Below are positions 1 to 64,000 of a DNA stretch of 64,000 bases, piece after piece. The DNA comes from Gammaproteobacteria bacterium (GTDB lineage Bacteria > Pseudomonadota > Gammaproteobacteria > Ga0077536), in contig JACPPA010000025.1 in assembly GCA_016191285.1 (NCBI GenBank), positions 1 to 64,000 of the forward strand, in the 5' to 3' direction. Position numbers and translations under genes: made by a program. The notes beneath the pieces are model-generated. The model saw nothing but the letters and a program-made list of their open reading frames with translations, was not told the origin of the DNA and did no database searches. Position 1 is the first letter of the stretch. Each line of letters opens with the position of its first letter.

Positions 1-368
1 AATATCTTGATCTTTTCAGTGAGGTCGATATCGCGCTCGATCCGTTTCCGTGTAACGGCGGGACCACGACCTGTGACGCGTTGTGGATGGGGCTGCCGGT
101 GGTGGCCTTGGTGGGTGACACGTTCCTTTCGCGCGCGAGCTACAGCATCCTAAGTACGGTTAATCTCACCGGCTATGCGGCAGCCGATGTCACCGCCTAT
201 CAGGATATCTGTGTCAAGGCGAGTCGTGAGTTGGAAACTCTTGCTCGTGTGCGTGCGCAATTGCGGAGGCAACTGACGACGTCGCCGCTGCTTGCGGCCC
301 CGGCGTTTACGCGTGATTTAGAAGCGGCGTATCGCGCCCTCTGGCAACGTTGGTGCGCCTGCCACTAG
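1..368 (+). CDS. SPINDLY-type O-GlcNAc transferase, C-terminal end (5' truncated by window)
   Basis: The reading frame is open from base 3 and ends at a stop at 366-368, so only the C-terminal ~121 residues are present. The residues LDPFPCNGGTTTCDALWMG followed by LPVVALVGDTFLSR are the UDP-sugar binding signature of the C-terminal GT41 domain of bacterial TPR-O-GlcNAc transferases (SPINDLY family). Such enzymes glycosylate surface or flagellar proteins, which fits the sugar and flagellar genes elsewhere in the window. The N-terminal TPR part would lie outside the window. Family assignment is firm; the substrate is unknown. Confidence 0.85.
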   Translation, partial: YLDLFSEVDIALDPFPCNGGTTTCDALWMGLPVVALVGDTFLSRASYSILSTVNLTGYAAADVTAYQDICVKASRELETLARVRAQLRRQLTTSPLLAAPAFTRDLEAAYRALWQRWCACH

Positions 369-503
369 CGGCGGATCGGATCGCAAGGACCCTCCAGTGC
401 GGGGCTGTGCGCGGGCAACTATGCTCGTCATCGGCCCGAGACACGCGTGTACACGCTAGTTGAAACTCACCCGGTTGCCGATGTCGCGCAACGAGTGCGC
501 CAT

Positions 504-1133
504 TCAGAACGTTATCGCCACCGCATGCGCTTTCTTCTTTGCCGCATCACGTGCCGCACTATCCATGTCCGGTCCGAGTAAAGTTTTCTCGACCAGGATC
601 GTCGCAACGTCAGTAACCCCGATCGCCCGCAACCAAAGTTCCAGGTACTGTCGTTGCAGATCCCAGATTTCCGGTGCAAGGCCGGCTGCGTTGTACTCCA
701 CGCCGCGCGCGTAAATGATCGCCGCTTTGCGATGGGTCAGGAGTCCATTGAGACCGTTCTCGTCAAAAGTAAACAGCAGATCCTTCTGGGTGACACAGTC
801 GATGAAATGCTTGAGCTTGTACGGAATCGTGTAGTTCCACATCGGCACGCTAATGACTAATTTGTCAGCGCGCTGAATCCGCGCGGCAAGCGCGCGGATC
901 GTGCGCCATGCCTGTTCTTGCGTTGGGCTCAGCGGTACGCCAGCGATCCCTGCGTACTTCGCATCCAAGGTCTCGCCGTCAAATTCTGGTAGCGGGGTGT
1001 GCCAGACATCCAACGTATCGATCGTGTCACTTGAGTGCGCGGCGCGATAGGTCTCGAGGAAGGCTTGCGCGACCTCGATGGATGCCGATCGTTGCTTGCG
1101 CGGGGACGATTCTATGTAAAGCAGGTGGGCCAT
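504..1133 (-). CDS. azoR: FMN-dependent NADH-azoreductase
   Basis: A 209-residue flavodoxin-like quinone/azo reductase. It begins MAHLLYIESSPRKQRSAS, the FMN-phosphate loop of the AzoR family, and has the conserved PMWNYTIPYKLKHFID segment that contacts the isoalloxazine ring. The start at 1133 is chosen over the longer frame (to 1181) because AAGGAG lies 8 bases upstream and the family starts at this point. It reduces azo compounds and quinones with NADH in the cytoplasm. It lies just downstream of the cytochrome b5-like gene on the same strand and may be co-transcribed with it. Confidence 0.9.
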   Translation of the reverse strand: MAHLLYIESSPRKQRSASIEVAQAFLETYRAAHSSDTIDTLDVWHTPLPEFDGETLDAKYAGIAGVPLSPTQEQAWRTIRALAARIQRADKLVISVPMWNYTIPYKLKHFIDCVTQKDLLFTFDENGLNGLLTHRKAAIIYARGVEYNAAGLAPEIWDLQRQYLELWLRAIGVTDVATILVEKTLLGPDMDSAARDAAKKKAHAVAITF

Positions 1134-1152
1134 GCGGTGTACTCCTTGGTGG

Positions 1153-1665
1153 TCAAGACTCTTCCACGAGATCGCCGGCACAGAAATGCGCCAGGTGTTT
1201 TTCGGCTAGTTTGCCGTGATAGTCGCCAAACTCTGCGATGGCATCTTTACCGGCGTGCATGCGGGCCACGAAAGGCCCACCCGGGTGGCGATCTTTCCAT
1301 TCGGTGAAGTCGTAGACCTTGCCGCGGATAATGATCCAGCATTCTTCGAAGGTATTGTGTCGCGCCACCTCTGCCCGTGTGACCTTGCGATCACCGGTGC
1401 GTGACACCGGCGGGACCCATAAATTCATCGCCACTTTTTTCCGCGCTTCGAGCGCAGCCGTTCGCGAGCGAAAATCCCGGGGGCGGAGCTTCTTCGGCGG
1501 CAGTTTTTCGCCGATGTTTCGCGCATCGAAGGCATAGATCCAGGAATCGTCGTTGCCAGAGGTTCTACGAACGTCGGATAGTGGGCCTACCCTGTTGTGG
1601 TACCGATCGCAATACCGCGAAGCGGATGTAATAACCGCAAGCCGCGCGACAAAGGAAATTCCCAC
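1153..1665 (-). CDS. Cytochrome b5-like heme-binding domain protein
   Basis: The C-terminal ~75 residues form a cytochrome b5 fold. HPGGPF carries the first axial histidine and FGDYHG the probable second one; the lead-in TFEECWIIIRGKVYDFTEW is typical. The longest frame starts with GTG at 1665 and overlaps the photolyase TAG stop by one base, giving 170 aa. An internal ATG at 1428 would give a 91-aa single-domain protein. The first ~79 residues are not recognised, so the shorter form may be the real one. Its place directly behind the photolyase suggests a shared operon that the prophage now interrupts. Confidence 0.75.
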   Translation of the reverse strand: MGISFVARLAVITSASRYCDRYHNRVGPLSDVRRTSGNDDSWIYAFDARNIGEKLPPKKLRPRDFRSRTAALEARKKVAMNLWVPPVSRTGDRKVTRAEVARHNTFEECWIIIRGKVYDFTEWKDRHPGGPFVARMHAGKDAIAEFGDYHGKLAEKHLAHFCAGDLVEES

Positions 1666-2588
1666 TAGCCGTCCCGCTTTCCGCGATAAGCTGCGAGCGT
1701 CCGTTCTTTGAGTTGTGCACGGTCGACGATGGGTGCGGGGTAAGTGTCACCGATTTGCACACCCTGCATCGTTTGCTCAAGTGCCGTCATTCGCCATGGC
1801 GTGTGGATATGCTCCGTCGGGAGCTTAGCTAGTTCCGGCACGTAGCGTCGAATAAAGGTCCCTTCCGGATCGAACTTCTGGCCCTGTGTCACGGGATTGA
1901 AGATCCGGAAGTACGGTGCGGCATCCGTGCCGACGCCGGCGGTCCACTGCCAGCCACCGTTGTTCGCGGCGGGATCCCCATCAATGAGGCGCTGCATGAA
2001 CCAGGCCTCGCCCTCGCGCCAATCAATCAGTAAATCTTTGACCAGGAACGAGGCCGCAATCATGCGCCCACGATTGTGCATCCAACCGATGGTCAGTAGT
2101 TGACGCATGCACGCATCAACGATTGGGAAACCCGTTTTTCCATACCGCCAAGCCTCGAGATGCGCTGGATCATCGCGCCACGCGATTTCGCGTAGCCGCG
2201 GATTAAACGCTTGGCGTAACACCTGCGGGAAGTGATACATCACCTGCACGTAAAATTCGCGCCACACGAGTTCCTTCAGCCAGGTTTCCGCGCTCTGTCG
2301 CGCCACCTCGTCGGTCGCGGCGCCGAGTGCACGTAACGCGGTCACCACCGCGTTACGTGGCGAGAGTAGTCCGAAACGTAGATAGGGTGACAAAGTAGAC
2401 GTCCCTTCCCTCGCGAGCACATCCCGGGCGACGCCGTAGTCGTAAATCGAGTCCGTTACGAACGCCGCCAGCCGCCGATGCGCTTCGGTTTCACTCGCTT
2501 CAAAACGATTCATCGTGGCGGCGGGTGGCAAGGGCTCGGAACTCAAGGCGTTCGGTACCGATGCCAGGCGGCGCGGTGGGTCGAGAAT
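1665..2588 (-). pseudogene. phrB: Class I deoxyribodipyrimidine photolyase, C-terminal half (split by prophage)
   Basis: This is the FAD-binding catalytic half of a cyclobutane-dimer photolyase. Visible signatures are TSTLSPYLRFGLLSPR, GFPIVDACMRQL, WMHNRGRMI and GWQWTAGVGTDAAPYFR, ending ...YRGKRDG. Its N-terminal half is at 42276-42763. Joining 42276 to 2583 across the prophage keeps the frame and reads WPMPRNEEILDPPRRLAS, giving 468 codons, the usual size for the family. In the lysogen this half has no proper start; a TTG at 2546 opens the remaining frame. The light-antenna half is missing, so activity is unlikely unless the phage leaves cleanly. Confidence 0.95.
2584..2588. repeat. 5-bp target site duplication AGAAT (late-end side)
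   Basis: AGAAT immediately precedes TGTAAGG, the first bases of the prophage. The same AGAAT follows the other prophage end at 42276-42280. A 5-bp duplication is the hallmark of Mu-family transposition, and the photolyase frame is restored when one copy is kept. Confidence 0.95.
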
Positions 2589-2598
2589 TGTAAGGCGA

Positions 2599-2637
2599 CA
2601 CTTGGTTCACGATCACGGATCACTTGGTTCACGATCA
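2599..2637. repeat. Transposase end-binding sites, late end (two 17-bp direct repeats)
   Basis: CACTTGGTTCACGATCA occurs identically at 2599-2615 and 2621-2637, with a 22-bp period, starting 10 bases inside the prophage terminus. The lead-in TGTAAGGCGACACTTG resembles the general form of Mu ends (TGTA..., then CACTTG). These are the likely MuA-type binding sites (R1, R2). No third copy was found nearby. The rest of 2638-2866 holds no gene that I can support. Confidence 0.8.
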
Positions 2638-2866
2638 ACTATTCTCACGTAATCGCGCCGCAGCAACGTCAGTTTTTGAGACCTTTTTAGGCATCTAAAT
2701 CGGCCCTCAATGCTTCATCAATGTCGTTGCTAGACGGAGAGCCATTGCTCCGGATGTCCGACCCCTACTGGGGTGTTGTAACGCAGCTTCCAAAGGGCCG
2801 CTATTCCGGCCAAATCCTGCGCCGCTGGCACGGGCTCAGGATGACGGGAATCGCGCAGATATCGTG

Positions 2867-3805
2867 CTAGAACCATGCGAGCGCACCGCCTTGCTGCACC
2901 CAGTTCGCGCCGTTGTACTGAAACTCCGTGGAAGCCACAGTAGCGGCCCCACCGGCAGCCGGATCAGCGGCTTTTTTAAACACTGCATTCCAGGTAATCC
3001 CGAACCCGCCTGTGGCATTCTGCAGGAAGGTAAATGATAGCTTGGCCCCGAGCGTCGGATTGGTTGGCGCCCCGATTGTTATGGCCGCCGTCAGCGCTCC
3101 AATATTGACCCGCTCGCCTAATGACGCGTCCGGTGTAACCGTAGCCGCATAGGCCAAATTCTGCACGATGGGATCAGAGATCAACGGCTGGTAATTTGTG
3201 CCATCGAAATAGATGGCCTGGCGCATCTTCTGCCCGATGATTACACCGGTTCCGCTTGATGCTTTTGCGGTTAATGTGAAAGCGCCAGTGCACCCGTTGG
3301 CGATGTAAAAAATCCCCACCTGAGCTGGCAAGATTAAATTCCGATTACCGGTTAGCGCACCACTCGTTTCGATGCCCTGACAGCGTGCTTGCGCCGCAGA
3401 GAGCGTGACATCGGCGGTCGTCACTGAAATCGGGGTGGGGCGGCCTGCGAACTGATAGAGCTGTGCACGACGATCGGTGATCGACGTGATGATCGTCGCA
3501 TTCGTGCCGACTTCATAGAGCGCGATACGGCCAGCGGTAAAGCCAGTGGTATTCGCTGACACGGTGCCTGCGCGCGTCACTTCAATGAAATTCGTCGCGC
3601 TTGCCGTCAGTGCGAGCGTGCCATCAGCAACCGCCGTAAACACGCCATCAACAATGATCTGGCCGCCGAAAAAGCCCCAGGTTAGGCCGCTGGTCGTCGA
3701 CACATTTTGTGCGAAAGTGCCGGCAATCGAGACGACCTGGAAATTGTTGTTCGTCGTGACCTCTTTTTGAGTTTGCCCGCTTGAGAGTTGATTCAAGATA
3801 GTCAT
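2867..3805 (-). CDS. Putative tail fibre / tail-tip accessory protein
   Basis: A 312-aa, glycine-, threonine- and alanine-rich protein starting MTILNQLSSGQTQKEV, predicted mostly beta. The N-terminal region resembles phage tail appendage proteins that begin with a short SGQ..KE..N.NF motif. The C-terminal part repeats short beta-turn segments (GTNYQPL, FQYNGANWVQQGG) often seen at the ends of fibre or spike proteins. It is the last gene of the late operon, next to the late end of the prophage, and its start overlaps the stop of the tail-tip gene (ATGA). This is the usual place for a host-recognition gene, but the role is inferred. Confidence 0.55.
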   Translation of the reverse strand: MTILNQLSSGQTQKEVTTNNNFQVVSIAGTFAQNVSTTSGLTWGFFGGQIIVDGVFTAVADGTLALTASATNFIEVTRAGTVSANTTGFTAGRIALYEVGTNATIITSITDRRAQLYQFAGRPTPISVTTADVTLSAAQARCQGIETSGALTGNRNLILPAQVGIFYIANGCTGAFTLTAKASSGTGVIIGQKMRQAIYFDGTNYQPLISDPIVQNLAYAATVTPDASLGERVNIGALTAAITIGAPTNPTLGAKLSFTFLQNATGGFGITWNAVFKKAADPAAGGAATVASTEFQYNGANWVQQGGALAWF

Positions 3806-6800
3806 CAGGTCAGCCTCGCTGATTTGTGCATGGCGGCGATTGCCGCGGCAGAGAGTGCGTGGTCGAAAACCGCCGCAGGCCCGATACGTCCCACGAACAC
3901 GGAACTTGGGGTACCGTCTCCAAAAGCCGCAACGGATAATGAGGCAGTCGAATTGACTAAATTATTCAAGAGTGAATTCCCCCAATCGAGAGCGGAGAGC
4001 AGCGCACCGTCGACATAAATTTCGAGAGCGGTTTTGCGCCGCACGCCAACCAGTTGGTGCCAGATACCATCGTTAAATCCGCTACCGGTGGTAAAGCCTA
4101 AGAGCCCGCTGGTGGTGCTCACAGTAATATTTAATTGTCCGGCGCCAGCGGCGGGCGTCCCGAAGTAATATTGCTGTTGGCCAGATTGCCACTTGCCCAA
4201 GATCATGATCGGGTTAGCGGTGGTGTACGACCACTTTGCCCACACCAACAGCGACACATCATGGATCGCATCGAGGGCCGCATTATCCCCGACCGTTGCA
4301 TAGCCGCCGGTGAAATTACACACGCGATGCGTCGTATCGCTCAAGATTGGACTGTCTGCATCGTTAACGGCTTTAGTGCCGGTGAAGGCCCCGTCCAGAT
4401 TATTCAACGATAGATCGTCGGCAACGGTCGTCGAGGTCCAGGAGTAGTTAAACCAAATCGGATTGTGCGCGAGGATAATTTCTCGGAGCGGCCCGAATTG
4501 CGGCGCCGCCGCTGCGCCAATGGCCGCGGCGCCCCGTCCGACGAGCGCGGATTTTTGCGCGACCCGATAATTGATCGCGCTCTGCCAGCCTTGAAAATCC
4601 GCCACTTGTTGTGCAGCCGTATAGGTCGCGGTCGGTACGGTTACGGCTATCGTACGCACCGTGGCGCCCGCGCCGTCGAGAATGTCCACGTCATACGCTT
4701 CTGTTGCTTCTTCCAGCGCAATATCGATCAAATCACCCCACCACCAGCCGATCCGGCCACGGCGTACCCAATTAATTACCCAATCGTTGGTCGCGCGCAC
4801 GGGCGATGCGCCGAGAATGATCGGGCTCCACGGTTGTTGTCGGCGACCAGTATTCGTCACCGATACATTGTCCGCCTCGCTGAGCGCATCGCCGAAGGTT
4901 ACGGCCCGCAGCAAGCGCGGCACGTTAGTTTCAGTTTGCCCGCGATTGATCGAAAATATTTCGGTGCTATTGAGCATGACGAATCGTTCGCCGGCCATCG
5001 AATGCACGAGCGCGTATTCGCTGCCGAGTCTGCCGCGCAAGAATCGCGACAGCGTATAGATGCCGGCGGAGACCAGGGTGGCGCTGCCGAATTGCAATAT
5101 CTCGTCGCCGATGATGCATAGATTGCCACCCGCCAGTAGGGCAGCGTCGGAAATACTTGAAAGCGTCGTGTTTAGCGTAGTTAGCGTTACCGTCACGCTG
5201 TTCAACAAATCGATCTGATGCGGCAGCGACGAAGTGCCGAGGGTCGTGGTGGTATAGCCGATCGTCGCGTCATTAATGATGGTCGCGATATTGTCGAAGG
5301 CCGTCCCGTTGTCCGCGCTAAGTCCGACTTCGCAACCGCGCCAACCAGAGTAGTAGCCACCCGCCCCCAAATAGAATCCCGGGACGTTATCCGCGTCGCG
5401 CAGTGCGGGGATATCGAGAACGACGAGCTTAGTAGGACCCGGCACAGTGAGCGTCTGCGGGATATTTTGATTCGCGTCATTGCCGACGGCGGACGACGCA
5501 TAGAGCGCCTGGAAATCGGCGACTGCCTCAATGTCCAGGCGACCGGAGTCGTGATAATTAGTAGCGACGATACGGGCCAAATCGCCGTTAGGTAGCGTGA
5601 TGATATCGGTCGGTTCTAAATGTAGGTGCCGGCGGGTTGCCGCCAGTTGGTAGCGGGTGCGCTCCGCCCAGACATTCCGCATCAAGACATCGGCCACTTG
5701 CGCGGCTTTGATGCTGCTCATCGAGATCGCGAGATCTACACTGACTTGCTGTTTGCTTCGTGAAGTTAAGCGGCGCGTGCGCTGACTGCCGGGTTGATAA
5801 TCGTTGCCAGTATCCAAGTATTGCAAATTGACCTCGATCGGGAGTTCGGTCTCTTGTTGGCGAGTGGTCTTGAACAGCGCGCTACTGTTATCGCCATCCG
5901 CGCCGAGATCGTCAGCGGTGAACTGTGTCACGCTCGCGCCCCCGCGCTTGACAAATTTCAAGACCCCAGAGGATTCGACGGCGTCAAAAAAGTAACCTTG
6001 CCGCAACGGCTCGATGGCATCGCGCCGCGGCATTTGACGCGGGATTTTGTAGCCATCGATCACATCGGTAAGCGCGCTGGTATTCAGTTGGCCCGCCCCG
6101 AGTCCGGCGCCTTGGCAGATCGCATTGACGACTGTGCCGACTGTGGTGACGGTCGGCGTCACGGGCGGGATCATTGAAATGACGCCCTTGCCCGACGCCA
6201 AAGCGAGCCCACCGCCGAGCGACACGAGCTCGTAAACATTCACGCCCTGATAAGCCGCAACATAGCCTATGTCGGTGGCAACACCGCCGCTCAGCGCATA
6301 GAGATGGGGTGAATGCACGGCGTCGCTTACACCCATGTGCGAGTAACCAAGCAGCTTCCCGTCGTGCACGACGACAGTGTGTAAATCGCCAGTGGGGATT
6401 GAATAAGACGTGACAAAATTGAAATCTAGATCGAACACCAGCACGTTATTGCCGATGGTTTTTGACGGATCAGCGGTCACGTAAATCAATCCGTCATCAC
6501 CTAGACTGAGAATCCCGGCGCTTCCGCTGTAGCCGAACGAGCCGTTAAGCAGTCCGGCGGCCACCAAGTCTAAAAATTTATCGGGGTGCGTCTGCGGAAT
6601 AAAATTAGCGTCGACTGGATAACGCAGGATGCCAGGTTTTTGATCGCCGAGTCCGGTGCCATTCGTGACGAAAATATAACCGCCGGCGTACAAGAAAATG
6701 CCAGCCACCCCGGGCTCGTTGTTCATAAGTGTGGCGAACGGTTTCGGCGTGATTGGTTGTGTCCCGATCACTTTACCGTCCAGCGCCCAATAGACGGGCT

Positions 6801-7698
6801 GAATTCCGCCGCCGGAAACATATATAGCACTGAGGCGCGGGAAGCCCGTGACCCGATTGCCCGTCCACCCAGCGACGTGATCCGCTAGATTTGTTTCGCG
6901 GTGGACCCGCACGCCGTTGAGATCGTAGAGTTCGCGTATTTCGCGATCTGGCGAAACTGCGCCGTAAGCAACTTCAATCGCGCCATTCAAATTTCTGCCG
7001 AAAACCCCGTAAGGTATCGAGGCGGCGAAAGTATTGACCAAATAGGGGGCAGTGCCCGTCCCGAGTGTGACCACCTCGAACGTAAAATTCGGCGTGTGAT
7101 TGAAGAAATCGGCGAGCTGGAAATCGGTGAACACGACGTAAGCCGTACCGCGATACGCGGGCGTATTCGCAGCCCCCACGGCGGCCTGAATGGTGGGATC
7201 GGCGGTTTGCGTTTCACTGCCCGGATAGAAGCGGATGTTGCCGAGCTTTTTCCCGCTGTAGTAGAGCGTCTCGGCGCTATCGCCGGCGGCGTTCGAGTAG
7301 ATCAACTTGCCGTCCGCCCAAATCCGACGGATGCCTTGGATCGGACCTTTGCAGATCGCGATGGCGAGCGAGGCGCTATAGGTGTAGGTGACCTGACTCG
7401 AACTACCGCCGAACCCTTTACCGCCCACTTTTTTCTTGGTGCGAATTTCGCGATAGGGCTTATCGCGCGGCCAGATCACGGTACCCGCAGTGCGCACCGT
7501 GCCGAACACTGTCGGGAGATCGGCGCCCTCTTCCGCCGACTGCACCTTGCCCTCCGCCAGCCGCGGCCCTTCGGTGGTAGTGCCTTTCGCGAACAGCGCA
7601 TTCCCAATAAACGAGCCGATCAACCATCCCGTCGAGGCCCCCAGCGCGGTGAATGAACCGATCCCAGCGCCCAGCGCTGAGATCGCTAAAACCGCCAT
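3805..7698 (-). CDS. Large tail-tip (central fibre / host-specificity, gpJ/GTA gp15-like) protein with C-terminal LamG-like domain
   Basis: 1297 aa. The N-terminus is hydrophobic and glycine-rich (residues 1-35), followed by a segment typical of tail-tip proteins (EGADLPTVFGTVRTAGTVIW, then VTYTYSASLAIAICKGPIQG). A central stretch (~230-540) is rich in short blades such as DGLIYVTADPSKT and DGKLLGYSH and looks beta-propeller-like. After it comes a tail-tip hub region around YKIPRQMPRRDAIEPLRQ. The last ~210 residues (DLSLNNLDGAF ... VFVGRIGPAAVFDHAL) have the look of a LamG/concanavalin-type sugar-binding domain. The protein probably closes the tail tip and recognises a surface glycan. Confidence 0.8.
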   Translation of the reverse strand: MAVLAISALGAGIGSFTALGASTGWLIGSFIGNALFAKGTTTEGPRLAEGKVQSAEEGADLPTVFGTVRTAGTVIWPRDKPYREIRTKKKVGGKGFGGSSSQVTYTYSASLAIAICKGPIQGIRRIWADGKLIYSNAAGDSAETLYYSGKKLGNIRFYPGSETQTADPTIQAAVGAANTPAYRGTAYVVFTDFQLADFFNHTPNFTFEVVTLGTGTAPYLVNTFAASIPYGVFGRNLNGAIEVAYGAVSPDREIRELYDLNGVRVHRETNLADHVAGWTGNRVTGFPRLSAIYVSGGGIQPVYWALDGKVIGTQPITPKPFATLMNNEPGVAGIFLYAGGYIFVTNGTGLGDQKPGILRYPVDANFIPQTHPDKFLDLVAAGLLNGSFGYSGSAGILSLGDDGLIYVTADPSKTIGNNVLVFDLDFNFVTSYSIPTGDLHTVVVHDGKLLGYSHMGVSDAVHSPHLYALSGGVATDIGYVAAYQGVNVYELVSLGGGLALASGKGVISMIPPVTPTVTTVGTVVNAICQGAGLGAGQLNTSALTDVIDGYKIPRQMPRRDAIEPLRQGYFFDAVESSGVLKFVKRGGASVTQFTADDLGADGDNSSALFKTTRQQETELPIEVNLQYLDTGNDYQPGSQRTRRLTSRSKQQVSVDLAISMSSIKAAQVADVLMRNVWAERTRYQLAATRRHLHLEPTDIITLPNGDLARIVATNYHDSGRLDIEAVADFQALYASSAVGNDANQNIPQTLTVPGPTKLVVLDIPALRDADNVPGFYLGAGGYYSGWRGCEVGLSADNGTAFDNIATIINDATIGYTTTTLGTSSLPHQIDLLNSVTVTLTTLNTTLSSISDAALLAGGNLCIIGDEILQFGSATLVSAGIYTLSRFLRGRLGSEYALVHSMAGERFVMLNSTEIFSINRGQTETNVPRLLRAVTFGDALSEADNVSVTNTGRRQQPWSPIILGASPVRATNDWVINWVRRGRIGWWWGDLIDIALEEATEAYDVDILDGAGATVRTIAVTVPTATYTAAQQVADFQGWQSAINYRVAQKSALVGRGAAAIGAAAAPQFGPLREIILAHNPIWFNYSWTSTTVADDLSLNNLDGAFTGTKAVNDADSPILSDTTHRVCNFTGGYATVGDNAALDAIHDVSLLVWAKWSYTTANPIMILGKWQSGQQQYYFGTPAAGAGQLNITVSTTSGLLGFTTGSGFNDGIWHQLVGVRRKTALEIYVDGALLSALDWGNSLLNNLVNSTASLSVAAFGDGTPSSVFVGRIGPAAVFDHALSAAAIAAMHKSARLT

Positions 7699-8126
7699 CG
7701 ATAGGCCCCCATGATGCCGGTACGGAACGGCCCCTCAAGCGCGGTCTCGACCACTTTCCGCGCCGGCGCATAGGCATGGATGATCCCGATATCGGTCAGG
7801 ATCGCGAGGTGCGTTGCGAAGCCGACTCGATGCCGCGGGAATTGCATCAGGAGCACATCAGCGAGCGTTGCCTCCTGCGGCCGCACGAACTGCATCTGTG
7901 CGTTTAAATATTCCCGGATGACTTTCGGATCGGGCTCGTGATCGTAATTCGGCAGGTCGAGCGGGGTCGCGCCCAAATCGCGCGCGGTGCACACCAGCAA
8001 CCCAGCACAATCCACCCCGACCCCGCGCACTCTTCCTTGATGATGAAATGGCGTCCCGAGATAGCCGCGCGCGGCTGCGATGATTGCCGCCGGTGTCGGC
8101 GCTGCGCGAGCGGGGTTAGCGGGCAT
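7686..8126 (-). CDS. NlpC/P60 (C40) peptidase of the tail tip
   Basis: 146 aa. It has the C40 fold with nucleophile Cys in GVDCAGLLV, His in THLAIL and a third polar His in IIHAYA. It matches the cell-wall peptidase found between DUF2163 and the large tail-tip gene in gene transfer agents and flexible-tailed phages (GTA gp14, lambda gpK C-terminal part). It probably cuts peptidoglycan peptides during DNA entry. It overlaps both neighbours by 11-13 bases, which indicates tight translational coupling. Start is ATG at 8126. Confidence 0.88.
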   Translation of the reverse strand: MPANPARAAPTPAAIIAAARGYLGTPFHHQGRVRGVGVDCAGLLVCTARDLGATPLDLPNYDHEPDPKVIREYLNAQMQFVRPQEATLADVLLMQFPRHRVGFATHLAILTDIGIIHAYAPARKVVETALEGPFRTGIMGAYRWRF

Positions 8127-8949
8127 CGGGGTAGGCGTACGCCTGATCGCTACTCATCATGTCCGGGAAGCCGCGAAAGTTCACAACATTGTTATATACA
8201 TCGCGGCAGGTACTAAACAGATGATCGCAGCCCGCGAGTGCGGAGTATGAATCGCCGACCGCGATCGCGAACGGCATGGGGAGATACAAGTTAAGCACCG
8301 CGCCGGCGATCGTTTTAACCTCCATCTTGCCGCCGTTATTGGCGCCCGACGTGAACGTTAATAATCCGCCAGCGCGGGATGGCGGCACGCTGACCGTGAT
8401 TTGTTCTTTGCTCGCGACGGCCGTCACGGTGCCGGTGACCGTAAAGGTCGCCGGATTAAGCCCACACTCCGCATCGCAAAAATCCGCTGAGCACCGCTTG
8501 GTGAGTTTGCGTCCGATCGATTGCTGCAATAATTGCGTCAGCCCGCGCAGCTCCGCGGTGAACTGCGCGCCGTTGACACTGACTTCGCCTAGATAGCCGT
8601 CGCGCAGATCCAGAAACCCGAGCGCGAGATCCGCATAATTCACCACGCCGATTTGCACCTGCGCATAGTCATATTTGAAGGACAGGAGATCCGCTTCGGT
8701 GATCGCCTCTGAACTAAAGAGCACGTTTAAATCGAGATTGTCGACCGCTAAATCGCTGGTCGAACGGATGGCGGTCGCGGTGTAGGAGCCAACATTCGCT
8801 TTGTAGGTGATCCCGTTAAGCATGAGATCATCGCTGAAGGACGTGAACGCCAGAATCAGCCCGTCGAGTCGCGTGATTTTCCACATCCACGCGTGCGTGG
8901 TGGTGGTGCCTTGGTTATGCGCCAGCAGCCCGCCGCTAATCGTCTTCAT
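8116..8949 (-). CDS. DUF2163 tail hub protein (GTA gp13 / BR0599-like)
   Basis: 277 aa. It starts MKTISGGLLAHNQGTTTTHAW and ends with the cysteine-bearing C-terminal domain of the family. Cysteines lie in KRCSADFCDAECGL and GCDHLFSTCRDVYNNVVNF. In the Rhodobacter gene transfer agent and in lambda gpL the related domain has been described as binding an iron-sulfur cluster, so these cysteines are likely metal ligands here as well. It forms part of the hub below the distal tail protein. Its start overlaps the stop of the DUF2460 gene (ATGA-type). Confidence 0.88.
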   Translation of the reverse strand: MKTISGGLLAHNQGTTTTHAWMWKITRLDGLILAFTSFSDDLMLNGITYKANVGSYTATAIRSTSDLAVDNLDLNVLFSSEAITEADLLSFKYDYAQVQIGVVNYADLALGFLDLRDGYLGEVSVNGAQFTAELRGLTQLLQQSIGRKLTKRCSADFCDAECGLNPATFTVTGTVTAVASKEQITVSVPPSRAGGLLTFTSGANNGGKMEVKTIAGAVLNLYLPMPFAIAVGDSYSALAGCDHLFSTCRDVYNNVVNFRGFPDMMSSDQAYAYPDAR

Positions 8950-9821
8950 TGCAGATCTTCAATCAGCGGTAACGAAAACAGAAAATGCAGCGACTCGGCG
9001 CCGTCCATCGCCCGGAACTGCGTTTTGATTTCATCGGCGTCGAAGCGCACCGGAACATCAAATTCGCCGGCCCATACCAAGGGCTCAGTTGGCTGCGGAT
9101 ATTTAAGTCCGGTACCGCCCGAGGTGTAGGCGAGGCCGGTGGTGACGATGGACAGCGTATACACATTCGCCGCGATGGCCGCGATCGAATGCGCCAGGCC
9201 ATTCAACGTCGCGGCCACCGTCCCACCAAGGCCGGACAAAAATAATTTGCCGCCAACGGCAAGCCCGGCGAGCGCGCTGGCAAGCGTCACCACCGTGGTG
9301 CCGCCAACCGTGACGCCAGTCACGGCGGCCGAGGCATCGGCCACGAACGTCACAATGCCAGTCGTCGTATCGAGCGCATAGTTACCCGCGGCCCCGCCAG
9401 CCGTCACCAAACTACCGTTGCGAAACACCTGCGCGGTGCCCGCGACTGGCTTCTGAATCTTGCGATCCGTGATCTGGCCGCCGAGGGTATACCGTTTATA
9501 GAGTTGGTAGGCGGCAAGACCGGAACCACTCCCGGCGCCGAGCAATCCTTTGGCGACGGTGACTTGGTAGTCGGCCCAATCTTTGTGGCGAAACGAATGT
9601 GCGCGGCCGCGCATGGCGTGGAAAAACTCATTGAGGTAATCGAGTTCGGATCGACGGATCAGGCGCTCGCCTAAATCGCCACGCCAGCGGCTCTGCGGCC
9701 AATTGGCGTTGCGCACTTCCTTACCGCTTTTGACGGGCACGACTTCGGTGCTAAACGAGCCGCCGCCGGTCGTGTCATAAATAATGTCGGCGCCAAACAG
9801 GCGCACGTCGACGAAGCTCAT
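8946..9821 (-). CDS. DUF2460 distal tail protein (GTA gp12-like) with inserted beta domain
   Basis: 291 aa, longer than typical members (~210 aa). The family core is visible in the N-terminus (STEVVPVKSGKEVRNANWPQ, RWRGDLGERL, NEFFHAMRGRAHSFRHKDWADY) and at the end (EFDVPVRFDADEIKTQF). Between them, residues ~170-238 (GGTTVVTLASALAGLAVGGK ... LNGLAHSIAAI ... LAYTSGGTG) look like an inserted E1_FCCH-type beta module of the kind common in phage structural proteins. A related module seems present in the tail tube protein at 13165-14190. It connects tube to hub. Confidence 0.85.
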   Translation of the reverse strand: MSFVDVRLFGADIIYDTTGGGSFSTEVVPVKSGKEVRNANWPQSRWRGDLGERLIRRSELDYLNEFFHAMRGRAHSFRHKDWADYQVTVAKGLLGAGSGSGLAAYQLYKRYTLGGQITDRKIQKPVAGTAQVFRNGSLVTAGGAAGNYALDTTTGIVTFVADASAAVTGVTVGGTTVVTLASALAGLAVGGKLFLSGLGGTVAATLNGLAHSIAAIAANVYTLSIVTTGLAYTSGGTGLKYPQPTEPLVWAGEFDVPVRFDADEIKTQFRAMDGAESLHFLFSLPLIEDLQ

Positions 9822-12376
9822 GCGTTACGTACCCCGCGCCCTACCGCACGCCGCAGCTCGGCTTCCAACTGCCCGCGCGAGGCGCGGAAACTCTCGATGT
9901 CTTTGGTCTGAATATTGACGGTGACATTCGTCATCCCGCCGCCATTCAGGGCATGGCGCGGATCGTCGCGCGTCAGCACTTCCTCGCCGAGCTTAAGTAC
10001 TGCGGGAGTATCGCCGGGGCCAAGCCCGAGCACGCCACCCGAATGGAAGCGCGGCGCGCCGGCGAAGGCCAGCGCCGGAATGCGGAGCGGCGTTCCGCCG
10101 GCGCCGACGATCCCGCCGTCGTGAAATTTGAAGACCGATTGCAGGAAATCGAACGCAGTACTGGCGAAGCCGCCGACCTTGCCGGATTTATCGAAATCCC
10201 CGAATAGTTTTTTACCGAGTTGGGCCGCAACGATATCGGCGGCCATGCGTGTCAAGGTCTGCTGCAAGCTATCCACCATGCCGGCTAACCCATCCGTAAA
10301 CGGGTCAAAAAGAAAATCTGAAAGGGTGGACTGAATATTGCGCGCCGCTTGAACCCCAAACTCGCCGAAGGCATTCCCAGCGCTATCGAGATCGTCTTTG
10401 ACCTGTTGGATCCGCTCGCGAATAGTGGCCGCAACTTGGATAAACTCTGCCTGTGTGATCCCGCCTTTTTTACCGACCAGATCACGCGCCCTATCAAGTT
10501 CCTGGTTCAAGGTTCGAAAGGGGTCGATTTGTTGGCGGATGCTTTCGGCGTCTTGTTGCCGAGCCTCGTCCAGGCGCTGCCATGCTTGGGTTTCTTCTTC
10601 GATCCCATTAAAGAGCATCTTCTCGGCTTCGAGCTGCCGTTCCTTGGACAGCTTTCGAGCCTCGTCCGCTTCGATTAATTTGAATGCAGCGTTGATCTGC
10701 GCCTTAGCCGCAGTGATCGCTTTATTGTCGGCGGCGGTCACCTTAATTTGCGCAAGTTCATAGAGCGCCAATTCACGGGCCGTGAATCCGAGCGTCTCCG
10801 CTTGCTCGCGACTCTTCGCAATTAAGGCTTGCACCGCCTCTAAGCGCTTAGCTTCGTCGGTCTTTCCTTTTCTTTTTGGTTGAGTCTCTAGATCGATTTC
10901 GGGCAGCCGATCTGGTATCGAAGGACGCCCTGCGCGGGTCTGCGGTAACTTTTGACGAATACGCGTAATTTCGGCTTCTTGGACGGCAATCGCGGCCGCC
11001 GCATGCGCCGGATCGATTTTGCCGGCTGCCGATTGCTCGCGCAGCGATTGGATCCCGGCTCGCAACCGGACAATTGCCTCACGCAAGTTATCCACTTCGG
11101 ATGCCTTCTCGGGGGACACCTGGATGAGATCGTCGGCCGCGATTGCCCCGACCGCCGCACCTGCTGCCCGTCCGCCGAGGCTCGCCAACAACTTCGCCAG
11201 TGGATTAGGCGCAAATTTTGCCGCGAAATCCCCCACCGAACCGCCCACCGAAAACCCGGCCACCAGGCCGAGCAATCGATCAATATCCTTGGCATGGCTC
11301 GCGGCCAGCTTGATCAAGTTTCCGAGCGACTCACCGATACCGCGGACATTTGCCAGGATCTTAGGGTCCCGCAGATCGGTCGCGAGCGACCGCAATGCCG
11401 TTGTGACACCCTCCAGAAATCCGCTATTCGCGATCGCCAGCTTGAGATCAAGGATCGAGTTCTGAAAATCCAGCAGCGCGCCTTGTGAGGACTTCACTGC
11501 CGCAGGGACGCCGGCGCCAAATTCTTTCTTGAGCTGTGCAGCGAAACGCAAGACAAAGGCATCTGACGATAATGAACCCGTCGCCAGCAGCTTGCCGAGT
11601 TCTGCCGTGGTGACGCCGACCGCGCGGGCGGCAATTTGGAATGCGCCGGGTAAACGCTCTCCCAATTGGCCGCGAAGTTCCTCAGCGCTGACCGTTCCCT
11701 TGCTGATGATCTGCTGCAACGCGAGGAACGAACCGCTCAACTGCTCAGAATTGAGCCCCAAAACTACACCCGCTTCCGCTAGCGCGGTGAAAACCTTGCG
11801 CGCGCCTTCGCCCGAGATCGTGGTTCCGTTCGCGGCAGCACTGAGCTGAACAAACTGTCTCGTGGCGACATCCAGAGGCAGATTGAGACGCTCCGCTTCG
11901 GCGCGCACGAACGCCAGCTCACGTGTCGCAACATCCGAGCTGCCGGTGACCGCGCGCATCGAATTTCCCAACTGCTGAAACTCGGCGGCGACATTGAAGA
12001 CACTGCGCCCTAGAGTAATGGCGCCACTCAACCCAGCTTGAGCCGCAAAAAACCCTATAAACTGACGGCGCGCTTGTTGCAGTTGATTCGAAATCGATTC
12101 GACCCCACGACGCGCCACTGAAAAGCCGCGGTTAATGTCCTCGCCGGCCTTCCCAGCTTTACTCCCGACTCCAACGAAGGCGCCGGCGAGCCTCGTCAGC
12201 GCCGGCAATATAGAATTAACGCCCAAGGCGCCGCGCGTGAAACTGGACCCAATCGCCGCGCCGCTTTTAGCAGCATCGCCGCCAAGGCTTTTGAACTCAT
12301 TCGCGACCTTGGCGAGTTCAGTCAACGCCTGCGCAGCTCTAGCGCTGATCGTAATACTGGTTTTCAACTCAGCCAT
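9818..12376 (-). CDS. Tail tape measure protein
   Basis: 852 aa. The N-terminal ~300 residues match the tape-measure N-terminal family (ELRGQLGERLPGAFQIAARAV, TTAELGKLLATGSLSSDAFV). The middle is a long charged coiled coil (KERQLEAEKMLFNGIEEETQ...). The C-terminus has the glycine- and histidine-rich repeats FHDGGIVGAGG and FHSGGVLGLGPGD seen in lambda-type tape measures. By the usual ~0.15 nm per residue rule, the length would imply a tail of roughly 125 nm (inference). It lies directly after the G/GT chaperone pair, as in other siphoviruses. Confidence 0.92.
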   Translation of the reverse strand: MAELKTSITISARAAQALTELAKVANEFKSLGGDAAKSGAAIGSSFTRGALGVNSILPALTRLAGAFVGVGSKAGKAGEDINRGFSVARRGVESISNQLQQARRQFIGFFAAQAGLSGAITLGRSVFNVAAEFQQLGNSMRAVTGSSDVATRELAFVRAEAERLNLPLDVATRQFVQLSAAANGTTISGEGARKVFTALAEAGVVLGLNSEQLSGSFLALQQIISKGTVSAEELRGQLGERLPGAFQIAARAVGVTTAELGKLLATGSLSSDAFVLRFAAQLKKEFGAGVPAAVKSSQGALLDFQNSILDLKLAIANSGFLEGVTTALRSLATDLRDPKILANVRGIGESLGNLIKLAASHAKDIDRLLGLVAGFSVGGSVGDFAAKFAPNPLAKLLASLGGRAAGAAVGAIAADDLIQVSPEKASEVDNLREAIVRLRAGIQSLREQSAAGKIDPAHAAAAIAVQEAEITRIRQKLPQTRAGRPSIPDRLPEIDLETQPKRKGKTDEAKRLEAVQALIAKSREQAETLGFTARELALYELAQIKVTAADNKAITAAKAQINAAFKLIEADEARKLSKERQLEAEKMLFNGIEEETQAWQRLDEARQQDAESIRQQIDPFRTLNQELDRARDLVGKKGGITQAEFIQVAATIRERIQQVKDDLDSAGNAFGEFGVQAARNIQSTLSDFLFDPFTDGLAGMVDSLQQTLTRMAADIVAAQLGKKLFGDFDKSGKVGGFASTAFDFLQSVFKFHDGGIVGAGGTPLRIPALAFAGAPRFHSGGVLGLGPGDTPAVLKLGEEVLTRDDPRHALNGGGMTNVTVNIQTKDIESFRASRGQLEAELRRAVGRGVRNA

Positions 12377-12392
12377 CGACTAGGCTCCTATC

Positions 12393-12590
12393 ATGGGCTC
12401 AATTAACGGCTTACGACTCACCACCGCATCGCTTTGCGGAAAGTTAGCGCTAGTGTTTTTTCTCGCCGCATTCGCCGGCTCGCAACACACGCATCAGTTC
12501 ACCTATGCGTTTGTCGGCTTTGCGCTCGCATGGGTCTTCGTGCGTCCCTATGGATGGCTTGCTGCCTGCATAGGGATCGCCAACTCTTAG
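12393..12590 (+). CDS. Possible small membrane protein on the opposite strand
   Basis: A 65-aa plus-strand frame fills the ~210-bp gap between the tape measure start and the GT chaperone stop, where no minus-strand gene is seen. It encodes two hydrophobic stretches (LALVFFLAAFAGS and FTYAFVGFALAWVFV). There is no convincing ribosome binding site and the gene would run against the late operon. It could equally be chance. Listed only because the hydrophobic pattern is coherent. Confidence 0.25.
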   Translation: MGSINGLRLTTASLCGKLALVFFLAAFAGSQHTHQFTYAFVGFALAWVFVRPYGWLAACIGIANS

Positions 12591-13161
12591 TCGTCCTGTT
12601 CGAGACTCTTCAAGAGCTTTTCGACCGCGCGCTTGTCTCCATTGGTCGCCACGCGCGAGGTCAGCAATTGCTCTCGCAAGGCCATCCGCGCCAGCCGCAT
12701 CGCGGCGTTACTGAACAACGTTACCTGCCTTAGTGTGTAGCCCTTGATGTCCGGCCAGCGGTGCCCGTGCTCGATTAACCATTGGACGGCGCTGGCCCAG
12801 CCGTCAGGCGCACCGCGCGCGCTGTCAGCTTTGCGCTGAACGCCGGCAGCGCGACGATGAAAAAATCGGCGTTGACCTCTATGATCGCCTCGACGAGCTT
12901 TAACGCCTCCCGCGCCGGCAGCGTCTCGACCCACGCGCGCTCGACGCCGCAGCAGATCACGATGAGCTGGATCACATCATCGACACGCTCGGTTAATATC
13001 TCGGTATTCATCCGCCCTCCGCCATCGAGCGCCGATAACAATGGCGCAGCAGCCGCCATGAAGGCGGGTAGTTGACAGAGTATTAACTCGGGCACTTTCA
13101 CTTGAATACCAGCGACGTGAACGGTGACCGGCGCCGGGAATAACACCGCTAAATCATCCAT
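12587..13161 (-). CDS. Tail assembly chaperone GT-type fusion made by -1 frameshift
   Basis: The second chaperone frame (12587 to about 12934) has no good start of its own and overlaps the G-like gene in the -1 frame. A canonical slippery heptamer T TTT TTC lies in the G frame at codons 99-101. Slipping there joins ...EVNADFF to HRRAAGVQRKADSARG and continues to LEQDD, giving a ~191-aa fusion. This is the arrangement of lambda G/GT, just upstream of the tape measure gene. The T part (GWASAVQWLIEHGHRWPDIK) is expected to bind the tail tube and tape measure during assembly. Confidence 0.75.
12775..13161 (-). CDS. Tail assembly chaperone, G-like
   Basis: 128 aa, MDDLAVLFPAPVTVHV..., ending ...TAGPAPSNG. 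Its sequence (VKVPELILCQLPAFMAAAAP, then WVETLPAREALKLVEAIIEVN) resembles the small chaperone that follows the tail tube gene in Mu-like and lambda-like phages. It binds the tape measure protein before tail tube polymerisation. It lies four bases after the tail tube gene. The upstream part is also the N-terminus of the frameshift product. Confidence 0.75.
   Translation of the reverse strand: MDDLAVLFPAPVTVHVAGIQVKVPELILCQLPAFMAAAAPLLSALDGGGRMNTEILTERVDDVIQLIVICCGVERAWVETLPAREALKLVEAIIEVNADFFIVALPAFSAKLTARAVRLTAGPAPSNG
12859..12865 (-). other. Programmed -1 frameshift slippery site TTTTTTC
   Basis: On the minus strand the heptamer reads T TTT TTC in the frame of the G-like gene (GAT TTT TTC encodes D99-F100-F101). 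This is the X XXY YYZ form required for -1 slippage. The shifted frame is open to the stop at 12587-12589 and encodes the T-like chaperone part. I did not identify a downstream stimulatory structure. Confidence 0.75.
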
Positions 13162-13164
13162 CCG

Positions 13165-14190
13165 TTACACCCCGCGCAACAGATCTTCGCGGAAGAACTT
13201 CGAACCGCTCGTCTGTAGGGCATCGGACAGCACCGAGCCCTTGAGTTCGAGCTGCGCGATGTTTTCGTCGCCGATGATGGACATCACCGCCGCCGGATCC
13301 GGCACGAACCGGAACACGGTATAGGCCACCGGATTATTGCCGTCGGCCGTATTAATGCCCTCGATGAGCAGGGTGCGCTCTTGCGCGGACTGCGTGAACG
13401 CGTCTACTCGATATTGCGTCGCGAAGGTGTAATCGCAATTTAGCGCGGTCCCATCAAAGGCGGACAAGGGAGTGCCGAGCGTGATGGTTTTGCCCGTGGT
13501 GTTGAGATCCAGGGTCACGACGGTAGCCGAGGCCGTGACGATTTTAAGTGCCTTGCCATTGATAAGCGCCGCATCCGCGCCAGCGAAGCCAGTGAACACC
13601 ACGTAATCGCCCACCGCCGCGGTGTTGGCGACGGTGACACTGGTGGTGGCGCCCACCGTAATCGCGGTGGGCACGGTACCGCCGGTGGTCAAGGCGGCGA
13701 CCGCCACGATCGCCCCATCGTTCATCTGGATCGTGCCGGTATCGGGGTTCAGTTTGTAATCATAAGGCGTGGCGTCGTTGACGTAGGCCGTCAACACCGT
13801 CGCGCCACGCTTCAGCGCCACGGCGGAGACCTTCATCCGCAGCAGCTTGAGGACCTTGCCGTTATAGAGCGTCACGGCTTCCGCAGTGAGGCTGGCGCCG
13901 GCTACTTTGGCGTTGTCGCCGCGAAACGCGAGGGCGAGATTGTCGGACGAGAGGTTCTCTAATGTGAGCGAAAGTCCCACTTTAAGATCGGTCGTCAAGC
14001 GCAAATCGGTCGCGCGACTGCCCGATTGCGACTCCTTGTGTTCCAAGGTGCTCGCGTCGCTGGTGAGTTCGGCTTTCGAGCAATTGCCGAGCGGCAGAAA
14101 TCCTCTCGGCTTGCCGGCCGCATCGCGCGCCGCGACGTGCACCAAGCCCTGCCCGCTGTAATAAAAACTCGGTCGGTCAAACGTCGACAT
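13165..14190 (-). CDS. Major tail tube protein
   Basis: 341 aa, starting MSTFDRPSFYYSGQGLVHVA. The N-terminal ~160 residues and C-terminal ~90 residues (CDYTFATQYRVDAFTQSAQE ... VMSIIGDENIAQLELKGSVL) resemble tube proteins of transposable siphophages. The middle, ~176-240 (AITVGATTSVTVANTAAVGD ... INGKALKIVTA), looks like an inserted decoration-type beta module similar to the one in the DUF2460 protein. The position directly before the chaperone pair and tape measure supports the tail tube role. Confidence 0.8.
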   Translation of the reverse strand: MSTFDRPSFYYSGQGLVHVAARDAAGKPRGFLPLGNCSKAELTSDASTLEHKESQSGSRATDLRLTTDLKVGLSLTLENLSSDNLALAFRGDNAKVAGASLTAEAVTLYNGKVLKLLRMKVSAVALKRGATVLTAYVNDATPYDYKLNPDTGTIQMNDGAIVAVAALTTGGTVPTAITVGATTSVTVANTAAVGDYVVFTGFAGADAALINGKALKIVTASATVVTLDLNTTGKTITLGTPLSAFDGTALNCDYTFATQYRVDAFTQSAQERTLLIEGINTADGNNPVAYTVFRFVPDPAAVMSIIGDENIAQLELKGSVLSDALQTSGSKFFREDLLRGV

Positions 14191-14200
14191 AAATCACCTC

Positions 14201-14647
14201 TTAGGCGGTAATTAAAGGCAGCTCAAACGCCACCGGGAAATGGATTGCGCCTTGTTCGAACAAGGGCCGCGGCGCGGTGGTGCGCCGCAGGGGCCGAAAA
14301 CTCGCCGAGAGGGTCCAGCCCGCGAGCGCGGCGATCAGCAGCGAGAGCAACGGTCCCGCCTCGGCGCGGGCCGCGGCGCCATCGGCGCCATCGCGGACAT
14401 TGCGCACGATGAGCCACACCACCCAGCGCTGCAGCACCACTTGTGCCGCGCCATTACCGGCACGGGCGCCGTCGCCACCGGGGATGGTGTCACCGTCGTA
14501 GACCACGCAGGCGCAGGGCGCGAATTGCACCGCGCGATCGCGAATGCTCGCGAGCTCGGCCATGCCGAACACTTTGCGCACGCCGGGCACTTGGCTCTCG
14601 ATCCGCGCGATCAGTCCTGGCTCGGCTTCCAGATAATTCGCGAGCAT
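14201..14647 (-). CDS. Mu gp37-like protein (probable tail terminator)
   Basis: 148 aa: MLANYLEAEPGLIARIESQVPG at the start and a C-terminal FEQGAIHFPVAFELPLI. The pattern fits the small alpha/beta tail-terminator or completion proteins found between the DUF1320 gene and the tail tube in Mu-like phages (Mu gp37 family). Such proteins cap the finished tail and link it to the head. Its ATG overlaps the stop of the DUF1320 gene by one base. The function comes from position and family. Confidence 0.65.
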   Translation of the reverse strand: MLANYLEAEPGLIARIESQVPGVRKVFGMAELASIRDRAVQFAPCACVVYDGDTIPGGDGARAGNGAAQVVLQRWVVWLIVRNVRDGADGAAARAEAGPLLSLLIAALAGWTLSASFRPLRRTTAPRPLFEQGAIHFPVAFELPLITA

Positions 14648-15066
14648 CAGTAATCTTTCAGTGTGCCGGCCGAGAACACGCGCTCGCCGACGCTGAAATC
14701 CGGCGCGCTCGCCGGCGCGACCGTCACGCCTACCGCATCGAGGCCAATGCCAATAATGCCCTTGGCGATCCCTTCGAGGGTGCGGATAGCCTCCTTGTAG
14801 CGACTCTCCACCGTGTCCGGGGCGGTTTTGTTATACAGGTGATAGCGGGCGATGGCGCAGGCCAGGCGTTTAATCACGGGCGGCGTGCTGGCGAGCGGCA
14901 GCGTATAGCGCCCGGCCAGATACCCATTGATGTCGGCATCGGCGTCGGCCAGCGCGCGCGTCAGTTTCAGATCGTCGACGTCGCCCTGCTGGAGCTCGTC
15001 GGTGAGTTGCAAGATTTCGTCCTCACCGAAGCGCTCGATCAAGTCTTCCTTGGTCGCGTAGGTCAT
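14647..15066 (-). CDS. DUF1320 (Mu gp36-like) head-tail connector protein
   Basis: 139 aa. MTYATKEDLIERFGEDEILQ followed by ALADADADINGYLAGRYTLPL and VIKRLACAIARYHLY is the clear signature of the DUF1320/Mu gp36 family, helical adaptor-type proteins at the head-tail interface. Start ATG at 15066 overlaps the stop of the upstream gene (ATGA). Confidence 0.9.
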   Translation of the reverse strand: MTYATKEDLIERFGEDEILQLTDELQQGDVDDLKLTRALADADADINGYLAGRYTLPLASTPPVIKRLACAIARYHLYNKTAPDTVESRYKEAIRTLEGIAKGIIGIGLDAVGVTVAPASAPDFSVGERVFSAGTLKDY

Positions 15067-15380
15067 GGCGCGCGTTCCAAGTTCTGCACGTAGTATTCAT
15101 ACTGATCGTTCAGCTCGTCATTCGCCCCATAGCTCGCCTTCAGCGTCACGCGCCGCCGCTCGCGGGCGTTGGTCGCGTTCACTATGCTGTTATCGGTGGC
15201 GTTCAAGGTGATCTCGATGCTGGTGCCCGGCGCGACGACCGTGTCGGCCCGCAGCACTTGGGCGTTGGTCATGCAATACACGTTGTAGAGCACGGTCGCG
15301 GGTGCGGCCGGCAATCCCCCCTTGTCTTTAAAGTCGACAGTGAGATAGCTGGTGGTGCGTTCCTTGACGACCTCGACCAT
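15063..15380 (-). CDS. Small beta-rich structural protein of unknown function
   Basis: 105 aa from ATG at 15380 (MVEVVKERTTSYLTVDFKDK); the longer frame to 15452 would overlap the preceding gene by 65 bases and is arginine-rich junk. Sequence features such as PATVLYNVYC, APGTSIEITLNATDN and RRRVTLKASYG suggest an immunoglobulin-like beta sandwich. It lies between a minor structural gene and the DUF1320 connector. I do not recognise a family. Confidence 0.6.
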   Translation of the reverse strand: MVEVVKERTTSYLTVDFKDKGGLPAAPATVLYNVYCMTNAQVLRADTVVAPGTSIEITLNATDNSIVNATNARERRRVTLKASYGANDELNDQYEYYVQNLERAP

Positions 15381-15387
15381 CGGCGCA

Positions 15388-15876
15388 TTACGACAAGGTG
15401 ATCGCGAGATCGAGCGTCCACGTTTGGCCTGATGCCTTGGTGCCCTGGACACTGGCTTTGCGATTCAGGTTTTTGAGCGGCGTGCCGCCATTGTCGACCG
15501 TGAACTCGTTCCACGCGTAATTCGCATCCGCGCTCGCGAACACCGCGCGCCAAGTCACTGTCTGCGCGGCGCGTTGCGGATAACTCGCCGCCATTGCCTT
15601 GTACGTTTTGTTGGTGGCCGCCTGCAGATCGGTTTGCGTCGCCGCCTCGGTGGCGCTGGAATCGCCCACCCCGAGACGCGCATTCGCGTTATCGAACTTG
15701 GTCGGAGTACCGGCGTTGATGACGAGGTCCCAGAGTTCGGCGATCCCTTCATTCAGCAGCAGATTGCCGTCGATGACGGAGTCGCTAAAACTTTCACCGC
15801 GCCGAAACGCTGCGTCGTCGGCATAGCGGCGGATCGTCCAACGGGTGTGATAAATGAGCCGATCGGCTAATTGCAT
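15388..15876 (-). CDS. Phage structural protein of unknown function
   Basis: 162 aa: MQLADRLIYHTRWTIRRYAD, then LLNEGIAELWDLVINAGTPT and FDNANARLGVGDSSATEAAT, then TWRAVFASADANYAWNEFTV. I have seen this pattern in uncharacterised virion-associated proteins of siphophages, but no function is established. The neighbouring repeat protein (15884-17299) and this gene probably belong to one accessory appendage module. Confidence 0.6.
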   Translation of the reverse strand: MQLADRLIYHTRWTIRRYADDAAFRRGESFSDSVIDGNLLLNEGIAELWDLVINAGTPTKFDNANARLGVGDSSATEAATQTDLQAATNKTYKAMAASYPQRAAQTVTWRAVFASADANYAWNEFTVDNGGTPLKNLNRKASVQGTKASGQTWTLDLAITLS

Positions 15877-15883
15877 GGGGGCC

Positions 15884-17299
15884 TCACGCGGCGAGTTTGA
15901 AAGTCATGGTGCGTTTCGCCATGCGGAACGCGATCCGGCGCATGCGCACGGTGAAGGTCATCTTGAGCAGGCGCACTTGCGCATCGAAGCGGGCGGCGAC
16001 ATCGATGCCGAGGCCGCTGTCGGCGAGCGCCAGCAGCGCCGCCACTGATTGCAGCATGTCGACGCCGGTGGCGGTCTCGCTGAGGGCGACGGCGGCACTT
16101 ACCGTGATGGTGTCCGCGCCGAGCAGACTGTCCGTGATCGACACTAGAACTTGCTGCAGCACGTTGAGGGCCTCGGCACCGGTCGCGGTGTCGAGGAGTG
16201 TGAGCAGTGCAGAAATACCGGGCACCGCGTCGGCGCCGGTGCCGGCCTCGGTGAGTGCGAGAGTCGCGCTGATAGTCGCGATGGCGTCCGTGCCGGTGGC
16301 GGCATCGCTCACCGCCAAGCTGGCCAACAGCGAAGCAATCACCTCCGTCGCCGTGCCGCTGTCCGTCACCGACAAAAGAATATCGGTGAGGATGCTGATC
16401 GCATCGGCGCCGGCAGCCGTGTCGGTTAATGTGAGCGCGGCGCTAATGGCCGCGACGAGATCGGCGGCGTTGGCGGTATCGGCGAGCGGCACCGCGGCCG
16501 CGGCGCCTGGCGCGGCGTCGACGCCGGCGCCGCTGTCGCTGAGGCCGAGGGTGACTGCGATGGCGGGCGTCGCGTCGGCCGCGCTGCCGGTATCGTTGAC
16601 GATGATGAAGGTGCCGCTACTCGGAAACGAATAAATTCGCGGCGTATACTGAGAAAACATCAACCACGGGTTATTGACCAGTTGATCGCATTGCGCGGGT
16701 GACCAGCAATAGTTCGCGATGGCCGCTAGATAGAGTGCGCCGGTCCAACCGTTTAAGTAGTCGTCCCGGCAGATCCGCATTCTCCCAGGCACTGCACTCC
16801 AAGGCCCGGCAAAAGCTGTTGTCGTAATTTGATTCCCGATCCGCTTAGTCGCCGTCGCCCCGTCCCATGTGTCGACGTGCGCTAGGATCGGTGTAGGAAC
16901 GGTAGTAGTCGTTAGCCCCACATAAGTCCCGTTGAAAATAGAATATTCGGCGGCTGCATTTTCGTGCAGGACCCGCAAGACCTCCGTGCCCCCGTTGGAC
17001 TGCACGCCCGCCGGATAGGCGCGCGTGGTGGCGAGTGAGCACAACGAAAACAGAGAGAGCGGCGTAGTAGTGGTATAGCCGGACAATCCGATATCCGCTT
17101 GGGCCGCCACGCCATACCCGCCAGGACCGAGCACGGCACCAACCTGTCCTGACCATGATGCGCTTTTCGCCTCCCATAGACCCCCGCCGGGGGTGACGTA
17201 AACGAATCTATCGAACCAATTCGCATAGCGTGGATTGAGCGTGAGGGGCCCCGTGGGTTGCGTGGTACGCGCGCGGGGATACCGTACGGAAACACTCAT
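15884..17299 (-). CDS. LamG-like / 19-residue-repeat appendage protein
   Basis: 471 aa. Residues ~1-230 look like a concanavalin/LamG-type domain (WFDRFVYVTPGGGLWEAKSA, HVDTWDGATATKRIGNQITT, YLNGWTGALYLAAIANYCWS). From ~234 to ~448 there are eleven tandem repeats of 18-20 residues with consensus L(S/T)D(S/T)xxGxDAixxisAxL, for example VSDAATGTDAIATISATLA. The C-terminus is a basic tail, MRRIAFRMAKRTMTFKLAA. Repeated beta segments in this style suggest an elongated fibre or decoration. The genomic position, inside the head-tail joining block, is unusual for a fibre. Function unknown. Confidence 0.6.
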   Translation of the reverse strand: MSVSVRYPRARTTQPTGPLTLNPRYANWFDRFVYVTPGGGLWEAKSASWSGQVGAVLGPGGYGVAAQADIGLSGYTTTTPLSLFSLCSLATTRAYPAGVQSNGGTEVLRVLHENAAAEYSIFNGTYVGLTTTTVPTPILAHVDTWDGATATKRIGNQITTTAFAGPWSAVPGRMRICRDDYLNGWTGALYLAAIANYCWSPAQCDQLVNNPWLMFSQYTPRIYSFPSSGTFIIVNDTGSAADATPAIAVTLGLSDSGAGVDAAPGAAAAVPLADTANAADLVAAISAALTLTDTAAGADAISILTDILLSVTDSGTATEVIASLLASLAVSDAATGTDAIATISATLALTEAGTGADAVPGISALLTLLDTATGAEALNVLQQVLVSITDSLLGADTITVSAAVALSETATGVDMLQSVAALLALADSGLGIDVAARFDAQVRLLKMTFTVRMRRIAFRMAKRTMTFKLAA

Positions 17300-17763
17300 T
17301 ATTTAGGCCCGAACGTAAAGGGCATTATTTTCAAGGCCCAATTAGAACTAATCGCTTGGCCAGTCTGGTTTTCTAAATAGAACTCGAACTCCTGTGAGGT
17401 TTTAAGCAGCGGCAAGGTGCATTCGGTCGACTCGAAATAATAATCGGTGGCGGTTGCGGCAGCGTAGACGTTGAAGACCCCGATCTGATCGAGCCGATTA
17501 GCGGAGGGGACAACGGCGTCGAACGTCGAGTCAATATTTATTGCGCGCGCGTGCAGGATCACGGACTTATTGGCGACGCCGGTAGCCGTTGCCCATTGGC
17601 ACTTGAGAATAAATCTTGCCAGCGGGGCATCATCCGCATTGGTCCACGCGGCGATATCGGAGGCGGCTGAGAAGGCGGCTGAGCTGATGGACGCCGGTGT
17701 GCCAGTGGTGATCGCAGTGAGCGCGCCAAACTTGATAATGGTGTCATTGGTGCCGATGGCCAT
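17299..17763 (-). CDS. Hypothetical phage structural protein
   Basis: 154 aa, MAIGTNDTIIKFGALTAITTG..., ending ALKIMPFTFGPK, predicted beta-rich with no membrane segment. It lies directly upstream of the repeat protein, with the starts and stops touching on both sides (17299 and 17763). That argues that the block 15388-17763 is translated together as one accessory structural unit. No family recognised. Confidence 0.55.
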   Translation of the reverse strand: MAIGTNDTIIKFGALTAITTGTPASISSAAFSAASDIAAWTNADDAPLARFILKCQWATATGVANKSVILHARAINIDSTFDAVVPSANRLDQIGVFNVYAAATATDYYFESTECTLPLLKTSQEFEFYLENQTGQAISSNWALKIMPFTFGPK

Positions 17764-18200
17764 TATTGCTTCCCTTTAATGGCTTCGATGTGCCCCAGCT
17801 CCACCACGCCGAGGCCGGCCTGCGCTGCTGGCGTCACCATTTCGACGCCGCGCGCCATGAGCGAGGTGACGGCGGCGGCGGAAAGGATCCCGACCGTGAC
17901 GAGCGTCTGCATCATCACGCTGTTATCCGGATCAGAAGTATCGAAGGTCGACACGTCGGAAGCCGCAAACATGGCCAGGGCGGCCTTGCCAATATTCTGC
18001 ACATCCTCATTAGGATGTGCGGCGGCTTTTTCCATCGCGGTGAACCCGCGATTAGCGCCCGCCCATTGCATTAGGCTGGCCTTGGCGATTTTCCCCTGCA
18101 CCTTGATCGTCGGCGCATTGAGCGCGAGCACGAGTTCGCCGTTCGACAATTTGTCGTACGGCGGCGGCGTGAGGAGAGCCTTGAGCTTGGCGAGATCCAC
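17763..18200 (-). CDS. Hypothetical phage protein (helical)
   Basis: 145 aa from a GTG start (MDLAKLKALLTPPPYDKLSN). Mostly helical, with an alanine-rich middle (AALAMFAASD) and no transmembrane segment. It lies between the small protein at 18218 and the accessory structural block. A role in head completion is possible from position only. No family recognised. Confidence 0.5.
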   Translation of the reverse strand: MDLAKLKALLTPPPYDKLSNGELVLALNAPTIKVQGKIAKASLMQWAGANRGFTAMEKAAAHPNEDVQNIGKAALAMFAASDVSTFDTSDPDNSVMMQTLVTVGILSAAAVTSLMARGVEMVTPAAQAGLGVVELGHIEAIKGKQ

Positions 18201-18217
18201 GCTAATTCACTGGTGGG

Positions 18218-18409
18218 TTAGGACGCGAGATTGGGATCGATGGGCGGCAGCGGCAGATCCAAGACTTTGAGATCGCGCAGCACGTCCACCTGTCGCTCGC
18301 TCAGTTCAATGGTGTCGCCCGGCTGATAGTCGACGCCGTCAAGCCGCAGCGGCTCGCGCACCTGGTAGGCGGTGGCGGCCGGCGCGGCCGCGTCTTTGGC
18401 TTTGGTCAT
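18218..18409 (-). CDS. Small phage protein, head region
   Basis: 63 aa: MTKAKDAAAPAATAYQVREP then LRLDGVDYQPGDTIELSERQ and VDVLRDLKVLDL. This short beta-type pattern (target sequence, then G..Y.PGD.I.L...Q...L) recurs in small proteins just after the capsid gene in many phages; no function is known. It sits 34 bases downstream of the capsid gene. Confidence 0.65.
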   Translation of the reverse strand: MTKAKDAAAPAATAYQVREPLRLDGVDYQPGDTIELSERQVDVLRDLKVLDLPLPPIDPNLAS

Positions 18410-18443
18410 TGCGCTCTCCCGAATCGTTTAATCAGTGCCGAAA

Positions 18444-19379
18444 TTAGGCGATGGCCGCCGAGATCAGATAACCGGCATCGGCGCCGACCATCACCGGCGA
18501 GACCTCATCGGTGATCGGATAGATCCAGGATTTCGCGCCGCGGTCTTCATAGGGCTGCTCGGCGATCGGGTAATCGCGCAGCCGATAGGTGTAGCCGTAA
18601 CTCGGCACGCCCATGTCGTTGATGCCGCTCATGTCGGTATAAGCGACGACGACGAACTTGCCCCATACGTCCTGCAAGGTCTCGGTCGCATCCAAATAAA
18701 TGGCGTCGCCCGAGAGCACCCGCTGTACCCCGAAGAGTCCCGCGAGCAGTTCCAAGGTCGCGACATCGCGTCCCGTATATTTGATGCGGTCGATGATCTG
18801 GGGATTCGTGCGCAGCTTGGCGAATACCGCCGCGCCCAGGATGACGGTGTTCGGCCGCCGGCCGACTTGCTTGCGGATCGCTTCCTTCGCGGTCTCGACA
18901 TCGTCGACCGGCTTCGACGCCGGATCGGACCACTGCGAGGCGCCGGCCAAGGTCACTTTGTTGGTGGCGGCATAGCTCGCGGCCGTGGTCGCGAGGGTCG
19001 CCTGGGCGATCTCGAGCCGATTGGCGATGATGTTCTGGGTCTTCATCACCGCCAGACGTGCCATGTCGATGCCGGGCACCGTGGCGGCTTCTTGCATGTG
19101 CTCGAACGGCACCTGCCCTTCGAGTGAGTGTTGATCCAGCGCGAACGGATTGCCGTCGTAGCCAAATTGCACGCGCTTGGTGTCGGTGCCAGGCGCGCGG
19201 GCGGTGTTGTAGGTCCGAAAATCTTCCTTGCGGAAGGTCACCACGCGGCCGCCGCGCTGGGAGACGGGCACCAGCGGGAAGAGCGACAGGCCCACCAGGT
19301 CGCCGTTGGTATAGCCGCGCGCGACCTCGGTTAATACCGGATCGATGACACGGGCTTGAGCTGAGGTTAACTGTGGCAT
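18444..19379 (-). CDS. Major capsid protein
   Basis: 311 aa: MPQLTSAQARVIDPVLTEVA, RGGRVVTFRKEDFRTYNTAR, then QWSDPASKPVDDVETAKEAI and RPNTVILGAAVFAKLRTNPQ. This is the HK97-fold major head protein type used by D3112/B3-like transposable phages and other siphophages, and is not the longer Mu gpT. It follows the protease/scaffold and DUF2190 genes, the standard head order. The C-terminus SPVMVGADAGYLISAAIA is family-typical. Confidence 0.9.
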   Translation of the reverse strand: MPQLTSAQARVIDPVLTEVARGYTNGDLVGLSLFPLVPVSQRGGRVVTFRKEDFRTYNTARAPGTDTKRVQFGYDGNPFALDQHSLEGQVPFEHMQEAATVPGIDMARLAVMKTQNIIANRLEIAQATLATTAASYAATNKVTLAGASQWSDPASKPVDDVETAKEAIRKQVGRRPNTVILGAAVFAKLRTNPQIIDRIKYTGRDVATLELLAGLFGVQRVLSGDAIYLDATETLQDVWGKFVVVAYTDMSGINDMGVPSYGYTYRLRDYPIAEQPYEDRGAKSWIYPITDEVSPVMVGADAGYLISAAIA

Positions 19380-19388
19380 AAACGCTCC

Positions 19389-19736
19389 TTAAACCGCGTT
19401 CGGGATCAAAAAGACTTCGATGAATTGGCCGGCGCCGCTGGCCGCTTCGAGCGCGATGCCAACGCGTGCGCCCGCGGTCACCCACGGGATCGCGCGACCG
19501 GTGGCATCGACCTTGACGGTCTGGCCGAGGGTGATGGCGGCGCCGGTTTCCAGCACCGCGGTCCCCATCACATCCACGGTGAGCTTGTCACCGCTGACGC
19601 CGGCGAAGCGCGACACGCCCAAGGCGTTCGCATCAGCGCCGGCTTGGGCGCCCGTCGGGGTGATGAAGCGATCGGCGACAATGACGCCGGTCGCGACCAC
19701 GGTCAGGGTTAAGGTGGGGGTATGGTTGCGTGACAT
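19389..19736 (-). CDS. DUF2190-type head decoration protein
   Basis: 115 aa: MSRNHTPTLTLTVVATGVIV then DRFITPTGAQAGADANALGV and ITLGQTVKVDATGRAIPW, ending AGQFIEVFLIP. The pattern of a small beta protein with ALGVSRF, GxTVKVDATG and GQFIEVFL is that of DUF2190/gpD-like capsid decoration proteins. It lies between scaffold and capsid. Confidence 0.8.
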   Translation of the reverse strand: MSRNHTPTLTLTVVATGVIVADRFITPTGAQAGADANALGVSRFAGVSGDKLTVDVMGTAVLETGAAITLGQTVKVDATGRAIPWVTAGARVGIALEAASGAGQFIEVFLIPNAV

Positions 19737-19764
19737 AACACTTCCTCGCGATTAACCGCGCCGC

Positions 19765-20238
19765 TTAGCGGACGGCTTTAATGGCGTCGGCATAGCCGAC
19801 CGCCGGGTGTGCGTGTTGGTAAGCCAGCGCGGCGCGATGGAGCGCGAGGCGGCCTTGGTCGACCGACCAGCCGGGCGGGGCTGCGAATTCGACGGTCGCG
19901 CCGGCCTCGGCCAGGCGCGTCAATTCTTTGAACTCCACTTGCTTCGGCAAGCGCGCGAGCCAAGCACGGAACCACGCCTCGCGCGGCTTCTTGACCGTGG
20001 CGCTGCCTTCGGTGAACTCAATTTCCGGCGCGTCGACCATAAATTCGACTAGCGCGGCTTTATCGAGCGGCAGCAGCTTGCCGTCGGTCACGAGCTGTTC
20101 AGCGAACTCGACCGCGTCGGTGCGCCGCGCTTTTTCTTCGCGCGCCTGAATGGCCGCTTCGCGCTCACTGAATTCAGTTTCTTTGGCGGCGATGGCCGCT
20201 TCCCGCGCGGCGAGCGCGGCTTTCTCTTCGGCGGTCAT
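19765..20238 (-). CDS. Internal scaffold protein (gpZ-like), nested in the protease gene
   Basis: An in-frame ATG at 20238 inside the protease gene is preceded by CAGGAG six bases upstream, a strong ribosome site for an internal position. The product would be 157 aa, opening MTAEEKAALAAREAAIAAKE with a charged coiled coil. In Mu, the scaffold gpZ is made from an internal start of the protease gene I in just this way. The sequence directly supports the start; production of the short form is inferred. Confidence 0.7.
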   Translation of the reverse strand: MTAEEKAALAAREAAIAAKETEFSEREAAIQAREEKARRTDAVEFAEQLVTDGKLLPLDKAALVEFMVDAPEIEFTEGSATVKKPREAWFRAWLARLPKQVEFKELTRLAEAGATVEFAAPPGWSVDQGRLALHRAALAYQHAHPAVGYADAIKAVR

Positions 20239-20904
20239 GGCAGACTCCTGATCAGGGGTTGGGGTGGCGGTCGAGCCGCGCTCGCTGTACATCGGTGCGG
20301 GGAGATCCGCGGTCATCGTCTCGTCGCGCGCGGCGGCGTCTAGTTCTTGGATCACGTAATCGGGCACGACGCGATCGGCGTCTTCGGTGCTGAACTTGGT
20401 CAGCAACCATTCGCGCAAGCTGCGGAACACGCGGGCGACGTTCCAGGCGTCGCTATTGCTGAATTCGATTTCGACGACGCCAGTCTCATCGTCGGCGAAG
20501 CTCGCATCACGCAAGCCTTTCACGGCGGGTGCTTGCGCGCCCAGAAAGCCGACGTGGCGTAGGTAGTAGACGCCGGGCACGGGATTACGCGGATGTTGTG
20601 GCGGATAAAACGCGGCCGAGACTTTCTTGAAACGCCCGGCGCGCACGAGCTCCGCGAATTGCGGCTCGACTTGGTCGGGCTCGGCGTTGAGGGTGTCGGT
20701 GAAGGTCAACTCCTTCACCCAGCCATAGGCCGGCGCATCCAACTTAGGATGGCCGACGACAATCGGCGCCTGGGAGAGTGCGGGATCGTAGGCCGCCGCC
20801 GTGCGTGAGAGATCGGCGGCCGAGAACGTGAGGGCGTCACCGGCCGCGGTGACATGGGTTCCCGCCTTGAAGATTTGGATGCGTGCGCCTGGCATGGGGC
20901 GCAC
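19765..20904 (-). CDS. Prohead protease / scaffold (Mu gpI-like)
   Basis: 379 aa. The N-terminal half is the Mu I-type protease (ARIQIFKAGTHVTAAGDALT, QAPIVVGHPKLDAPAYGWVK, GRFKKVSAAFYPPQ, GVYYLRHVGFLGAQAPAVKG). The C-terminal half is a coiled-coil scaffold (AAKETEFSEREAAIQAREEK). Start is GTG at 20904, or ATG at 20895 (MPGARIQIF); neither has a strong ribosome site. It makes the assembly scaffold and then cleaves it during capsid maturation. A plus-strand moron cassette separates it from gpG. Confidence 0.88.
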   Translation of the reverse strand: MRPMPGARIQIFKAGTHVTAAGDALTFSAADLSRTAAAYDPALSQAPIVVGHPKLDAPAYGWVKELTFTDTLNAEPDQVEPQFAELVRAGRFKKVSAAFYPPQHPRNPVPGVYYLRHVGFLGAQAPAVKGLRDASFADDETGVVEIEFSNSDAWNVARVFRSLREWLLTKFSTEDADRVVPDYVIQELDAAARDETMTADLPAPMYSERGSTATPTPDQESAMTAEEKAALAAREAAIAAKETEFSEREAAIQAREEKARRTDAVEFAEQLVTDGKLLPLDKAALVEFMVDAPEIEFTEGSATVKKPREAWFRAWLARLPKQVEFKELTRLAEAGATVEFAAPPGWSVDQGRLALHRAALAYQHAHPAVGYADAIKAVR

Positions 20905-21301
20905 TGTAGGGAAGGGGGGATCAGGGGCGGAAGCTGAAGGGCTTCAGCTTCCGCTATTGGGGACGCACGACCGCAGCTAAATCTTACGCCGCAATTCGCG
21001 GCAGTGTAAGGATTTTACCTTCGAGGCTCGCCCGCGCGCGCGTATGTTTTGGCCGCGCTGCATTTGACTGTCGTGGCGCGGCGAGAGTAAGTTGCGACCC
21101 GACGCTAGTAACGTCTCACCAAGCGGCAACCGCGGCCGTCATTCTTGCGGTTTTTTTGCGTCCGGTTTCCATGCCGAGCGTCGACGGGAATGCAATACGC
21201 GAAAGCGAAATACCGTCGGGTCTTTCTTTGTGGGACTTACTAGCGTCTCGGCGCCCCTCTTCACTGAGGGGCAGGACTAGTAATCCTCCAAGGAGACCAT
21301 C
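20905..21301. other. Non-coding leader between protease gene and plus-strand moron pair, with several hairpins
   Basis: 397 bases without a supported gene. It holds a 26-bp near-perfect palindrome at 20928-20953 (arms CGGAAGCTGAAG and CTTCAGCTTCCG around GG). It also has a stem AACCGC/GCGGTT followed by seven T (21128-21157), which could be a weak plus-strand terminator. A third hairpin, GCCCCTC/GAGGGGC (21253-21272), lies just ahead of the plus-strand ribosome site AAGGAG. A weak TTGACT (21064-21069) is a possible -35 element, but no good -10 was found. It probably carries the promoter and leader control of the moron genes. Confidence 0.5.
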
Positions 21302-21514
21302 ATGTCTGACCAACTTTCCTCCGTCCGAGATCATCTCGACAAAGCACTCTACGCAGTCTCCGCAATCGAAGCGGTCGCGCAATTGCTGTCCCCCAACGAC
21401 GATCCGCAGAACATCCTGCAACACGTCGATGGCCACGAGCTATCGATCCTGCTCGATGTGCTGACCGAATGCGTGAACGCGCACTTAAGCGCGGCTTATC
21501 GAGATGTGCCATGA
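21302..21514 (+). CDS. Moron protein, 70 aa, unknown function
   Basis: MSDQLSSVRDHLDKALYAVS..., acidic and helical. The plus strand is opposite to every late gene around it. A strong ribosome site AAGGAG lies 7 bases before the ATG, which separates it from the many shadow frames. It is followed after 26 bases by a zinc-motif gene on the same strand and then by a terminator (22242-22267). Independent transcription from a prophage is therefore likely. No family recognised; a lysogenic-conversion or defence-related role is only a guess. Confidence 0.75.
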   Translation: MSDQLSSVRDHLDKALYAVSAIEAVAQLLSPNDDPQNILQHVDGHELSILLDVLTECVNAHLSAAYRDVP

Positions 21515-21540
21515 CTCCGCAAATGCCAGGAGAATCACGA

Positions 21541-22112
21541 TGACCCAAGTATTGGAGACCCCAGATCAGACCGAGCCAATCGAATCAGTGCAAGAGCGCA
21601 AACTCCGATTCCTCAGCGCCGCAAATGCCAAGCGACGAGAGCTAAAAGAGACCGGAGAACTGGAAATCCTTGACCCACTAGAGAAGGCATATCGCGATCC
21701 GACGAGCCTGAAACTCGCTATTCACGCGATGTGCTTCGAATGCTTAGGGCGAGATCACGACCTGAACGTGAAGAACGAGATTGGTTCGTGCGCTGCCTAT
21801 GCGTGCCCCTTATGGGATCTTCGACCATATCAGCACCTGGCTCCGGATGGCCACGGTGCAGAAAAACGCAAGAGCGCCCTGGAAGCGGTCTTAGACGACG
21901 ATGCGACCTTGGCAGCGGCGGCACGGAAACCACTGAGCCGCGCGAAGGCAATGCGCGCCAAGTGTTTCGAGTGCATGGGGGGCAATCGCAAATCGATTGC
22001 CGAATGCGGCAGCGGTTTTGTCGCCGCGAAGCCGCCAATCCCTACGGGACATCTGAAGGGCAAAATGGAGTACCGGGAGTGCCCGTTGTGGCCAGTCCGG
22101 CCAGGGCGATGA
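21541..22112 (+). CDS. Moron protein with two CxxC...CPLW zinc motifs
   Basis: 190 aa from ATG at 21541, with AGGAG 6-7 bases upstream; the longer frame to 21504 overlaps the previous gene. Two copies of the same metal-binding pattern are visible. The first is MCFECLGRD ... IGSCAAYACPLWDLRP and the second KCFECMGGNRKSIAECGSG ... YRECPLWPVRPG. Single copies of CxxC...C...CPLWPxR occur in small uncharacterised phage proteins; here it is duplicated. Probably a nucleic-acid or protein-binding zinc protein. It is part of a two-gene plus-strand cassette with its own terminator. Confidence 0.8.
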
Positions 22113-22241
22113 GACCAGCACTGCCGGGTGGGTCTGTTCATGCATATTTAGGCGGTTTAAATTTTCAAAACAGCCGACTTCTACCCCTACCCATAGGGTA
22201 GGTGGCGGGTCGCCCCTGAATGGGGTTCTCGTCTACGTTTC

Positions 22242-22267
22242 AGGCCGCCTCCGGGCGGCCTTTTTTT
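22242..22267 (+). terminator. Rho-independent terminator of the moron cassette
   Basis: Stem AGGCCGCC/GGGCGGCCT with a short TCC-type loop, followed directly by seven T, on the plus strand. It ends the 21302-22112 cassette and abuts the stop of the convergent gpG gene, so late transcription is insulated from it. Confidence 0.88.
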
Positions 22268-22734
22268 CACCCCTCGACCGCCGCGTCCAAATGGTCATGG
22301 ATCACGTCCAAAACCGTCCGCTCGTCCTCCGCCGACAATCCGAGGTAGGGCCGGGCCGGGAGGTTCTGCTCCGGACGGCCGAACTGGTGAGTGGCGCCAT
22401 ACGGGAGATTGGTACCCCAACTCACCTCATCGGTCCCGGTTTGGTGCCGGATGCTGTCGAGTAAGGTCCGGTCGCGGACCAGGATGGCGTTGGGGTTACG
22501 ACTTTCGCGCTTGCGCTTCGAGCGGAGATATTTATCGGTCAGCGGCGTCCAAGCGGCGCCATCCGGATCGGTCTGGGTGGGGAAGCGCAGCTTGGTCGCC
22601 TCCACCATGTCGAGGCCGATTTTGTTCAACGCGACAGGCAGCCGCGGCCCCATTGCGCGGGCCAGGCGTTCGAGCGCGCTATTGATCCGCGCATTATCAA
22701 TCGTGATGGTGATGGGAACGAAACTGCCGGCCAT
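22267..22734 (-). CDS. Virion morphogenesis protein (Mu gpG-like)
   Basis: 155 aa. Pattern ITIDNARINSALERLARAMG, then MVEATKLRFPTQTDPDGAAW, TPLTDKYLRSKRKR and LLDSIRHQTGTDEVSWGTNL, ending YLGLSAEDERTVLDVIHDHL. This is the phage virion morphogenesis family (Mu gpG / P2 gpS), a tail-completion or head-tail joining protein. It follows the MuF gene after a 96-bp gap, as in Mu. Confidence 0.9.
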   Translation of the reverse strand: MAGSFVPITITIDNARINSALERLARAMGPRLPVALNKIGLDMVEATKLRFPTQTDPDGAAWTPLTDKYLRSKRKRESRNPNAILVRDRTLLDSIRHQTGTDEVSWGTNLPYGATHQFGRPEQNLPARPYLGLSAEDERTVLDVIHDHLDAAVEG

Positions 22735-22830
22735 ACGCTATACTCTCCGCGTGAGTTACCCCTGGTCGGGACGTCCCCCTATGACCGGGCCTTGGTGACT
22801 GCCCGCCCCGGAACGTGGGGAGTGAGGGCC

Positions 22831-24054
22831 CTACTCCCGTCCCTTCAGCAAAATCCCTTGACGCTGCCGATTCACATAACTGGCATCTGTGGTCGGCAAA
22901 ATCGTCCACGCCTCCAACATGCCGCCCGCCGCATTCGCGACGAACAGTAAAGTGCGGCCACGCCCGATATCGATCCCTTTCACGATGCGGCTGCGCAAGC
23001 GCACCTGGCCGGAGCGCTTGTGCTGTTCGAATGAGAGCCAGACCTCGAACGGATCGGTTAATAACTCATCGATCAAGGTCACGTATTCGGCACGCGCGAG
23101 GTCGACGTGCTGCGCTAAGGTTTCGGCATCCACGAGCACCGGCAGGCCGGCCACGGTATACACTTTTTCCTCGCCGCCGAGCACCGTGCGCAGCGCGCTG
23201 GCCATTGCTGGGCGTGCGGTGGTGCGCTCACCAAGTTGCGCGCGCGGCGCATCGAGTGGAATGGTGGCGGGCCGATTCGCTTCTTGCCACGTGCCCGGCG
23301 TGAGCCGCACCCATTCATCGGCCAGGCCGCGCGCGGCATCCATCGCCGCCTCGCTGAGCGGACGACCCCACGCGGCTTCGCCCACATTGTAAGCCCAGCC
23401 GGGATCGATCCCTTCCGGCACGCGTACCGTGCGCGGGCTGGGGCCGCGAATGCCCACTGTCTTCGTTACATAACGGGTAGGCGGCGCAGTGCCCACCGTC
23501 AATCCTTTGCGGGCGAGCGTTTTCTCTGACTCGGAAACAATGCGGCAGCGGCAGCCCCAACCATTCGGCGGATAATGTACGGACCACCACGGCGAATCAT
23601 GCGGCAGCACCAAGCCGTTCCACGCCAGATGCTCGGGGCGCGGATGCGCGACGAAGTCGCTATGCACATAGCGCCAGTACGGATAGGCCGCTAGAAAATC
23701 CGGATCGGTCATTTGCTTGTAGCGGCCCGCTTGATAGCTGGTGCGAATATTCGTCTCGTAGATCACGCGCGTGCGCCAGCCGCGGCCGCCGTTGTAACTC
23801 CAGCCGTGCTTAGCGACCAGTACATCAAAATCCTTGCGGAAGGTCTCGATGGTCACGCCGTCGGCGATCACCTTATCTATCGCCGTGCGAAGATCTTCGA
23901 GCAGCTCGCTTTTCATCGCGCCGGCGACGACGAAGGCGCGAGCGTGCATGCCCTCCCAGAGGTCGGTCCAGGCGCGCGTCGGCAGATTGAGCTTATCGCG
24001 AAAGAACGCGATCTGCTCGAGGAACGGCAGCGAGCCGTAACTGGCGTTAGGCAT
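22831..24054 (-). CDS. MuF head morphogenesis protein with C-terminal nuclease-toxin-like domain
   Basis: 407 aa. Residues ~50-190 are the MuF domain (VIYETNIRTSYQAGRYKQM, YWRYVHSDFVAHPRPEHLAW, WWSVHYPPNGWGCRCRIVSE). After a linker, residues ~295-407 (EEKVYTVAGLPVLVDAETLA, DPFEVWLSFEQHKRSGQVRL, AWTILPTTDASYVNRQRQGI) have the look of PBECR2, a Barnase/EndoU/ColicinE5-RelE-like nuclease domain known from MuF polymorphic toxins. MuF proteins sit in the head near the portal and can be delivered with DNA. The nuclease call is by pattern only. Confidence 0.82.
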   Translation of the reverse strand: MPNASYGSLPFLEQIAFFRDKLNLPTRAWTDLWEGMHARAFVVAGAMKSELLEDLRTAIDKVIADGVTIETFRKDFDVLVAKHGWSYNGGRGWRTRVIYETNIRTSYQAGRYKQMTDPDFLAAYPYWRYVHSDFVAHPRPEHLAWNGLVLPHDSPWWSVHYPPNGWGCRCRIVSESEKTLARKGLTVGTAPPTRYVTKTVGIRGPSPRTVRVPEGIDPGWAYNVGEAAWGRPLSEAAMDAARGLADEWVRLTPGTWQEANRPATIPLDAPRAQLGERTTARPAMASALRTVLGGEEKVYTVAGLPVLVDAETLAQHVDLARAEYVTLIDELLTDPFEVWLSFEQHKRSGQVRLRSRIVKGIDIGRGRTLLFVANAAGGMLEAWTILPTTDASYVNRQRQGILLKGRE

Positions 24055-24137
24055 GCGCGATCACCGATGGCCGGTCCCGCAGCCCGTTGGTAGATTGAGA
24101 GTCGCTAACACCACTCAATCTCAACGGGAGGGAACCG

Positions 24138-24368
24138 ATGGAATACAGTTCAGAGATCCAAGGGCACTTAGGGCTAGTCACGGTGACAGCATTAGCAAAA
24201 GTGCTTATCGACAAGAAAGTGCTGACACCTGGTGAACTCATCTTCGAAATGCATGGGCTCGCGTTCCTTATGGACCTGAGCAACCGTCCGAACGGCGCGG
24301 CGGCACTGCGCGATCTGGCGGAGACGCTGGGACAGCTGGTGGAAGGCCAAAGCGAACAAGAAAACTGA
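24138..24368 (+). CDS. Moron protein, 76 aa, divergent from the MuF gene
   Basis: MEYSSEIQGHLGLVTVTALA..., acidic (last residues VEGQSEQEN), helical, no membrane segment. The plus strand runs against all head genes around it. A purine-rich ribosome site (GGGAGGG) lies 6-7 bases before the ATG. It sits back-to-back with the MuF toxin-like gene, so an immunity or regulatory function for that domain is possible but unproven. No family recognised. Confidence 0.7.
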   Translation: MEYSSEIQGHLGLVTVTALAKVLIDKKVLTPGELIFEMHGLAFLMDLSNRPNGAAALRDLAETLGQLVEGQSEQEN

Positions 24369-24373
24369 GCCAG

Positions 24374-24417
24374 AAGCGACGGCTCGATTCTTTTTGTTGA
24401 AGATCGCGCCGTCGCTT
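24374..24417 (+). other. Long hairpin after the 24138-24368 moron
   Basis: AAGCGACGGC (24374-24383) pairs perfectly with GCCGTCGCTT (24408-24417). The loop holds TTCTTTTTG, flanked by a second small stem CGAT/ATCG. It begins 5 bases after the moron stop and may end its transcript, although the T-run lies in the loop and not after the stem, so it is not a classic intrinsic terminator. Confidence 0.45.
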
Positions 24418-24461
24418 GATGTATCCGGCTAAGCGAACCGGGTTAAGGCGGGCGCGGCGCT

Positions 24462-25937
24462 TCATCGTTTCTGATCAACCTCGAAGCGACCCGCCAAATG
24501 CGCGGCGGCGAGCCCTTCGCGAAATAACCCCGCGAGTTCGGTCGCGTCCATATCGGGGTAGAGGGTGTCGAGGCCATCGCGGATCTCTTGGAGCGAGCTC
24601 GCGGACTGGACCAAGCGCTTCAAGGGCTCCATCAGTTTGTTGAGCGCGGCGTCACTCCGCGCTTCCAGGTTGTCCGCGAATTCATCCGCCGCATCGCGCG
24701 GCGCGCCCTCGGCGAACTGCGGCGGCGAACGATCGTTCGGTAGCGGCACCGCCGGCACCGGCGCGACGTCGGCCTGCTCAATCCAATCCCCTGCATAGGT
24801 CTCTACAACGTGCTGCAAAGTGGGTTTAAAGCCCATTGAAGCAACCTTAACTTCGCGCTCCGCGCGCTGATTTAAGTCCTCGGGCTCTTCGAGCATGCGC
24901 CAGACCTGCGGCAGCGCGGCCGTGGGGTAGTTCCACTGCATTAGCCAGCGCACGACCGTCTGATTGAACGAAGCGCAGACCAGATCCGCATCCGCTTTCA
25001 CCAAGTCCTGACGCACCTCCATATGCACACTGCCGAGCGCACGATTGCCGCCGGCCTGGCCGACTTCGGTGGTCAAGGTTTGGCCGAGGACGACTTTCGA
25101 GATCGCCGCATCCATGCGCATCAAGAGGGTGTTGTAGTCGACCGTGCCGGAGCGCGCGGCTTCAATCAGCTCGATCTGCATGCCTTCCGGCACGATGATC
25201 CCGGCGTCCGTCTGAATCGCGGCGAGCGCTTGTAACAGGCGCGCGCGCTCGGTCGGCCCGGCATTCGGATCGTAGGTGCCCTTCGCCGTCGGCATGCCGA
25301 ACTTGTCCAGAAAGATGAGCCAGAACTTGAGTCCGTTGCGCTTGAAAAACACCGGCCAGTACAGCCAGTGCGCGAGGCCGAGACCATAGGGCTCGTCGTC
25401 ATTATCCGCCCCGGCGCAGAAGTGCCAGAACTTGGCGGGCGGCAGGGCTTCGCCTTGCGGCTGGCTCGCCGTGAGCAAGCGCAGCTCGCCCGCGGGATTA
25501 AACCCGAAGCGCCGTTGCTTGCGGACCTTGATCGCGTCGATCGCAATCGTCGCGCCGTCGCGCACCCACAGCACTTCGGCGACCGCGTAGCCATAGAACA
25601 CGCCAAACAGCATCTTGTCCGTGACGCTGTCCCAGCGAATGGCCGTGAGCTGCTCACGCACAAAGTCGGCGGCCTGTTTATCGATGCGCTTCTCTCCCCC
25701 GGGCAGCACTTCCCATTCGCGCGAGGTGCAGGCCAAGCGCCGTTGCTGGAACGTCGCTTGCACTTGATCGTCGCTCAACACCTGCTCATAGAGCTGATAG
25801 GTGCCGCCGCGGACGCGCAGCACCGAGTCTTGGGGCGGCAATAACGCCAGCGCATCGATAAAGCCGCGCGTGATGTCGCGGCCATTCGCGATCGTCGCAA
25901 TTTCGCGGATGTCGGGTTTCGCAGGGGTGTCAGTCAT
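24462..25937 (-). CDS. Portal protein (DUF935, Mu gp29-like)
   Basis: 491 aa. Family markers are TYQLYEQVLSDDQVQATFQQ, RRLACTSREWEVLPGG, LFGVFYGYAVAEVLWVRDGA, YWPVFFKRNGLKFWLIFLDK and the signature SKVVLGQTLTTEVGQAGG with NRALGSVHMEVRQDLVKADA. This is the DUF935 portal, the dodecameric DNA gate of the head. It lies 10 bases after the Acb2-like gene and upstream of MuF, in the standard order. Confidence 0.95.
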   Translation of the reverse strand: MTDTPAKPDIREIATIANGRDITRGFIDALALLPPQDSVLRVRGGTYQLYEQVLSDDQVQATFQQRRLACTSREWEVLPGGEKRIDKQAADFVREQLTAIRWDSVTDKMLFGVFYGYAVAEVLWVRDGATIAIDAIKVRKQRRFGFNPAGELRLLTASQPQGEALPPAKFWHFCAGADNDDEPYGLGLAHWLYWPVFFKRNGLKFWLIFLDKFGMPTAKGTYDPNAGPTERARLLQALAAIQTDAGIIVPEGMQIELIEAARSGTVDYNTLLMRMDAAISKVVLGQTLTTEVGQAGGNRALGSVHMEVRQDLVKADADLVCASFNQTVVRWLMQWNYPTAALPQVWRMLEEPEDLNQRAEREVKVASMGFKPTLQHVVETYAGDWIEQADVAPVPAVPLPNDRSPPQFAEGAPRDAADEFADNLEARSDAALNKLMEPLKRLVQSASSLQEIRDGLDTLYPDMDATELAGLFREGLAAAHLAGRFEVDQKR

Positions 25938-25947
25938 CTTGATTGGC

Positions 25948-26163
25948 CTAGAAGAAATCGGGTTTCGCGACGCCCCGCGTCAAGGCCATGAAGCCTTTTT
26001 GCAAGTCGGTCTGTGCGATTGAGACCCAGCGCTTGTCGGTGTCGGGATGATCGAATGCTTCCTGCACCAGATAGCCTACTCTCAGCGCGAGTTCTTTAAT
26101 CCGATTGATGCGCACGATCTCGCCATCGGTCAACGTTCGGTAGCCTTTGATGGGTGTATTCAT
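25948..26163 (-). CDS. Acb2/Tad1-type hairpin protein (candidate cyclic-nucleotide sponge)
   Basis: 71 aa: MNTPIKGYRTLTDGEIVRIN, IKELALRVGYLVQEAF, then DKRWVSIAQTDLQKGFMALT and RGVAKPDFF. The spaced pattern with RWxxIAxTxLQxGFMALxR and a final P..F is the hallmark, as I remember it, of the Acb2/Tad1 hairpin family. Members bind CBASS (and some Thoeris) cyclic signals and block defence. It sits between large terminase and portal, overlapping the terminase stop by 4 bases. Family call is strong; ligand is unknown. Confidence 0.82.
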   Translation of the reverse strand: MNTPIKGYRTLTDGEIVRINRIKELALRVGYLVQEAFDHPDTDKRWVSIAQTDLQKGFMALTRGVAKPDFF

Positions 26164-27797
26164 TGGAATCCCGCGAAATTATTGCCGCCGGCGACCGTGC
26201 CGAAACCAACCTCGGTCCGCCGTGGCGTGACGGCGAAGTGATCGACCAGGCTGGTGGATTCGCGCCGGCCGGTGGATTCGAATTCGATCGGCGCGAATTT
26301 GATGGTGCGTAACGCGAACACCGCGAGCGCCGCCGCGACCGCACTGTCGCCGTGGCGATCATAGCCATCCGCGCCGCGATAACGCGCGTTATCGGGGACT
26401 TTGGCGATGCCGCGTTCTTTCTTGATCGAGCGCAAGTCGGCCATCACATCCGCATCGCGCGGGATCTCGATCGTGCGATCCTCGAACGCGGCTTTAAACG
26501 GCGGCATATGCTCGCGATACCACTCTTGCGACAGCATCACTTGCGCGATGCGTGGCGCGCCGAACGCTTGCATCGTCGCCTCGGCTAGATATTGGCCATT
26601 GCCGCGTGCGTCGAGCGCGCCGCCGCTGAAGCGCGGCAGCCGGCGGATCACGTAGTGCAGGATTTCGCGCTGCTGGTCGAAGGGGATATTGCGGAGCTCA
26701 ATCACAAACGGCGTGACGTAGCGCAGCCCTGGCATCTCGGAGAGCACCCAGATCACCGACACGTCACCCGAGCGCGCAAAGTCGCTCCCGAAGTAATGCC
26801 TGAGCGCAGTCGGTAATGATTCCAACACTGGCGCCAAGGTCGTGCAGAAGTCGCCGGCGTCGGCCTCGCGAATATGGCGCGGCTGCTCGGCAAATCGCGC
26901 TGGCTGCTGCCAGCGCACGACTGGGATTAGGTCGTTCATACAGGTTTCGATGAGCGCGCGCGATAGGAACGTGCCTTCGCCGCTCGACGGGACGACATCC
27001 AGCTCTTCCGCCGCCGCGTCGCCGTAGAACGCATAGACCTCTTCAATCCAGGCGCTTTGCTCTGCTGCCGACCACGGTTTGTTCAAGCGCAGACAGACGC
27101 GCCGATAGAGTCCCTCGGCGACCGCTTCGCGAAATTCGAGGCGGTGCAGGCTATACGGACGCTTGCCCGCGCGGCAGTCGGTGACGAGTTCGTTGAATGG
27201 ATTGGTCTCGCCATCGTGCGTGCTGATGATGCGGACCTTGCCACCCCAGATCAGCAGCGCCATTGCCGCTTTGAGCAGCTCCGGCAAATCATTGTGGAAC
27301 GCGGCTTCGTCAATCACGACGACGCCTTGCTTGCCGCGCAGATTCGAGGGGCGCGAACTTAAGGCGGTGATCCGGAAGCCTGAATCGAAGCGAATGATGA
27401 AGGTGCGGATCTGTTTGTCTTCATCCTGCAGCACGTCTTCCTCAATCTCGCTTGCCGCGCGTTGATAGGCGCGTGCCCACATGCCGCAGGCGTCGATGAA
27501 TTCCTTGGCCATGTCGAGGCTATAGCCGATGTACCACACATTTTGCCCGCCGGCCTGGCGGTTCGACGCGGCGATCATCGTATCGTCCGAGGCTTCGGCC
27601 CAGGTCAGTCCGGTGCGACGTGATTTTTCGCAGACCTTCACGTTGGCATTGTCGGCAATCCAGCGCTGCTGATAAGGAAGCAAAACCGCCGGAGTGTCGG
27701 CGGTCGTGGTCGAGGGAAGCTTGGTCGGTACGCCGGTCATAAGCGAACCAAGCGTGATAACCAGGTCATGAATCGTTGAAACTTCGATTTTCGGCAA
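26160..27797 (-). CDS. Terminase large subunit (Mu gp28-like)
   Basis: 545 aa. Walker A-like EKSRRTGLTW at ~57-66, Walker B VVVIDEAAF at ~159-167, followed by the coupling motif region IISTHDGETNPF, and a nuclease domain beginning YFGSDFARSGDVSVIWVLSE. This is the packaging ATPase/nuclease of the Mu gp28 type, which fills heads from integrated copies. The start could be ATG at 27797 or an internal one near residue 20; there is no clear ribosome site. Confidence 0.93.
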   Translation of the reverse strand: MPKIEVSTIHDLVITLGSLMTGVPTKLPSTTTADTPAVLLPYQQRWIADNANVKVCEKSRRTGLTWAEASDDTMIAASNRQAGGQNVWYIGYSLDMAKEFIDACGMWARAYQRAASEIEEDVLQDEDKQIRTFIIRFDSGFRITALSSRPSNLRGKQGVVVIDEAAFHNDLPELLKAAMALLIWGGKVRIISTHDGETNPFNELVTDCRAGKRPYSLHRLEFREAVAEGLYRRVCLRLNKPWSAAEQSAWIEEVYAFYGDAAAEELDVVPSSGEGTFLSRALIETCMNDLIPVVRWQQPARFAEQPRHIREADAGDFCTTLAPVLESLPTALRHYFGSDFARSGDVSVIWVLSEMPGLRYVTPFVIELRNIPFDQQREILHYVIRRLPRFSGGALDARGNGQYLAEATMQAFGAPRIAQVMLSQEWYREHMPPFKAAFEDRTIEIPRDADVMADLRSIKKERGIAKVPDNARYRGADGYDRHGDSAVAAALAVFALRTIKFAPIEFESTGRRESTSLVDHFAVTPRRTEVGFGTVAGGNNFAGFQ

Positions 27798-27858
27798 TAG
27801 CGAGCCCTGAATTCGGCCACGTTACGGACATTGATATTCAAGACAATATGGCGGCCGT

Positions 27859-28125
27859 TCACTTGTCGCCCTCGTGCAGCCGTCGCCATTCGAGTTCGGT
27901 AATGCACAACATTGCGTGGCGGTGCTTTTTGATTTGGATGCATTTCGGCGAGTCGACCGGCTCGCTCACCGACATCTTGGCCACTTCCCACAACTGCTCA
28001 TCGAATTTTGGCGGCGGCATATCTTGTGGCCACTCGATCTCCTCGGCGGCGCTTCGATGCGTGACTAAACACAGCGCGGCACTCAAGAACCACAGCAGCG
28101 GCGAAGGCATAGGATCTAAGGTCAT
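27859..28125 (-). CDS. Small exported protein of unknown function
   Basis: 88 aa from ATG at 28125 (MTLDPMPSPLLWFLSAALCL). Residues ~6-26 form a signal peptide ending around HRSAAEE, followed by an acidic mature part with two cysteines (SPKCIQIKKHRHAMLCITEL). The start overlaps the stop of the DUF6527 gene (ATGA). An exported small protein in the terminase block is not part of standard Mu gene order; it may act at the host envelope, for example in lysis or exclusion. No family recognised. Confidence 0.6.
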   Translation of the reverse strand: MTLDPMPSPLLWFLSAALCLVTHRSAAEEIEWPQDMPPPKFDEQLWEVAKMSVSEPVDSPKCIQIKKHRHAMLCITELEWRRLHEGDK

Positions 28126-28460
28126 GCGTCGGTCACTTCGCCATTGCGGACGAAGCCATGCCATAGACAGCCGCCAGTCAATTGAATGGACGACGAACCC
28201 GCAATCAAAGATAGATCGTCGATACCCGTGCCCGTCAGCGACCATCGTCCAGGTCCGGGCTGCAGATGTTCCGGCACTTGGGGCGACCAACAGATGATCC
28301 CGTGTGTTCCCATCGCGCCGCCGTTAGCCGTAAAACATCTCGGGCATAGGAACCTGACGCCGTCGGCGTCTGCTATCTCATCAACGTGATTCCAGCTATA
28401 GCGATCGTCGCCGCGCGGCTGAAGCTTAATAAAATACGGGGACAGTTCGGTCAATTTCAT
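28122..28460 (-). CDS. DUF6527-like protein
   Basis: 112 aa: MKLTELSPYFIKLQPRGDDR, then FLCPRCFTANGGAMGTHGII, CWSPQVP, PGPGRWSLTGTGIDDLSLIA and SSIQLTGGCLWHGFVRNGEV. The pattern CPxCF...GTHxxICW...PGPGRW...SSIQLxGGCxWHGF is that of the DUF6527 family found in phages and mobile elements. Two cysteines and a histidine could bind metal. Function unknown. It lies between the small and large terminase genes and overlaps both neighbours by 4 bases. Confidence 0.78.
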   Translation of the reverse strand: MKLTELSPYFIKLQPRGDDRYSWNHVDEIADADGVRFLCPRCFTANGGAMGTHGIICWSPQVPEHLQPGPGRWSLTGTGIDDLSLIAGSSSIQLTGGCLWHGFVRNGEVTDA

Positions 28461-28996
28461 GCCGCGACCCCCAGGATCTCGCGCCGGATATCGGCCGCCG
28501 TTTCGGCCGAGAGCCCGGTACGCTTGGCGACCTGAGTCGCCGCATCGGCGGCCTTTTGCGTCACCTCTTTACGGATCCGCAAATCGCGCTCTAAGTTCGT
28601 TCGTTCGGCTTTTGAAGCGTGGTCGAGCGCTTTCGCAAGCAACATCATTTCCATCGGATTGACGGGATCTTCGGCCTCGCGGTTATTGATGTCGGAGAGC
28701 ACCTTGAACGCGAGCGTCGACAGCAACTGAATATTCAACTGCGCGACATCGCCGCCCGGTTGTTCTTCGATACGCTTGGCCCACACCGAGGCGATTTCCT
28801 GCGCCCGGCGATAGGTCTCCATTTGCTCGCGAGCTGTGCGCGCGTAACGCGTGACGGCGCTCGCGCTCACCTGCGCGCCCATACCGTTCACGATTTCAAC
28901 GATCTGCTCGGCCGATGCGCGCCCTTCGCGGATCGCGCGATCCACCGCCTCGCGGATTTCGGGCGCAAGTTGCGAGATGGAAGACTTACGACCCAC
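28457..28996 (-). CDS. Terminase small subunit (DUF3486, Mu gp27-like)
   Basis: 179 aa: MGRKSSISQLAPEIREAVDR, ASAEQIVEIVNGMGAQVSAS, AVTRYARTAREQM, then a long helical part and TQKAADAATQVAKRTGLSAE. This is the DUF3486 family (Mu gp27), with an N-terminal helix-turn-helix for recognising the packaging site. It stands one base after the winged-helix gene at 28997, in Mu order. Confidence 0.93.
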   Translation of the reverse strand: MGRKSSISQLAPEIREAVDRAIREGRASAEQIVEIVNGMGAQVSASAVTRYARTAREQMETYRRAQEIASVWAKRIEEQPGGDVAQLNIQLLSTLAFKVLSDINNREAEDPVNPMEMMLLAKALDHASKAERTNLERDLRIRKEVTQKAADAATQVAKRTGLSAETAADIRREILGVAA

Positions 28997-29293
28997 TTAT
29001 TGGCCCGGCCGGGGTCGCTTCACCCCGGGGATCAGCGCGCGCCCGGCCTGCACGTCGAGGCCGCGCTCCGTCAAGGTAATGAGCATAACGCCCGCCACTT
29101 GCTCCGCGCTCGCTACCCCTTGTTCGGCGAGCCAGGCGAGATCGCTACGCACCACGTCCTGAGAGACCTCATAACCGAACCCACGCAAGGCATCGCTCAA
29201 AATATATTCGTTGGCGCGATAACCGCCGGAGAGGGCGAGCAATTGCAGGATCTGCAATCGACGATCCGCTGCGATCAGCGTGGAGTATTTCAT
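28997..29293 (-). CDS. Winged-helix phage protein (VpaChn25_0724 / Mu gp26-like)
   Basis: 98 aa: MKYSTLIAADRRLQILQLLA, LSGGYRANEYILSDALRGFG, VRSDLAWLAEQGVAS and VMLITLTERGLDVQAGRALI. This is a small winged-helix protein always found between DUF2730 and the small terminase in Mu-like phages. Role unknown; its DNA-binding shape suggests packaging or late control. Its start overlaps the DUF2730 stop. Confidence 0.8.
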   Translation of the reverse strand: MKYSTLIAADRRLQILQLLALSGGYRANEYILSDALRGFGYEVSQDVVRSDLAWLAEQGVASAEQVAGVMLITLTERGLDVQAGRALIPGVKRPRPGQ

Positions 29294-29664
29294 AAGCGGA
29301 TGGCGTTCCCGTTCATTAGATATTCTTGCAGTAGGCCGACTTGGTGGCGGTTGGCTTGGAGCTCCGATTTCAATTCGCCCATTTCCCGATTGAGATCGCT
29401 CAGGCGATCGTAGAGTTGGCTCAAGTCGGAGGTTTTGAGCCGCTCTCTCACTTCATGCTCGCAATTGACGATGCGCTGATTAGCTTGATGGAGATCGCCG
29501 GCCAACTGCTCGATTTGCCGATCACTCGCTTCCTGCACCGTATTGATCGCGGCTTCGGTCGCCTTACCGCGATTCGTCCACCACGTATAAATCCCGACCA
29601 ATGCCGTCGCGGTCACGGTCACGTATTGGAGACCGAGATCGAGCACTAGATAATTAGGTTCCAT
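29290..29664 (-). CDS. DUF2730 membrane-anchored coiled-coil protein
   Basis: 124 aa. An N-terminal transmembrane segment (YVTVTATALVGIYTWW, ~14-29) is followed by a long coiled coil (IEQLAGDLHQANQRIVNCEH ... LSDLNREMGELKSELQANRH). This is the DUF2730 family at the head of the Mu-like morphogenesis operon. A spanin-like or lysis-accessory function is possible because the lysis genes are adjacent, but this is not established. Confidence 0.8.
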   Translation of the reverse strand: MEPNYLVLDLGLQYVTVTATALVGIYTWWTNRGKATEAAINTVQEASDRQIEQLAGDLHQANQRIVNCEHEVRERLKTSDLSQLYDRLSDLNREMGELKSELQANRHQVGLLQEYLMNGNAIRL

Positions 29665-29863
29665 ACTGTTCGTGGCTGAGTTGGCAGGTTATGCAGCGCA
29701 TGGCCGGCGGGTGGGCCCGCAAGCGCGCGCCAGGAATATCCCCGCCACAATCGCGACACGCGCGTGCTGTAACGGGCGGAGCGGCTGGCTGAGGCGCCAG
29801 CATGGCGAGTAACGCGGCGAGTTCCTGCTCAATGATGACTTGCGCACGATCCGCATCATCCAT
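29654..29863 (-). CDS. DksA/TraR-type C4 zinc-finger protein
   Basis: 69 aa. A helical N-terminus (DADRAQVIIEQELAALLAML) is followed by CRDCGGDIPGARLRAHPPAM and RCITCQLSHE, the four-cysteine zinc finger of short TraR/DksA proteins. Such phage proteins bind RNA polymerase through the secondary channel and imitate DksA plus ppGpp. It lies one base downstream of the holin gene. Confidence 0.87.
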   Translation of the reverse strand: MDDADRAQVIIEQELAALLAMLAPQPAAPPVTARACRDCGGDIPGARLRAHPPAMRCITCQLSHEQYGT

Positions 29864-30310
29864 CTAGCGCGCCACACCGGCCTTCTTCTCGTCGGTCCGC
29901 AGTTTCGCGAGGCCGAGCATGCCGGCGAGCACGGTCATCAGATCGCCAATATCGAGGCGCGGAACTTCCACGGGCTTACCGTAGAGCGTGGCGGCCCAGG
30001 TCAATAGCGGACCGAGCATGAACTGGAACGCTAAGGCCGAGCCGCAGATCCAGCCGATGTACGGCCGCCACCCACTGGTGAAGACATTCGGATTCGCGGC
30101 CTCGACTTTGTTCACCTCCACTTGGCCGAGCGTGATCTGCAGCGCGCGATCAAGCGCCTTCAATTCGCCATCGCGTTCCATCTCGAAAATCTTTAGCTGC
30201 GCCGCCGCCTTAGCCTCCGGATTCGGCAAGAAGCGATCGAGCAGCTTCCACAGCGTGTCGGCCGCGGCGCCCCACGGCGAGAACTTGGCGAGATCGCTTA
30301 GCTCAGGCAT
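29864..30310 (-). CDS. Holin (3TM holin family)
   Basis: 148 aa. An amphipathic N-terminal region is followed by GWRPYIGWICGSALAFQFML, the family signature, then hydrophobic LGPLLTWAATLY and DLMTVLAGMLGLAKL. It forms the inner-membrane hole that frees the amidase. The start overlaps the amidase stop by 8 bases. The two lysis genes directly follow the Mor-type activator gene, as in the Mu late region. Confidence 0.85.
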   Translation of the reverse strand: MPELSDLAKFSPWGAAADTLWKLLDRFLPNPEAKAAAQLKIFEMERDGELKALDRALQITLGQVEVNKVEAANPNVFTSGWRPYIGWICGSALAFQFMLGPLLTWAATLYGKPVEVPRLDIGDLMTVLAGMLGLAKLRTDEKKAGVAR

Positions 30311-30869
30311 GGGGTAGCGCCGCGCACAGGTGATCCGGCAGCGGTTGCATGCCCCCGCTGAGCCAGGTCGACACGTCGAATCCCGGACAAGTCTTATTCA
30401 CCACCGGCAAATCGCGATGCCCGACGAGGCGGATCTTCAACCGTTCGGCAATCTCGCAGGCGACGGCCGGTTCGATTGGGTTATTACCCACGGCGGCATC
30501 ACGGCGGTTAGCGGCGATCAGGCGCACCATCGCGCAGACGTGCCGCCGTAACATCGCCCATTGATCTGCGGTAAAGCGATCAGTGCCGACTTGGCAGATC
30601 CCAATCGAGCGTTGATTGAAGCCGATCGCATGTGCGCCGGCTTCGGCGAGCGAGCGCCCATTCCACAGCGCCCCGTTAGTGCCGATCACGAAGTGATAGC
30701 CGATGTGTTTCAAGGTCGGCTCATGGAGTGGTGCGACGGTCATGTCGCGCGCGAAGCCGCGATCGCGGTGCCACGCGTCGATGTCAGCCGCCGTATTCCA
30801 GCGCCCGTTCGGCGACGCCGAACAATGGATGACGAGGTAATCAACAATATTGAGTACGCGCGCGGGCAT
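30303..30869 (-). CDS. Endolysin: N-acetylmuramoyl-L-alanine amidase (Ami_2)
   Basis: 188 aa. T7-lysozyme/AmpD-type zinc amidase. VDYLVIHCSASP carries the first zinc histidine, and GHRDLPVVNKTCPGFDVSTW has the second histidine and the cysteine ligand. IGYHFVIGTNGALWNGR is the usual core strand. No signal peptide, so export depends on the holin. It cuts the peptide from muramic acid at host lysis. Confidence 0.95.
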   Translation of the reverse strand: MPARVLNIVDYLVIHCSASPNGRWNTAADIDAWHRDRGFARDMTVAPLHEPTLKHIGYHFVIGTNGALWNGRSLAEAGAHAIGFNQRSIGICQVGTDRFTADQWAMLRRHVCAMVRLIAANRRDAAVGNNPIEPAVACEIAERLKIRLVGHRDLPVVNKTCPGFDVSTWLSGGMQPLPDHLCAALPHA

Positions 30870-30936
30870 GACGCACAGTAGCCGGGCGGCGATCAGGTAA
30901 GGAAGCTATAGCCTTATAGTCGTTCCCCGTGGAACG
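30870..30936 (-). promoter_or_regulatory. Candidate late promoter / activator-binding region
   Basis: This is the only gap between the Mor/C-type activator gene and the lysis operon. On the minus strand it contains an interrupted dyad CTATAAGGCTATAG (around 30906-30919) and, next to the activator stop, a hairpin CGTTCC/GGAACG (30921-30936). Mor/C proteins bind dyads of this size at late promoters in Mu. No -35/-10 pair is obvious, in keeping with activator dependence. The assignment is by position and symmetry only. Confidence 0.4.
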
Positions 30937-31335
30937 CTAGAACAGGGATTGTTGAGTTTGTCCGACGTGCGGGCGCACCGCGACGATTTGATAAATGCGA
31001 GTCTCGGTGATCCCATAGGCACGGGCAAGGGTGCGCGCCGTTTCGCCCTCGTCATAGCGCGCGCGGACCGCTTGATCGCGCGCCGAGCGCAATGCCGCGG
31101 CGCATTTCGGAATCATCAAGTGATCGAGCGCATAGCGGCCGACGAGGGTTTTCGCGGCAGTGACACCAATGACTTTAGCGAGCGGATGCTGCGGCTGATA
31201 TTGCTCGGGGATCCAAACGCGCGTGCCGCCATAGGCGTCAACGAGTGCCAGCGCCGCGTTCAAGCCAATGCATTCCGTCAGCTCGCGTACGCTGCCCGGC
31301 AATTGATCGAGATCGAGCGCGGTCTCAAGCGCCAC
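30937..31335 (-). CDS. Mor/C-family late transcription activator
   Basis: 132 aa: LPGSVRELTECIGLNAALAL, VDAYGGTRVWIPEQYQPQHP, LAKVIGVTAAKTLVGRYALD, then the helix-turn-helix EGETARTLARAYGITETRIY. This is the Mor transcription activator family (Mu Mor and C). It switches on late genes in the lytic cycle. Only one such gene is seen here where Mu has two, so it may do both jobs. Confidence 0.92.
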   Translation of the reverse strand: MALETALDLDQLPGSVRELTECIGLNAALALVDAYGGTRVWIPEQYQPQHPLAKVIGVTAAKTLVGRYALDHLMIPKCAAALRSARDQAVRARYDEGETARTLARAYGITETRIYQIVAVRPHVGQTQQSLF

Positions 31336-31867
31336 TGGAAGGCCCTTTGAGACCCGATTGAATCTTGTTCAATATCTCGCGAGCGAGCACGGGCGTGGTG
31401 CTGACCGGCAGCGATGACGCACTAGCCGCGGTCGTTTCGCGATGACTGCCGCGTTGCCGTTGTTTTTCGACTTTCGTTTCAGCAGCGGCTTCTTCTTTGT
31501 CCGCGAGGCCGGCGACAATTTCGATCAGGTAGTTATGATTCTTTAATGGCAACGTGAGTCGGTCGCGCGCATCAAGCATTGAATTCAAGGCATCACGCCA
31601 GGCGAACGGCGGCGGCGACAAAATGCGGCCACGGCGCTCAACTTTACCGGCTTCGATAAATCCGGACAGCTCACGCAAGAGTCGTGCGGCCTTATTTAGC
31701 GATAGAGTTTTTTCGGACGGGCGAAACAAGCCGAGATAACGAATTACGAGCGGCGCGAGTTCCGCGGGCACACGCAGCGCTTCACCGATGGCCTGACGCG
31801 CTTCCACATCGACCAGGAACGCGAGCAGCTCCCCTTGGAAGCCGCAATCGGGACAGGCCCCCTTCAT
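31325..31867 (-). CDS. Early phage protein with N-terminal CPDCGF zinc motif
   Basis: 180 aa: MKGACPDCGFQGELLAFLVD, ALRVPAELAPLVIRYLGLFR and LSLNKAARLLRELSGFIEAG. It belongs to a group of middle proteins found between GemA and Mor in D3112/B3-like phages, with no known activity. The C-terminal half is low in complexity (KEEAAAETKVEKQRQRGSHR). It overlaps the Mor gene by 11 bases and the GemA gene by 4, so the three are translated together. Confidence 0.68.
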   Translation of the reverse strand: MKGACPDCGFQGELLAFLVDVEARQAIGEALRVPAELAPLVIRYLGLFRPSEKTLSLNKAARLLRELSGFIEAGKVERRGRILSPPPFAWRDALNSMLDARDRLTLPLKNHNYLIEIVAGLADKEEAAAETKVEKQRQRGSHRETTAASASSLPVSTTPVLAREILNKIQSGLKGPSSGA

Positions 31868-32274
31868 TCGGTCGTCGCTTTCGCGCGACGCTTCGCGTCA
31901 TAGGCGAGCGCGGCGACCAGTTTCCGGAGCTGCTCCGGGTTGCACCAGGTGTAACGCGCCGAGCCGAACATGCGCTTGGCTATTCCGTCGGCATAGGCGT
32001 CGGGGCGATCAGCCGCCCGGAGCATCGCGCGGATTTTGTAGATGAGCGGGGCGCGATCTTCATTGGGCTTCGGGCGCGCGCGATCGACAAAACCACGTGA
32101 TTTGAGATGATCGAGCAACGCCTGGCGGCCATGTGTATCCAAATCCTTGGACGACTCGACGCGGCCGATGGTCCACAGCATGGCGCGATAGGTCGGCTCA
32201 TCAAGGCCGAGTTGCTTTTTCGCGATGTGGATTTTCGCGAGCTCGGCGTGGCGGCGGTCGGGGATCCGTTCCAT
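31864..32274 (-). CDS. gemA: GemA-like regulatory protein (DUF1018, Mu gp16-like)
   Basis: 136 aa: RHAELAKIHIAKKQLGLDEP, TYRAMLWTIGRVESSKDLDT, GRQALLDHLKSRGFVDR and MFGSARYTWCNPEQLRKLVA. This is the DUF1018 family; Mu GemA alters host gene expression and DNA topology. The N-terminal 16 codons and the 3' end of the gene before it are duplicated at 33193-33278, which marks a past recombination. Confidence 0.88.
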   Translation of the reverse strand: MERIPDRRHAELAKIHIAKKQLGLDEPTYRAMLWTIGRVESSKDLDTHGRQALLDHLKSRGFVDRARPKPNEDRAPLIYKIRAMLRAADRPDAYADGIAKRMFGSARYTWCNPEQLRKLVAALAYDAKRRAKATTE

Positions 32275-32311
32275 CAGCGACGATATTGGTCGGCATGGGG
32301 ACAGGTGGCGA
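32226..32311. repeat. 86-bp duplicated segment, copy 1 (gemA start)
   Basis: Identical at 81 of 86 positions to 33193-33278, same orientation, about 970 bp apart. It spans the 3' end of the small zinc-ribbon gene (ending CPHADQYRR) and the first codons of gemA (MERIPDRRHAELAKIH). This copy is the functional gemA junction. Confidence 0.9.
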
Positions 32312-32483
32312 AATGACTCACGTGCTTGGTGTCATCGAATTGATAGTCATCGTGCGCGACGGTGGCCGCATCGACCGGCATCAGCTTCATTTTCTTGGTG
32401 CGCAGGAACACCACGTCGGCGCCACAGGCGCGGCATTGCGTGATGTGCTCGTGCTCGCGTTGGCTCATCCAATCAACTTTCAT
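32274..32483 (-). CDS. Small zinc-ribbon phage protein
   Basis: 69 aa: HEHITQCRACGADVVFLRTK and KKMKLMPVDAATVAHDDYQF, ending SHFATCPHADQYRR. The CxAC pair with a late CPH makes a zinc-ribbon likely; K..K.MPVDA is common to small phage proteins of this group. Its stop overlaps the gemA start (1 base). A second, related gene is at 33241-33447, sharing the duplicated 3' end. Confidence 0.72.
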   Translation of the reverse strand: MKVDWMSQREHEHITQCRACGADVVFLRTKKMKLMPVDAATVAHDDYQFDDTKHVSHFATCPHADQYRR

Positions 32484-32637
32484 CGGCGTAAATCTTCGGC
32501 GCGGCTTGCTCCCGCGGGGTGCCTTTGCTGCCGTTCAGCGAGAGCGAAGTACCGCCGCTCACTTTCTCCTGAGCAGCCTCGTGGAATCGATTCATGAGTA
32601 ACGGGCTTACGCCCTGGATGGTGACGTTAATTAGCAT
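32473..32637 (-). CDS. Short protein matching only the N-terminus of a larger early-phage family
   Basis: 54 aa from ATG at 32637 (MLINVTIQGVSPLLMNRFHE, then GTPREQAAPKIYADES), with GGAG upstream. This resembles the first ~55 residues of a longer (~200 aa) uncharacterised phage family that continues beyond the PREQA...K.Y segment. Here it stops early and the next gene overlaps its end by 11 bases. It is probably a deletion remnant that keeps its start signals, but an independent small protein cannot be excluded. Confidence 0.55.
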   Translation of the reverse strand: MLINVTIQGVSPLLMNRFHEAAQEKVSGGTSLSLNGSKGTPREQAAPKIYADES

Positions 32638-32905
32638 GGGATTCTCCGCGCACTGCCTCAAGGGCGGTGCTTAAGTGGGCGTGGATCAAGTCGTAGAGGT
32701 GCTCGGTATGCATGCTGAACACGGCGAACAGCGCGGCGAGATCGCCGCTGCGGAGCAGTTCAAACTGCTTGGCTTCGTCGGCGAGCGAGCCGTCACCGGC
32801 GAGCATGTCGTGTAGCCCTTCGAACGCTTGGGCCAGGGTGTAGAGATCGGAGAGATGAGTTTCGATATCGCGCACAGCATCGAGCGCGGGAGATTGATTT
32901 GGCAT
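32627..32905 (-). CDS. Early phage protein of unknown function
   Basis: 92 aa from ATG at 32905 (MPNQSPALDAVRDIETHLSD), with GGAGG 5-6 bases upstream. Mostly helical (LYTLAQAFEGLHDMLAGDGS, FSMHTEHLYDLIHAHLSTAL). The frame stays open upstream to 33331, but that part runs through duplicated and terminator-bearing DNA and is judged non-coding. It opens a new set after the terminator at 33051-33074. No family recognised. Confidence 0.65.
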   Translation of the reverse strand: MPNQSPALDAVRDIETHLSDLYTLAQAFEGLHDMLAGDGSLADEAKQFELLRSGDLAALFAVFSMHTEHLYDLIHAHLSTALEAVRGESHAN

Positions 32906-33240
32906 ATTTGCCTCCAATGTGGTCGGTGTTCCGAACCGCTTCCCGCTGTCAAACGGGAGGCGGAACCGCACGGATTGACAGACCGGCACATTGGAACCGG
33001 CGCACCCGAAGGTGCTCCGTACGGCCCGCCATTGTCTGGAGGCCGCGCGCAAAAAAACCGCGCGATGGCGGTTTGCGCCAATGTGATCCGAGCTGTCAAA
33101 CCCGATCGCAGGACTTACTGCGACGTGAATATCCTGCTCCCGATCCCATTGGCGCGTCAAGCTGCTCATGACATCAATTTCCCAATCACGATTGTGGATT
33201 TTCGCGAGCTCGGCGTGGCGGCGGTCAGGGATCCGTTCCA
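32906..33240 (-). other. Non-coding junction in the early region with terminator and repeated octamers
   Basis: 335 bases with no supported gene. It contains the minus-strand terminator (33051-33074), most of the second copy of the duplication (33193-33278) and three CCAATGTG/CACATTGG octamers (32914-32921, 32987-32994, 33078-33085). TTGACA-like hexamers occur on the minus strand, within GTTTGACAGC sequences near 32948-32953 and 33095-33100. A promoter for the genes downstream is therefore plausible, but I found no matching -10. Confidence 0.5.
33051..33074 (-). terminator. Rho-independent terminator inside the early operon
   Basis: On the minus strand, AAACCGC-CATCGC-GCGGTTT forms a 7-bp stem with a 6-base loop, followed by four further T. 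It separates the MuA/MuB/Gam set from the genes leading to GemA and Mor, and would let the phage control the middle genes apart from the early ones. Confidence 0.75.
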
Positions 33241-33278
33241 TCAACGCCGATATCGGTCGGCATTGGGACAGGTGGCGA
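33193..33278. repeat. 86-bp duplicated segment, copy 2
   Basis: 81 of 86 bases equal to 32226-32311. Here the gemA-like start codons (MERIPDRRHAELAKIH) are followed by unrelated DNA, so this copy is a gemA 5' remnant attached to the second zinc-ribbon gene. Confidence 0.9.
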
Positions 33279-33447
33279 GACGAACGTACATCACGACCTC
33301 CACGTCCAGCACGTGCATAGTTTTCTCGCATTTAGGGCATCCCCTCGACTCGCCGTCTTTGAGGTCGTACCAATTGTCAAACTGCAGTATAGATTCGCAG
33401 TATGGACACACGGCCGTCGGCATTGCGTTGGCGGTTGTAATCTTCAT
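33241..33447 (-). CDS. Second small zinc-ribbon protein
   Basis: 68 aa from ATG at 33447: MKITTANAMPTAVCPYCESI, LQFDNWYDLKDGESRGCPKC and EKTMHVLDVEVVMYVRLATC, ending PNADRYRR. The two pairs CPYC and CPKC form a classic zinc ribbon. There is no ribosome site; the ATG overlaps the TGA of the short frame 33444-33542, so translation is probably coupled to it. The 3' end is part of the duplicated segment shared with 32274-32483. Confidence 0.7.
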   Translation of the reverse strand: MKITTANAMPTAVCPYCESILQFDNWYDLKDGESRGCPKCEKTMHVLDVEVVMYVRLATCPNADRYRR

Positions 33448-33542
33448 CGGACCGTCCGCGAGCGGCCAATCGCCCCTTGGTGGGTTGGCTTCTCGTCGAG
33501 TCGCAATAGCACTAGGCGGATCAGATCCCAATCGCGTTGCAT
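33444..33542 (-). CDS. 32-aa DUF2513-like N-terminal fragment / coupling ORF
   Basis: ATG at 33542 follows a very strong ribosome site (GGAGGAGGT). The product MQRDWDLIRLVLLRLDEKPT and 12 more residues match the N-terminal helix of DUF2513 proteins (MKRDMxLIRxLLLxxE...), which are normally about 110 aa. It ends TGA, overlapping the ATG of the next gene. It may be a truncated gene kept as a translational lead-in for the zinc-ribbon protein. Confidence 0.5.
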   Translation of the reverse strand: MQRDWDLIRLVLLRLDEKPTHQGAIGRSRTVR

Positions 33543-33763
33543 GGCACCTCCTCCAGTTCAAGCTCCTCGACTTCCATTGGCGGCACCGCCGCTTCGATGT
33601 CTTCGCCGCGGACGCGGAGCTTGCGCGCTTCCTCGGAGCACAGGAACGCCATCGCGCCCGTGCAGCACGCTTCAACGATGGCGGGCGAATAGTGCTCGGC
33701 AATGAGTTTGTCGCGGTAGCTCAATAACGCGGCGCGCAACATCTGTTGATTAAAACACCACAT
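33521..33763 (-). CDS. Small early phage protein
   Basis: 80 aa with GGAGG just before the ATG: MWCFNQQMLRAALLSYRDKL, IAEHYSPAIVEACCTGAMAF and an acidic tail (PPMEVEELELEEVPCNAIG). Helical, cysteine-containing, no membrane segment. It lies 8 bases after gam. No family recognised. Confidence 0.62.
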   Translation of the reverse strand: MWCFNQQMLRAALLSYRDKLIAEHYSPAIVEACCTGAMAFLCSEEARKLRVRGEDIEAAVPPMEVEELELEEVPCNAIGI

Positions 33764-33771
33764 AAATCCTC

Positions 33772-34308
33772 CTATCCGACTTCCGCCAGTTCGGTTAACT
33801 CGGGGCCAATGAGCGCATCCACCAGCTTTTCGATATCGCCGATGGTGCTCTTGATCACGACCTGGTCACCCGCCTTGATTTGCTCTATGCCAAGCCGCTT
33901 GAGTTCGGCTGCGGAGAGCTTCTCAAGGCCCTCTTTAATCGGCTTTTTGGTGGTTTTAATGAGCACCCCGATTTCATCGACATAATATTTTTCGATGCGC
34001 TCACAGACCTTGGCATCGTCATCCCAGATCAGCGCGCCTTTGCCCTTCTGCAACCCGACCTTGATGCCGTGGAATTGTTGGGTGCGCGGTTTCTCGAAGA
34101 GTGCCGGAGCGAACGCAATGGCGGCGGTTAATTCGGCTTTCGCATCCGCCACTTCCTGCACTCGATCGCGCAGGTTTTTGAGCCGTCGACGTTTGACCAG
34201 TCGAAGTTCATCCTCAAGGTCTTGCATTGCAGAATTCAGCACGTTTAAGCGATCCGCATAGACGCGGGTCAAGGCTTCGATCCAGGCAAATTTAGGTAGC
34301 TCTGGCAT
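33772..34308 (-). CDS. gam: Gam-like host-nuclease inhibitor
   Basis: 178 aa: a long N-terminal helix (NSAMQDLEDELRLVKRRRLK), then FAPALFEKPRTQQFHGIKVG, LQKGKGALIWDDDAKVCERI and KTTKKPIKEGLEKLSAAELK. This is the Mu Gam family, a Ku-like protein that coats DNA ends and protects them from host exonucleases during transposition. Confidence 0.93.
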   Translation of the reverse strand: MPELPKFAWIEALTRVYADRLNVLNSAMQDLEDELRLVKRRRLKNLRDRVQEVADAKAELTAAIAFAPALFEKPRTQQFHGIKVGLQKGKGALIWDDDAKVCERIEKYYVDEIGVLIKTTKKPIKEGLEKLSAAELKRLGIEQIKAGDQVVIKSTIGDIEKLVDALIGPELTELAEVG

Positions 34309-34317
34309 AGGAGTTCC

Positions 34318-34629
34318 TTATGTTTGCAATCTCAACTGGCCGAGCAAATCGGCCAGCGGGACTTTGCGGAGCTTCGATTCAAGCATCAGGCTGTGCAGCG
34401 CGCGACTCCGCAGGAACGCGCAACAGCCCTCTAATTCCTCGGCCGTCGCGGCGATGAAATACCCATTCGCCGGGTGGGCGCAGACCGCATAACCTTCCTC
34501 GCGCAATTGCGACACGAGCTGCCGCACCTTACGTTCCGGCGCATCGACCACATGGGCGAGCGCTTCGGCACTCACGCCGTGCGCCGCGCCGATATGGCGC
34601 TGCAGCTCAGCGAGTAGGCGGTGTTTCAT
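34318..34629 (-). CDS. Winged-helix early protein
   Basis: 103 aa from ATG at 34629 (MKHRLLAELQRHIGAAHGVS). AEALAHVVDAPERKVRQLVS then QLREEGYAVCAHPANGYFIA is a clear winged helix. The frame to 34698 is rejected because it would cover the small membrane gene. Probably an early regulator or DNA-binding accessory protein; it lies 9 bases before gam. Confidence 0.68.
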   Translation of the reverse strand: MKHRLLAELQRHIGAAHGVSAEALAHVVDAPERKVRQLVSQLREEGYAVCAHPANGYFIAATAEELEGCCAFLRSRALHSLMLESKLRKVPLADLLGQLRLQT

Positions 34630-34714
34630 CCGAGCCGGTCGTGAAGATCGCGCAGGTGATAAAACCAAGCAGAAAGCCGAACCACATCGCGCCGGCAAGG
34701 ACCCACAGGTTCAT
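34607..34714 (-). CDS. 35-residue single-pass membrane protein
   Basis: MNLWVLAGAMWFGFLLGFIT then CAIFTTGSDETPPTR. The first ~24 residues form one transmembrane helix. Its ATG overlaps the TGA of the preceding gene (ATGA, 34711-34714), and its own end overlaps the start of the winged-helix gene, which supports true translation despite the size. Small membrane proteins here could act in exclusion or envelope signalling; function unknown. Confidence 0.6.
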   Translation of the reverse strand: MNLWVLAGAMWFGFLLGFITCAIFTTGSDETPPTR

Positions 34715-34959
34715 GACCATTCGCCCGCGGGTTTGAAACAGTGATTCGACTGCGGCCACCGGCGGTGATGCAGGGTTTCAATGGCGGCGCCGTTGGCGCG
34801 TCGCGTCGCAATAGTTTCGAGTTCGCGCTCGACGCGGAACGCGCCCGCCTCGCGGAGGCGCGCTTGAACGGCGCGCTGCGCCGGCAACAGGGGCTTGAAG
34901 CCCCCAACAAACAAACGCGACATCAGCGCGCTTTGTGCGGTGAGAATGACGCGCTCCAT
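34711..34959 (-). CDS. Small early phage protein
   Basis: 82 aa: MERVILTAQSALMSRLFVGG, FKPLLPAQRAVQARLREAGA and IETLHHRRWPQSNHCFKPAG. Basic and helical. Start and stop overlap both neighbours (TAATG and ATGA). No family recognised. Confidence 0.58.
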   Translation of the reverse strand: MERVILTAQSALMSRLFVGGFKPLLPAQRAVQARLREAGAFRVERELETIATRRANGAAIETLHHRRWPQSNHCFKPAGEWS

Positions 34960-35255
34960 TAGTGCAGCTCCGGATTAAGCTGTTGCCATTCGACGGCCAC
35001 GCCTTCGAACTGCCAGCGATAGGTATAGAGCGAGCCGCGCTCGGTACGCTCGATGCGATACCACGCCGCGTCGCCGCGACCGTGGATGGCGTCACACAAT
35101 GCGCAATGCTCAACCTGCACGAACAATTGCCGCGGATTGGACCAGAACGCACGCACCGTAAATCCGCGCTCAGCGAGCGCTATCACCACGCCCGCGATGA
35201 GGCGCGCATGGTCCGGCATCACCAGTGCCTGCATGGGGCCATTCACTCGTGTCAT
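34959..35255 (-). CDS. Early phage protein of unknown function
   Basis: 98 aa: MTRVNGPMQALVMPDHARLI, AGVVIALAERGFTVRAFWSN, VQVEHCALCDAIHGRGDAAW and YRIERTERGSLYTYRWQFEG. A CALC pair and an alpha/beta layout are visible. It is coupled to its neighbours by overlapping start and stop codons. No family recognised. Confidence 0.58.
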   Translation of the reverse strand: MTRVNGPMQALVMPDHARLIAGVVIALAERGFTVRAFWSNPRQLFVQVEHCALCDAIHGRGDAAWYRIERTERGSLYTYRWQFEGVAVEWQQLNPELH

Positions 35256-35575
35256 GACGTTCTCCCGATTTCGCTATGCGGACAGCCCGAGCGGCACGCG
35301 CGCCACAGGGCCACGCGCTGCGCATTGGTGGCCGCGAATTTGCGTTGTTGATGATCGAGGCATTCATGCCGCGGTAAGGTGCCGAGTACCGGACAGATCA
35401 CGGTCTGCGCCATCAGCGCGCCCTCGACCCGTTTTTGGACGCTGGATAAGCGTCCTGGATATTTGCCGCCGAGCACTTGGCAGATCACCGTCGCCGACAT
35501 GCCGATGCGTTCGGCGACCGCCGTCTGCGAGGTGCGCGCACATTCCGCGCGGAGCGCGTCCAGCCAGGCGCTCAC
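35252..35575 (-). CDS. Helix-turn-helix early protein with C-terminal cysteine motif
   Basis: 107 aa. SQTAVAERIGMSATVICQVL is an XRE-type helix-turn-helix, followed by GGKYPGRLSSVQKRVEGALM and a tail with CPVLGTLPRHECLDHQQRKF and CRSGCPH that may bind metal. Proteins of this make-up lie next to the wHTH and MuB genes in many Mu-like phages; role not known, probably DNA-binding. Confidence 0.72.
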   Translation of the reverse strand: MSAWLDALRAECARTSQTAVAERIGMSATVICQVLGGKYPGRLSSVQKRVEGALMAQTVICPVLGTLPRHECLDHQQRKFAATNAQRVALWRACRSGCPHSEIGRTS

Positions 35576-36168
35576 TTGTCACCTCCCGCACTCCACATGA
35601 CTTGTTTTAAGTTCGGATCCCAGACTTGCTTGACCTTCTGGATCTGCGGCGCCTTCGGCCCGGTGTTTTTGACGAAGCGATAAAGCGCCGGATGATAGGG
35701 CCGCCCGCGTTGTTCCACGGTGAGATAGCCGGCGCGCGCCAGCGCGTGCACATACGATTTGCAATCGTCCATATCGACGAGGCAAAGTTCGGTGCTCGCG
35801 GACAACGCAAGATCAGGATGGGTGAACGCCTTGATCGCGCGCATCGTTTGCCACATTTGCTGGCGCGCGCGGCCTTGCGTAACGGGCTCACCGGTTTTCG
35901 TTACGCGCGGCGCTTCAATACCTGTATCGAGCATGAGGCGCCATAGCTGCATGGGCCGTCCATCCTCGTTGACGTCATAGGTGGTTTGGAGATAGCCCGC
36001 CGCCGTGAGCCCGTTGAGATAAGTCTTGATGGTGCTCATGTTGGCGCGACAGTGATGCTCTAGATCCAGCAGCGTGAATTGGCGGCAGGCACGGATCGCC
36101 GCCCAGATCGCATCGCGCCCCTGGGGGCGCGCGCTGGCTGCGAGGACATCGACCGGTTTACGCGCCAT
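35572..36168 (-). CDS. Tandem winged-helix early protein
   Basis: 198 aa. Two winged-helix-like units: RDAIWAAIRACRQFTLLDLE with AANMSTIKTYLNGL-type pairing near 35-70 (CRANMSTIKTYLNGLTAAGY), and MWQTMRAIKAFTHPDLALSA with MDDCKSYVHALARAGYLTVE. It directly follows MuB (ATG/TGA region at 36168), the usual place for this family in D3112/B3-like phages. Probably DNA-binding; activity unknown. Confidence 0.75.
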   Translation of the reverse strand: MARKPVDVLAASARPQGRDAIWAAIRACRQFTLLDLEHHCRANMSTIKTYLNGLTAAGYLQTTYDVNEDGRPMQLWRLMLDTGIEAPRVTKTGEPVTQGRARQQMWQTMRAIKAFTHPDLALSASTELCLVDMDDCKSYVHALARAGYLTVEQRGRPYHPALYRFVKNTGPKAPQIQKVKQVWDPNLKQVMWSAGGDK

Positions 36169-36908
36169 CAGTGCACCGTCCGCGGTGGCTCGCCATCGAA
36201 AAAGCCGCGGTCACCCCAGGTCGCGAGATCAATCTTGTTGATGCCGCGCGTAGCGCAGAACTCCCGCACCATGTCGAGATTCACCACGATGCGGCGCGCG
36301 ACCGCTTTCGATACCTTGGTGATCGCCGCGAGCAAATCCTCCGCAACATCCACATTGCGGCAGTAGTGCAGCGCGAGCGACTTCGCATCCTGGGCGGTCG
36401 CCGGCAGTGCGTGATACCAGCCGTGGACGCGATTATGAAAGCGCTCGGTCTTTTTGAGCTTGAACGGAAACCGCTCTTCACCCACCAACAGGATGGCGCA
36501 GCCGCAAGCGTCATGAATGTCCCGCAACACCTGCATCGCTTTGTTGTCGACGATGTGATCGACCTCGTCGATGATCAGCGGCCGCTTGGAGAGCGCGAGC
36601 TCCTCGACGATTTGCGAGAGCATGTCCGCGAGCGTGCGCTCCGGCTGCAAGCCGGCCTCGCTCAAGATCGCGAGCATCAACGATTTTGCGGTGAAGAAGC
36701 TGCGGCACTCCACGTACACGCCACGAAACTTGTTCGCACAGTACGCGGCCGCTTGGGTCTTGCCGTAGCCGCTCGGTCCATACAGACAGACGAGCCCGGG
36801 CAACGCCGGCGTGCGGTTGATCGCACGCTCCAGGCCCTTGCTCGCCATCGTCACATTGGTCAGCGGCAGGTACATCCCGCCGTTGACCGCCTCGTTGTTT
36901 TTCGTCAC
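36168..36908 (-). CDS. MuB-type AAA+ ATPase, target-DNA activator
   Basis: 246 aa. Walker A GPSGYGKT at 44-51, Walker B LIIDEVDH at 112-119, sensor region ILLVGEERFPFKLKKTERFH and a C-terminal helical domain. It lies right after the transposase, as MuB does. It binds target DNA as ATP filaments and directs the transposase, which also gives immunity against self-insertion. Confidence 0.93.
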   Translation of the reverse strand: MTKNNEAVNGGMYLPLTNVTMASKGLERAINRTPALPGLVCLYGPSGYGKTQAAAYCANKFRGVYVECRSFFTAKSLMLAILSEAGLQPERTLADMLSQIVEELALSKRPLIIDEVDHIVDNKAMQVLRDIHDACGCAILLVGEERFPFKLKKTERFHNRVHGWYHALPATAQDAKSLALHYCRNVDVAEDLLAAITKVSKAVARRIVVNLDMVREFCATRGINKIDLATWGDRGFFDGEPPRTVH

Positions 36909-36932
36909 GATAAGACTCCTTTAGAGATACTT

Positions 36933-39284
36933 TTAGCCGGCCTTGAGCCGGCTTTTTTCTTGGTTTACCCACGCCGGCAGATAGTCCGCCGGCGAGAGAT
37001 CGGGAAACTCGTCAAAGAATTCTTTGCCCACTTTGTAGTCGATAGAGCGCGGAAAGAATTCATGGAATGCGCGATCGTGTTCGTTCATCACTCGCGAGCC
37101 GCTGCGTTGCTCTTCGTCTAACCAAAGCCAATAGGCGTACATCGGCAATGGCTGATCCTCGACGGCGCGCACATCATGGATGGGCTCGGGCTCGCGATAG
37201 AACTCGATGAGCATCGCTTCGTGCTCAGCGCGCTGCTCGTCGCTTTGCTCGGGGTCGAGCATTGGTCGTGCAGGACTTTCGCCAGCGCGCGAGGCCGCGG
37301 CGCGTCCGGCCTCGCGCAACGCGGGCGTGGTGTAAGGGGTCGATGGTTTGGGCAGATCGACCACGTTCTCGGCTTGCGCTTTGCGGTGCTCGATGATCGT
37401 GGTGACAGGATCGCCGCGCACCTCCTTTACGTACGCGCGCAATTCATTGGCCTGCTTCTGCATCTTGTTCTTCTGCCGATGCCGCACGGCGGCCGCGAAC
37501 TCGCGGCGCGAGATGCCGAGCGTTTCGTCGTGATACGCCCATCCGATCCACTCGTAGGTCGCGCCGTTGGTATAGACGGCCAGGCGACCGAGATCGTGCT
37601 CGTCGCGACGCACGAAGACCTGCAAACCGACATACAGCGCGAGTGCGCCATCACGATCCCAGTAATGGCGGCCATCGACCCGTAGCCCCTTCTTGGTGAT
37701 GGTGCGCACGCCGACGCTGTCGCATAGCAATTCATCCAGCGCACGCTCATCTGCGATGCGGGCAATGGGTTCACGCCAGTTCCGCGCCATCTCGCGCGGC
37801 GAGCAATTATCGAGACCGGCATGCGCATCTTGCGCGTAGACGTGCTCGGCCCACTGGTCCAACACCTGCTGTAAATCCTGCGCGGACAGCGCCACTTCGA
37901 TGTTTTCGCCGCGCTTCATCACGCGCTTGGCAAAGCTCTCGCGCGCATCGATCACCTTGCGGTCGGCGACGTTGTGACCGATAAACCCCGGCAATAAATC
38001 GAGCAGCCCATGACTCATGGTCCGAAACGCGCGCTCGATGGTGCCCTTCTCCTCGGAGGCGAACGGAATGCAGACCTCATGAATGACCTGCAAATCGCGC
38101 AGCAGACTGTCGAACTCCTGGCTCACGTAGTCGGATCCGTTGTCTGTGCGGATCGCTTCCGGCATGCCCCAGTCGAGCACACAGCGCCGCACCAGTTGCT
38201 TGACTGCCGCTGCGGTCGAGGTTTTCGAGACAAAGAACTTGAGCCGGCGCGAGTACAGATCAATACAGCCGATTACACTATGCCGGCCGTCCTTGAGCAT
38301 CCAATCGCCCGGGGTGGAATCCATCTCCCACATCTGGTTGAGCCGCGTGATCGACTCGAACACCGAGCCGGCAGCTGCCATGAAAATATTCTTCCATTGG
38401 TCGGGGTTCGTGACGTAAGTCCAAAGCTGCGGATTCTCTTGCTTGAAGCGTCGCAGGAACCGACCGATCCCGCCGGCGCTCACGACATTCAACTCGGGGT
38501 GTGCTGCGGCGAGCCATAGCTTCATTTTTTTCGGCGTGATGTGTGGCCGCTTCTGCAGCGCGCCGAGCAGCTTTCGATACAGCTCGCGATTGCGCTCGAT
38601 CTTGCTGTCGTTACGGCGATTGCCGTAACGATCGGTTAACGCCCAAATGCCGCCCGTTTGGTACAGCCCGCGCCAGGTACGTAGCGTCCCCTCGCAGAGT
38701 TTGATCCGCCCGTGGTCGGTCGGCAGATAAACGCGCACGGAATCAGGGATATCGCAGCTATGCGTATTCACGACATTGGCAAAGCCGAACAACGAATTTT
38801 CTACCGAGCCGCCGTGCCGCTTGCGCCAGTCATACGTACCGAGCACCACCCATTCACGGGCCAACGCGCGGTGGCGCTTCGGCGAGGTTGCCGGCAATTT
38901 CGAAAATTGCTTACGGCCATCGGCCAGCTTGGCGGCGCGCCGGCCCTCGACGGCGCGATCCGCTTCGCTCAGTTGCGCGAGCTGTTCGAGCGCACGCGCG
39001 TCGTGGTCGGCTTTCACGCGCGCGATATCGGTGGCGTAACGTATTGCTTCAGATTCGGCGCGATCTAGATTACGAATGGCGTGGCGTAAAGCAGCGGGGA
39101 GGGACACAATAGAAAAAAATTGAGCATCAACTCCACGCCGCAGAACAGTGGTCGAAGTTCTCCACGGTGCCCCGCCGCGATATCCTTTTTTTGCGTAGCG
39201 TTGCACGCTGCGCTCGCTACATTGCATCGCTCGCGCGATAGTCTTCACGTCGACGAGCTGCTCGGCGTCACTCACGCGCGTCAC
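36933..39284 (-). CDS. MuA-type DDE transposase
   Basis: 783 aa in the longest frame. An N-terminal helix-turn-helix (VDVKTIARAMQCSERSVQRY) and further DNA-binding part are followed by the RNase H-like core, with catalytic D322 (MWEMDSTPGDW), D381 (AIRTDNGSDY) and E417 (EEKGTIERAF), a DD-35-E triad. A beta-barrel and a C-terminal MuB-contact region follow. A GTG at 39275 with AAAGGAG six bases upstream is a better start than GTG 39284. It joins the phage ends to target DNA for integration and replication. Confidence 0.96.
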   Translation of the reverse strand: MTRVSDAEQLVDVKTIARAMQCSERSVQRYAKKGYRGGAPWRTSTTVLRRGVDAQFFSIVSLPAALRHAIRNLDRAESEAIRYATDIARVKADHDARALEQLAQLSEADRAVEGRRAAKLADGRKQFSKLPATSPKRHRALAREWVVLGTYDWRKRHGGSVENSLFGFANVVNTHSCDIPDSVRVYLPTDHGRIKLCEGTLRTWRGLYQTGGIWALTDRYGNRRNDSKIERNRELYRKLLGALQKRPHITPKKMKLWLAAAHPELNVVSAGGIGRFLRRFKQENPQLWTYVTNPDQWKNIFMAAAGSVFESITRLNQMWEMDSTPGDWMLKDGRHSVIGCIDLYSRRLKFFVSKTSTAAAVKQLVRRCVLDWGMPEAIRTDNGSDYVSQEFDSLLRDLQVIHEVCIPFASEEKGTIERAFRTMSHGLLDLLPGFIGHNVADRKVIDARESFAKRVMKRGENIEVALSAQDLQQVLDQWAEHVYAQDAHAGLDNCSPREMARNWREPIARIADERALDELLCDSVGVRTITKKGLRVDGRHYWDRDGALALYVGLQVFVRRDEHDLGRLAVYTNGATYEWIGWAYHDETLGISRREFAAAVRHRQKNKMQKQANELRAYVKEVRGDPVTTIIEHRKAQAENVVDLPKPSTPYTTPALREAGRAAASRAGESPARPMLDPEQSDEQRAEHEAMLIEFYREPEPIHDVRAVEDQPLPMYAYWLWLDEEQRSGSRVMNEHDRAFHEFFPRSIDYKVGKEFFDEFPDLSPADYLPAWVNQEKSRLKAG

Positions 39285-40069
39285 TCCTTTGCCACATTGC
39301 GCGGCGATTTAGATACGCGCTGCAAATCATCTTTGCCCAAATGCTCCATCAGCACGGGAAAGATCGCCTTCTCCGCGTAATCGCGATGGTCCGCGGTATG
39401 GATCCCGTGGAAGCAGATGTCTCGAATGCGGTCGTGATAGATAGCGAGGAGTTCGACTGTGGCTGGCGCTTCGTCTGCTCTCAACATGAACGCCAGAGTT
39501 TCGTTCAAGCTCAGCACGCGAGACAGCGCGTCAAACCGCGCGCCCCATCCATCGTGCTTATTGATGGCCCAATCAGTCCACTCGATTGCACCTGCCACCA
39601 TCTCTCCGGGTCGCCCGAATGGATCGCATGCATAGAGCGTTGCGTCCGCAACTGCCTTTTCCGGAGGCAAGACCGCTCCGGGGATTTCGATTTTCGCCGC
39701 AGCAGCCTGTAGGAAAAGATACGTGGTCCCGAGCGTCGATTTCGACCCTTCGCCGCGCGCGAACTTTTCTGCGGCCTGCAATGCCTGGTCCAACGCGCCG
39801 CAATGCGGCCGATAGCGCCGGTAGATAGGCGCACCGAGCCGGGCGATGGCGATCGCCAGCAGCCGCGCGGCGTTAATATTCGGCCAATTGATTTGCCGCA
39901 AAACGTTCTGAGCCTCGAACAAGCCCAGAATTTCGACGACGCTGGTCACTGCGATCGGCGTGGTAAGCCCTAATTGCTTGGGACCGCCAAAGGGTCGTGC
40001 GACACGGTCGCGGTCGCGCCGCCCACAAATTGCCTCGATTTCATTCAGCGTCACGGTGACGGGCGTCAT
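39281..40069 (-). CDS. Unrecognised early protein upstream of the transposase
   Basis: 262 aa: MTPVTVTLNEIEAICGRRDR, GPKQLGLTTPIAVTSVVEIL, LLAIAIARLGAPIYRRYRPH and HDRIRDICFHGIHTADHRDY. Soluble, mostly helical, with several histidines near the C-terminus. It sits between the small regulator genes and muA, coupled to both by overlaps; I know of no standard Mu gene of this size here. It could be an early regulator or an accessory defence/counter-defence gene. Function unknown. Confidence 0.6.
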   Translation of the reverse strand: MTPVTVTLNEIEAICGRRDRDRVARPFGGPKQLGLTTPIAVTSVVEILGLFEAQNVLRQINWPNINAARLLAIAIARLGAPIYRRYRPHCGALDQALQAAEKFARGEGSKSTLGTTYLFLQAAAAKIEIPGAVLPPEKAVADATLYACDPFGRPGEMVAGAIEWTDWAINKHDGWGARFDALSRVLSLNETLAFMLRADEAPATVELLAIYHDRIRDICFHGIHTADHRDYAEKAIFPVLMEHLGKDDLQRVSKSPRNVAKE

Positions 40070-40461
40070 TGCTGCCTCGCGATTTCCGCTTCCGCGAATT
40101 TTTTATTGAGACTCTTGCGCAGGGGTGCCCGGACGGTCTGATAGAGCTGATCAATCAGCGCCGACTGCCGGGTATGTAGGCGCAGGATTTCGCCCACTAA
40201 CTTGAGCACCTCCGGATCGCCTTGCAGCACCTCTACCACGGCACGGTCGAGCGGGAGCCCCACGACACGCTTGAGTGGGGCTCCATGCTTCAGGTTGCGG
40301 CGATAGCGCGTGATGCAGGACATTGACAGCCAATGACCCAACTTCAGTAACACCGCCTGGCATTCCTCGGCAGTGGCGAAGTCCTCTTCCGTGAGCCGGT
40401 CGAGCTCCATCCTCACTGCGGCAGGCAGTCGATTCACGAGACTTTGACGCCCCATTACCAA
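40066..40461 (-). CDS. DNA-binding-like early protein (DUF3486-like N-terminus)
   Basis: 131 aa (start ATG 40461 or 40455, MGRQSLVNRLPAAV). The order LPAAVRMELDRLTEEDFATA, LKLGHWLSMSCITRYRRNLK recalls the helix-turn-helix of the small terminase family, followed by a long helix (KLVGEILRLHTRQSALIDQL). Such early copies occur in Mu-like phages and are probably regulators. It stands 4 bases downstream of the gene at 40466. Confidence 0.6.
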   Translation of the reverse strand: MVMGRQSLVNRLPAAVRMELDRLTEEDFATAEECQAVLLKLGHWLSMSCITRYRRNLKHGAPLKRVVGLPLDRAVVEVLQGDPEVLKLVGEILRLHTRQSALIDQLYQTVRAPLRKSLNKKFAEAEIARQQ

Positions 40462-40465
40462 GCCC

Positions 40466-40906
40466 TCATTTGCGTTGATCCAAGTACCGTTTCAAGGCAG
40501 CTTTCTGCTGCTTTAGTTCGGTTCCCATCTGCTCTAATCGCCCGAGCTCGGCGAGCAGCGCTTGCGCGCCAGGAAATACCTTGCATCCACGCGATTTAGC
40601 GAGCAGTTGCGTCAGACAAAAGCTCCCCGTCACGGCCTCGAACGCTGCCGCATAGCGGAAAGGGAAGTTATGATCGGAGCGGCTCTCGGCCGTGTAGGCG
40701 TCGAGCATCGATTTACTGATCTCGCGGCCGGTCAGTCGGCTCATTTCGGCAGCCACGGCATGCCGGTCAAGATCGCAATGCTTCAGCGCATCCGAGAGCG
40801 CTTCGCGCAGCGGCACATCGAGATCGAGATTGCCCGGCAGGGCGGGCATCGGCACCGGAACCTCGAAGAGATCTAGCGTCAATGCATCGCGGGTTCGGGG
40901 TGCCAT
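40466..40906 (-). CDS. Early phage protein of the ner-muA interval
   Basis: 146 aa: DVPLREALSDALKHCDLDRH, AVAAEMSRLTGREISKSMLD, AYTAESRSDHNFPFRYAAAF, EAVTGSF and a C-terminal coiled coil (QMGTELKQQKAALKRYLDQR). This family is common directly after Ner in transposable phages and looks like a helix-turn-helix protein with a dimerising tail. Role unknown. Confidence 0.7.
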   Translation of the reverse strand: MAPRTRDALTLDLFEVPVPMPALPGNLDLDVPLREALSDALKHCDLDRHAVAAEMSRLTGREISKSMLDAYTAESRSDHNFPFRYAAAFEAVTGSFCLTQLLAKSRGCKVFPGAQALLAELGRLEQMGTELKQQKAALKRYLDQRK

Positions 40907-40909
40907 TGT

Positions 40910-41257
40910 CTATGCGCTCCGCTTAACATTTCCGTTGTCGGAAACCGTGAGCGCGCTATGCTTCGAGACACGGCTCCGCACGTGGGACGAACTAAGGTCG
41001 CGGCGCCGGATCGGCTGGTGATTGTGGTCGTAGCGCGAGGGCCAGATGAGCCACGGCTTGAGGCTCAATTTGTCGGCGATAATTTGTTCGCAATTGGGAT
41101 AGGGTCCGTATAGGGCTTTCTTAACGACATCTGGGGCATAGCCATGCGCAGAAGACAGCTTTCGCAGCGTCCAACCGACCAAGCGCAGCTCATAAACCAC
41201 GCGAGACGAAACCCAATCGGAGTGACCGGTTTTTTTTATGCTTGGAGAGCGACCCAT
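40910..41257 (-). CDS. ner: Ner-like negative regulator of early transcription
   Basis: 115 aa. HSDWVSSRVVYELRLVGWTL, RKLSSAHGYAPDVVKKALYG, PYPNCEQIIADKLSLKPWLI and WPSRYDHNH match the Ner/Nlp family helix-turn-helix. In Mu, Ner turns down early and repressor promoters after lytic development starts. It has an extra ~40-residue C-terminal extension. The predicted promoter puts the transcript start only 1-3 bases before the ATG, so the mRNA is likely leaderless. Confidence 0.85.
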   Translation of the reverse strand: MGRSPSIKKTGHSDWVSSRVVYELRLVGWTLRKLSSAHGYAPDVVKKALYGPYPNCEQIIADKLSLKPWLIWPSRYDHNHQPIRRRDLSSSHVRSRVSKHSALTVSDNGNVKRSA

Positions 41258-41265
41258 AGGACTGG

Positions 41266-41294
41266 GCTATAGACACTCAAAAATGTGCTGTCAA
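41266..41294 (-). promoter_or_regulatory. Early promoter (minus strand) overlapping a dyad operator
   Basis: On the minus strand TTGACA (41294-41289) is followed after exactly 17 bases by TATAGC (41271-41266), a strong sigma-70 type pair. The -35 overlaps an inverted repeat CTGTCA-ATCGAC-TGACAG (41288-41305), a good operator candidate for the repressor or Ner. Expected start of transcription is about 41259, next to the ner ATG at 41257. Confidence 0.75.
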
Positions 41295-41334
41295 TCGACT
41301 GACAGAGTGTCGCCAATCGGTTTATCTAACTCAA

Positions 41335-41363
41335 CTTAGAATTCTCAATAAAATACTTATAAT
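41335..41363 (+). promoter_or_regulatory. Repressor promoter (plus strand)
   Basis: A perfect TATAAT at 41358-41363, in an AT-rich stretch, lies 34 bases upstream of the repressor ATG (41397). The -35 at 17-bp spacing is weak (CTTAGA), suggesting activation or modest expression. It diverges from the early promoter, giving the usual Mu-like switch. Confidence 0.6.
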
Positions 41364-41396
41364 ACAAATGCTTATATTAGCGACAAGTAAACCGCT

Positions 41397-42068
41397 ATGT
41401 CGGCAATCGTAACCAAAATGATTGACGACACTCGATTGATATCACTCGGACAGGCTCTAAAGAAAGCGAGGGGCGAGCGCTCTCAAGCGGTGATCGCCCG
41501 AGAGCTCGGAATACACAAGAACACACTCTCTCTATATGAGAGAGGAAAGCGCACTCCCGACATCGAGTTTCTAGAGGGATTTGCGCGCGTCACCGGCTCA
41601 GATGTTCAAGCATTAATCGGGTTACAGCCCGCTAGCGCCGCAGCACTGACTTCCATGAAAGAAAATCGCGCCGCCGAGCCACTCAGCTCACTAGCGCTCG
41701 CGAGAATTCCCGCCGGCGTTAACCCAGCAATTGCCGGGAAAATAGTGGTTTTAATGACGAATGCGCTGTTCGAAGCGTTCGAACGCAGTAATGGAATGCG
41801 TGGCTTTATTGAAGGCCGTAGCGCGCCGGTAATGGCGGTTTTTGAGGCCATTAAAGCCGCATCAAACCCACTTGAAGTGGACTATCGGCCGTTGCTGGAC
41901 GCGGTTCGGAAAAGCTCAATCGCCTTTAGCGCACACGCCAGCTATTTCCTCATCGACATCTATAACAAGGTGCAGCACCTGCAGGATGAGGCGGCACTTG
42001 ATGCCGCGATTAAGGCCGGCATGAAGCCGATGTTAGAGGTGCTCTACCCATCAGATATCCCGGCCTGA
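41397..42068 (+). CDS. Phage repressor, XRE-type helix-turn-helix
   Basis: 223 aa, the only plus-strand gene in the phage early region. LGQALKKARGERSQAVIARE, LGIHKNTLSLYERGKRTPDI and EFLEGFARVTGSDVQALIGL form a typical XRE domain (~17-77). The C-terminal ~120 residues (AGKIVVLMTNALFEAFERSN ... EVDYRPLLDAVRKSSIAFSA) are helical and probably make oligomers; no LexA/S24 peptidase residues are seen. Divergent from ner, it should keep the prophage quiet. No strong ribosome site. Confidence 0.85.
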   Translation: MSAIVTKMIDDTRLISLGQALKKARGERSQAVIARELGIHKNTLSLYERGKRTPDIEFLEGFARVTGSDVQALIGLQPASAAALTSMKENRAAEPLSSLALARIPAGVNPAIAGKIVVLMTNALFEAFERSNGMRGFIEGRSAPVMAVFEAIKAASNPLEVDYRPLLDAVRKSSIAFSAHASYFLIDIYNKVQHLQDEAALDAAIKAGMKPMLEVLYPSDIPA

Positions 42069-42213
42069 GGCTCCCTGCGATTGGCGACAAACCGCCGAAG
42101 TCTCCCAAAATCCATGTGATCCGACGATTCCACGTTATTGCGGGCGAACTTCGGCCTTTATTGTTCTATCCCAGCTGTATCTCATTGAAAAACAAAGTAA
42201 TGAAATTCGTCAG

Positions 42214-42265
42214 CCATTCTTAACCAACTCCCGCCAGTATTCGCCACAAGATATTGAATCATCTG
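42214..42265. repeat. Transposase end-binding sites, early end
   Basis: Read inward from the terminus on the minus strand, CAGATGATTCAATATCT (42265-42249) matches 11 of 17 bases of the late-end repeat and starts at the same distance (10 bases) from the tip. A second partial match, GAGTTGGTTAAGAATGG (42230-42214), shares 10 of 17. These are probable L1 and L2 sites. The rest of 42069-42213 holds no supported gene. Confidence 0.55.
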
Positions 42266-42275
42266 TCTCATCACA

Positions 42276-42280
42276 AGAAT
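42276..42280. repeat. 5-bp target site duplication AGAAT (early-end side)
   Basis: AGAAT directly follows the prophage end ...TCATCACA and equals 2584-2588. Together they prove a transposition event with a 5-bp stagger. Confidence 0.95.
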
Positions 42281-42763
42281 CTCCTCGTTTCGCGGCATTG
42301 GCCAGGCGCGCCAGGCGCGGTAGAACGGGGTGAATACGGTATACGGGCCGCCCTGCTTACGTTGAATCCATGCCGGGTGGTGCACCGTTACGCCGTCGGT
42401 CAATGTCAGCGGAAGCACGGTTTGCACAGCGGCATCACGCCGACGGGCGTAGGGGCTGAAATCCTCGACGGCATAGATCGCCGTCGCACCACTCTCTGCA
42501 ACTAAACTGCCGAGCACGATGACCGGCTCTCCGCTGCGCACGATCAGACGCGAACCCATACTTCGCAGCGCACGATCGAGAGACCGAAGACCTGCCAACA
42601 GAAACTCACGCCGACGGATCGCGGCGCGATGCCAGCGCGCGTTTAGGATTGCGGGATCCAAGATAAATAAGGGAATTACCGCGCCATGCGCGAGCGCGGC
42701 GTGCAACGCTGGATTGTCGTGCAGACGCAAGTCACGTCGTATCCACCAGATTGCGCTATTCAC
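42276..42763 (-). pseudogene. phrB: Photolyase N-terminal half (antenna domain), ending in prophage DNA
   Basis: MNSAIWWIRRDLRLHDNPAL, then SRLIVRSGEPVIVLGSLVAE, IYAVEDFSPYARRRDAAV and GGPYTVFTPFYRAWRAWPMP are the alpha/beta antenna domain of class I photolyases. Start is GTG at 42763. The host part ends at residue ~163; the frame then runs 31 codons into the prophage (VMRQMIQYLVANTG...) to a stop at 42182. The catalytic FAD half is at 1665-2583. A truncated 193-aa chimeric protein may be made in the lysogen. Confidence 0.95.
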
Positions 42764-42843
42764 CCATTGCCATCGCTTTTATTCCGCCGCCGAATGCCGC
42801 GCCCGTCATTGGAACTTATCGATACTCAAGGAGTAATTGCGGA

Positions 42844-43266
42844 TTACTCTGCGCTGTATTCAAAGGCCGGCAGCACAAACCCTTGTCCGCCGTTTTCAAA
42901 GATCAGTCGTACCGCGCGGCCGAGTTGAAGCCCCGCCGGATCACCGCGCAGCGGCGCGTTAACGCGTACGCCTTCGGCAAGGTCGACGAGGAGCAGTGCA
43001 TAAGGCACTTCGATTTTGAAGCCGGGATGGAAGGGATGGTGGGCCACGGTCCAGGATTGAATGGTGCCGGCGCCGTTCGCCTCGATCCAGGTCACGGCGA
43101 TTGAATAGCAGGTAGCACAGACGGCCCGCGGATAGTGCCGAATCTGTCCGCAGCCAGCGCAGGCTTGCAGTAATAATTTGTGCTGACGTAAGCCCTCCCA
43201 ATACGGCGCTGATTCCGGGGTGACGTCGGGAACGGGTTTGGCGGGCAATTCGGCGTGAGTATTCAT
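42844..43266 (-). CDS. DUF35 zinc-ribbon/OB-fold protein, thiolase partner
   Basis: 140 aa from ATG at 43266 (MNTHAELPAKPVPDVTPESA). The rubredoxin-like zinc ribbon CAGCGQIRHYPRAVCATC is followed by an OB-fold (GAGTIQSWTVAHHPFHPGFK, VPYALLLVDLAEGVRVNAPL). DUF35 proteins bind thiolase-like enzymes encoded next to them and help channel acyl-CoA. It overlaps the end of the thiolase-like gene by sharing only a few bases of spacing. Confidence 0.9.
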   Translation of the reverse strand: MNTHAELPAKPVPDVTPESAPYWEGLRQHKLLLQACAGCGQIRHYPRAVCATCYSIAVTWIEANGAGTIQSWTVAHHPFHPGFKIEVPYALLLVDLAEGVRVNAPLRGDPAGLQLGRAVRLIFENGGQGFVLPAFEYSAE

Positions 43267-43270
43267 CGCT

Positions 43271-44419
43271 TCAATCGCGGGCCAGGATGGCCAGACTGCC
43301 ATCGCCCATGTCGCCATAGCCCGTGACCAGTCCAACCCGTGCGTCCTTCACCTGTGCGCGGCCGGCGGTGCCGCGCAATTGCTTCACCAATTCCACAATA
43401 TGATTCATGCCGACCATATGTGCCTGCGATAGCAGCCCGCCATGGGTGTTGATTGGTAGCTTGCCCTCGAGACGAGTCGCGCCGCTCGCGATGAAGGGGC
43501 CACCTTCTCCCTTGGCGCAGAAGCCGAGATCTTCCAGTTGGCACAGCACGATGTAGGTAAAGCAATCGTAGATTTCGGCGACGTCAATGTCGGCATGGGA
43601 AATGCCTGCCATGGCGAACGCGCGCGGCGCCGCCTTGGCGATTCCGAGGCGCGTCAGATCAGCGCGTTGGCTGATCGCGCTGGGCGAGTCGGGATGGCCT
43701 TCGGCCACGGCCAGAATTGCAATCGGCGGTTGCCGCAAATCGCGTGCGCAGTCGGCGCGACTGACCACCACCGCCGCGCCGCCATCGCTTTCCAAGCTGC
43801 AATCAAACAAACGTAACGGATCGGCAATCATGCGCGAGGCCTGATGCTCCTCCACCGTGAGTGGTTTAGTCATCATCGCGTTGCCATTCAAGATCGCGTG
43901 GCGCCGCGTATTGACGGCGATCTCCGCGAACTGCAGCGAGGTGGTGCCGTAGAGCTCCATGTGGCGCCGGGCCATGGGCGCGTAGAGTTGTGCCGGCGCG
44001 AACGCGCCTACCGGCAATTCAAATTCAGCGACGGTGCGAAACTGTGGCGCTTCGCGCATGCGCGAAGCAATCCGTCCGCCCGAGGCGCCATTGCGCGCGA
44101 TCGGGATTAGGACATGGCGACAGATTCCGGTTGCAAGTGCTGCCGCGGCGCATTGCAGCGCGGCGACGGGGCTGGCGCCGCCGAGCGGTGTGGTCGCGGA
44201 AAAGCGCAGATCGGGGATCCCAAAATTGGTGACAAAGTCTTCCGCCACCACCCCGGTGCCGATGTACGGAATAATGCCGTCGATGTCTTTAGGATCGAGC
44301 CCTGCGTCGCGAATCGCGGTTAGCGCGCATTCGAGATGCAACGCTAATACGCTATTGCCGGAGTGCTTGGAATAGGCGGTTTCACCCACGCCGCTAATGA
44401 CAGATTGTCGGTGCAACAT
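43271..44419 (-). CDS. SCP2-type thiolase-like protein
   Basis: 382 aa: QSVISGVGETAYSKHSGNSV, GLDPKDIDGIIPYIGTGVVA, then AEIYDCFTYIVLCQLEDLGF and INTHGGLLSQAHMVGMNHIV, the C-terminal catalytic histidine region of SCP2-thiolases. Here, as in many family members paired with DUF35, the nucleophilic N-terminal Cys position is not clearly kept (SATTPLGGASPVAALQCAAA). It probably acts on acyl-CoA together with the DUF35 protein; the exact pathway is unknown. Confidence 0.87.
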   Translation of the reverse strand: MLHRQSVISGVGETAYSKHSGNSVLALHLECALTAIRDAGLDPKDIDGIIPYIGTGVVAEDFVTNFGIPDLRFSATTPLGGASPVAALQCAAAALATGICRHVLIPIARNGASGGRIASRMREAPQFRTVAEFELPVGAFAPAQLYAPMARRHMELYGTTSLQFAEIAVNTRRHAILNGNAMMTKPLTVEEHQASRMIADPLRLFDCSLESDGGAAVVVSRADCARDLRQPPIAILAVAEGHPDSPSAISQRADLTRLGIAKAAPRAFAMAGISHADIDVAEIYDCFTYIVLCQLEDLGFCAKGEGGPFIASGATRLEGKLPINTHGGLLSQAHMVGMNHIVELVKQLRGTAGRAQVKDARVGLVTGYGDMGDGSLAILARD

Positions 44420-44471
44420 ATTTTTGGCGTGATGCTGGTGGTGACTCTGGCGCGACTGACGTTAGCGAATC

Positions 44472-45218
44472 TTACTTGGACGTCCGTTCGGCGATTCTAA
44501 TCCACTCTTGTTCCTTGAGCTGATAATGTTTCGGTGCGCGCTTGCAGCGCGTGAGCGTCTCATCGAAGACCTGCTTGGCCTGTGCCTCGCGCCCGAGTTT
44601 TTGCAGCAGCAGGCCGTAGCGGACCCGGGCTTCTTCGCCAGCGTATGTATTGCGCAGGATTTCGTATTCAACGCACGCCGCATCGGTCTCATTCAACGCC
44701 TCGAGGATGCGGGCGTACAACAGATGCCCATCCATGGATTTATATCTCGGGTTGACCCGCATTAACTCCTCTAAGGTCGCTCGAGCCTCTGCCGCCGAGC
44801 CCTTGCCAAAGTACGCGTGAGCCAATTGTTCCATGGTGCCGGGGTCGTTCTCGTGCAAGCCGCCGAGGCATTTTTGGTACAGCGCGATGGCTTCGTCATG
44901 GCGCCCGAGTGCGAGGTATTGGTCGGCCAGGGCGAGACGGTTTGCCACCGTGTCGGCGGCGGCCAATAAGTCAGTGCAGCGACGCAATTCGCGTTCGGGA
45001 TCGACGGTTTCAACCAGGCGCCCCTTGGCCTTGCGCAGCGTGCGGCTACCGGTGATTTCGGGCAGTAATTGAGTGACGAAATAGAGCAAGCAGCCAATAC
45101 CCGGAACGAATACGATAATCCATAACCAGATTGAATCCTTGCCCGTCCGTACTGCGTGAATGGCGAATCCAATCTGGAACAGCAGCAGCAGGCCGGCGAA
45201 TACGGGGTTGAAACCCAT
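44472..45218 (-). CDS. Membrane-anchored TPR protein
   Basis: 248 aa from ATG at 45218, with AAGGA 7 bases upstream. Two N-terminal transmembrane segments (FAGLLLLFQIGFAIHAV and IWLWIIVFVPGIGCLLYFV, the latter with the PLDc_N-like pattern) are followed by cytoplasmic TPR repeats (LALADQYLALGRHDEAIALY, MEQLAHAYFGKGSAAEARAT, ARVRYGLLLQKLGREAQAKQ). Likely a scaffold protein; partner unknown. Confidence 0.82.
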   Translation of the reverse strand: MGFNPVFAGLLLLFQIGFAIHAVRTGKDSIWLWIIVFVPGIGCLLYFVTQLLPEITGSRTLRKAKGRLVETVDPERELRRCTDLLAAADTVANRLALADQYLALGRHDEAIALYQKCLGGLHENDPGTMEQLAHAYFGKGSAAEARATLEELMRVNPRYKSMDGHLLYARILEALNETDAACVEYEILRNTYAGEEARVRYGLLLQKLGREAQAKQVFDETLTRCKRAPKHYQLKEQEWIRIAERTSK

Positions 45219-45299
45219 GATGAAATCCTTGACCACGCAAAGAGTGTGAGGACGTAATCGTGACCGCAGAACGGCGACTTGTCACCTGCTCGAGGCGCG

Positions 45300-46157
45300 T
45301 CAGATCCGATCGAAGTACGGAATGTGCCACTGCGCATACGGTGCGGATTGCGCCCGTGCCGATAGCATCTGCCAATACGTCTGCTGCTGCGGTACCCAAC
45401 TCACCGCGGCATTGGCGGACAGCCAGGCGTAAAACGTGGAATTGGCGCGCTCATTAATCATGATCCGCGCCGCCTCGTGCGCGAGGGTTGGCCACAATCT
45501 AGAGAATTCAGGCGCCGAGCCGACTACTTCGTACACATAAATCGTGTCCGCGTCGCGCCCGTAGAGTGCATAGGCCGCGCCGTATTCGACCAGTTCACAG
45601 CAGGTGGCCGGTAATGGCACGGCTTGCATCGCTAACGCATCGCGCATGACCTTATCCGTCGGGCGCATGCGAAGTGACAGCGGGGAGGTCTGCACGGCGA
45701 GTGCCGGTGCTGGGCGCATCGGCGATGAAAGGATGACGGTGCCCAGCACGCCAACATCGTGTCGCACCCAGCCCAAACGCGCGTAGAGCCCGAGTCCGCT
45801 CCATAAAACGGAAAAATCGATCGCTTCGGCGGCGAGTTCGGCGAGCGTGGCGGTGAGCAACTTCGACGCTAATCCACGACCGCGCGCGGCGGGTGCCGTA
45901 TAAACCATGCCGATCATCGCCCCGCGCCATTCACCGCCGGGCGTAACCCAGGTGAAGGGACGAATGACCAAACAGGCGAGGATTTCGTCGTCCTCGCGCA
46001 GGCAACGAATAGGAGTCGGATGCGCGGCATTTAGCGCATGCGGAAAGCGCGATGCGAGCGATGCGGTGCGACCTCGCGTGGTGACGAAGGTTTCATCCAA
46101 TGCCGCGAGCAGTGCGGGGTATTCGTCAGCGCGGCAGCTGTCGATGGAGAGGGTCAT
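45300..46157 (-). CDS. GNAT-family N-acetyltransferase
   Basis: 285 aa. The acetyl-CoA binding motif A is GMVYTAPAARGRGLASKLLT (~84-103), followed by LYARLGWVRHDVGV. The C-terminal ~140 residues form a second acyltransferase-like half, as in two-domain GNAT proteins. It lies next to the DegT pair on the same strand (stop/start gap of one base), so a sugar N-acyltransferase role in glycan synthesis is plausible but not shown. Confidence 0.82.
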   Translation of the reverse strand: MTLSIDSCRADEYPALLAALDETFVTTRGRTASLASRFPHALNAAHPTPIRCLREDDEILACLVIRPFTWVTPGGEWRGAMIGMVYTAPAARGRGLASKLLTATLAELAAEAIDFSVLWSGLGLYARLGWVRHDVGVLGTVILSSPMRPAPALAVQTSPLSLRMRPTDKVMRDALAMQAVPLPATCCELVEYGAAYALYGRDADTIYVYEVVGSAPEFSRLWPTLAHEAARIMINERANSTFYAWLSANAAVSWVPQQQTYWQMLSARAQSAPYAQWHIPYFDRI

Positions 46158-47282
46158 TTACCACCCAGCGCGAAGGCAGTCGACTATTCGCTCCCGGGCA
46201 GTGTCGTCGACCCACCAGCCGCATGGGAGACACAGATTATCGGCATCGAAGCGTGCGACGTCGCGCAGCTCCAATGCCGGCGATTTAAAACAGGTGTAGC
46301 GGTCGTTACGCAAATGTAGCCGTTGCGCACCCACGCCGTGCGCATGCAGCTTATCGATGAGCGCCGTACGCCGTTCGGCGCGCAGCGCATACACCCAGTA
46401 CGCCGATTGGGTGGAAATTGCGCGTTGTAGCAGCTGAATCCCCGCGATGCCCCTGAGGGCGTGGTCGAAGTATTGGCCATTCTCCCGATGCCGATTTACC
46501 ACCGCCTGGCTGGCTTTAAGCTGCCGTAGCGCCAGCGCAGCGGTAAGGTTGGTCATCGCAAAATTGTAACCGGCAGCGGGGATATCGCTGGCTGGATTCA
46601 AATCACCATTCGCGAGTCGAAAAGTCGGTTGATGAATACCGTAGCGTTTGCGTAAGCAGCCCGCCTCGTAATGCGCCGCGCTACGACAAAACAACGCGCC
46701 GCCTTCCGCCGTCGCTAGTTGATTCGCCGTGTAAAACGACAGGACGGTGAAGTCGGATACCGTATTGCCCACGCGTGCACCGTGATATTCGGCGCCGAAC
46801 GCAGCCGATGCGTCGTCGATCAACGCGAGGCCATGACGGTGCGCGAGTGCGCTCAATTCGTCGAGCGGGCCGACATCGCCGGCCCAGTGATAAAGCACGA
46901 TCGCCTTGGCCTTCGGCGTAATGCGGCGCGCCACATCGGCCGGCGACAGCATGCCGGTGTTGGCGTCGATGTCGCACCACACGGGGCGCGCGAATTGATT
47001 CGCGACCGGCATGCTCGTCGCCAGGCACACCAGTGGCGACATCAGCACTTCGTCACCCGGTCCAACTCCGGCTAAATTCAACGCGAGCGTTAATGCGCCG
47101 GAACGATCGCTAGTCGCGAGGCATTGTTTATTGCCGATGGTCTCGCCTAATGCGCGCTCGAACTCCGCGACCTTCGGTCCCGCCGCCAATTGTCCGCTTG
47201 TCAGGACCTCGCCAAGCGCGGCGCCGGCATCGGCCGCGACGTGCGGCCGGAATAGCGGAATCTCAAGTCCGTCACCAGCCAC
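46158..47282 (-). CDS. DegT/DnrJ/EryC1-type protein lacking the PLP lysine
   Basis: 374 aa from GTG at 47282, with GGAAG upstream; the longer frame to 47387 would overlap the previous gene by 116 bases. The fold is that of sugar aminotransferases (ATSDRSGALTLALNLAGVGP, GLALIDDASAAFGAEYHG). However, where the family has SFxxxK, this reads LSFYTANQLATAEGGA: Asn replaces the Schiff-base lysine (codon 46722-46724). It is a tandem paralogue of 47272-48396; both end CGWWVDD.AR. Either a pseudoenzyme partner or a changed chemistry. Confidence 0.85.
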   Translation of the reverse strand: MAGDGLEIPLFRPHVAADAGAALGEVLTSGQLAAGPKVAEFERALGETIGNKQCLATSDRSGALTLALNLAGVGPGDEVLMSPLVCLATSMPVANQFARPVWCDIDANTGMLSPADVARRITPKAKAIVLYHWAGDVGPLDELSALAHRHGLALIDDASAAFGAEYHGARVGNTVSDFTVLSFYTANQLATAEGGALFCRSAAHYEAGCLRKRYGIHQPTFRLANGDLNPASDIPAAGYNFAMTNLTAALALRQLKASQAVVNRHRENGQYFDHALRGIAGIQLLQRAISTQSAYWVYALRAERRTALIDKLHAHGVGAQRLHLRNDRYTCFKSPALELRDVARFDADNLCLPCGWWVDDTARERIVDCLRAGW

Positions 47283-48396
47283 GCGCAATGACTTCCGTGA
47301 TATACGCACGCGCTTCATCATCCACCCACCAGCCGCACGGGATGTGCAGCATCTTGGCGTAGAAATTATCGAGGCCCGGTAAGTCACGCTGGCTCGAACG
47401 AAACACGCTGTGCTGATCGTTACGCCGATGCGCCAGCGAATTCGCGATGCCGTGCGCGCTCAGATGTCGCGCAAGACCGTCGCGATCGTCGGCCAATACC
47501 GTGTAGAACCAGTACGACGGCGCGGCCGCTGCGTCCCAGAGACACGGTGAGAGCCCGGCTTCCGCGCCGAAGGCGCGATCGAAATATCGACCATTGTCGA
47601 TATGGCGCGCGAGCAGCGGCGGCAGATACTCCAATTGGATCGCGCCAATCGTCGCGGTCACGTTATTCATGTGGTACTTATAACCGACTTCATGCACGTC
47701 GACCGCAGTGCGCGGCGCTGCGCGGTCGATGCCGAACCAGCGCACGCGGCGGCCGCGCGCCAACACCGCCGGGTCGCGGCAGGCGAGCATGCCGCCGTCG
47801 ACGGTGGTCATGTGCTTGATCGCTTGAAACGAGAACATGACGAAATCCGAATGTGTGCCGATCGCTTGTCCCGCATAGCGCGCGCCCAAGGCATGCGCGG
47901 CGTCTTCGATCACGGGCAGGCCGTAGCGTGCGGCCAGCGCGTTGATCGCGCCGAGCGGCGCCGGGATGCCGCCGTAATGCACGACTAAAATCGCCCGCGT
48001 GCGCGGCGACACGCAGGCGGCGATGGAGCCGGCATTGAGGTTCCCATTGCCCGGATCGACATCGGCCCACACCGGGTGTGCGCCAGCATGCAGAATCGCC
48101 AAGTTGGTGGGTTCGGCGGTCATGGCCGTGGTAATCACTTCATCCCCGGCGCCGACACCAGCCAGGATCAGCGCCGTGTGCAAGGCCGCCGTGCCCGAAT
48201 TAAACGCCAGACAATGGGGATTGCCGATGGTGGCGCCGAAGCGCTGTTCGAAGTCAACGACGGCATCGCCTTCGCCGATTTGTCCGCTATAGAGCACGGA
48301 TTCAAGCCGCGGCAGTAAGACTTCGCGCGGCGCCATGGCGACCTTGAACAGCGGAATTTCGCGCACCGGATCAGAATTTCGCGAACTCACCGTCAC
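47272..48396 (-). CDS. DegT/DnrJ/EryC1 sugar aminotransferase
   Basis: 374 aa. LAFNSGTAALHTALILAGVG, VWADVDPGNGNLNAGSIAAC, PVIEDAAHALGARYAGQAIG and FVMFSFQAIKHMTTVDGG, with the PLP lysine K194 present. It would transfer an amino group to a keto-sugar nucleotide, most simply the 4-keto product of the neighbouring 4,6-dehydratase. Start is GTG at 48396 or 48390; both overlap the dehydratase end by ~20 bases. Confidence 0.9.
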   Translation of the reverse strand: MTVSSRNSDPVREIPLFKVAMAPREVLLPRLESVLYSGQIGEGDAVVDFEQRFGATIGNPHCLAFNSGTAALHTALILAGVGAGDEVITTAMTAEPTNLAILHAGAHPVWADVDPGNGNLNAGSIAACVSPRTRAILVVHYGGIPAPLGAINALAARYGLPVIEDAAHALGARYAGQAIGTHSDFVMFSFQAIKHMTTVDGGMLACRDPAVLARGRRVRWFGIDRAAPRTAVDVHEVGYKYHMNNVTATIGAIQLEYLPPLLARHIDNGRYFDRAFGAEAGLSPCLWDAAAAPSYWFYTVLADDRDGLARHLSAHGIANSLAHRRNDQHSVFRSSQRDLPGLDNFYAKMLHIPCGWWVDDEARAYITEVIARGW

Positions 48397-49378
48397 TCAT
48401 CTCGAGCGTTTCGAACTCGCGGTCGGCGAGCGCGATCAAGCGCTTCACTTCCGCGACCCCCGTGAGGTGATCGCAGGACGCAAACTCTTGCGTAATTTCG
48501 GCATGTCGTTCGCGGCTCCACCACGGATTGATCGTGTAATACTCCCCGCCATCGCGCACTCTCATCAATTCTTCCTCGGACACCAGAATTTCATGCAGCT
48601 TTTCGCCGGGCAGAATCCCAATGACTTTGTAGTCACAGGGCCTGCCGGCTTCTTCGGCCATGACACAGGCGATGTCGGTAACTTTCGCGGCCGCTGCTTT
48701 ACGCACGAATATCTCACCGCCCGCGGTATGTTCGGCGGCATATAACACCAAATCGATCGCTTCGTTTAACGTCAGGAGAAAGCGCGTCATGCGCTCATCG
48801 GTAATCGTCATGGTTTGTCCCAACGCAAGTTGGCGCCGAAAGAACGGCACCACCGAACCGCGTGAGCGGAGCACATTGCCATAGCGCACGCAACACAGGC
48901 GAGTCCCTTTGTTCAGGCGCGATAGATTACCTTTTAACACGATGCGCTCTTGAAGCGCTTTGGTCATGCCCATGACATTGACCGGCTTCACGGCCTTGTC
49001 GGTGCTGATCATGACAAAGCGCTCTACCCGGTGTCGCAACGCGGCGTCGACTAAATTTTCGGCGCCCAGCACATTGGTCTTAATCGCCTCGTGCGGATGA
49101 TGTTCGCAGGTCGGCACTTGCTTCAACGCCGCCGCGTGAAACACCACATTTATTCCTTCCATGGCTTCGTCGAGGACCGGCGGATTGCGCACATCTCCAA
49201 TCACGAAGCTAAGGTCGGTTCGCCCTTGATAGAACACGCGCATGTCGTACTGCTTTTTTTCGTCGCGAGACAGTACGCGGACCTCTTTGACGCCGGCATT
49301 CAACAGCCGCCGGACCACAAAGTTGCCGAACGACCCCGTTCCTCCGGTCACTAACACTGACTTTGCGCGGTAATCCAT
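48371..49378 (-). CDS. UDP-sugar 4,6-dehydratase (PseB/CapD-like)
   Basis: 335 aa from ATG at 49378 (MDYRAKSVLVTGGTGSFGNF). NAD-binding GGTGSFG; VVFHAAALKQVPTCEHHPHE; VMISTDKAVKPVNVMGMTKA, where Met stands at the usual Tyr of YxxxK, as in the SMK-type triad of WbpM/CapD-like enzymes. It probably makes a 4-keto-6-deoxy UDP-sugar from UDP-GlcNAc, the first step towards amino-deoxy or pseudaminic-type sugars for flagellin or O-antigen. First gene of the minus-strand sugar set. Confidence 0.9.
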   Translation of the reverse strand: MDYRAKSVLVTGGTGSFGNFVVRRLLNAGVKEVRVLSRDEKKQYDMRVFYQGRTDLSFVIGDVRNPPVLDEAMEGINVVFHAAALKQVPTCEHHPHEAIKTNVLGAENLVDAALRHRVERFVMISTDKAVKPVNVMGMTKALQERIVLKGNLSRLNKGTRLCCVRYGNVLRSRGSVVPFFRRQLALGQTMTITDERMTRFLLTLNEAIDLVLYAAEHTAGGEIFVRKAAAAKVTDIACVMAEEAGRPCDYKVIGILPGEKLHEILVSEEELMRVRDGGEYYTINPWWSRERHAEITQEFASCDHLTGVAEVKRLIALADREFETLEMSDGEFAKF

Positions 49379-49552
49379 GAATTCCCTCACGGGGTATTGA
49401 CGTTTTAGGCGTATCCGTGGCGATGGCTGCAAGCTTCACGCCAAGGCCATCGACGCGAGCGCCGGGCAGGGGTATCGCCTTCACGATCATCCCTCCAATT
49501 TTTACCAACAGTTCTGCCGGTGTCGGTCGATAACCCGGGCAGTGCCTATCGC

Positions 49553-49572
49553 ACCCCGTCCGCGGGGTTTTT
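49553..49572 (+). terminator. Rho-independent terminator upstream of fliS
   Basis: ACCCCG-TCCG-CGGGGT followed by TTTTTC on the plus strand. No plus-strand gene is visible in the ~7 kb before it, so it has no obvious transcript to end. It may be a leftover of a former fliC/fliD neighbour or act on antisense transcription. Confidence 0.75.
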
Positions 49573-49597
49573 CTTAAGCTAAGCCTAAGGTGACTTA

Positions 49598-50008
49598 ATG
49601 AATTCGATGCCGCGTAGCTCACAGAACAATGTTGCTCAATACCGCAAAGTTGGCGTCGTTTCCGGCGTCGAAACGGCCAGTCCCCATAAACTCATCCAAA
49701 TGCTACTCGACGGCGCACTCGCCAAAATCCATGCCGCACGCGGCCTCATGCAGCGCAACGAAATCGCGGCCAAAGGGGAACAAATCGGCTGGGCGCTGTC
49801 GATCGTCGAGGGGCTAAAGGGGTCCATCGATCTGCAACAGGGCGGTGAACTGGCGGTCAATTTGAACGCCTTGTATGACTATATTCTGCGGCGCCTGTTA
49901 ATCGCGAATCTGGATAACAGCCTAAGCGCGCTCGACGAAGTGAGCGCGCTTTTGAGCGAAATTCGCGCGGGATGGAACGGGATCGCGCCGGCCGCCGCGA
50001 CGAGTTGA
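49598..50008 (+). CDS. fliS: Flagellin export chaperone FliS
   Basis: 136 aa: NVAQYRKVGVVSGVETASPH, KLIQMLLDGALAKIHAARGL, MQRNEIAAKGEQIGWALSIV, EGLKGSIDLQQGGELAVNLN and ALYDYILRRLLIANLDNS, a textbook FliS four-helix chaperone. It binds the flagellin C-terminus and keeps it unfolded until export. AAGGTGAC lies before the ATG. The usual upstream fliC/fliD genes are not in this window. Confidence 0.96.
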   Translation: MNSMPRSSQNNVAQYRKVGVVSGVETASPHKLIQMLLDGALAKIHAARGLMQRNEIAAKGEQIGWALSIVEGLKGSIDLQQGGELAVNLNALYDYILRRLLIANLDNSLSALDEVSALLSEIRAGWNGIAPAAATS

Positions 50009-50028
50009 CCCGAACTGAGACGCGACCG

Positions 50029-50364
50029 ATGAAGAATCAACTATTGCCGGCCGCCGCGCGGAGCCCGCTCGAGGCGATTGCGTCTCTTACCTTGCGCATG
50101 TTGCGCGCCAGTGACGAAGCGGATTGGTCGCTGGTAAGCACTTTAAATTCAGCCCGTGATGTGCTTTTAATAAATCTCCCAAGCGATTGTTTCTCAGATA
50201 ATAATAAGCTTGTACGAGAAATATTAGAGAATGCGTTGGCGGCAACCCGCGAGCTCGCGGGACGGGCTCAACAAGCTCGCGATGCGGATGCCGAGACGCT
50301 GCAAACGATTCGGCGTCAGCATCGTGGCGCCGCGCACTATCTAACACACGCTGGAGCGGACTAA
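50029..50364 (+). CDS. fliT: FliT-like flagellar chaperone
   Basis: 111 aa from ATG at 50029 (MKNQLLPAAARSPLEAIASL). Small, helical (LTLRMLRASDEADWSLVSTL, KLVREILENALAATRELAGR), directly after fliS, which is the FliT position in gammaproteobacteria. Sequence similarity to FliT is weak, so the name rests mostly on context. The stretch from 50150 to 50230 is AT-rich compared with its surroundings. FliT-type proteins chaperone FliD and can restrain flagellar regulators. Confidence 0.65.
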   Translation: MKNQLLPAAARSPLEAIASLTLRMLRASDEADWSLVSTLNSARDVLLINLPSDCFSDNNKLVREILENALAATRELAGRAQQARDADAETLQTIRRQHRGAAHYLTHAGAD

Positions 50365-50601
50365 GCACGACCGGCGATTCGAAGGCTTTCAGCGAGCCGC
50401 ACCCCTGCAGGCGAAAATTCGCCAGAATCATGGCGCAGCTAGGCTGAGAGAGCCGCTCGCAGGCTAGCAGAACCCGTCACGAGGCCTCAATTCTGCTGTC
50501 ACCATCGGGACAAAATTCATTCATTCCTTGTGAAATGACCAAAACTTATTAGACTGCGCCTAGATTTAGCGCCAAATTCTTGGCGATGGAGTAGGGGTAG
50601 G

Positions 50602-52026
50602 ATGGCTGAAGTTCCGATCCTGGTAATCGAAAACGATCCCGAGACGGCGCGTCATATCGCCGACACGCTGGCCTACTTGGAACTAACAAGCAGTGTGTTC
50701 GGCGCTGGTGCGGCGTGGAAGGACGCGTTCGATCCGCTGCATCCCCCGTATCTCATTTTGCTCGGCGACTGTGGCGGTATCGACGCGCGCCGGGTGGCGT
50801 TCCGGGAATTAAAGAATGTCGACGGCTATACGCCGCTCATCGTGGTTGATCGCGGTGACGGCGATCCCGGACTTGGGTCCGAGATCGAAAGCGGCGTTCT
50901 CGCACATCTGCGATTGCCGATGCGCCATGCTCACTTCGAAAAAATTCTGCAGAAAGTCGAAGCCTATCGCGAAACTCGCTATCAAGTAGGATCACCGCGC
51001 AACCCTGAGCTATTCCGTAATTTGGTCGGCAGCAGCAAGGGTATCCAACGCGTACGCACCATGATCGAAATGGTGGCGAAAAGCGATGCCAACGTGTTGG
51101 TGACTGGGGAATCCGGCACCGGTAAAGAAGTCGTCGCCCGCCATATCCATCATCACTCGGTACGCCGCAGCAAGCCCTTTGTGCCCATCAACTGTGGCGC
51201 CATTCCGGCCGATTTGCTCGAAAGTGAATTATTCGGCCACGAAAAGGGCGCGTTTACCGGCGCCATCGCGAGTCGCCAAGGGCGCTTCGAAATGGCCGAC
51301 GGCGGAACCTTATTTCTCGATGAAATTGGCGATATGAGCTTGTCGATGCAGGTCAAATTACTGCGTGTCTTGCAGGAGCGGACCTTCGAGCGCGTCGGCA
51401 GTAATAAAAGTGTGGCGGTCAACGTGCGGATCATTGCCGCGACCCATGTGCATCTCGAGCACGCGATCGAAGACGGGCGCTTCCGCGAAGATCTCTATTA
51501 CCGCCTCAATGTGTTTCCGATCGAGACGCCGCCGCTGCGGGATCGGGCCGAAGATTTGCCGCTGCTGGTCAACGATTTGGTCGAACGCCTCGGTCACGAG
51601 GGTCGCGGTACCATTCGGTTGACGCCCGCGTGTATCGAATCGCTGGCGACTTATTCGTGGCCGGGCAATGTGCGCGAATTAGCGAACCTGATCGAACGCC
51701 TGTCGATTCTGTATCCCAATGGCGCGGTGGATGTCCATGACCTGCCGGACAAATATCGCAACGCAGAAATTGTCAGCCGGCCGCGCGAAATCGACGCCAC
51801 CGCTGTCAGCTACGCCGAAGCCGCCGGGGTGCGTCTGCCACGCGCCGGTCTCGATCTCAAGGAACACCTGACGCAGATCGAATCCAACTTGATCATTCAG
51901 GCCTTGGAGGAAGAGAGTTGGGTGGTGGCGCACGCCGCGAAACGGCTGCAAATGGGGCGAACCACCCTGGTCGAAAAGATGCGCAAGCTCGGATTGAATC
52001 GCCAGGACGAAGCGTCGGACTCTTGA
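50602..52026 (+). CDS. fleQ: Flagellar master regulator FleQ (sigma-54 enhancer-binding protein)
   Basis: 474 aa. An N-terminal FleQ-type receiver-like domain (~1-125) without a standard phospho-Asp setting, an AAA+ domain with Walker A GESGTGKE (169-176) and sigma-54 contact loop GAFTGA (216-221), and a C-terminal Fis-type helix-turn-helix ([20 protein letters not shown]). It switches on class II flagellar genes with RpoN, and in relatives responds to c-di-GMP. Expected targets in this window are the -24/-12 promoters at 52226, 61849 and 63082. Confidence 0.93.
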
Positions 52027-52225
52027 CACCAGGGGGCTCGGCGCTGGCGTCCCGCCGCCGATAAGGGCCCGCCGTTGGAGACCGATCGCGCAAAATCAGT
52101 CCTTGTCTAAATTCTATCTTTACAACACTAACGCATTGACCAACGGGAATTAGCTTGGTCTTCATAATAAATTAGAACACATCATAGACGCGCTTAGCGG
52201 CGCCACGAGACGGTGACGAATTCCG

Positions 52226-52241
52226 TGGCATAGTCCTTGCT
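52226..52241 (+). promoter_or_regulatory. Sigma-54 promoter of fleSR
   Basis: TGGCATAGTCCTTGCT has GG and GC exactly 10 bases apart (-24/-12 form). The predicted start of transcription (~52251) is almost at the GTG (52253) of the kinase gene, so the mRNA may be leaderless or translation may begin further downstream. Confidence 0.75.
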
Positions 52242-52252
52242 GCACCAGCAAC

Positions 52253-53482
52253 GTGACTAATCAAACGCTAGCGCAATACCCTCCAGCCGGGCTGGCACCA
52301 CTCGCGCCCGAGCGCCTGGCGCCCGTGCAATTGCAGAGTGCGTTCGAGGAATTTACCGAAGCCTCGGAGCAGTTGGGTAGGTTCTACGCCAGTCTCGAGC
52401 ATCGCGTGTCAGCGCTGACCCACGAACTGGCGAGTTCGCGCGAGGCTTTGGAACGCGAGCTGCACGAGAAGCAGCGTCTCGCCCAACGCCTGGCCGCGTT
52501 ACTCGAGGCGTTACCGGGCGGCGTCATTGTCTTGGATGCGCAAGGTCGCGTCAGTCAACACAATCCCGCAGCGAGTGAATTGCTAGGCGCGGTGCAGGCC
52601 GGTGAAGCCTGGTCGGTAATCGTCGCGCGGTCCTTCGCGCCGCGCTGGGACGACGGCCACGATGTGTCGCTGGCCGACGGCCGGCGGGTCAATGTCGCAA
52701 CGGCGGCCTTAGCCGGCGAGCCCGGTCAAATTCTACTCATCAAGGAAGTGACCGAAACACGCATCCTCCAAGAACAATTAAGTCACCACCGACGATTGTC
52801 GGCCACGTCAGAACTCGCCGCGACGCTCGCCCATCAAGTGCGCACGCCATTGGCGACGGCGCTCTTGCATATTGGCAATGCCAGCCGGACTGGCCTCGGT
52901 CCGGAACAACGGGCGCGCGCCCACACCAAGGCCCTCGCCGCGATGCGCGGGCTCGAACAATTGGTCGAAGACATGCTGACCTTTGCGCGCGGACGCGTGA
53001 TCGAAGCGGCGCCGGTTCTAATTACGGGTCTGCTCGACGAACTCACCGCCGCGGTGCTGGCGCAGCCGAACGCCGGCGAATTTGAGTTCCGTTGCAGGCG
53101 CGACGTTGGCGCGGGCCGCGTGCTCGGCAATCAAAGCGCGCTGGTAAGCATCATGTTAAATCTCATCAGCAATGCGCGCGTGGCCATGCACGAGCAAGGG
53201 CAACTCACGCTCGATGCGGCGCTTGGCGAAACCTGTCTCGTTTGCACGTTCACCGATACCGGACCCGGCATTCCCGCCGCCGCCCAGGCGCGGCTCTTCG
53301 AGCCGTTTTTCACCACGCGCCAGCAGGGCACCGGACTCGGCTTGGCCGTGGCGCTGGCGGTCGCGCGCGCGCACGGGGGTGATCTAACGCTCGATTCGAG
53401 CTACGTCGCCGGGGCCCGGTTCGTACTCAGTCTGCCGCTGCACATCGCTAACTCGCCTGCGTGCGAGCAATCACAGCAATAG
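52253..53482 (+). CDS. fleS: FleS-type sensor histidine kinase
   Basis: 409 aa. A coiled coil (~28-85) is followed by a PAS domain (~85-165, LLEALPGGVIVLDAQGRVSQ). Then come HisKA with H194 (TLAHQVRTPLATALLHIGNA) and HATPase_c (LVSIMLNLISNARVAMHEQG, FTDTGPGIPAAAQARLFEPF, GTGLGLAVALAVARAHGG). Cytosolic, with no membrane segment, as for FleS/FlrB. It phosphorylates FleR. GTG start; a GTG at 52325 is an alternative. Confidence 0.92.
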   Translation: MTNQTLAQYPPAGLAPLAPERLAPVQLQSAFEEFTEASEQLGRFYASLEHRVSALTHELASSREALERELHEKQRLAQRLAALLEALPGGVIVLDAQGRVSQHNPAASELLGAVQAGEAWSVIVARSFAPRWDDGHDVSLADGRRVNVATAALAGEPGQILLIKEVTETRILQEQLSHHRRLSATSELAATLAHQVRTPLATALLHIGNASRTGLGPEQRARAHTKALAAMRGLEQLVEDMLTFARGRVIEAAPVLITGLLDELTAAVLAQPNAGEFEFRCRRDVGAGRVLGNQSALVSIMLNLISNARVAMHEQGQLTLDAALGETCLVCTFTDTGPGIPAAAQARLFEPFFTTRQQGTGLGLAVALAVARAHGGDLTLDSSYVAGARFVLSLPLHIANSPACEQSQQ

Positions 53483-53497
53483 TCAAGGGGACGTTAT

Positions 53498-54874
53498 ATG
53501 CGCGAAATCGTTATGCAGCGCAGTCAATCGATGATCGCGGTGGTCGAGGACGACGCGGATCTGCGCGATGCGCTGGTCGATACCGCCACGCTCGCAGGTT
53601 TTGGTGCGCGCGGCTTTCCGGACGGCGAGGCCTGCCTGCGCGCGCTCCATGCCACCCCGTTTGACTTGGTGATCAGCGATGTGCAAATGGCCGGCATGGA
53701 TGGCTTGGAGCTGTTGCGTGAGATTCGACGCCGCAGCCGCGATCTCCCCGTGTTGATGATGACCGCGCATGGCTCGGTGCAAACGGCGATCGAGGCCATG
53801 AAGCAAGGTGCCACCGATTATTTGTTGAAGCCCTTTGAAGCGGAAGTGCTGGTGGCCAGTCTAGGTCAATGGATACAGAGCGGAGAGGTGGCGACTACTG
53901 ACGAGATGATTACCGACGATCCCGTGACCCGGCGGGTGGTTGAACTCGCGAAGCGCGTCGCGCAGTCCGATACATCGGTGACGATTACCGGCGAATCCGG
54001 CGTCGGCAAGGAAGTATTCTACCGGCTGATCCATCGCCATTCGCGCCGCGCAAAACACGCGCCGCTCGCGATAAATTGCGCGGCGATTCCGGACAACATG
54101 CTCGAAGCCGTGCTGTTCGGCCATGAAAAAGGGGCGTTCACCGGCGCATATAAATCCTGCCCAGGGAAATTCGAACAGGCGCAAGGCAGCACCTTGTTAC
54201 TCGATGAAGTTTCGGAAATGAGTTTGCCGCTGCAAGCCAAGCTACTCCGCGTATTGCAAGAACGCCAAGTCGAACGGGTGGGTGGTCAAGAAATCATTCA
54301 TTTGGATGTGCGAGTAATCGCCACGTCCAATCGCGATCTGACCGCCGAAGTGCGGGCGGGGCGATTCCGCGAAGATCTTTACTATCGTCTGAATGTGTTT
54401 CCATTACATATCCCGCCTCTGCGTGAGCGCCGCGCGGATATCATTCCGCTCGCTCGCTTCCTGTTGGCGCGCGCCGCGCAACAGACCGACACCACGATTC
54501 CCATTATCAGCAATGCCGCGCGTGAGGCGCTGGTGACGCACGCCTGGCCGGGCAATGTTCGTGAACTGGATAACGTGATGCAGCGTGCGCTCATCGTCCA
54601 TGGCGGCTCGACCATCGAGCCGGAGGATCTGTTGTTCGGTGCGACGACCACGGTGCAGTCGACTGGTCATTTCGTGCCGAATAACCGAGATTTTGATGCG
54701 GACTCCTTGGGTGACGATTTGCGCGACCACGAGCGACGCCTGATTTTAGACGCTTTGGAGGAAGGGCGGGGGAGCCGTAAGTACGCAGCCGAAAAACTTG
54801 GGTTAAGTCCGCGCACGCTGCGTTACAAAATTGCGCGAATGCGCGATCAAGGCCTGGCGATTCCCGGGCATTAA
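53498..54874 (+). CDS. fleR: FleR-type response regulator, sigma-54 activator
   Basis: 458 aa. Receiver domain with acidic pair EDD (17-19) and phospho-acceptor D61 (DLVISDVQMAGMDG), AAA+ with GESGVGKE (165-172) and GAFTGA (212-217), and Fis-type HTH at the end (GRGSRKYAAEKLGLSPRTLR). Its target genes in relatives are the class III flagellar operons (fliE onward, basal body and hook). It is 15 bases downstream of fleS in one operon. Confidence 0.95.
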   Translation: MREIVMQRSQSMIAVVEDDADLRDALVDTATLAGFGARGFPDGEACLRALHATPFDLVISDVQMAGMDGLELLREIRRRSRDLPVLMMTAHGSVQTAIEAMKQGATDYLLKPFEAEVLVASLGQWIQSGEVATTDEMITDDPVTRRVVELAKRVAQSDTSVTITGESGVGKEVFYRLIHRHSRRAKHAPLAINCAAIPDNMLEAVLFGHEKGAFTGAYKSCPGKFEQAQGSTLLLDEVSEMSLPLQAKLLRVLQERQVERVGGQEIIHLDVRVIATSNRDLTAEVRAGRFREDLYYRLNVFPLHIPPLRERRADIIPLARFLLARAAQQTDTTIPIISNAAREALVTHAWPGNVRELDNVMQRALIVHGGSTIEPEDLLFGATTTVQSTGHFVPNNRDFDADSLGDDLRDHERRLILDALEEGRGSRKYAAEKLGLSPRTLRYKIARMRDQGLAIPGH

Positions 54875-54910
54875 TGTTCGGAATGGTTTAAGAAAAATGG
54901 AGAGATTTAC

Positions 54911-55225
54911 ATGAACACGATTGATCCAAGTGGTTTGTTGCTCCAAATGCGCGCGCTGGCCGCGCGTGCTCATGGGATCCAGGAATTAACACCCGCGGCA
55001 GGCGTGAATTTTCAAGGTCTACTGAAGACCGCCGTGTCGGAAGTGAATTCGCAACAGCAAGCGGCACGCGTGTTGTCGGAGCGCTTCGAACGCGGCGACA
55101 CCAAGGTCGATTTGTCGGAAGTCATGATCGCGGCGCAGAAGGCCAATGTGTCGTTTCAAGCGATCACGCAGGTGCGCAATAAATTGGTTGCGGCGTACCA
55201 AGAAGTGATGAATATGCCGATTTAA
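54911..55225 (+). CDS. fliE: Flagellar hook-basal body protein FliE
   Basis: 104 aa: FQGLLKTAVSEVNSQQQAAR, FERGDTKVDLSEVMIAAQKA, NVSFQAITQVRNKLVAAYQE, VMNMPI. A classical FliE, the joint between MS ring and rod. GGAGAG before the ATG. A weak -24/-12-like element TGGCGATTCCCGGGCA (54858-54873) lies just upstream, within the fleR end. Confidence 0.96.
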   Translation: MNTIDPSGLLLQMRALAARAHGIQELTPAAGVNFQGLLKTAVSEVNSQQQAARVLSERFERGDTKVDLSEVMIAAQKANVSFQAITQVRNKLVAAYQEVMNMPI

Positions 55226-55304
55226 CCAAGACTCTGCATACGGTCGGCCCGGACTGCATTCAGAGACCACGCCGCGGCGTAACAATAACTAGGAGTACGG
55301 AATC

Positions 55305-57014
55305 ATGGCGGAAGCCACGATCTTTGTTGAACAAAACTCACCGATGGCGATCCTGCGCCAGGCGGCGGTGCTCCTGCTCATCGCGGCGAGCGTGGCGCTC
55401 GGCGCGTACGTCGTGATGTGGGCGCGCACGCCGCATTACGCGATGCTTTATTCAGATCTTTCCGATCGTGATCTATCGCAAATTGCAGACGCGTTGAAGG
55501 GCGCGCAAATTCTGTTCGACATTCAAGCCGGGACGGGCGCCGTCATGGTCGAGTCTTCGAAGCTCGACGAAGCGCGCATGAAGCTGGCGGCGGCCGGCTT
55601 GCCCAAAGGCGGCGCGCGCGGTTTTGAAATGATGGACGACAAGGATTCTTTCGGCACCAGTCAATTTCTCGAGAAGGCGCGCTATCAACATGCCGTCGAG
55701 GGTGAGCTTTCACGTTCGATCGCACGCATCGATAATGTGCGTGGCGCGCGTGTTCATCTCGCGGTGCCGGCGGAATCGGTTTTTGCGCGGCAACGACGCG
55801 ATCCCAGCGCGTCGGTAATTTTGGATCTCTATGCGGGACATTTGTTGACTCCGGCGCAGGTTGGCGCGATCACGCAGTTAGTGTCGGCAAGCGTGCCTAA
55901 CTTACCGGCCGCGCGCGTGACCGTGGTCGACAGTCGCGGCAATCTGCTCACCGAAACGCCGGGCGATAATGCCATGGCGGTCACTGCCCAGCGCTTCGAT
56001 TATTCGCGGCGCTTAGAGCAGTCATTGGGCGAGCGAATCGAAGCTATTTTATCGCCCTTCGTCGGACTCGACGGCGTGCGCGCGCAAGTGACTGCTGATC
56101 TCGATTTCACCGCGACCGAACAGACTCGCGAGAGTTTTAATCCCGATCTACCCGCGATTCGCAGCGAAAAACTGCTCGAAGAACAACATGCCGGCGACGG
56201 GCCGGGTGGCGTACCCGGCGCGTTGTCGAATTCACCCGCCGGCGCGGCGAGTGCTCCAGAGCAAACCGCGGCCGCCCCCACGACCAATGCCGCGACTACC
56301 CCAAGCGCCGCGAATCCCGCGCAAGTGGCCGAGAAAACGAGCTCACCCACCAGCAAGCGCTCGCAGACCACACGCAATTACGAACTCGATCGCACCATCA
56401 GTCATACCAAGCCATCGCTCGGAGCCATCCGGCGCCTATCGGTCGCGGTGGTGGTGCGCAATCCGGCCCCGGTGACTGACGCGACCAAGGGAAAGAAGGA
56501 CAAGAAAGCGAAGGGCGAAAAGCCGGCTGCGCTCGCGCCCGAACAAATCGAACGCATGACGCAGTTGGTCAAGGAAGCGATTGGTTTTGACGCGACGCGT
56601 GGCGACACGGTGAGTGTCACCAGTGCCGATTTCATCACTCCACCCATTCCGGAAGCGCTACCCGAACTACCCGTGTGGAAACAACCGTGGGTGTGGGACG
56701 TTGGCAAACAAGTGCTCGGCGGCATGTTCGTCCTATTCTTGGTGTTTGGCGTGCTGAAGCCCATGATCAAATCGATGCTGGCCCGGCCCACCGCGGCCGG
56801 TGCGCTCGGGCGCGACGGCGGCAACGCGCTCGCGCTGCCCGGCGCCGATGGCGCGACCGCGGCGGGCGGGATGCGGGCCTTGCCCAGCGCCGCAGCCGCT
56901 GCCGCGCTCACCGCATCGGGGGGCGTAAACGAAAACCTCGACCAAGTTAAGCAAATCGTCACGCAGGATCCGCGCGTCGCGGCCCAAGTGGTTAAAGCCT
57001 GGGTGGGAGATTGA
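55305..57014 (+). CDS. fliF: Flagellar MS-ring protein FliF
   Basis: 569 aa. TM1 at ~18-40 (AAVLLLIAASVALGAYVVMW), ring-building motifs (YAMLYSDLSDRDLSQIADAL, RYQHAVEGELSRSIARIDNV, GARVHLAVPAESVFARQRRD), a long Ala/Pro/Thr-rich linker (~300-355), TM2 near VLGGMFVLFLVFGVLKPMI and the FliG-binding tail DQVKQIVTQDPRVAAQVVKA. Ribosome site AGGAG before the ATG. It overlaps fliG by 4 bases. Confidence 0.97.
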   Translation: MAEATIFVEQNSPMAILRQAAVLLLIAASVALGAYVVMWARTPHYAMLYSDLSDRDLSQIADALKGAQILFDIQAGTGAVMVESSKLDEARMKLAAAGLPKGGARGFEMMDDKDSFGTSQFLEKARYQHAVEGELSRSIARIDNVRGARVHLAVPAESVFARQRRDPSASVILDLYAGHLLTPAQVGAITQLVSASVPNLPAARVTVVDSRGNLLTETPGDNAMAVTAQRFDYSRRLEQSLGERIEAILSPFVGLDGVRAQVTADLDFTATEQTRESFNPDLPAIRSEKLLEEQHAGDGPGGVPGALSNSPAGAASAPEQTAAAPTTNAATTPSAANPAQVAEKTSSPTSKRSQTTRNYELDRTISHTKPSLGAIRRLSVAVVVRNPAPVTDATKGKKDKKAKGEKPAALAPEQIERMTQLVKEAIGFDATRGDTVSVTSADFITPPIPEALPELPVWKQPWVWDVGKQVLGGMFVLFLVFGVLKPMIKSMLARPTAAGALGRDGGNALALPGADGATAAGGMRALPSAAAAAALTASGGVNENLDQVKQIVTQDPRVAAQVVKAWVGD

Positions 57015-58027
57015 CGGTGGCTGAAGAGGCAAAGCAATTAACCGGGCCGGATAAAGCAGCGATTTTTTTGATGACATTGGGCGAAACCACCGCTGCCCAA
57101 ATCATCAAGCATCTGGGGCCACGCGAAGTGCAGAAAATCGGAGTCGCCATGGCCTCGATGCAGAATGTTTCGCGCGAGATGGTCAAGATTTCGGTCGATC
57201 AATTTATTGTCGAAATTCAAAAACAGACCGCGCTTGGCATTGGCAACGATGACTATATCCGCAAGGTCTTGAACGATGCGTTAGGTGAAGACAAGGCCAA
57301 GGGCATGATCAACCGCATCCTGATGGGCGGTAATACCAAGGGCTTGGAATCACTGAAATGGATGGATCCACGCAGCGTGGTTGAATTGGTGCGCTTCGAA
57401 CATCCGCAAATCATCGCGATTGTATTGTCGTATCTCGACAGTGACCACGCGGCGCAGGTGCTGTCACTGTTACCCGAGAACACACGCGCCGATCTAACGA
57501 TGCGGGTAGCCGCGATGGAGGGTGTGCAACCGGCGGCGATGAACGAATTGAATGAGATGCTGGAGGCGCAGATGCGCGGCGGATCAGGGGGGCCTACCGC
57601 GGGTCTCGGTGGCATTAAGTGCGCCGCCGATATTTTGAATTTTGTGGATCGCGGTATCGAAGCGAAGATTTCGGAGACCATCGGCGAATCCGACGCCGAG
57701 CTCGCGGGAAAAATTCAGGATTTGATGTTTACGTTCGACAATTTGGCGGATGTCGACGATCGCGGCATCCAAACCTTATTGCGCGAAGTCTCGTCGGAGA
57801 ATCTGGTGCTCGCGCTCAAAGGCGCGGACGATCCGATCAAGAGCAAAATCTTCAAGAATATGTCGCAACGCGCGGGTGATATGTTGCGCGACGATTTGGA
57901 GAATCGCGGGCCGGTCAAATTGTCCGAAGTCGAAGGCGCGCAGAAAGAAATTATCGGCATCGCACGACGGCTGGCCGAAGAAGGACAAATCAGTCTGGGC
58001 GGTGCTGGCGGCGAGGAGATGGTGTGA
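57011..58027 (+). CDS. fliG: Flagellar motor switch protein FliG
   Basis: 338 aa from TTG 57011; GTG at 57017 with GGGAG upstream is the better-placed start (336 aa). N-domain LTGPDKAAIFLMTLGETTAA, the EHPQ-type motif VRFEHPQIIAIVLSYLDSDH, and the C-terminal charged torque helix KIQDLMFTFDNLADVDDRGI with LLREVSSENLVLALKGADD. The C-ring torque generator. Confidence 0.97.
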   Translation: MTVAEEAKQLTGPDKAAIFLMTLGETTAAQIIKHLGPREVQKIGVAMASMQNVSREMVKISVDQFIVEIQKQTALGIGNDDYIRKVLNDALGEDKAKGMINRILMGGNTKGLESLKWMDPRSVVELVRFEHPQIIAIVLSYLDSDHAAQVLSLLPENTRADLTMRVAAMEGVQPAAMNELNEMLEAQMRGGSGGPTAGLGGIKCAADILNFVDRGIEAKISETIGESDAELAGKIQDLMFTFDNLADVDDRGIQTLLREVSSENLVLALKGADDPIKSKIFKNMSQRAGDMLRDDLENRGPVKLSEVEGAQKEIIGIARRLAEEGQISLGGAGGEEMV

Positions 58028-58665
58028 TGGCGGCGACGCTCGATGCCAGCGAAGTCGTCGGCGATGTGCTGCGCCATCGACTGCCCGCGTTCCAGGGCCC
58101 TATTGTCGGTGCTTCCGCGACGACGAAGATCGCGGCGCACGGCGCCGACAGTCCATCACAGCAGCGCAAGCGCGCTTACGCCGAAGGTTTTGAACAGGGA
58201 CGCGCGCGCGCTTACCTGGACACTAGAGCGGAACTGGAACGGCAGGCGCATTGTCTGCAAAAACTGTGTGAACAACTCGCCGCGCCGCTCGCCGCGGTCG
58301 ATGAGTCGGTGGTTGAATCGGTGGCGGAACTCGCGGTCCTGATCGCGCGCCATCTGGTGCGGCGCGAGCTGCGCCATGATCCGGGTGAAGTGGTCGGTGT
58401 CGTGCGCGAAACGATGCGTCAACTGCCGCTCGCCACCCGCCGGGCGCGGATTCATTTGCATCCTGACGACGCCGAGCTGGTGCAGCAGGCATTGAGCATC
58501 GGCCCAGACACTGCCTGGCAACTCGAACCGGATCCGTTGATCAATCGGGGTGGGTGCGTGGTCGAGACCGAATCATCGCGTATCGATGCCACGGTCGAAG
58601 CCCGCCTCGCGGCGATCGCCTCCAAGATGTTTGGCGGCGAACGGGGTAGTGATCGTGCCCGCTGA
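58027..58665 (+). CDS. fliH: Flagellar export regulator FliH
   Basis: 212 aa from ATG at 58027, overlapping the fliG stop (TGATG). RKRAYAEGFEQGRARAYLDT is the GxxxG-type helix region, followed by VAELAVLIARHLVRRELRHD and RIHLHPDDAELVQQALSIGP, the FliH/YscL C-domain. It dimerises and holds FliI. It overlaps the fliI start. Confidence 0.93.
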   Translation: MAATLDASEVVGDVLRHRLPAFQGPIVGASATTKIAAHGADSPSQQRKRAYAEGFEQGRARAYLDTRAELERQAHCLQKLCEQLAAPLAAVDESVVESVAELAVLIARHLVRRELRHDPGEVVGVVRETMRQLPLATRRARIHLHPDDAELVQQALSIGPDTAWQLEPDPLINRGGCVVETESSRIDATVEARLAAIASKMFGGERGSDRAR

Positions 58666-60001
58666 ACTGGTTGCCGCCGAACGCTGGAAATCCGAGCTCG
58701 GCGTGTTCGCCGCGCGCCTGGCCGAGCCACCGCCGTTAATCGTCGAAGGTAAGTTAACGCGCATGGTGGGTCTTACCCTCGAAGCGGTCGGCTGCGAAGC
58801 CGCCATCGGCGACCGCTGCAGCGTGCTCAATCGCCATGGCGAGCACATCGACACCGAAGTGGTCGGCTTCGCTGGCGATCGGGTGTTTTTGATGCCCACC
58901 GGAAGTACTCGCGGACTCGCGCCAAACGCGCGCGTCATCCCGCAGGGTGGTGCGGGCGACGTGCGGGTGGGCGAGGCCTTGCTCGGCCGCGTGATCGATG
59001 GCGCGGGCGCACCGCTCGATAAGCAAGGACCGTTGCGGCTGACGCAGCGCCAGCCGCTGCAAGGCGTGCCCTTTAATCCGCTGGATAGAATGCCGATCCG
59101 CGAACCCCTGGACGTCGGCGTGCGCTCGATCAATGCCCTGCTCACCGTCGGTCGCGGTCAACGCATCGGACTCTTCGCGCCGAGCGGCGTCGGCAAAAGT
59201 GTGTTGCTCGGCATGATGACGCGATTTACCAACGCCGACGTGATTGTGGTGGGTTTGGTCGGCGAGCGCGGACGCGAAGTGAAGGAATTTATCGACGATA
59301 TTCTAGGCACGGCGGGCCTCGCGCGTGCGGTGGTGGTGGCGACGCCTGCGGATAATCCGCCGCTGATGCGGATGCATGGCGCGGCGATCGCGACCAGCAT
59401 CGCCGAATATTTCCGCGACCAAGGCCAACATGTTTTGCTGTTGATGGATTCGTTGACGCGCTATGCCCAGGCCTATCGCGAGATCGCGCTGACCATCGGC
59501 GAGCCGCCGGCCACCCGCGGTTATCCACCGTCGGTGTTCGCGCGCCTGCCGCAATTGGTCGAACGGGCGGGCACCGGGGTTCAAGGCTGCGGTTCGATCA
59601 CCGCGTTTTACACGGTGTTGACCGAAGTCGACGACGCGAATGATCCGGTGGCCGAAAACGCGCGGGCCATTCTGGACGGCCATATCGTACTATCGCGCGC
59701 GTTGGCCGAACGCGGTCAGTATCCCGCGATTGATGTCGACGCATCGATCAGTCGCACGATGGAACAAGTCACGGGCCACGACCACTACAGCGCCGCCAAA
59801 CAGTTTCGTCATTTCCACTCGCTGTACGAACAAAATCAGGATTTATTCAATATCGGCGCGTATCAAACCGGCGCTAATCCTGAACTCGATCGCGCGGTCG
59901 AACTCCGGCACAAACTCCTCGCGTTCTTAAGGCAGGATGCTAAAGAAGCGGTGAGTCTAGACGCGGCGATCGCAACCCTTGACCTGGTCTTGCGGGCATG
60001 A
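58649..60001 (+). CDS. fliI: Flagellum-specific export ATPase FliI
   Basis: 450 aa from GTG at 58649 (GTG 58655 also possible); the open frame to 58550 lies in fliH and is not used. F1-beta-like ATPase: Walker A APSGVGKSVL, then RGREVKEFIDDIL and VLLLMDSLTRYAQAYREIAL (Walker B), GEPPATRGYPPSVFARLPQL. It uncouples chaperones from export substrates at the flagellar gate. Confidence 0.97.
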   Translation: MIVPAELVAAERWKSELGVFAARLAEPPPLIVEGKLTRMVGLTLEAVGCEAAIGDRCSVLNRHGEHIDTEVVGFAGDRVFLMPTGSTRGLAPNARVIPQGGAGDVRVGEALLGRVIDGAGAPLDKQGPLRLTQRQPLQGVPFNPLDRMPIREPLDVGVRSINALLTVGRGQRIGLFAPSGVGKSVLLGMMTRFTNADVIVVGLVGERGREVKEFIDDILGTAGLARAVVVATPADNPPLMRMHGAAIATSIAEYFRDQGQHVLLLMDSLTRYAQAYREIALTIGEPPATRGYPPSVFARLPQLVERAGTGVQGCGSITAFYTVLTEVDDANDPVAENARAILDGHIVLSRALAERGQYPAIDVDASISRTMEQVTGHDHYSAAKQFRHFHSLYEQNQDLFNIGAYQTGANPELDRAVELRHKLLAFLRQDAKEAVSLDAAIATLDLVLRA

Positions 60002-60450
60002 AACGTTCGCTGCGCCTTGATCGACTCGCGCGCCTGGCGCGCACCACGGAACAGGTCGCGGCGCAGGCACAGGCGCGTGCGCAACAGGACCTCGCCCATC
60101 TCGAAGCGCAACAACGCGAGCTGCGTAGTTATCAAGCCGAGTATCTGAAACGCTTTGCCGGCGGCGACGCGGCCGGCTTGCGCGGGTACGAAGCGCAAAA
60201 GCTCCGCGTATTCGTTCAACGTGTCGAGGAAGCCATCCTCGCCATGGAGCAACGGATCGCGATGGCCAGCAAGCGCTGCGAGCTCGAACGTGCAAAGTGG
60301 TTGGCGCAGCGGCGGCGCGTCGAGGCGCAGTCGACGTTGGTGGTGCGCGCACGCGCCGAGGAATCCGTGGTTACCGAACTGCGCCTGGAGCGCGAGATCG
60401 ATGACCGTAGGCGGTTGAACACTACGGGGCCCCAGTATGCCGGCCGGTGA
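59998..60450 (+). CDS. fliJ: Flagellar export protein FliJ
   Basis: 150 aa, almost wholly coiled coil (VAAQAQARAQQDLAHLEAQQ, RELRSYQAEYLKRFAGGDAA, LRVFVQRVEEAILAMEQRIA). Start overlaps the fliI stop (ATGA). The FliJ stalk links the FliI ring to FlhA and carries chaperones. The operon seems to end here, in front of a palindrome-rich repeat. Confidence 0.92.
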   Translation: MKRSLRLDRLARLARTTEQVAAQAQARAQQDLAHLEAQQRELRSYQAEYLKRFAGGDAAGLRGYEAQKLRVFVQRVEEAILAMEQRIAMASKRCELERAKWLAQRRRVEAQSTLVVRARAEESVVTELRLEREIDDRRRLNTTGPQYAGR

Positions 60451-60497
60451 CGAACTTGCGTAATAGCTAAGGGGCCGCGGGCGCAACGTCGCGCACG

Positions 60498-60730
60498 GTG
60501 GGAGCCGCTTTAGCGGCAAATGGGTCTCGATGAAGATTCGCCGCTAAGGAACCTCTGAATAAGTCCATCCTGGACTTATTCAGAGTACGGGAAGCAAAAA
60601 GTATGATTTTTGCTTCCCTTCATTTTCAATGGTTTGCAACCATCGAAAATGGCGGCACCTCCCTGTGCCGCGGCTCCCTGTGCCGCGGGAAGCTCTGCCT
60701 TTTGCAGAGCTTCCCTAAAGCGGCTCCCAC
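60498..60730. repeat. Palindrome-rich intergenic element with 15-bp inverted ends
   Basis: It is bounded by GTGGGAGCCGCTTTA (60498-60512) and its exact inverse TAAAGCGGCTCCCAC (60716-60730). Inside are stacked hairpins. Arms of 15 bp: CTCTGAATAAGTCCA (60553-60567) with 60571-60585. Arms of 12 bp: GGGAAGCAAAAA (60589-60600) with 60607-60618, and GGGAAGCTCTGC (60687-60698) with 60704-60715. Also an imperfect stem at 60621-60651, GCGGCAC/GTGCCGC at 60653-60672 and a tandem 15-mer CTCCCTGTGCCGCGG (60659-60688). A REPIN- or MITE-like composite. The rest of 60451-60799 holds no gene. Confidence 0.8.
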
Positions 60731-60799
60731 AAATACCGCACTGGCTTCGCTGCGCTTGCAATGACGGCGCGTTATCGCACCAGAGAGCGACAAATTCCG

Positions 60800-61798
60800 T
60801 CAACGTCCCGTTCCAATTGCCGACCAGCCGCCCTTTTTCAATTGTTCATCGAAATAGTCGATGGTTTTTGCCAGACCTTGACGCAATTTCACTGTCGGCT
60901 CCCAATGCAGTGCTTGACGCGCGCGCGCGATATCCGGACAGCGTTGTTTGGGATCGTCGCTCGGCAGTGGTTTACGCACTAACGAGGAGCGGGAGCCGGT
61001 TAATTCAATGATCAAGGCCGCGAGTTCAGCGATGGTGAATTCGTCGGGATTGCCGAGATTGATCGGGCCGCTGACGTCGTCCGGCGAGTCCATCAGCGCG
61101 ATTAACCCCGCGATTAAGTCATCGACGTAACAAAAAGAACGGGTCTGGCTTCCCGCGCCATAGATCGTGATGGGATCATTGCGCAGCGCCTGCATGATGA
61201 AATTCGACACCACACGACCGTCATTGGGGTGCATCCGCGGTCCGTAGGTGTTGAAGATCCGCGCGACTTTGATTTTCAGGTGATGCTGCCGGTGATAGTC
61301 GAAGAACAAGGTTTCCGCGCAACGTTTGCCTTCGTCGTAACAGGACCGAAGCCCAATCGGATTGGTGTTTCCCCAATAGGTCTCTTCTTGCGGATGCACG
61401 GTGGGATCGCCGTACACTTCGCTGGTCGAGGCCTGCAAAATTTTAGCCCGCACGCGTTTCGCGAGGCCGAGCATATTGATGGCGCCGTGCACGCTGGTCT
61501 TGATGGTTTGCACCGGATTAAATTGATAGTGGATGGGCGATGCCGGACACGCAAGATTAAAGATCTCATCGGTTTCGACGTAGAGTGGGAAGGTCACGTC
61601 ATGCCGCATCAGCTCGAAGAATGGCTGACCTATCAGGTGCGCGATATTGTCCTTGGAACCCGTGTAGTAATTATCGACGCAGAGCAGGTCGTGACCGGCA
61701 CGCGCTAAGGCATCGCATAAATGGGAGCCTAAAAATCCCGCGCCGCCGGTGACCAGAATTCGGCGGCGCAGCGGAGGGGACGTGCGAGTGGATTCCAT
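60800..61798 (-). CDS. UDP-glucuronate decarboxylase (UDP-xylose synthase type)
   Basis: 332 aa extended SDR. NAD loop [60 protein letters not shown]; catalytic YxxxK in [40 protein letters not shown]. These segments are typical of UXS, which turns UDP-glucuronate into UDP-xylose with bound NAD. It lies against the flagellar operon direction between fliJ and fliK, so it is probably an inserted glycan gene. Confidence 0.92.
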
Positions 61799-61848
61799 CG
61801 TGACCTTTCTTTAAGCGGTTGGTGATTGCGTTTGCAGCGGCACGCGCA

Positions 61849-61864
61849 TGGCATGGCACTTGCT
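61849..61864 (+). promoter_or_regulatory. Sigma-54 promoter of fliK
   Basis: TGGCATGGCACTTGCT: GG and GC 10 bases apart, near-consensus -24/-12. Expected start ~61876, 26 bases before the fliK ATG. It gives fliK its own start after the inserted minus-strand gene. Confidence 0.82.
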
Positions 61865-61901
61865 GATATCGCTCAACAAGTGTAATCGATGAGTGTGCGT
61901 G

Positions 61902-62948
61902 ATGAGTGAAGCTAGCGCAGTAGGATCCGCCCTCGCCCCCGCCGCAATGGGTAAAGATTTGGGTAAGGGCTTGAACGATATGACGCAAAGTGCCGATGCG
62001 CCGGCGGCCAGCGCAATGTTCGGGGCGTTGATGCAAACCCTGGTGATCGCGCCTGCTCCGGCGGCGCTAAGCGCGGCGGCAACCCTTCCGGCAAATATGG
62101 CGGCAAATATGGCGGCAAATACCGTCTCGACCTTGCCAGGGTTGCTCGGTGCTCAGTCAGGATTGAAGGCCGAATCTCCAGGGCTGCCCGCGGCCGCTAA
62201 CAGCACGCCGGCGGGCCTCGATCCGAATTGGTTGCGCGCCTGGGGAAATCGCGCCGAGGTCGGTGCGCCGGCCACTACCACGGACCCGCGCTCCGCCGTC
62301 TCGGGTTTAGAAACCGGAATCGTTAATGTGGCCGTGTCGCTTAGCAGCGGAGGCGCAGTGCGGTCTTTTTCACCTGCTAACGATCAATCAGCGTCCGGCG
62401 GCAACGCGCAAAACACGTTGATGCACCAGTCAACGATCACCACCGACCCAACCGCCGCGCCAAGCGTCGCACCGCTGCCGTTGGCCACTGTGGCTTCCGC
62501 CGCGCCACTCGCACTAGATACCAAATTGCCGGTGCTTAGCCCCCGTTTCGCAGAGGGCTTCGCGCAACAGGTCACCGTCCTCGCCGAACAAGGGATCCAT
62601 CACGCGCTTCTCAGCCTGAATCCACCGGAACTCGGGCCGATCGAAGTGCGGATCAGCATGCATGAGAACGGCGCCAGCATTCATCTGGCGTCGCAACACG
62701 GGATGGTGCGCGAGGCGATGACCGATGCGCTGCCGCGGTTGCGTGAACTACTTGATCAAGCGGGTGTGCGCGTGGGCGATACGGGCGTCGGCGCGCAACT
62801 CCCCCAACGCGAAGCGCCCCCCGGCGGAACCGCTGCCCTGCGCCTGCTGGCGGAACGTGACGCCGGTCATTGGTTATCGACCGAGCAAACCGTCAACGAC
62901 AGCGGTCCTCGCCTAATCAATCTGCGTCTGGTCGACGCCTACGTTTGA
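61902..62948 (+). CDS. fliK: Flagellar hook-length control protein FliK
   Basis: 348 aa from ATG at 61902 (MSEASAVGSALAPAAMGKDL). A long, Ala/Pro/Thr/Ser-rich, poorly conserved ruler part (~1-215) contains a short direct repeat (LPANMAANMAANTVS). The C-terminal Flg_hook domain is GFAQQVTVLAEQGIHHALLS, LNPPELGPIEVRISMHENGA, SIHLASQHGMVREAMTDALP, RLRELLDQAGVRV. It measures hook length and switches export specificity. Confidence 0.93.
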   Translation: MSEASAVGSALAPAAMGKDLGKGLNDMTQSADAPAASAMFGALMQTLVIAPAPAALSAAATLPANMAANMAANTVSTLPGLLGAQSGLKAESPGLPAAANSTPAGLDPNWLRAWGNRAEVGAPATTTDPRSAVSGLETGIVNVAVSLSSGGAVRSFSPANDQSASGGNAQNTLMHQSTITTDPTAAPSVAPLPLATVASAAPLALDTKLPVLSPRFAEGFAQQVTVLAEQGIHHALLSLNPPELGPIEVRISMHENGASIHLASQHGMVREAMTDALPRLRELLDQAGVRVGDTGVGAQLPQREAPPGGTAALRLLAERDAGHWLSTEQTVNDSGPRLINLRLVDAYV

Positions 62949-63081
62949 GTTCGCGATCGGTCATCGGCTTCCGTCAAGGACCTGGCAGACCGCCGGGGAT
63001 TTTTCGATCGCGATCGTCAAGGGCTTGGCAAGCTGCCGATTCTCGCGCTTTAACCCGTTGATTTAGACCTCGAATAATCAC

Positions 63082-63097
63082 TGGCACACGGATTGCT
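63082..63097 (+). promoter_or_regulatory. Sigma-54 promoter of fliL-fliM
   Basis: TGGCACACGGATTGCT is close to the -24/-12 consensus (TGGCAC-N5-TTGCT). The expected start ~63109 leaves a 20-base leader with the ribosome site GGAGG before the fliL ATG (63129). Confidence 0.87.
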
Positions 63098-63128
63098 ATC
63101 CGTGTTTACAGCGATCCAGGAGGTCTTT

Positions 63129-63770
63129 ATGCCCGACGCACCGAAAACCGAAGTCGCCGCCCCCGGCGGCAAGAAAAAACTCATCATCGTCGTCGTCGCC
63201 GCCGTGCTGGCGATCGGCGCGGCGGTCGGCGTGACTCTTGCGTTGACCCATCATAGGGGCAAGGAGGCGGTCGCCAAACATCATAAAGCCGACGCCAAAG
63301 CGAAAGACGCCGACGAGACTAAAGACGCTGACGAAGAAGCAGCCACCGATGACGAGGCGGCGGCTGACACAGAAGACGGTGCAGCCGACGAAGAAGCCGC
63401 GGCGGACGAAGAAAAGGGCGGCGAAGAAGGGAAAGAAGGCAAAGCCGGCAATTATTTACAGCTCGATCCAGCCTTCGTCGTGAATTTTCAGGATGAGAAG
63501 AAACGCACGAAATTCCTTAAAGCCGAAATCAGCGTGGCGGCAAACTCCAAAGCGCAGGCCGCGATCACGCAACACATGCCGGCCGTCCGCAATAGCCTGG
63601 TCATGTTGTTAAGCCGCCAAGTCTACGAAGAATTGGTGACCAGCGAAGGCAAGGAAAAGCTGCGTACCGACGCGCTCGCGGCGGTCAGGGAAGTGATTGT
63701 CAAACAGACCAATAAAAAGACCGGCAAAGCGGTCAAGGATCTGTATTTCTCAAGTCTGGTCATGCAGTAA
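63129..63770 (+). CDS. fliL: Flagellar basal body-associated protein FliL with long acidic linker
   Basis: 213 aa from ATG at 63129. TM segment ~17-38 (LIIVVVAAVLAIGAAVGVTL). Then a ~60-residue low-complexity acidic/lysine linker (ADETKDADEEAATDDEAAAD and neighbours) that makes it longer than usual members (~150-180 aa). The C-terminal stomatin-like FliL domain is YLQLDPAFVVNFQDEKKRTK, FLKAEISVAANSKAQAAITQ, PAVRNSLVMLLSRQVYEELV. It supports the stator in the periplasm. Confidence 0.93.
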   Translation: MPDAPKTEVAAPGGKKKLIIVVVAAVLAIGAAVGVTLALTHHRGKEAVAKHHKADAKAKDADETKDADEEAATDDEAAADTEDGAADEEAAADEEKGGEEGKEGKAGNYLQLDPAFVVNFQDEKKRTKFLKAEISVAANSKAQAAITQHMPAVRNSLVMLLSRQVYEELVTSEGKEKLRTDALAAVREVIVKQTNKKTGKAVKDLYFSSLVMQ

Positions 63771-63805
63771 ACATGACGTCGCGGCAAGCATCCCGGTAGT
63801 CACTC

Positions 63806-64000
63806 ATGGCTAACACCGATCTCTTATCACAAGCTGAAATCGACGCCCTCTTGTCTGGCGTCGATAGCGGCGATGTCGACACCACCGCGGCGGACGAAGC
63901 GCCGGTCGATGGCACTCGCGAATATGACTTTGGGAGCCAAGATCGCATCGTGCGCGGTCGCATGCCGACGCTCGAGATGATCAACGAACGTTTCGCACGC
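63806..64000 (+). CDS. fliM: Flagellar motor switch protein FliM, N-terminal end (cut by window)
   Basis: 65 codons present: MANTDLLSQAEIDALLSGVD, then REYDFGSQDRIVRGRMPTLE, MINERFAR. LSQAEIDALLxG is the CheY-binding peptide and YDFxSQDRIVRGRMPTLE the start of the middle domain. The 3' part lies beyond the window. It is 35 bases after fliL. Confidence 0.97.
   Translation, partial: MANTDLLSQAEIDALLSGVDSGDVDTTAADEAPVDGTREYDFGSQDRIVRGRMPTLEMINERFAR

Follow-up and report, generated by a model that had tools for sequence, protein, structure and literature searches.

A short-hairpin Acb2 homologue lies between the terminase and portal genes of a Mu/B3-like prophage

We identified an acb2 homologue encoding 71 aa (25948-26163, minus strand) that belongs to the late operon of a B3/Mu-like prophage. 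The prophage is carried on a 64,000-nucleotide stretch, hereafter the window, from a Gammaproteobacteria bacterium (Ga0077536; GCA_016191285.1, contig JACPPA010000025.1, positions 1-64,000). Our preferred reading, to which we assign a probability of roughly 0.88, is that the gene is cargo of this phage and that its product would act as a hexameric hairpin sponge against the CBASS signals of the host. The protein is a real but ordinary further member of the described Acb2 family, and the finding leaves the known Acb2 mechanism unchanged. What it adds is a short-hairpin Acb2, so far uncharacterised, from a temperate, transposable phage that is complete, together with the observation that acb2 occupies two different late positions within one phage group.

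The earlier note had placed an open reading frame in the gap between the terminase and portal genes, and the frame is found exactly there; it starts with ATG and, as also claimed, overlaps the large terminase gene by 4 bp (ATGA at 26160-26163). The large terminase subunit (26160-27797, minus strand, 545 aa) is recognized by phrog_2 (E 3.5e-38), while a Pfam search with the same frame gave no match. On the other side, the portal frame begins 10 bp past the acb2 stop and encodes a Mu-type portal protein of 491 aa (24462-25937, minus strand; PF06074, 379.8 bits; phrog_113). The order of transcription runs from the small terminase subunit of the Mu gp27 family (28457-28996, minus strand; PF11985, phrog_426) through a 112-aa frame, the large terminase, acb2 and the Mu portal to a Mu F-like protein, and a Mor-type transcription activator (30937-31335, minus strand; PF08765) lies upstream of these late genes. 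The G+C content of acb2 is 53.7%, compared with 61-63% in the four neighbours measured. Among the head genes, we also observed a PBECR2 nuclease-type domain (PF18810, 68.1 bits, cut-off 27.1) at the C-terminus of the Mu F-like head protein (22831-24054, minus strand); several relatives align to this protein only across approximately residues 1-230. A cysteine-rich 202-aa frame (21504-22112, plus strand) runs opposite to the late genes, had no Pfam or PHROG match, and is possibly an extra cargo gene.

The surrounding element is a complete Mu/B3-like transposable prophage of 39,687 bp (2589-42275). Its TG...CA ends are the single solution in the two stretches scanned, and they are bordered by a 5-bp target duplication (AGAAT at 2584-2588 and 42276-42280). 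The prophage encodes a transposase (PF09299), a TniB-type AAA ATPase, GemA and Mor, and its portal shares 52% identity with the portal of phage B3. When the flanks are joined, they form one frame of 469 codons whose sole stop is terminal and whose C-terminal half contains a photolyase FAD domain. The insertion site is a photolyase-like host gene, the pieces of which (1665-2546 and 42182-42763, minus strand) still join in frame.

Sequence comparisons confirm that the match of the 71-aa protein to the Acb2/Tad1 family is far above chance. The family profile search that the earlier note had proposed returned PF24729 ("Acb2/Tad1, hairpin domain") at 60.4 bits (E 1.9e-16, profile positions 1-58 of 58), against a curated cut-off of 27 bits. 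The protein also matches PHROG 717 (E 9.6e-17), the group to which Vs.4 homologues are assigned in the portion of Jenson et al. consulted (PMC10097602). A search of PDB sequences found the Acb2 chains 8ixz/8h2j, named p26 there, at E 1.2e-11 and T4 Vs.4 (7uq2) at E 0.011; in our alignment A2, the PaMx43 protein is 42% and T4 Vs.4 is 30% identical to the 71-aa protein. Relatives were detected by tblastn in 229 of 50,697 phage records (E <= 0.01), with a top identity of 62.7%. Of the relatives in other phages and genomes, 10 were submitted to Pfam, and all exceeded the PF24729 cut-off. The scan of genome contigs found one relative, a low bacterial count that arises because the query was the single 71-aa protein rather than an alignment. 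As a side observation, Acb2-like frames in the Pseudomonas phages SS2019XII (NC_074749), phiB1_1, MR5, D14F (BK061479) and CF118c are labelled "NAD/FAD-utilizing enzyme", which is probably wrong.

We then consider the predicted fold. An AlphaFold monomer prediction, made from an input alignment of 13 rows, has a mean pLDDT of 89.2 and a pTM of 0.72, and consists of helices at residues 13-38 and 44-66 with no beta strand anywhere in the 71-aa model. Residues 1-4 fall below a pLDDT of 50, and the model does not show the short helix that Acb2 has at its N-terminus. In a Foldseek search against the PDB, ranks 1 to 9 are all Acb2 (8h2x, 8h2j) and Vs.4 (7uq2) chains, with modest E-values (1.3e-4 to 5.0e-3); rank 10 has an E-value of 2.2, so only Acb2/Vs.4 chains lie below E 2. 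The best VIA-align matches are 7uq2_A (Z 8.2, rmsd 2.8, 71 residues aligned) and 8h2j_A (Z 8.1, rmsd 2.1, 70 aligned), although a Z of about 8 falls where helical hairpins match by chance (the tool itself warns of a common arrangement) and carries little weight alone; the Acb2 and Vs.4 chains span Z 7.7-8.2, and the first unrelated helical chain reaches Z 6.8. Altogether, the structure check agrees with the hairpin of solved Acb2 and, with PF24729 and PHROG 717, bears out the Acb2-family identity put forward in the earlier note.

The same searches bear on the possibility that the protein is a Tad1-type sponge, which would bind gcADPR and counter Thoeris. The PF24729 model spans both the Acb2 and the Tad1 hairpins, and Tad1 chains appear among the VIA-align matches (8kbd, Z 5.2; 7uav, Z 5.1; 8kbc, Z 4.9). 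However, Tad1, as described in the excerpts consulted, has an antiparallel beta-sheet at its N-terminus, ahead of its two helices (PMC12043709), whereas the window protein is 71 aa long and is modelled as helices alone; the two have the Pfam hairpin model in common. In addition, the Acb2/Vs.4 chains score higher in VIA-align and are the sole Foldseek matches below E 2, and ThsB_TIR (Thoeris) had no match in the own host genome under a working control (matched in 1 of 14). Given the fold without a strand, the small size and the missing ThsB_TIR, we rejected this reading as extremely improbable, and the Thoeris part of the earlier proposal is left unsupported. Because its model contains no beta strand, the 71-aa protein is, at the level of predicted structure, Acb2-like rather than Tad1-like.

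The ligand pocket is kept in part. In T4 Vs.4, the reported cGAMP contacts are Y8, H11, K23, R79 and F82 (PMC10097602, in the part consulted). In alignment A2, Y8, K23 and R79 of T4 correspond to Y8, K23 and R63 of the window protein and to Y11, K26 and R85 of PaMx43, and these three residues are invariant in all 13 rows of alignment A1 and all 11 rows of A2. H11 and F82 of T4 are replaced by L11 and A66 in the window protein and by L14 and A88 in PaMx43. R45 of the window protein aligns with R67 of PaMx43, which is reported to contact trinucleotides; in the primary Acb2 papers, Y11, K26 and R67 of the PaMx33 protein were reportedly mutated. The motif from which the earlier note had argued is likewise present, at residues 45-63 together with P68 and F71. 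By alignment, the T4-type interface is kept only partly, since L29, F33 and A77 of T4 are V29, V33 and L61 in the window protein; the small interface residues A66 and A73 of T4 correspond to A50 and G57.

Comparison with known relatives places the protein among the short members of the family. With the Acb2 proteins of the Pseudomonas phages PaMx33, PaMx41 and PaMx43 (8h2j, 8h2x, 8ixz), it shares the hairpin fold and the Y/K/R pocket residues, the Leu and Ala at the positions of T4 His11 and Phe82, a terminal Phe, and a GRW/KRW-xxIxxTDxQ segment. PaMx43 is among the phages reported to be naturally anti-CBASS, and its long gp24 is reported as Acb2 in the excerpts of PMC12043709. The PaMx43 protein has 93 aa and a long inter-helix insertion that the window protein lacks, and its gene adjoins replication-type genes, whereas the window gene lies between terminase and portal. 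T4 Vs.4 (7uq2) shares the fold, Y8, K23, R63/R79 and T12, but it is only 30% identical, differs at H11 and F82, and has a longer loop; the vs.4 gene sits amid early-type accessory genes, unlike the window acb2. Short homologues also occur in MQM1 and in jumbo phages, among them Kaldavass and Munch (62.7%, 59.7% and 58.2% identity), and are annotated just as hypothetical proteins. Those of MQM1 and Kaldavass are 74-aa hairpins that, like the window protein, have no long loop, but their genes lie outside the packaging cluster.

The Acb2 copies of JBD67, Ps60 and Lsp-JY19 belong to the same kind of phage, the same Pfam family and the late structural region, and the portals of these phages are 50% (Ps60/JBD67) and 59% (Lsp-JY19) identical to the window portal. 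In these phages, however, acb2 lies two genes past the capsid gene rather than at the terminase-portal junction. The Ps60/JBD67 Acb2 is 108 aa long and groups with PaMx43 (99/93 support), and the Ps60 copy is 28.3% identical to the window protein by tblastn. The Acb2 of JBD67 has reportedly been studied in the primary papers.

To place the junction in context, we surveyed 26 loci with portal relatives (23 from viral contigs and 3 from a search of 274 genomes in the class, not counting the own genome). The TerL-portal distance, measured between the stop of the terminase and the position in the portal matching residue 1, could be computed for the 20 loci in which both genes are visible. It is at most 56 bp in 19 of these 20 (zero or below in 12), versus 222 bp in the window. 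The exception is a related viral contig (L032) with a distance of 247 bp, where a 70-aa frame (4223-4435, plus strand) fills the junction, reaches 10 bp into the terminase, and had no match in a PHROG search. None of the 26 loci, most of which end before passing the capsid gene, yielded a copy with an 11-row Acb2 model. Terminase and portal are adjacent in all six annotated B3-like phages viewed; in three of them (Ps60, JBD67 and Lsp-JY19) acb2 lies two genes past the capsid gene or past the gene in the corresponding position, and in B3, YPCBV-1 and Bhz63 the same model found no copy within the stretch viewed.

These positions bear on a second alternative, namely that the sponge fold has been repurposed, for example as a small accessory protein of the head or of packaging with the same hairpin. 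Such a role would fit a gene whose neighbours are terminase and portal and whose start overlaps the terminase frame, and relatives in Ab9, a Thiohalocapsa phage, PB119, Ps60, JBD67 and Lsp-JY19 also lie in head clusters. However, the ligand residues Y8, K23 and R63 are retained, and the relatives in PaMx43, MQM1, Kaldavass and T4 lie outside the head genes. Moreover, the gene is absent from the junction in all 20 relatives with both neighbours visible, and it is therefore unneeded for packaging there. We consider a repurposed accessory very unlikely.

By our preferred reading, acb2 instead looks like exchangeable cargo, because three B3-like phages hold it elsewhere, after the capsid gene. Taken together, the junction distances, the positions in B3-like phages and the G+C content suggest that the gene was taken up as cargo at a second site. 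In a tree built from 21 Acb2 proteins, 11 of 17 inner branches are open and 2 are starred, and the window protein is left unplaced. The four B3-like copies require three label changes on this tree, at least two of them forced by starred branches. Since 79 of 500 label shuffles are equally low, the tree favours separate acquisition only weakly. A more speculative and rather unlikely extension is that small counter-defence cargo enters B3-like phages at the terminase-portal junction, in which case the 70-aa frame of L032 might be another inhibitor and short-hairpin Acb2 might bind different cyclic nucleotides from the tested long-loop forms.

Acb2 is described as hexameric, with three cGAMP molecules bound in each hexamer (PMC10097602, PMC12043709, PMC10419184, each in part), and a review, in its consulted part, adds that two trinucleotides are bound at the ends of the channel and that Acb2 acts in induction, not lysogeny. 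Given the family, the hairpin fold, the pocket residues, the operon position and the complete prophage, we infer a similar course here. The protein would be made along with packaging and head proteins during lytic growth, and such late expression agrees with the position of its gene among the late packaging and head genes downstream of the Mor-type activator. It would fold as a two-helix hairpin and then assemble into a hexamer, which may bind cyclic di- and probably trinucleotides from host CBASS cyclases. Protection would follow if CBASS effectors were thereby kept off until phage assembly. Acb2 also has a cost, as excerpts of one report describe how the Panoptes system is triggered by it (PMC12657218). 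The short protein enables a small test, namely whether binding of di- as well as trinucleotides is preserved in the shortest hairpins.

Finally, we searched 58 genomes with family profiles. In the own host genome, SMODS (the CBASS cyclase) had no match (control matched in 3 of 14, two over the cut-off), nor did AGS_C (control matched in 1 of 14); a search for SAVED was uninformative, its control having matched nowhere. Because SMODS, AGS_C and ThsB_TIR all lack a match, there is no direct indication in the host genome of the defence that would be countered. With SMODS over the cut-off in just 2 of the 58 genomes, the suggested encounter of the phage with CBASS in its hosts found no support, and the phage may face this defence in other hosts. 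The three negative searches with working controls would also suit a decayed, functionless acb2 remnant. However, the domain is full length, the frame is intact, its start is translationally coupled, and the protein keeps every residue that is invariant across the 12 other rows of A1, which makes decay highly improbable. PF24729 itself was found in 2 of the 58 genomes, the own genome and that of a member of its family (G020), and the latter has a SMODS match below the cut-off. The G020 protein (locus L014, 1474-1668, plus strand) is 64 aa long, scores 67.8 bits, and is encoded behind a 351-aa frame that resembles a coat protein by eye.
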